In this document: in pieces, positions 1-25,050 of the stretch | Layout: each line of letters starts with the position of its first letter | Numbering within the stretch: position 1 is the first letter of the stretch | NCBI GenBank assembly: GCA_009602725.1 | Contig: WELB01000015.1 | Coordinates: 1,048,920 to 1,073,969 of the forward strand | Source of the DNA: Spirogloea muscicola | Taxonomy: Eukaryota > Streptophyta > Zygnematophyceae > Spirogloeales > Spirogloeaceae | Direction of reading: 5' to 3' | DNA length: 25,050 nt | Made by a program: the position numbers and the translations under genes | Notes under the pieces: generated by a model | The model's database searches: none | What the model was told of the DNA's origin: nothing | Seen by the model: only the letters and a program-made list of their open reading frames with translations

Positions 1-675
1 CCCCCCCTCCCTTCCTCCCCCTTCTCTCCCATCTTGCAGAGGAATGTTTGCGTGAGAGTACTCAGTCGGATCATCTAGATGTAGGAATTCTGGAGTCCGC
101 TGCTCCATTACTCCGCGACAGCATCTCTCAGCAGTCAGCATCTCTCTGGGCTGGCCACCCCTGCACCACCCCCGAGATTGTCGTCTATCAATCGGCGCTT
201 CATCTCCCCCCCAGTGTTGTTGGCAGAACAGACACAATTAGCGTGCGTTAGGAGCTTGCATTAGGCTGAGAAGCAGCTCGACCAGGTCGGCTCCGGTCGA
301 CCGCCGGGATACAAGAGTTGTTGAGTACAGCCCCCATATACATGTGTGGACTTGGGGCAGCCTCCACAGTGTAACTGGGCAATGGCTGATGAGTTAGAGA
401 CACTTGTAGCACGGTCGCAGGGCCAGCCTGTCACAGTCATTGTGTGCCCAGACGGGATCTGGTCGCAGTTGACAGGTGCTCGTTGCAGGAGCCTTAATAC
501 GGCAGCCCTGAATGCATTTATGTCGCAGCTTTCGCCAGAGCTCTCACCTCAGCTGCCTTTCCAACTAGGGGCTTACAAGCTCAACTTTGTCCACGTCTTC
601 GAGTGACCAGACATTCTTGCCATCCACAAGAATAGTGATTCTTAATAGCACACTTTGTCCTCGGTTGCCCATCAG
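1..675 (+). other. 5' part of the UXS locus, mostly intron; one possible tiny exon
   Basis: The window opens in a long polypyrimidine tract ending TTGCAG at 34-39, which looks like a 3' splice site. The next 12 bases (40-51, Arg-Asn-Val-Cys) are followed by GTGAGA, a good donor, and could be a micro-exon joining in phase 0 to the UXS exon at 676. This is tentative. I looked here for the glycine-rich NAD-binding segment of UXS (GGAGFxGSH) and did not find it, so that exon should lie before the window. Reading frames at 48-251 and 346-606 resemble nothing I know and contain no convincing splice structure. Confidence 0.4.
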
Positions 676-3600
676 GTCATTGTTGCGGACAACTACTTCA
701 CAGGTAGCAAAGACAACCTCAAGCGGTGGATCGGCCACCCAGACTTTGAGCTCATTCGACATGGTGAGGAGTCATTTCCATTAGGCTAAGTCCGATAGGA
801 ATTGTGCGCAGACACGACTTGCTCCATCGAAGTCTCTTAGCAGTTGCAAGACTTGCTGGTTTGCACGTGATTAGATCAAGCTGACTGAAGGGCTTTCGTG
901 ACTTTCAATCAGCAAAGTCCCTTTCCACCGCGGTCGCGCCCATTGAAGCAGACGCAGATCATCCAACAATCTTTGTTCTGCATAGTCACTAAAGGCAATG
1001 CTCCAAATTGCAGATGTCACGGAGCCCCTGCTCGTAGAGGTTGACCAGATTTACCACTTGGCGTGCCCTGCCTCTCCCATCTTCTACAAGCACAACCCTG
1101 TCAAGGTACAATTGCACTGCCTCCTCAATCAGTCATCTCTACTTCAGGGGAGACCTATGGGGCCCTTCTGAGACACTGACAAATCTATTTTCCTGGCATG
1201 TACAGGGCAGTTGAAGTATGTGACTAACTTTTAAGCAAAGTATGAATGCTTGGAAGTGAGCTTATGATTGAATGTTAGGGGCTATCTAAGGGGTCCAGCA
1301 CCCTGCCTTCAAGCTATCCACTTTCTAACCTTGGCTGTTGCACTCTGAGTTTCAGACTATCAAGACCAACGTGATGGGCACTCTCAACATGCTTGGCCTG
1401 GCAAAGAGAGTGGGTGCTAGGTGACAAGCAGCTCCATGCCACAGTAACTGGCACTGTCTTCTTTCGATGCTTCTATCAATGTTTTCAGTTCTGCGCACCA
1501 TGTCCTGCTCAGTCTGTTGCATTGTGCCTTCAGCCAAAGAGTAAGGCAAAGCAGTCAGCCTTGAGTGCTCTTGCACTTACCCAGCTTGACTTGGCTGCAC
1601 AGGATTCTTCTGACGTCCACCTCTGAGGTTTACGGGGACCCACTCGAGCACCCTCAGACGGAGGAGTACTGGGGAAACGTCAACCCTTTTGGTAATCTCC
1701 TCTGCTCCGCACCTTAAGTGGGGCCTCTGTTGACTTTACATACTGGTCTGGACCCATAGCACTAATAATGCCAGCTGCCCCACTGAAGTGGCGTACTTGT
1801 CAAGGCAGGTGTGCGTAGCTGCTACGACGAGGGGAAGAGGGTTGCTGAGACACTTATGTTCGACTATCACAGACAGCACGGCATTGGTAGGTCATCAGTC
1901 TAACCCCTGTGCATTTACCACTTTGTAGTGCTCTGTAGCCGCACGCAGTGAGTAAACCGTCAGCTTGCTTCCACAACATATGTAATGTGCTCTGCTAAAT
2001 GCATGCCCAATTTAGCGGCTAGTTGATCTAATTCTGAGCTTGAGTGGCCGGGATGGAGAGGTTGAGAGTTTGCCAGTAATTTCCGCTTTGATTGTCTTCT
2101 CTAGAAATTGCACTCTAGATTTTGCTCGGTGTTGTAGATATGTGGAGGGGATCGCTTTACGAGCTCCTAAGAAGAGAACGTTTGATGCCCTCAGAAATCA
2201 GGGTTGCTCGCATCTTCAACACCTACGGCCCTCGGATGAACATTGACGACGGCCGTGTCGTCAGCAACTTCATTGCGCAGGCACTGAGGTGAGAGGCATG
2301 ATGACTCGAGCAAGCAGCCTGTCAGGTCGGCAATAATGCATAGGCACCGAGGTGGTTGCTTGCTAGCATATCATATATCCAGGGCTGGCAGACAATTTAT
2401 CGGTAAGATATCAATCTCCTCCAAGCAAACATGCACGGTGCTTAGCGACTTTGCGCTCAGGCCCTCATAAGACTGAAGGTAGTCAGGGCTGTCTTTGAGA
2501 GGGATCCAGCAGATGACTATTGATGGGAAGCACCTTGATTCTTGTTTTCCTTCAGAGGTGAGGAGTTGACTATCCAGGCACCTGGAACACAGACACGCAG
2601 CTTCTGCTACGTGTCAGACATGGTGGGCAGCATCGCCTAACTTGACCAGTCATCATGGCTTACTGTGCGTGTCACTCAGCTCAGTGTAGTTGCCACTCTC
2701 CTTCATAATCTTTGGTGAAGTTGCTGGCTTTACTCTATCTTCCGTACTTTTCAGTGACTCACCTGCATGTCCTCGTAGGTTGACGGCCTCATGAAGCTCA
2801 TGAGGGGTGAGCACACCGGCCCGATCAACATTGGGAACCCAGGTCTGTCCTCAATGTCATACCCACCAGGCAGATTGGTGTTTGACCGTAAGCAAGCAGG
2901 AATGAAAATGGGGACAACAGGGAATGGAGAGTGTGGAAAGCAATACATGGAGCAGGCACACCGCAGTCACAGACGGGGCCAGAATTGTGGGTCAGTCTGC
3001 ACCGCTCAGTTCTTTCATCTATGCTCATGAACCTCCTCCCACGTCACAATTGCTCCTGCCTCCAGGTGAGTTCACGATGCTGGAGCTGGCAGAAGCTGTC
3101 AAGGACGTGAGTAATCTACCGCCAATCATCAGAGCTACCAAAGCCTTACTTTTGATTGGTCTCACAAGCCAAGGCAATGCAGGAATTTTGTTTGCCGGAT
3201 AAGGCATTACATGGTTAAATATGTGGCAAAGGTCTGCATGAAAGTTTGAGGTCTCTTTCTAAAGTCAAAGATTGTTGAATCTTGAGACCTTGACTCGGCG
3301 TGCATGGACTTCAAGTAAAGTTGCAAAAAACAACTTTCGATGTGTGCAGATGGTCAAGTCTGATGCTGTCTTCAAGACCGTGGAAAACACTCCTGATGAC
3401 CCCCGGAAGCGAAAGCCCGACATCACGAAGGCGAAGAAGCTATTGGGCTGGGAGCCTAAGGTATGGAGTTGATTGCCCCAAGGCTTGAACACCCAGAAGA
3501 TGCCACATCCAGACATGCTTGGACCTGTAGCTTTGCTTATGTAGATCATTAATCTGGAAAGAGAAAGTGTGCATGTTACTTACGTATGAACATTGAGATG

Positions 3601-3730
3601 CCAAGCGCTTGAGATCGGCTCTGTGCATCTTCTGGTGCCGCTCTGTGGAACCTCACAGGTCACATTGCGGGAGGGACTTCCCCTGATGGCCGAGGACTTC
3701 AGGTCACGGCTCGAGGTGTCTGGGAAGTAG
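676..3730 (+). CDS. UXS: UDP-glucuronic acid decarboxylase (UDP-xylose synthase), 5'-incomplete
   Basis: This enzyme converts UDP-glucuronate to UDP-xylose with NAD+, supplying xylose for cell-wall and glycoprotein glycans. Eleven exons join without a phase break: 676-763, 1014-1105, 1356-1420, 1603-1691, 1809-1886, 2195-2288, 2556-2622, 2779-2842, 3066-3106, 3350-3460 and 3659-3730 (stop TAG). They encode 286 residues. The product starts at [15 protein letters not shown] and follows plant UXS nearly word for word. It has the [10 protein letters not shown] segment (about residues 86-95), the catalytic YxxxK of the SDR family in SCYDEGKR (Tyr117, Lys121), [17 protein letters not shown] (about 142-158), the [14 protein letters not shown] substrate-loop segment and the C-terminal [13 protein letters not shown]. 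The upstream Rossmann GxxGxxG exon and any membrane anchor lie outside the window, so cytosolic and Golgi isoforms cannot be told apart. All introns are GT-AG. The gene is tail-to-tail with DPH7. Confidence 0.95.
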
Positions 3731-4343
3731 GCCAGGTGTAGCACAGGTACCAGCTGCTCGACTGAGCGCACATTGTAGACTAGGTAACCTTGTCATAGGT
3801 TCCGCTGGCCAAGGGCCTGCACTTGGGCGCTGTTCCGCTTTGAGGTCCGAGCAGGCAGAGCGTTACCATCTGCAGGCTGTGCACTGCTACCAGTGGCCAC
3901 AATTCTTTGGGTGAGAGCGTGACGAAGCCTGCAGGCAGGGGCTTGGGCTCAGGCACCATGTGTGCAGGTGACGATCTTGACCGAGCTGTGAAGGTTGCCG
4001 GCGTTCCGGCTTGGTTTATTGGTCGATGCTGCGCTACTTGTTGTGAACAAACCCTCAACAAATTGTTAGTGAAGCCACCCTCTTATTACACGTCACCTTT
4101 CTATTCCCCATGGTAGCTGCAAAGCTTTTGAGGGTTTGCATGTAAAGCACTTGGTTGCGAGTTTCGTGCAATGGTGAGCTCTCAACCATTCCTACATCTG
4201 CAATATCCAATTTCCCTGCCACACTCGTGTTGGAATGTCGCCATAGTGTAGCATGCCCTGTCCCGCCTCCCGGGGCCTGACTTGAGGACAGGCTCGTCCC
4301 AAGCACAAGCCAGATCTTGTTGGAGCTGTTGGTGGTTGCACAG
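3731..4343. other. Convergent intergenic region between UXS and DPH7
   Basis: About 610 bases lie between the UXS stop and the DPH7 stop, so both 3' UTRs must fit here. A TTACA at 4086-4090 reads TGTAA on the minus strand, the usual green-algal polyadenylation signal, and sits about 255 bases past the DPH7 stop. I see no conserved protein in the reading frames and no RNA gene. Confidence 0.4.
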
Positions 4344-6207
4344 TCATGTGTGAAGCCAGGCAGTGGTGTGGGGCTCCCAGAGGTGGAGTGCGCGGTCATA
4401 GAATGAGCACGTTGCGACGAGGCAGCTGGCCTTGGACGTCAGGACTGGTTGCTCGTCACTGGGAGCTCCTGCGTCTTGTGAGGCCTCTGGTACCAGTCCT
4501 TGGTACCAGTCAGCTCCATATGCAAGTGACTTGTGCTCTGTGTAGGTCTCAGTGACCGTTCCGTTGCGCAGAATTGCAAAGCCAGCATGCATGGCCGCCA
4601 CGAGGAGCAGCGACGCGTCCCACGGGTGCCACCGGAGGCGCCATGCGCCGCCGCCAAGCGCCGTGGACTGCACCAGCGTCGGTGCCGATGGCCGCCTGAC
4701 GTCGAAGTAGCGCACCGCCTCGTCGTAGCTGCCAGTGGCCACCACGTGCCCGCAAAGTGGGCTGCTGCGTATGCTGTCGTCCACAGCAAGCATCGCCTCC
4801 TGTCAGCAGCTGCGACTCAAGCATACCCCTCAATGCTAACACTCAAACATTGCCAATAGATCAAAATCAACAGTCTAATACCATAACATGATGTTAGAGA
4901 TAAGTTTCCTGTGCCCTGTTGCTCAGGTTGCAATACACGGTGTATTACAGGCCATGATGCCATGACGAGAATGAACTTCGTCAGTGAGTGCTTCCAAGCT
5001 TGGGAGGAGAGCAATGACCTGCAGACTCCAGCGGAGTGAGAGGTGGCATCGCGGAAGGCTGGGCGGCTGGTGGGCGCGCGCACGTCCCACGCGCAGAAGG
5101 AGCAGTCGTCGGAGCCGCTGCGCATGTCAACGCTTCAGAGCCCGTGCCAGAATTGCAGCAATGGCAAAGCTTCCAGCTGACAAAATCACTTGCGGAAAGG
5201 GGCTGCCGCATCTTGAGATGATAATACTGGTCAGGTAAGGCAATTGTTGCAAGAGCAGGCTCCACACTTCTCATAAAAATTTGTGTGTATGCCATAGATG
5301 TCTGAACTTCCGCTTGATGACTTAGATAACAGTCATAAATCACAAGTCAATAAGCACTCAGGACTCCAGGACTTACAAAAGGGTCCTCAAACCTCACCTG
5401 TACAGGACATGAGGAGACCAGAGGTCGTGCGCGGCAGCCCAAACCTCGTGGCGGTGCGCCGTCCACGACCGGTGCGCAGTCGGGCTGCTGCAGCCAACGT
5501 CAGCGACGAGGCACAGCGAGCCATCTGCGAGGCCGAGCGCGATGCCGCCGCCGCGGGCTGGCTGCCAGTCCACGCAGAGGCAGATGCCGCTCGAGACCGC
5601 TTGGCAACTGTCTGGCACCAGTGCCAGTGGCGCCTCCGTAGCCTCGCCCGTCGCATCGGGGCCCTCTAGGTGGTAGAGGGTGAGGCAGCCGTTGGAGCCA
5701 GCCTGCGCCAGCTGCGGGCGGCCGTCGCCGGCTGCTGCAGGGCGCCATGCGAGGTCCAGGACGCCGGCTGTCTCCGCATGGTGTGCCTGCGACGGCCGCA
5801 GAGGCTCAGGCCTAGCTGCATCAACTAACGAGTCACTACTTTTGCCATGTTCTGAACGTATTCTGTCGTAAACCCTAAACCCTAAACCCCCAAATCCCAA
5901 TTCCTAAACCCTATGCCCTAAACTTCCTTGGGAAGTTAGTGGGTTATGGCAGCGAGGGACAAGGCAGGAGGAGGATGAGATACAGCTAGCGACAAAGGCC
6001 AGTCAGGCAGACCTGGACGAGCTTGCGGCAGCCGGGAGAGAGCTGGAAGACGTGAACGCCGCCGCGCCGCTGCTGGGGCCCATCGCCGCCCGCCGCCTCC
6101 TCCAGCGTGTACGTCCCGACCGCCAGCAGTTGCTCGCAGCCCGTAGTCGGGCAGAACTCGACGCAGTCCGCATTGCCCGGCAGCACGTGAACGTCAGCGG
6201 CGCGCAT
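4344..6207 (-). CDS. DPH7: Diphthine methyl ester synthesis protein 7 (diphthine methylesterase, WD40)
   Basis: DPH7 removes the methyl ester from the diphthine intermediate on elongation factor 2, allowing the final amidation to diphthamide; it is cytosolic. Four exons on the minus strand join in phase: 6207-6013, 5786-5398, 5117-5019 and 4773-4344, giving 370 residues, within the usual range for the family. The start ATG (6207) opens a first WD blade with VEFCPTTGCEQLLAVGTY. Later segments are AGVLDLAWRP, YSGSDDCSFCAWDVRAP, GVCSIRSSP, then VVATGSYDEAVRYFDVR (about 238-254), GGGAWRLRWHPW (268-279), AMHAGF, YGADW and CSFYDRALHLWEP close to the C terminus, all hallmarks of DPH7. The acceptor at 4774 was chosen because it restores GVCSI in phase; a nearer acceptor at 4800 breaks the frame. 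Introns 1 and 3 use GTCTGC and GTCATT donors. Telomere-like repeats lie in intron 1 and directly before the start codon. Confidence 0.92.
5869..5924 (+). repeat. Degenerate telomere-type array in DPH7 intron 1
   Basis: About eight units of the plant-type telomeric heptamer CCCTAAA are visible. The first three are perfect; the others carry changes such as CCCAAAT, CCTAAACCCTATG and CCCTAAAC. The array lies inside intron 1 of DPH7, between exon 2 (ends at 5786) and exon 1 (from 6013). In the gene's own sense it reads TTTAGGG. Confidence 0.85.
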
Positions 6208-6213
6208 CTGCAG

Positions 6214-6328
6214 ACCCCTGCCTAAACCCCTAAACTCCTACACCCTAAATCAGTACCCTAGAATCTAAAATCCCCTAAAACCCTGAATCCTCAAACCCTA
6301 GAGTCTGAACCCTAAATGCTAAACCCTG
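6214..6328 (+). repeat. Degenerate telomere-type array just upstream of DPH7
   Basis: Roughly 115 bases of corrupted CCCTAAA units (CCTAAACCCC, ACCCTAAAT, CCCTAGAAT, CCCTAAAAC, CCCTGAATC, AAACCCTAGA, AACCCTAAATG) begin only 7 bases upstream of the DPH7 start codon. The array therefore occupies what should be the 5' UTR or core promoter. Plant promoters sometimes carry single telo-boxes (AAACCCTAA); this is a long decayed array rather than one box. Confidence 0.85.
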
Positions 6329-7128
6329 ATGGCCGACTGGCAGGTCAGAAGGCCGAGTCCGCAACGGCCTTGAGCCTTCGCTACAAGCTGGAGTCGAAGC
6401 CTTGTGCATTCACCCCTCGACAGAACCTTCAGTTCTACAAGTTGACCCTTAAGTTCTGCCTGAGACTCGAGTGCCGCCGAGTCTTTGTCCCTGCAGCGCT
6501 CCTGGGCTCACGCCTTTACTGCGTGCTGGCCGTTGCCTGTTATTGCCTCGGCAAGGGGGGGGGGCTGCATCTATTGCATTACTTCGTAAGAAACTCTCTT
6601 TTTCTACTTACCCAGCACCTGTGCCTTCCTATTCTGAATGAACATTCGCCTAACTTAAGAGGAGCTGTTACGTTTGGGCTGGCCTCTTTCTTCTCCTCTT
6701 CGAGCCATAACGCTCTTACTTTGATTGGGAGGGGCTTTCACAGCCCATCGAGAAATTTCGTGTATTTGAAACAAATAAAGGCCGAATGGCCAAGTACAAA
6801 GGCAATTACATCTGAAGACCTACATAATCTACAGCAGATTGACCCGCTCAGCAACTACTGGTCAAAACGTGAAGGTAGCTAGTCGAAGCCAGAATGCTAG
6901 ATGGCAGATACGAAGCCCTTCTGCCACCAACTAGAGCTTTCTGGTTCAAAGCATTAGCCTGAGCATGCTGCAAACAGGCCGAAACTCGTCGTCGCAAGAA
7001 AGACAGAAGAAAGTGCTCGCCCATTGAGAATAGGGGCCGGAACAACCAGCCCGAAAAAGAATGAACAGAGTACGAGAAGGGGGCCAGGGGAAGCGCTAAG
7101 TAACAGAAACAAAGCTGCTACGAGACAC
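6329..7128. other. Gene-free stretch with decayed repeat DNA
   Basis: No conserved protein is seen. A 188-codon open frame at 6316-6882 (+) starts inside the telomere-like array and ends just after the dispersed repeat, has no recognisable domain, and is probably chance. The stretch holds a G9 run near 6556, the 12-mer CTACTTACCCAG at 6604-6615 that recurs in the 17-kb repeat copy, and the repeat core at 6744-6851 (listed separately). Confidence 0.5.
6744..6851 (+). repeat. Dispersed repeat, copy A
   Basis: This stretch aligns over its whole length with 17064-17174 on the same strand, at about four fifths identity by eye with a few one-base gaps. Shared words include ATCGAGAA, TTCGTGTAT, AAGGCC, AATGGCCA, AAGGCAA, GCAGATTGACC and GCTCAG. 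The 12-mer CTACTTACCCAG occurs 140 bases upstream here and 104 bases upstream in the other copy, so the element may be longer than its best-conserved core. Family unknown; no open frame is shared. Confidence 0.75.
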
Positions 7129-8037
7129 TCAGTAACCCCTGCTAAGCAGCCGCAGATCAGAGATGCTGGGCTCCTGGAAGTGGGTCCCCTGGCCAGAGCC
7201 AGAGGCAGCAGCGAGGGCTCTGCCGGCACGAAGGTGCAGCGCCCGGGCCATGGACCTCTGCAGCGAGACGGCCAGGCGCATTCGATACACTTGCGCCAGC
7301 GACCCGGCTGCAGGGAAGTCTACCGGCTCTCCATGGAAGCGCCGGGCGATGGTGTGGCGGGCGAGCTGGGTGAGCAGCTCGAGCCACCGAGCGCCCAGCG
7401 CCCCATGTGTGTCGATGGCCAACGGAAAGAACTCGTCTTCCCGCGGATGATCCGCGTACTTCAGCTCTTTGGCCCGAGCAGCGCAGGCGACCGCATACCC
7501 AGCCGTGGTGGCACATTTGGCTGGGTGTGAGCGGTCATAGGCATCAGTAGTCACCACGTCCAGGAGAAGACGTGGCCCGCCGGCCTGTCGGGTGGCCACC
7601 AGGTCTACACGCCTGGCATGAAGACCGTCGGCCCTGTGCTGGATTGGCATGATTCCGGAGTGCTCTGCTGCCACGGAGAAACCAGCCTCCAACAGGATGC
7701 CATGCATTACGTCGCGGAGGCGGTCGTGGGCCGCTGTCCGCTCTCCGCCGTGGGAACAGCGCAGAACATGAGCAGCCAGCTCTCCAGGCTCGGTCCCGCG
7801 CTCGCCACACTCACATTGACGCACACCCTGGAGACATGGCGGCAGTAGGCCCAGGAGCCTGTGGACGGCACTTCGGAATACCTCGTCCGGGAGGGTGAGG
7901 GCGTCGTAGAGGGGGAGGGCCTGGAGCCACGCCGCAGCCCCCGGGGAAGAGGCCGAGTGGAGTCTCGCGCGCCCGCGCAAGTCGGCCTCGGGGAGCTGGA
8001 GCACCTCGGGGAGCTGAATGCAGCTGGCAGGCCCATC
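7129..8037 (-). pseudogene. 3' fragment of a non-LTR-type retroelement ORF (C-terminal nuclease-like domain)
   Basis: A 303-codon open stretch on the minus strand, with no stop between about 8037 and the TGA at 7129-7131, resembles the C-terminal part of reverse-transcriptase proteins common in plant and algal genomes. Visible are AWLQALPLYDALTLPDEVFR, a Cys/His cluster (CECGERG, then HVLRCSHG), and a PD-(D/E)xK-like series: VDLVATRQ, RLLLDVVTTDAY, RAKELKYADH, followed by PLAIDTHGALGARW. The polymerase domain (the YxDD box) is not found in the window, and in-frame stops appear before 8037, so this is a 5'-truncated relic. Such truncation is usual for LINE-like insertions. No target-site duplication was identified. 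Confidence 0.75.
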
Positions 8038-8175
8038 TCAGCCCGGAACACATCTGCAAGCGTGTGTAGCCCAGATTGGCCCGTCACAGCCCACGCCCCA
8101 CCTGGGAGAGCCACTTCCTATCTTCCACAGCCTCTGAAGCCTCTGGCTGTACACAGGACAGGCGACCAGGTAGCT

Positions 8176-8223
8176 GGAGACTGGTTCCTTTGATCTGCCG
8201 GAGACTGGTTCCTTTGATCTGCG
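8176..8223 (+). repeat. 24-bp tandem repeat, two copies
   Basis: The unit GGAGACTGGTTCCTTTGATC plus TGCC is repeated head to tail at 8176-8199 and 8200-8223, differing only at the last base. It lies just beyond the retroelement fragment. No function is suggested. Confidence 0.9.
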
Positions 8224-8301
8224 GCGTCCATCAGCGAACATTGAGCACCCAGAGCCCACTTGAGTCTCCGTGTGCTTTGACACTGTTCTTGCCCCTTCAA
8301 G

Positions 8302-9400
8302 TTTGTCAGTCTTCTTTTGGGCTGGTCAATTACAGCCGTCGCCCGTTACTGGAGGAGTCAATCTTTCTGGTGAAAGGCCAGCCCGAAAAGAATGGACAAG
8401 GTCCAAAGGGACTGGAATGCACTAAAACATTGTCCATCCTCTCGAGCTTTTGAGGCTGGCCGTCTCAGCCCTCGGCCCATTTGCGAGACTCAGACTTGCA
8501 TCTCCTGACTAGAGGTTACTGAGCGTTCCCTGGCTGATGTCTTAGTCCTAGTCCTTCGTACTCCGGCTCCTTCAGACCTTGTCCATTCCTTTGGGCTGGT
8601 CTTTCCCAGCCACCAGTCAATCTGGCCGCGCTTCCTGCTTTTGCGAGGGCTCACTTCTTGGAGCACACAGCTACGCATGTTCCACAGAGAAACAGAAGCG
8701 CGGCCAGATTGACTGGTGGCTGCGAAAGGCCAGCCCAAAGGAATGGACAAGAGAGAAGTGGCACTCCCAATGGGGGCAAGGGCTGCGAATAGCCAGCCCA
8801 GAATTGACAAATGTTCGGAGGGGCCTACACAGAGGATGGTAAAGCCGCAAGTCAGATTTGCTAGCAGCCGGAATGCAGTCCCCTTGCCAACATCCAGAGG
8901 CGGCAGCTGGGGAGGCTTTCTATCTCTATCTGGCTCGTCCCCTTGGGAAGCTGTTTCTTCTTCTATCACCCTTCAATACGAACTCGTGGGTATAGAAATC
9001 CCCCTTCAGCGTGCTTTCGAACAGTCACCCATCTCCCCTTGATATAGGGCTTCGCTTCTTGTAGCTCCATCCTTCGCTATAGCTTTTGTATGCACAGAGG
9101 CGTCACATGGCCTCCCTTTCAAGTCATGCGCACCACGCACTCCAGAGCAATCCTTGCAATCCGGCCCCAGCAGAGCTCGATACATCCTATCTGGGCTGGC
9201 CTTCCACAGCTTTCGCCCTGTTTCGAGATGACCTCTCTCTTTACCCGGCTGCAATTGCGTCCCACTTGCGGCTGCTAAGCACGGTTCTCTCAGCGGCCAT
9301 CCTTAGTTTTGCTGTTGTCCCTGCGTTGCAATCACTTTCCAAATCATTTTTGCCTCGTCATTCTTTTGTGGGCTAACCCTCTACAGCACCTGCCCATCGG
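8302..9400. repeat. Cluster of hairpin-forming repeat modules
   Basis: A module of about 40 bases recurs with the outline TTGTCCATTCYTTTGGGCTG followed by GYCTTTCCCAGCC. The segments GGCTG(G) and C(C)AGCC pair to make a small stem-loop. Forward copies are seen near 8302-8340, 8433-8490, 8578-8625, 9190-9225 and, weaker, 9365-9395. Reverse copies are near 8369-8400, 8695-8751 and 8782-8815. Loop bases vary while the stem tends to be kept. This suggests a structured non-autonomous element inserted repeatedly, or tandem and inverted spread of one element. Confidence 0.6.
8578..8751. repeat. Near-perfect 57-bp inverted repeat
   Basis: The left arm 8578-8634 and the reverse complement of the right arm 8695-8751 agree at 55 of 57 positions, separated by a 60-base spacer. 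The arms begin CTTGTCCATTCCTTTGGGCT and end CAATCTGGCCGCGCTTC. The structure could form a long cruciform or RNA hairpin. It is the best-preserved pair in the surrounding repeat cluster. Confidence 0.92.
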
Positions 9401-9844
9401 AAGACATTTTTAAAAGGCAAAAGATCATGGGCGTCTTCCTAATGCCTTCTCCCTCCTCCCTCCCCAGCTCTTTCACCGCAACTCTGAGCAGGACCAACCC
9501 TAAGAACAACAATTCCAAAAGTATTGAGCCAAAGTGCCCTACTCTTCCTCCCATTCTCCTCCATCTTCCCCTTCCCCCCCCCAGCATTAATTTTGACAAC
9601 CCAACCTTTCAAAGCGTCAGTCGTTTGGCCCAGAACAAGAGGAGCATACATGTGCTAAGGTAGCAACACTGTGCCAGCAGCACTGCCCCTACATGTTGCA
9701 CACCATGAGCTTCGGATCAAAAGTGTAACAAATAATTACATGAATAAGAACCGGCAACACAGACCTGACCCCTGCCAGCAATTTAAGTCAACTCCATCAC
9801 CCACAAGCCGCCTGGCTAACCTGCAGCTGAACACCAAGTACTTG

Positions 9845-12662
9845 CTAGCTGGCGCCTGCTGAAATCTGTGTGAGAATGAAGTCCAGCGTGGCATCCCTCT
9901 GCAGCAATGAGATGAGCCACACATTTATATAAGTAATCATGAAACCTGCGAAAGCCCTGCACAGATACAGAAGCCACGACACCAGCAGTCAAGCGTCCTG
10001 GCAGCAGTGAGTGCCAGATTGTCTTGAGGGCGCTTAGGCCGCAGTAACTAGCATCTGCTATTAAACTGCAATAACAAGAATATCAGAAGTACCTTTGCCT
10101 TCAAAGCTTCGTCGTCCGTAGCAAGCTCCTGAGCCACGCTCGCAGCCTCGCGGAAGTGCTTGGCTGCCACCTGCTCCTCGCCCAATGCACGGTCCACATC
10201 GGCGACCTTCGCTAGCGACACCGCTACATCCAGCACCTGCAGCCTTGATAACACATAGCGTGACTAGCTGCCCCTTGCCGTATCCAATGAGACTGGCTGC
10301 TTGATTCTTTGAGGGTGCATGGGCAAGATCAAATTGAGCACCTGAGAGTCGGCAGACAAACACTCAAGGGCCTCTCGCCGGACTCGGAGAGCCTGCTCGT
10401 AGTATCCCCTGCAGGCGGCCAGATCGCCCGCGTGATACCGCAAGTCGCCCAGCTTGTTTAGCGACACCGAGAGCGTATGAGTAACCTGCACAATAAGCGA
10501 GAGAGTAGCTTCAACAATCCATACTGCCACTTCACGAAATAGTAGCACTCACTCCTACGTGCAAGTCAAGCAAGAGTTACTGTGACCTCACAAAGTAGCT
10601 GGTTGAATTGGCCATGAGGGGCTCACTTCCTTGTTTTTACTATCGAGCCCGACTAGCACATCAACTGCCTCCTGATAATGCTTGGCCGCACGATCCATCT
10701 CGCCAGTTATTCGGCTACAGAAAGACACAGCTATAAGTGTTATTTCGATCCAAGCGGCCACAAGCAGGATGATTGTGCACAATATCACAATGTATCTAGC
10801 AACTAACAGTCCAATATATAGTCATCGTCCAATATAAAGTCACCTTCTGTCCGTGGCCAGGACTTGCAAAGAAGCAGGACAAGCTTGCAGAGTCTGTGTG
10901 CATGCTGTTGATCCCAAGGAGGGCCAAAAAAGCACAGGAACTAAGGCTTTTGCTTGGTGTACTGAGGGATGTAAAGGGCTGGACACGAAGAGTGTGCACA
11001 TGTAGGTCGGTATGCAGCGCACCAGCAGTCACCAAGAGAACCCAGGACAGCCCCTAGCTGGCAGCTCAGGGTCAGCCGGTCATCAGGACGCTGCGTCGGC
11101 GTGGCTGCCAGCTCTGCCTGGAGGTCAGTCACACACAGCTCCAGCCGGCTCCTAGCGCTGTCGAAGTTCTGGGCCTGAAAGGCCTGCAGATGTCATGCAG
11201 CTACTGCTCAGATGACAATACCTCCACCAAGTCACTACCACTAGTTATCGGTTAGTGTTGTCTAGAAGGAATGCCTTTCTGCAATGTCGAGCAGCGGCAG
11301 ACAAGAAAGGCACGAAGGAGGATGGCCTTGCTCAGTCACCCGCATTGCCTGCTGCAATAGCAAGCTCCCACGCTCCAGCGCAGCGTCCTTGTCCAACTTA
11401 CGCGTCTCATCTTCTGCAGTATCCAAGACTTAAACATATTAGCAGGAGTTGCAATGATCCACTAATGTTAGTATTGGCTGCCCCACTCAGACTCCCTCAG
11501 ACTCTGCAGACAGCTACCCTTCACTTGTAGCCCTCTGCACAAGGCTCAACTCCACATATATGTATATGAAGCTATCACTTAGCCGTCGTCGGCTGCCTCA
11601 AACTACAAGCTTCTGAAATGCAGCCAGTATGGCTTTCTCTTGTAGCACCGGTGGTGCTTAAGGGCCCTGTTATCCCAAGGAAGGGGCAGTTCTGATGAAG
11701 GGCTAACTGCTTTTCACGATGCTCATCAATAGCCAGTCTCCACTAACAACCTGGACTATGTCTTGTCAGAGATGCCAACTATCCAGATACTGAAGCCAAT
11801 CAAGCACTACACATGGCCAAGGCGCCCTTGGATGACCCTCAGCGACTTGGCATAAGGTCCAACCTGACGCAAGCTCGCCCGCAGCGGCAGTTGACCGCTG
11901 CCTCCGAGCATGCCCAGCGATGTACTTGTCCACCATCGCCTGCATCTCCTTGTCCGGCTCGAGGCCGTCAATGTCCGCCCCGCACAAGGGGCAGTCTCGG
12001 AACGAGGCCAGGCAGCCCCTGCAAACACCGCACACGTCGGCTCCTAGTCCCAGTCAGATAACCATCACAAAGAGTGCTCCACAGTAGTAATTGCCTGAAG
12101 CTGATATATGAAGCAAAAAAGTGTGAAAGTGGACTAGGATATTGGTGGCACGCCGGACTTCCAAGACACAAGCCACAAGCTGCCAAGAGGAGCACGCCTT
12201 CTCACACTATCTGCACGAGCTCACAAAGCGAGATACCTAGAGCCGTTTCTGATTTGAATACACAGACTGTCGCTGCGACTGAGGGACTTTGAGGACCTAT
12301 ACGAGATCAATACACAGTCCCCAAGCTGGACCATGAATACGTAGCCGTGCCATTGATTGGCCATTGATTGCCAATGCTGTCGCTCGCACAGCACTCAGAC
12401 TGCGGCTCTTGACTGCTGGCATGGCGAGGCGAGAAGGCCGGACAAGGACCTGCAGAAGATGTGGCGGCAGGGGCGGCAGCGGCAGGCGTCGAACAGGAGC
12501 GCCTTGCAGTGCGCGCAGCTGAGCGGGCCGATGCGGAAGGAGGCGGAGCTGTAGCCGAGCGGGCAGCGCGGCATGGCGCCGCCGCCGCCGCCGCCGCCGT
12601 CGTCGCGCTCGGCGGCCATCTGCAGCATCCCGAGCTCGGCCTCGAGGCCGCTGGCGGCAGCG
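9845..12662 (-). CDS. RING finger (C3HC4) plus tetratricopeptide-repeat protein, 5'-incomplete
   Basis: Eight exons on the minus strand join in phase: up to 12450 (5' end lost in the N gap), 12018-11864, 11413-11340, 11183-11023, 10714-10627, 10485-10342, 10236-10093 and 9898-9845 (stop TAG). The product opens with a Gly-rich stretch, then CPLGYSSASFRIGPLSCAHC. A full C3HC4 RING follows (CAHC, CRHIFC, RGC, CPLC), split by intron 1 inside the RING. Next come GHARRQRS, RGSLLLQQAMRAFQAQN, LSCQLGAVLGSLGDCCR, THTLSVSLNKLGDLRYHAGD and VLDVAVSLAKVADVDRALG, which are helical TPR units, and a short tail LDFILTQISAGAS. The same order is found in a little-studied plant protein family as I recall it. A RING suggests E3 ubiquitin ligase activity with TPRs binding the target; that is inference. 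It is head-to-head with the EREX-like gene. Confidence 0.88.
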
Positions 12663-12665
12663 GCG

Positions 12666-13114
12666 NNNNNNNNNNNNNNNNNNNNNNNNNNNNNNNNNNN
12701 NNNNNNNNNNNNNNNNNNNNNNNNNNNNNNNNNNNNNNNNNNNNNNNNNNNNNNNNNNNNNNNNNNNNNNNNNNNNNNNNNNNNNNNNNNNNNNNNNNNN
12801 NNNNNNNNNNNNNNNNNNNNNNNNNNNNNNNNNNNNNNNNNNNNNNNNNNNNNNNNNNNNNNNNNNNNNNNNNNNNNNNNNNNNNNNNNNNNNNNNNNNN
12901 NNNNNNNNNNNNNNNNNNNNNNNNNNNNNNNNNNNNNNNNNNNNNNNNNNNNNNNNNNNNNNNNNNNNNNNNNNNNNNNNNNNNNNNNNNNNNNNNNNNN
13001 NNNNNNNNNNNNNNNNNNNNNNNNNNNNNNNNNNNNNNNNNNNNNNNNNNNNNNNNNNNNNNNNNNNNNNNNNNNNNNNNNNNNNNNNNNNNNNNNNNNN
13101 NNNNNNNNNNNNNN
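12666..13114. other. Assembly gap (449 N) flanked by CGG/CCG repeats
   Basis: The unknown bases are bordered by GCCGCCGCC-type triplets at 12579-12600 and CGG triplets at 13115-13136. The region is probably a GC-rich trinucleotide stretch that failed to assemble, and the stated length may be an estimate. It hides the start of the RING-TPR gene. An ATG at 13186 on the minus strand could be its start only if the true gap length keeps the frame. Confidence 0.9.
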
Positions 13115-13400
13115 CGGCGGCGGCGGCGGCGGCGGCGGGGCCTCTGGCGCGACAGCGGTGGAGCTCGCGGTAGCGGCGGGCAGCACTCAGTCGCCGGCCG
13201 TCGCAGCGACTGCCGAAGGCAGCTGATTGGCGGCAGTGCCGCTGCACGCTGCTGCCAACGCCGCCGCCGCCGTCGCCGCCGCCGCCGCCGCGCGCCTTGC
13301 TCGGAGTGAGGTCGACGGACAGAGTACAGAGGCCGGGGAGCGCCGCCATGGCGACGGATCCGCGGCCGCCTGCCGGCGGCGGAAGCGCGAGCAGGGGCCG
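13115..13400. promoter_or_regulatory. Presumed bidirectional promoter, RING-TPR / EREX-like
   Basis: The two genes are divergent, so their promoters must lie between about 12660 and 13400, including the gap. The visible part is extremely GC-rich with CGG/GCC triplet runs. No TATA box is seen. A strong-context ATG (GCCGCCATGG, ATG at 13349) opens only an 18-codon frame ending in a TGA that overlaps the EREX-like start at 13401. It could be a small upstream ORF if transcribed. Confidence 0.4.
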
Positions 13401-16400
13401 ATGACGGCTGCCAGCCCGCCGCCGCGGCTCCGCCGTGATGGCGCCTCGCCGCTGCCGCTCGGCATGGACGCCTGCCCGCGGCCCGCGCACTGGGTGAGAC
13501 TGCAAACCCTAGTCACCCTCAGTCCCTCTCCACAGGTCGCGGGTTCAAACACCGACAATTGCGCTATAGAAAAGCCAGCAGTAGCACCTCCTCCCATGCC
13601 TCTCCGCCAGCTTAGTGCGTTCGTGCTGCTGCATGCGGGCGACGGCATCTGAGCCTCCGCATGGCGGCGGCCGCAAGCAGCGTGGCCGCCACACCGTCTG
13701 GCCGGCGGAGGCCGAGGGCCACTGGGCCTTCTGTGCCATGGTCCTCTCGTGGACTGCATTCCCGGCTGCCCGTGGCGGCCCTGGCGGTACCGCTGTACCC
13801 ACTGTCGTGAGTCCCCCGCCTTCAGTCCTTTCCTTCTCGCAGGTCGCACCTCTGCACGCCAATGCACGGCCTGCTGGGACGCGCCTGTGATGCTGGCAGC
13901 GCGGGCGCCGCCATGGCCCCAGTTCTTCCGCGTGCAGGTCGGGGTGCAGTCGCCCGAGGGCGCGAGCTTTGCGCGGGGCATCCTCCGCCGCTTCTCCGAC
14001 TTCCTCAAGCTACACGCCGCCGTGAGCGCCCACTTCGCCTGCTGCCGGCTGCCAGCTGCCATTTCCCCCTCTCCTCCGCCTCTGCTCCCTCCACCCTTCT
14101 CTCACCTGGGTTGCTGCACTCCTGCAGCTCAAGCGCTCGCTGCCTGGGAAGAAGCTGCGGGCTCCACCCTCCCGGAACTCGCTCGTACGTGTCAGCGCCA
14201 GCCCCGGCCTGCTGGAGGAGGTAAGGCCACATTGTCGTGCTCTCCCTTCCGCCATCTTCATCTTGTGCTCATCTCTGTCGCCGTCTTCTGGGGCAGCGTC
14301 ACGAGCCGCACCGCCGTAGATGCTCCTGTGGCAGCGGCGCAAAGCACTCGAGGACTGGCTGGACGAGCTGCTGAGCGATGTTGACATCTCTCGCTCCGCA
14401 CCCGTGGCCTCCTTCCTCGAGCTCGAGGCCGCGGCACGTGCTGGTGCCCCTCCTCATACTTCCTCCTCCCCCTTCCCCCCTCCTCCTCGTGCCTTACCTT
14501 TCAAGCGTGCCCTTGCCAGCCTGACTGCCTCCACGGACTGCCTGCATGCCTTACCTCCACCAGGCATCAGTACTCACGGTTGTGCCAGTGTGCACCTCGG
14601 CAATCTTTTGGCAGCAATGACGGCGCTGCTGGAAGCCGTGCAGCCGGAGGTTGATGTCAGCGGCGGCCCTCCATCTCCTTTGCTGGGGCCCGCTGAGGCT
14701 GCGCTGCTCGCCCGAAGCCCTCAGCTGATGGCGGCTGGTAATGGCGGCTACGTCAGCGACAGCACGACAGGCGGGCGGGGGACGCCCAGCGAGGGCCTCA
14801 GCGAGGCGGGCGATGAAGAGGGGGGTTATGAGGGAGAGAGGAGAGGGGGAACAGGAGAGGTGGGGGACGCATACCTGCAAGGTCAGGCAAGTGCTGAGGG
14901 CCTGTTCGCGGACGGAGTCGGTGCCACCGCAGCCGGCACGAGGTTGCCAGAAGTTGCTGGCCAGAACGGCGGCGGCAAGATTGGCGGCAGCGATCTGCGC
15001 TCCCACTGGCGTGCCGCATCGCATGACAGCCTCGCATCGGACACGAGCTCAGTTGGCGGCGGCGGTGGTAGTGGAAGCGGAGGAGGCGAACTGGCGCCAG
15101 CAACAGCATTGCCGCAGCCAATGATGAAGGAGTCAGGGGCAGCAGCGGTGGCAGCAGCGTTGGCGGTAGCAGAGAGCCGGGTGCGGGGGCTTGAGGCAGA
15201 GGTGGCTACGGTCGCGGCGCGAGCCTCCGCGGAGCGCGAGCGCTTCACGGCGCTGCAGTGGGAGCTGGAGGAGGCGCGAGGCGCAGCGGTGGCTGAAATG
15301 GCGAGAGCAGCGGCAGCGAGCGCGGAGCTGTCAGCCGCACTGACGGGCAGGGAGGCCGCCGAGGCGAGTGCACGCGAGGACGTGCGGTTGCTGGCTCGTG
15401 AGGTGCTTGCGCTACGGCGGGCGCTGGATGGCACCCGGGCTGACATGGCCGGCGCAACATCGGCGGCTGCTGACGCTGCCGCAGCGGTGGCCGACTTCCA
15501 GGTCTGACCATCGCTCTTCTCCTCCTTCCTCTCACGCCTCTCTCCAGTCTCAGCAGAAAGGAAGCCCAGCATCTCCAGACATGCTTGCTACCCCACCCAC
15601 CACCTTACCCCTCTCCGACACGCTTGTGCTGCAGGCACAGCGAGAAGCGGAGCGTGCAGCGCTGGTGGACGTGTTGCACGAGGCTGGCACGCTGCGCCGT
15701 CGGCTGCGCGAGTGCGGCCTTGACGCGGTTGCATGCGAGGCCAGCTCCGGTGGCGCCTCCACTAATGACACACTTGCACTGCTTTCAACATCTAATGGCC
15801 GCATCACTGCGCTTCTAGCCGAGGTGCCCTCAAGCCCCACCTTGTTCATCACCGTATCTAAGGCACACGTGTGATATCTGGCTGTTAGGGTCAATGTTGT
15901 CACCGTATGCAGTCAAAGCTTTCTTGTCTGTGCGTACTCGCCATTTGCTGCTACAAGTCCAGCTTTCCCTCAAATCTATGAGCAGCTGCCTAACGCACAG
16001 CAGCGTCCCATGGGCAATCGTGGATAGTAATGTTGCCACCACAGACCAAGATTGTACAATCCAGAAGGATATAGTCTCCAGACATGTGATCTGAGATTGG
16101 TTTTGGCTTTTTGCTGGTCATGACGGTGCCATTCTTGGTGCTAGTATGAATTTGAGGTTTGCGAGAAGAATTGCCGGTCCTTAGCTGTATCAGCGCATCA
16201 TTGGTCCTGCTTTTCTGCAGGCTCAGCTCCTGGGTGCGGCCCAGAGCAGCGGCAGCAGCGTTGATGGTGACGACATCAGCGTCAGCGACGATGGCAACAG
16301 AGGCAGCCGCGACAGTGCTGGGAGCGCCAGTGGTGCGCCAGCGGCCAAGGAAGGAGAGACTGTAACAAGTGTGGAGCAGGGCTGCAATGAGGAGGGAGGG

Positions 16401-16640
16401 GCAATGGCACCCAGCACCCGTGATGCCGGCACCGCTGGTGGCCTAGTGGCCGTACTGCGAGTGGCACTCAGCGAGGTGCTCGTGGACAATGCACAGCTGC
16501 GCAAGGCCGTCAACTCCCTGACGCGCAGCGTGCTCGCCACTCGCGATGAGTCCTCCTGTGGCGGCACGAGCGAGAACAAAGATGTCACCGATGGCGGCCG
16601 TGCTGTTGTGCAAAGAGAAGTGCCAGCTGCGCCTTCATGA
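13401..16640 (+). CDS. EREX: PX-domain, coiled-coil endosomal Rab-effector-like protein
   Basis: Seven exons join in phase 0 throughout: 13401-13493, 13681-13806, 13923-14021, 14128-14220, 14335-15501, 15635-15823 and 16221-16640, giving 728 residues. The N terminus [13 protein letters not shown], then [36 protein letters not shown] and [18 protein letters not shown] form the PX domain (about residues 40-165), with the RRF and APP elements used for phosphatidylinositol-3-phosphate. The middle exon encodes a low-complexity Gly/Ser-rich region and then an Ala/Glu/Arg-rich coiled coil (about 400-525). The C-terminal exons carry [19 protein letters not shown] and [20 protein letters not shown], both characteristic of plant EREX/EREL proteins. 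These bind canonical Rab5 on endosomes and act in vacuolar trafficking. The acceptor at 14334 is preferred over 14319 because it gives [12 protein letters not shown] as in the family. Symbol by resemblance only. Confidence 0.9.
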
Positions 16641-17226
16641 CATCGAGGACACCCAAGTCTATATTTCTCATAGAATCAATGCCCTGTGACATTACACATG
16701 ACCCGGTCGTATTCACACAATGAGATAGCCGCCAACCTGGTTCGGCAGCCGTGTGCAATCATTTGGACTGGTCCAACTTGGTCGGGGCTGCATATGCTCA
16801 GAACTGCTTAAGTTGGTGCTTGGGCTGCATGACGTACCGCAACTTGGCTTATGCTTGCTGCCGGCACAAGCGTGTACTGACTGCAAGTGCCTGCCTGAAT
16901 GGCGATGCTGCACCGATGCGGCTGGGCTTTGCAGCGTCTGCAGCGTCTGCTCATCACTCCTACTTACCCAGACTCTAATGCGAGACACATCCCTTCCGAA
17001 GGGTGCGAGCCCTAAGCCCTGCTTCGAAGTGCCTGTGCAATCTTCACGGGGCAGGAACGGTCGCCTATCGAGAATATTCGTGTATCTGACACAAACGAAG
17101 GCCACAATGGCCACGTACGAAGGCAAGCCACATCTTATGACGTACATCACGCACTGCAGATTGACCTCGCTCAGTCATCCCGCTCGCACAGCGAGGTCCT
17201 CGCAGCTGCTGCTGCTGCCGCTGCTG
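16641..17226. other. Intergenic region with dispersed-repeat copy B
   Basis: No gene is seen between the EREX-like stop and the histone-fold gene. The region contains the 12-mer CTACTTACCCAG at 16960-16971, the repeat core at 17064-17174 and a short GCTGCTGCT run just before the telomere-like array. The EREX-like 3' UTR and the histone-fold promoter must lie here. Confidence 0.5.
17064..17174 (+). repeat. Dispersed repeat, copy B
   Basis: Partner of the copy at 6744-6851 on the same strand, with about four fifths identity by eye. Copy B contains the palindromic GGCCACAATGGCC where copy A has GGCCGAATGGCC, so a small GGCC stem is kept in both. It lies about 50 bases before a telomere-like array. 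Confidence 0.75.
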
Positions 17227-17278
17227 CCTAAACCCTGACCCTAAACCCTGGCCCAGCAACCCTAGGACCTCTAAAACA
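17227..17278 (+). repeat. Degenerate telomere-type array upstream of the histone-fold gene
   Basis: About five CCCTAAA-type units (CCTAAACCCTGA, CCCTAAACCCTGG, then CAACCCTAGGA and CTCTAAAAC) end 32 bases before the start codon at 17311. The position mirrors the array directly upstream of DPH7. Confidence 0.8.
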
Positions 17279-17310
17279 CCGATCGCCCGCGGCGGCGGCG
17301 GCGGCACGGC

Positions 17311-19342
17311 ATGCGGGCCGGGCCGGCGGGCCTGGATCCGAGGCTCGCGGAGGAGGAGGCGGAAGCTTCCGAGAAGGAGCAGCTGGGCGGCGGCGATGGC
17401 GGCGGTGACGGCGAGGCGGACTGGCTTCCCAGGGACGGCGAGGAGGACCGCCGGCCCGACGGCAGCAACGAGGACGCCAGCGGCGGCGGCGGCGGCGGCG
17501 GCGGCGGAGGCGGCGGCGAGTGGGAGGACGACGGAGAAGAGGTAGGCGCCCACGATGGCGACGACGGCGAGGACGACAGAGAGGAGGGNGCGGGCCAGCC
17601 GCCGCTGGCGCTGCCGCTGTCGCGCGTCAAGCGCCTGGTGAAGGCGCAGGGCGACGTCGCCATGGTCAGCGCCGAGGCCGGCGTTCTCATTGCCAAGGCC
17701 GCTGTGAGCTTGCTCGGCTCCTCAACCCTAAACCTAAACCCAGACTTCGTAAATCCTCAACAACCCTAAATCCTCATTGTCCATTCCGTTTCTGTACTGC
17801 GGATCATATCCTTGTGGCGTCTCTGCGCCACTCGCCTGCGTCCACTCACGACCGTGTCTAACATAAGATAAGCCACACTGGCTTCAGTGGCTTGAGCCAT
17901 CAGAAGGATCCATAATCCTTTCTCAGTTTTGGCCATTGATGACTGCTCATACCGCTACAAGGAAAGAGCAAGATCATGCTTGCAAACCTTCGGTATTGGA
18001 TTTGGGTTTAGAACGACGAGGGCGCATGACTTCAAGCCCTGCAGCCATAGTGTTATCTCTAATGAAACATTTTGCAGTGACCAACACCCGGACACCATCT
18101 TTGGGTAGTGGGACTCTCACAATGGCGGCTCCTGGCTGCGTGCTGCAGGAGCTGTTCCTTGAGTCGTTCTCTGAGGCGGCGTACACCATGGCCTGCGCTG
18201 CTGGTTCAACCTCCAATCTGACGTACAAGGACCTTGGTGAGCTTCACCTCAAGCTCAGAGCCCTGAGCCCTGAGCCCTGAGCCCCCAAACGTAGAGCGAA
18301 GGTGGTGGGATATGAGACGCCTCTGGTGCTACAGGTTGCTGGCCGGTCACAGCTCAATCTCCACAACAACAGCGAACATCCTGGTCCTGGTTAATCTCAA
18401 TGTTCCAATCGACTTCAAGTGATCATAGGTATCGAGATATAAGTCTAGGTTTCATATTTGCATCTTCGGCCTTCAGGAGCCAAGGGATTAGGACGCTCAC
18501 AACGAGCACCTGATTCGCCTGGCTGGCCCACCTTTTGTGCTTCAAGTACTGCCTTATGTTTGAGAATGCAGACCTCCACCAGCTGTGCCAAAGTCTGCTG
18601 CACAAGAATTACGAATGCCGAAGGGCAACTTTGTTCAGACCTGCGTGCCGCTGCAACAGTCGTGGCTGACTTGATTGTTAATCAAAAGCCGAATGCCTGT
18701 CCTTTCGAAGGCGCGTTGCCTTTGCACTTGCTACACCTGGCCTTGAAGCTGCCAAGGTGTTGCTCAATGTCTGTCTGACTTATGGGGTGTTGGCTGTATC
18801 GATGTGGACTGCTGATAATGAGCTGACTGGAGAAATTGTTGTCTCTTATCAAGAAATGATCTTCATCTTCTTCGTAGGGGTTGCCAGGATATGGTCGGTC
18901 GGTGAGGGTCCCTCTGACCAGGCCAGGAGCAGAGGCTCCATGACCATCGTGCCATACGACATGGACGCAAACTACGTGACAGGAAGCTTTCATGATGCTC
19001 TAAGCTGACGATGAGGTCCCTCGCCCCTTTGTGTGCAGCGGCTGCTGTGGCCAGCACGGAGTGCTTGGAGTTCCTCCGAGGTGAGGCCAAGCTCGGACAT
19101 AACTTGCTTGCAGTATAGTTGCGGCTTTGCTTTGGAGCCAGTTTAGTTAGCTCTCAGATGAGCCATATTCAAGTAGACAGGTAGACCAGTTTCTTAAGCA
19201 GCAACTAAAGGCTATCTGGTAAGCTGAGTGCCACTGGATATGGTAAGTCTTTCCCGCAGACATTGTGCCGGAGATGGTGAAGGCGTCAGCGGCGTTAGCG
19301 GTCCATGCGTCTGAGAGCAATGGGGACTTGGACGTTCATTGA
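17311..19342 (+). CDS. Histone-fold protein of the POLE4/Dpb3/CHRAC (NF-YC-like) group
   Basis: Four exons join in phase: 17311-17703, 18149-18236, 19039-19080 and 19260-19342 (stop TGA), giving 201 residues. The N-terminal half is acidic, rich in Glu/Asp/Gly, with a poly-glycine run at about residues 58-69 and one undetermined base (17589, residue 93). The histone fold runs from about residue 101: LPLSRVKRLVKAQGDVAMVS, EAGVLIAKAAELFLESFSEA, then TSNLTYKDLAAAVAS and CLEFLRDIVPEMV. This is the pattern of the H2A-like partners POLE4/Dpb3, CHRAC and NF-YC10, which pair with an H2B-like partner in DNA polymerase epsilon or chromatin remodelling. I cannot decide between these from sequence. The start is the first ATG of the open frame; the weakly conserved leader leaves it uncertain. 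Telomere-like arrays flank exon 1. Confidence 0.85.
17723..17775 (+). repeat. Degenerate telomere-type array in histone-fold intron 1
   Basis: CAACCCTAAACCTAAACCC is followed, after a short interruption, by AAATCCTCAACAACCCTAAATCC. The array begins about 20 bases inside intron 1, whose donor follows 17703. Together with 17227-17278 it brackets exon 1. Confidence 0.8.
18258..18286 (+). repeat. Heptamer tandem repeat GAGCCCT in histone-fold intron 2
   Basis: Four successive GAGCCC(T) units lie 20 bases after exon 2. The heptamer length and CCCT core recall a telomere variant (CCCTGAG against CCCTAAA), but it may be plain microsatellite DNA. Confidence 0.7.
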
Positions 19343-20518
19343 AATCACACTGCTGGCATGGCATATGAGCAATCTGCTGACTGTATATATGGAGCTCAAT
19401 CAGAAAGTCAGGCAATTACACGGCACACAATACTGGCCCAAGTTTACTCAAGCGAGTTGAAAATACTATTGAAATCGTATGAGGTCTCTTGTTGGCTCTT
19501 TCTGGCTTGTCCTGGTCCCTCTCGGCAAGCTGGACGCGGAGTAACTGCCTGCGGCAAGCTTGCTGGCCTTGAAGTCATTTGTAATAGCCACTTGCTGTGT
19601 GGGCTTTCCGGCTCCTCTAGACCTTGTCCCGTTGCATTTGGCTTGGCCGCTCACAGCCACCGCCCACTTCATAGATCCTTTCGCTTGTGAAACATGTCAG
19701 AGCAATAAGCAGTAACTCGCAAGCGCCACAAGTGACTAGCTGGGTGAGTAATGAGCAAAGTACAGCACCATCTGAGTTGCACCTTGCAGTGGCTACTGAC
19801 ACAATCCTGATTTACTATGACGATCTTGTGGCCATCGAAGTCACTGCTCGACGTGTTACTAGTCATGAATGATTCTTCCCGTCAAGCGCATGGCGTTTTT
19901 ATCTGCTTCAGCAACGGGCATACCCCCTCTGAGGATGATGTCTTTGTACTGCCAAGTCGTAAAGACTGCAAGCAGACACCTGCTAGGACTTCCCTCATTG
20001 TTGTATTGATTGTAAACCCCATCTATGTCGTGGCTGTCCCAAACCACCTATGTCATCTTTGCTCACTTCGCCTGTCAGCTACACAGCTGGCAGGTAAAGG
20101 TAGATACCTCCGTGGTCTTTTTAGGTAGATATCTCCTTGGTCCTCGATGGCTTACCCCGGACTCAAATATTCTGGCACATCTTGTACTTCTACATATTCA
20201 CCGCAGTTGACTTAGATCAGGAAGGACTTGATATCGTGGACGTATGAGACCCGAGGTTCTGCTCGAGTCCACAAATACTTCTGTGTTAGCAATCTCCAGC
20301 AGCCTCTAAGCGAAGCTACAAGTTGGTCAGTCCCAGACGTCACAGCACTGCACTCCACTAGGCAGTCCAGCTGCAGCCCAGTCCAGCGCAGGCCAACTGC
20401 GGTCGCCAGCCGCCATTGCAGCGGCAATGCCTCGACGGGTGCAGCAGCCTCGAGGCTGAACCCCTCGGCATTTACAGAAACCCAATTGCAGTGACCGCCG
20501 AAGTCGCGCTGTGGAGTG
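19343..20518. other. Intergenic region with repeat copies; presumed PCCB promoter
   Basis: No conserved protein is seen. A diverged copy of the 8.5-kb repeat lies at 19608-19665. Two imperfect copies of GGTAGATAYCTCCKTGGTC occur at 20099-20117 and 20124-20142. The last 300 bases, upstream of the PCCB start at 20519, are moderately GC-rich with no obvious TATA box. Confidence 0.5.
19608..19665 (+). repeat. Distant copy of the 8.5-kb hairpin repeat
   Basis: CCGGCTCCTCTAGACCTTGT and the following bases align with 8563-8620 (CCGGCTCCTTCAGACCTTGT), continuing through TTTGG-TTGGCC and CACAGCCACC. Identity is about three quarters by eye over 58 bases. The GGCT...AGCC stem is retained. Confidence 0.65.
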
Positions 20519-23500
20519 ATGGCGCGCCTCGCCCTCGTCAGGGCGGCGACGCTGGCCGCTCGCCGGCTTGGCCATGCAACGACGGCCGTCACAGAAGCCA
20601 CACCAACGTCGTCGCCGCTGCACCAGTGTCAGCTGAGGCAGAGGTGGGCTGCCCTGCCGGAGCGCTGGCTGGCCTGTGCCGCCGCCGCCGCTGACGCTCC
20701 GGCGCACAACGTTGCGGCCTCCAAGAACGTCAGTAGATAAACCCCAGGCCAGGAATGTCTAAAAGACTCGTCGACGCCGAAAGCTCGTGCAGTTGTGGTC
20801 ACTCAATACCTGTCTGCATTCAGGCTGTGAAATTTAGGATCAGAAGCTGGGTATCTGTGAAGTCGAGGTGCTTCGCTGTGAGAGTCTGTCTATGACTCCT
20901 GCCCTCGAGGGCCTGCCGTGCTTGCAGCCTGCAATTGCGAGGATGGAGGCTGCTAAGGAGGCCGCGCTGAGCGGCGGTGGTGAGAAGCGCATTGCAAAGC
21001 AGCACCATGCTGGCAAGGTCTGCACCAATGCTGGGCTTATGCAGATGTAAGCATCATATATGTTGTCGTGACTTACATGGCCGGCTGCCTTCAAGACCCT
21101 AGACCCAACAATCTAGGACTGCAAAGGTTAAAATAATACGCGTAATCGTACAAACAATTTACAATAAGAGTCATAGTTGTACAAGTTTTGCGGAAGCAGA
21201 TGCTCTGATAAGTGGCCACTGGCGCTGGCACCCTTGCCCGCTGCCTTTCGTCACGCCAGCTGACGGCGCGTGAGCGTATCGCGGCTCTGGTGGACCCCGG
21301 CTCCTTCTGCGAGATGGGTATGTCTGAATTGCTCCTTTTCTAGCACTACAGTTCATTAATGACTGCATAGCCCTGTGCTTACACATTAATTAAACGTAGG
21401 CCGTGCAGCTTTGCATGCACCAGCCAAAGCAAGGCAGGAGTCATGGTGATTTCCCATGAATAGTGCGGACACCTGAACATGAATGGCTGACCCGTACTTG
21501 TCTTGGATTGGTGCGTGTTGTGCTCCATCTACCGAAATACCAGGCTTCTTGATGCACCCAAAAGCGTCGTCGTCTTTCTGTTACCCTGACCTGCTGACTT
21601 TTAATCTCCTTATTCTTTCACATAATCATCATCTAAACAAATGGTTACACTGGCGTGCTGGCATCTGCAGGGATGCTCGTGAAACACCGCTGCGTGGACT
21701 TCGGCATGGCCGATCAACACATCCTGGGCGACGGTTAGCGCCCCGCCAACTTTGTTACCTGCTTGTTTCACAACTTAATCTACGGTTGCCATTGATGACT
21801 CTAGGGACAAGGGAGTCCAGACTCAGTCCCACTATACACATGCCCTCGTGCAGGGGTAATTACCGGCAGCGGGAGGATAAATGGAAGGTTTGCCTCCGGC
21901 CGCTTGCGGCCTCCCTTTCGGGCCCGTAAGAGCTGTAAGACCATGATGATCAGACTTGGCGTGTAAATACCATCTGCAGCTTGCCCGTGTCACAGCGTCC
22001 ATCCCGAATCCCTGAGATTACACCTTAAGTGCAGTACTCATCTGGATGAGTAGCGCAAAAACAGCAGGCATCCGGCCCCCACCCAAAGCCCAAAGGCCCA
22101 CAATGATGTTGGTCGGTAGTCTGCTGCTCGTGGCAGGACCGTATACCTGTTCAGCCAGGACTTCACCGTCTTTGGCGGCAGCCTATCGGAGACCCACGCT
22201 CAGAAGATCTGCAGGGTACGCTCTTCTGTTTCTACCATTGCTATGTTCTCTTTTGATATTTTGGGGTGGAGACTGCTTCAACTCCAGCAATGTGATCAGC
22301 TGATTTTCCACTCCGTCTAATGTGTGTCAGCTGCAGGTCCTGTGTTTGTCTGACTTGCTCACCTTCTCTGAGCTGATAGGTCCTGGACAAGGCGATGGCA
22401 GTCGGGGCTCCTGTGAGGCTTGCCTTATAACTGCGACCACCTCACTACTTCGCCAAATAAAAGCTGGCAGGCCACAAGCAGCTTGCTGTCTTGCTGGGAC
22501 TCTTCTTAGCGCAGCCTGGTTCACTATGCCCACTTGCGGCGCCATGAAGGTGCTTGGCCTGAACGACTCTGGCGGGGCCCGCATCCAGGAGGGCGTGGTC
22601 TCACTTGGCGGATACGCAAAGGTCTTCCAGGTGATGAAACTTGCAGATAGGATTTCTCAGGCAATGTGGCAGCCACCAATGAGTATTCGCCTTGCTCTGA
22701 CAGACTGGGAGGCCTGGTCCTGGTTTGTCAAGGAAGCTGATCAGACGCTTTGGGTGTGGTGACAATATCAGGTCACTGGTACTGCGGCGGCTGAGCATGC
22801 TCATGACTGCCTGCTTGCAGAGGAATGTACTGGCGTCGGGTGTCATTCCCCAGCTATCCGTGATCATGGGGCCCTGCGCAGGTCCGTTGGGTAATCAGTC
22901 CTATGCTGCCTCCAGTCATGCAGCAGTAAACACAAATGCATGCGAGTGGTTCCTCATTTGCATGCCCAGCATGTTATTTCAATGGGTATACGATCAAGTT
23001 CAGAGTCCTTCTATTGATTTTGGGTGCTTTGTGGCAGTCTCGTCAGAGAAGCTGCTTGTAATCATTACTCTTTATTAGTCTGGCTTGTCACTTGTGTCCT
23101 GTCTCAGGTGGCGCTGTCTATTCACCTGCTCTGACGGACTTCATCCTCATGGTGCACTCTGACTGCTTTTGTTGGCTGGCTTATGCTGGAAAAATAATTG
23201 GTGCCTAGTGTATTTCTAACTGCAAGGGGTCCTTACGTAGATTTTCCTTGCATCGTAGTAAGGTACCCCACATTTAATTGCTAATACCCCTAGCTATTGG
23301 TGCGGATGCAAGAAAGGCGTTCTACCTTGCTTCACAAGGGTTGGTGAATTGGTGCTAAATCAAGGAGTGCCATACAGGTTCGCCGAAGCTCGCACATGTT
23401 TGTCACCGGCCCAGACGTGCTGCGCAAGGTCACACACGAGGATGTTACGCAGGTGCGCCACCCGCCTAAGCTGCCAGAGCACAACTGAAATGCTTCCAGT

Positions 23501-24652
23501 GGACGACGTACTTATCTAACTTGGACGTGGACGCAACGGTTGAGCCTGTTAGTCCCGGGCGGTTGTCTTGTGGGCCCCCCGCGCTCAGGAAACGCTCGGG
23601 GGCACTGAAACGCACACGACCAAGTCGGGTGTCGCGCACTTGGGTTTCGACAACGAACTCGATGCGCTTGCAAGGCACACACTTGTCCCATCTTCATGCT
23701 TTACTTCATCACAAGTGGTGGCAACAAAGTCTGTAGTTCTCCAACTCTGTAGTTCTCCAACTCTCAGTCTGTAATATCTTCATTCTTGCAGTGTTCGAGC
23801 CACTGTGCAATATTGGCTGAGGAATGCATGCACATAGCATCGTAACAACCCACGATCTTGTGTTGATACATCTTGTCATCTGAGGAGCTTCTTATGCAGT
23901 ATGTGTGATGAGGCGGCCTCTCAGATTGAGGGACTTGGTCGACTTCCTGCCAACATCTAATTGTGCGCCCGTGCCTTGCCAACCCCTGCCGAGATCCGAG
24001 GTATGCAGCTGCGAGCTTTGCAACTTGATACGTTTTTGAGAACCTAACATATAATTGGTGGAGGGACATCTCTGCATGAATGCATTCTCTGGATATGACT
24101 GATTGAATTCACTTACCATCTATCATCAAGCAATGGCATGATCATCTGCATGCTTTGGCTTGATGTCTCTGCACTCTGGTAAGTGGCGTGGGGCCATGGT
24201 TGGTCTTTGTGACATTGCTATGCAAAGCTGGCCTGTTGTCGAGACTGCAGTGATAGGGCCCTCAACTCGCTGGATAACATCATCCCTGAGGACCCATTAG
24301 CAGCGTATGACATGCAGGACGTCCTGGAGAAGGTGCTGGCCACCCTTGCCCCCCTCTGCCTAATGAGATGATAATCTTACAAAGCTCATGAAATTAAACA
24401 GATTGTAGATAAAGCATTGCCATACATTCAATCGTTGCATCGATGTACCTAACATATATACCACAGAAAGGTAAGTCCATTGTAGTAGAGGCCACAGCGT
24501 TGGCAATGCCAGCTGGAGGCACGTTAAAGCAGAGTTATACAGGACCTTAGATTACGCTGAGAGAAGACGTTCTCAGTGTGCTCGCTGGCTGGATTTGGGA
24601 GCTGCCGCTTGTCCAGGTTGTGGACGACGGCGACTTCTTTGAGATTCTTTGA
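20519..24652 (+). CDS. PCCB: Propionyl-CoA carboxylase beta chain, disrupted and 3'-truncated in this sequence
   Basis: PCCB is the mitochondrial carboxyltransferase that carboxylates propionyl-CoA to methylmalonyl-CoA. Exons: 20519-20728, 20928-21017, 21260-21317, 21671-21733, 21854-21887, 22137-22215, 22380-22412, 22550-22630, 22821-22881, 23108-23151, 23378-23452, 23589-23674, 23925-24000, 24251-24332 and 24617-24652. Exon 1 encodes an Ala/Arg-rich presequence. Then come [51 protein letters not shown] (acyl-CoA oxyanion-hole segment), [46 protein letters not shown] and [10 protein letters not shown], matching PCCB rather than the methylcrotonyl paralogue. Three oddities: a GC donor after exon 12, an apparent extra C in exon 13, and a 10-bp duplication in exon 15 giving TGA at 24650. 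Roughly the last 150 residues, including most of the C-terminal crotonase-like domain, are absent. Sequence error, misassembly and true decay remain possible. Confidence 0.9.
23731..23762 (+). repeat. 16-bp perfect tandem duplication in PCCB intron 12
   Basis: CTGTAGTTCTCCAACT occurs twice head to tail. It lies in the intron that begins with the GC donor. No role is evident. Confidence 0.9.
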
Positions 24653-24655
24653 GAT
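24636..24655 (+). repeat. 10-bp tandem duplication at the PCCB break point
   Basis: TCTTTGAGAT is present twice in succession (24636-24645 and 24646-24655). The second copy shifts the PCCB frame and creates the TGA at 24650-24652. If one copy is ignored, the PCCB frame passes directly into the zinc-finger frame that starts at 24654. Confidence 0.95.
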
Positions 24656-25050
24656 GCTGCCGTGCCCGCTCTGCCATGTCGCGTACAAAGGCTCCAAGGG
24701 CGTGAAGATCCACCTGCGCACCTGCGGCCTGCGCTGCGCCAACCTCGCCAGCTCGCCTCCCGCATCGGAGCCGCCGCCGCCGCACATTGCCTCGCCGTCA
24801 TCCCCCACTCCGCCATCGCTGCAGCCTCCGTCGCCAACCTCTTCGATGCCCGCGCCGGTCGCCGCGGCTGGCGCCCCTGCCCCACCATCGCCGCCCTCAC
24901 TGTCCTCTTCCCCGCCGCCCCCCCCCTTGCCCACTCCACCAGCGCCTTCGACATCACCTCCTCCCGCGCCTCCATCGCCCCCCCCGCCTTCTCCGCCTCC
25001 GCCACCCCCTTCCTCAACCCCCACAGCCGCGCCAGCGCCGCCGCCCTCGC
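24654..25050 (+). CDS. C2HC zinc-finger, proline-rich protein, N-terminal part (hypothetical)
   Basis: The frame opening at the ATG at 24654 stays open to the window end (132 codons). It begins MLPCPLCHVAYKGSKGVKIH and continues LRTCG, giving C-x2-C-x12-H-x3-C (Cys4, Cys7, His20, Cys24), a C2HC zinc finger. A long Pro/Ser/Ala-rich tail with PPPP runs follows. GC content is far higher than in the PCCB introns. No promoter or 5' UTR separates it from PCCB exon 15, because the ATG overlaps the 10-bp duplication. Single fingers of this spacing followed by low-complexity sequence occur in transcription factors and at the N terminus of some LINE-like ORFs; I cannot tell which. Alternatively a GTGCCC donor at 24664 could make all this intron. 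Confidence 0.5.
   Translation, partial: MLPCPLCHVAYKGSKGVKIHLRTCGLRCANLASSPPASEPPPPHIASPSSPTPPSLQPPSPTSSMPAPVAAAGAPAPPSPPSLSSSPPPPPLPTPPAPSTSPPPAPPSPPPPSPPPPPPSSTPTAAPAPPPS

Follow-up and report, generated by a model that had tools for sequence, protein, structure and literature searches.

Propionyl-CoA carboxylase beta similarity ends at a 10-bp tandem duplication beside a zinc-finger frame in a Spirogloea muscicola contig, most likely through a faulty assembly join or an ordinary gene interruption

Draft genome assemblies are documented to contain false duplications as well as chimeric joins (PMC9516828). The locus described here, at which a gene for propionyl-CoA carboxylase beta (PCCB) breaks off and a zinc-finger frame begins, shares with them a duplicated end at a junction of probably unrelated genes and a gapped scaffold. 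The false duplications described there are, however, larger and lie mostly beside gaps, whereas the present one measures 10 bp and bears no gap mark. R1 and R2 LINEs can likewise show duplicated target bases, such as could be read at our junction (hereafter the seam, 24635-24655), as well as extra bases, where their 5' ends join the target (PMC2718515), and joining by polymerase theta yields templated insertions copied from the flanks (PMC8654963). Restriction-like-endonuclease LINEs, among them R2 and Utopia, carry zinc fingers near the N terminus (PMC5678591 and PMC4640811), a position comparable to that of the finger in our frame; in contrast to such elements, the 395 bases between the seam and the end of our sequence show neither a reverse transcriptase or endonuclease nor a 3' end or a second copy of the target. 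The finger itself has its Cys-Cys-His-Cys spacing in common with the Pfam families Zn_SUZ12, zf-C2H2 and ZNF512_C2HC and with the ZBTB7A and CTCF fingers, but stays under all curated cut-offs of these Pfam families. The carboxylase product, for its part, is 62-68% identical to prokaryotic PccB proteins (best segment, best 80 loci kept).

The window, by which we mean the whole stretch of DNA analysed, comprises 25,050 nt of Spirogloea muscicola (assembly GCA_009602725.1, contig WELB01000015.1, positions 1,048,920 to 1,073,969 of the forward strand). It looks like eukaryotic draft sequence, with spliced genes and N runs, and neither Rfam at gathering thresholds nor a tRNA scan returned anything from it. 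Its 450 N are made up of a 449-N run (12666-13114) and one N at 17589. The run lies in CGG-rich sequence and the single N, which may be an undecided base and not a gap, in another GC-rich frame.

To the left of the seam, 13 plus-strand exons (21260-21317, 21671-21733, 21854-21887, 22137-22215, 22380-22412, 22550-22630, 22821-22881, 23108-23151, 23378-23452, 23589-23674, 23925-24000, 24228-24332 and 24617-24645) were joined from 21260 to 24645 into 275 residues of PCCB, a count that includes the I of the terminal FFEI. Exon borders were set by eye to hold one frame, with the end of the fourth exon placed at 22215 by a one-base shift, and the phase agreement is thus partly a product of construction. 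The product aligned to residues 64-332 of the 539 residues of human PCCB (E 4.1e-113), with the last recognisable exon (24617-24645) reaching residue 332, and to profile positions 8-276 of 493 in Pfam Carboxyl_trans (PF01039; E 3.8e-93). The N-terminal half of the carboxyltransferase domain is therefore present (human residues 64-332). The nearest NCBIfam model scored 357 bits against a cut-off of 998.8, as expected for only half a protein.

All 12 introns of this model end in AG and 11 start with GT; they measure 120-353 bp with a GC content of.44-.60, and the third-position GC of the exons is.73. The remaining intron, directly after 23674, starts with GC and is probably a GC-AG intron (23675-23924, plus strand). 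A profile of N-terminal PccB sequences marked 10 segments of the window, with E values from 1e-14 to 1.5e-4, that passed the threshold for inclusion. The last short exon reached only E 1.7 under the same profile, which indicates that very short exons can escape such a search. Two further PCCB exons likely lie upstream, outside the 13-exon join, one near 20519 and one in 20838-21047; the latter region matched the N-terminal profile at E 3.2e-5.

The last exon runs into the seam array at FFEI. As the initial annotation had proposed, PCCB homology ends at a perfect 10-bp tandem duplication that is followed by a TGA: the array spans 21 bp with a period of 10, and the window contains TCTTTGAGAT nowhere but in an adjacent perfect pair at 24636 and 24646, with no copy on the minus strand. 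The second copy supplies the last base of the I codon, and the TGA in the PCCB frame lies at 24650-24652 (plus strand). The ATG of the other frame (24654-24656, plus strand) opens one base after it, not two as first described. Exact tandem units of 8-20 bp, counted after exclusion of units built from fewer than three different letters, were found in 6 places (12349, 16930, 17211, 23730, 24635 and 24711), and an additional 24-bp tandem pair lies at 8176. The seam array holds the sole exact 10-bp unit, but with six short tandem duplications elsewhere such structures are not rare in the window.

Whether the stop could be spliced out was judged from a scan for GT and GC donors over 24617-24760. 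Three candidates (24617, 24620 and 24630) precede FFEI, and their use would cut it off; none was found between 24631 and 24655, and every candidate from 24656 to 24760 lies downstream of the TGA. Within the window, splicing can consequently not both retain FFEI and escape the stop, and the rescue by a donor after FFEI that had been envisaged, at 24664, fails there. We also compared the residues that follow the FFE-type motif in bacterial PccB proteins, which eukaryotic PCCB need not match exactly. In the 75 of 82 loci with a motif match (7 were dropped), the next residue was I in 58, L in 8, V in 7 and T in 2, and the second was Q in 74 and A in 1. Reading through a single repeat copy would yield methionine-leucine after FFE, a pair seen in none of the 75. 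On this tally the first copy, which reads FFEI like PCCB itself, is the last sequence with PCCB homology, and the second would seem to be part of the scar or of the right-hand sequence.

Beyond FFEI about 207 of 539 residues, or some 38% of the enzyme in human numbering, are absent; the initial annotation was right about the loss of the C terminus within the window, though it had put it at about 150 residues. On both strands, a profile of bacterial PccB C-terminal halves (built from tails of >150 residues; 75 of 82 fetched loci had the motif) gave nothing significant in the window (best E 3.1), and neither did tblastn with those tails (best E 0.072). Since none of the 12 introns exceeds 353 bp, one would expect the next exon of the native gene to lie within the remaining 395 bases, an expectation that rests on these 12 introns and is no proof.

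On the right-hand side, the ATG opens a frame that encodes CPLCHVAYKGSKGVKIHLRTC (24654-24761, plus strand), recognised by pattern match and codon-position GC, and continues as a proline/serine/alanine/threonine-rich stretch, delimited by its column composition, that stays open to the end of the window (24762-25049, plus strand). The proposed C2HC finger holds in its ligand spacing, with CPLC-x12-H-x3-C at 24663 spaced as in C2HC/C2H2 fingers, and in its codon-position contrast, while the pattern by itself is weak. Dinucleotide shuffling of 24617-25050 produced it in 40/2000 sequences when all six frames were counted (36/2000 in the plus frames), so that the motif taken by itself is no more than mildly unexpected, and one further match occurs in the window at 6833 on the minus strand. 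GC at codon positions 1/2/3 over the 36 codons of 24654-24761 was.58/.56/.92, against third-position values of.69-.80 in four other chosen coding or coding-like stretches; a third-position contrast of this size appeared in 4/5000 shuffles in the same frame and in 17/5000 in any of six.

In the continuation one column, the second position in this frame, is C in 86/96 codons and G in 1, and the third positions of the finger part have C 22 times and G 11 times; the C-rich column may therefore suit second positions of P/S/T/A codons better than third positions. Synonymous-codon scores trained on PCCB gave 7.2 for the finger frame over 24654-24761 and 7.8 for one minus-strand frame, and over 24762-25049 they gave -1.9 for the finger frame and 14.2, 7.5 and 6.5 for others. 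The right arm as a whole is low-complexity (GC.74), with four of six frames free of stops over 24656-25050, three of them besides the finger frame. The scores, the stop-free frames and a composition change point some 55 bases past the seam (given below) tell against coding, and we take the frame from 24654 to be probably, not surely, coding. Together with the end of PCCB homology, this coding-like signal suggests that two unrelated sequences probably meet at the seam.

No relative of the finger emerged. Pfam gave 11.2 bits against a cut-off of 28 (at best 16.5 against 28 with a 43-residue peptide), NCBIfam nothing for the frame up to E 1, and solved structures only weak matches to the ZBTB7A and CTCF fingers (E 0.046 and above). 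The peptide pattern was fitted by 148 stretches of viral contigs, none of which was confirmed, and two DNA patterns of the frame had no exact match there. The collections searched for relatives cover viruses, plasmids and prokaryotes, so these absences say little about eukaryotes.

Most likely, the break in the carboxylase gene reflects either a faulty assembly join or an ordinary gene interruption, and not a new kind of gene. We lean slightly towards the former, and give a technical origin of a chimeric PCCB/finger junction close to an even chance. The seam would in that case be a chimeric junction, with an apparently intact PCCB gene caught mid-exon on its left and, on its right, sequence that probably codes for an unrelated proline-rich protein with a C2HC finger. 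Two sequence ends may have been joined, either within a contig or where a gap was filled, and a short stretch of similarity between them retained twice; the tandem copy and the stop would then both be artefacts of the doubling.

The lean comes from an unmerged repeat exactly on the seam, in a gapped scaffold and next to a low-complexity right arm. PCCB similarity runs clean to FFEI and ends at the repeat, the C-terminal half is not found in the window, and the first copy supplies the expected I, with a continuation unlike bacterial PccB. Against such a join, the seam carries no N, which would place the fault within a contig or in a gap since filled; the six short tandem duplications elsewhere mean that the repeat may be native; and the best base-composition change point lies some 55 bases to the right of the seam, at 24710 (support interval 24707-24717). 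If the origin is technical, the locus is a small caution: any gene model drawn across it would be chimeric, with PCCB wrongly called broken.

A real event is a serious contender, although we hold it to be somewhat less probable than a misjoin. The PCCB exon would have been broken by a rearrangement or by a mobile element, such as a LINE whose N terminus carries a zinc finger, the joining would have copied ten flanking bases, and the new stop would truncate PCCB after about residue 332 (human numbering). The junction and finger precedents cited at the outset speak for it, as do a seam without N and the coding-like signal in the finger frame. Both copies of the duplicated unit lie on the side of the left junction, the only one in the window. 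Nothing in the 395 bases past the seam is diagnostic of a retroelement, since the window stops there, and the missing element parts named above weigh against an insertion, as does a right arm that is unrepeated in a self-comparison of the window. The finger, moreover, matches no family at cut-off and no viral contig: examined as a LINE-type N-terminal finger, the frame offers one C2HC pattern beside the ATG and no homolog in viral contigs. Among the literature matches listed, no title reported a retrotransposon insertion in PCCB.

We also considered a minus-strand open frame at 7135-8037 as a possible trace of a LINE source; it had no match in Pfam, NCBIfam, solved structures or viral contigs and was not used. 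A more elaborate form of a real event, in which the open reading frame of a mobile element, with the zinc finger and proline-rich arm, became fixed in the PCCB exon with a templated 10-bp scar, and transcripts from the PCCB promoter would carry a termination-reinitiation pair through the element start one base past the stop, strikes us as very improbable. Should the interruption be real, the PCCB gene of this organism would be a broken one and the seam a further duplicated-flank junction, a known kind of event.

That the finger frame is a product of chance appears improbable. The GC-rich stretch would then be noncoding or coding in another frame, and PCCB would carry a mere frameshifting 10-bp duplication with its next exon beyond 25050. 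The frequency of the pattern in shuffled sequence, the four stop-free frames and the higher PCCB-trained scores of other frames in both parts of the right arm fit this account. Opposed to it are the rarity of the third-position GC contrast among shuffles (17/5000 over six frames), a right-arm GC above that of all 12 PCCB introns, and the need for an intron longer than any of the 12 or for exon sequence unlike PCCB.

A functional PCCB-zinc-finger fusion or two-frame transcript, with the stop an error or bypassed, would draw on the single base between stop and ATG and on the continuity of both frames once one repeat copy is removed (a point of the initial annotation with which we agree), but is hardly credible with some 38% of the enzyme missing and methionine-leucine after FFE in none of the bacterial PccB proteins. 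Of the three readings originally offered, a functional fusion thus finds no support, leaving the misjoin, which we slightly prefer, and the real interruption.

Elsewhere in the window, the minus-strand frame at 7135-8037 is 301 residues long; it contains an acidic stretch that looks D-x-D-like, along with a CxC...H...C motif, and may resemble the C-terminal end of restriction-like-endonuclease LINEs; a structure predicted without an alignment had a pLDDT of 35.6 and was not usable. A spliced epimerase gene lies at about 660-3720 on the plus strand (joined exons: Pfam GDP_Man_Dehyd E 3.6e-43, Epimerase E 2.7e-37), which we take to resemble UDP-xylose synthase. At 4347-4802 (minus strand) and 14320-15504 (plus strand), weak beta-propeller (best E 6e-4) and PX-domain (E 0.07) similarities were seen, both below the Pfam cut-offs. 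A long hairpin at 8578-8751, matching its own reverse complement at 79% over 178 aligned columns, is possibly a mobile-element remnant. Arrays of degenerate TAAACCC-like units occupy 5869-5923 and 6221-6329 and are, we assume, similar to plant-type telomere repeats. Finally, a dispersed direct repeat of about 110 bp (6743-6851 and 17063-17174, 79% identical) adjoins telomere-like units at both of its copies.
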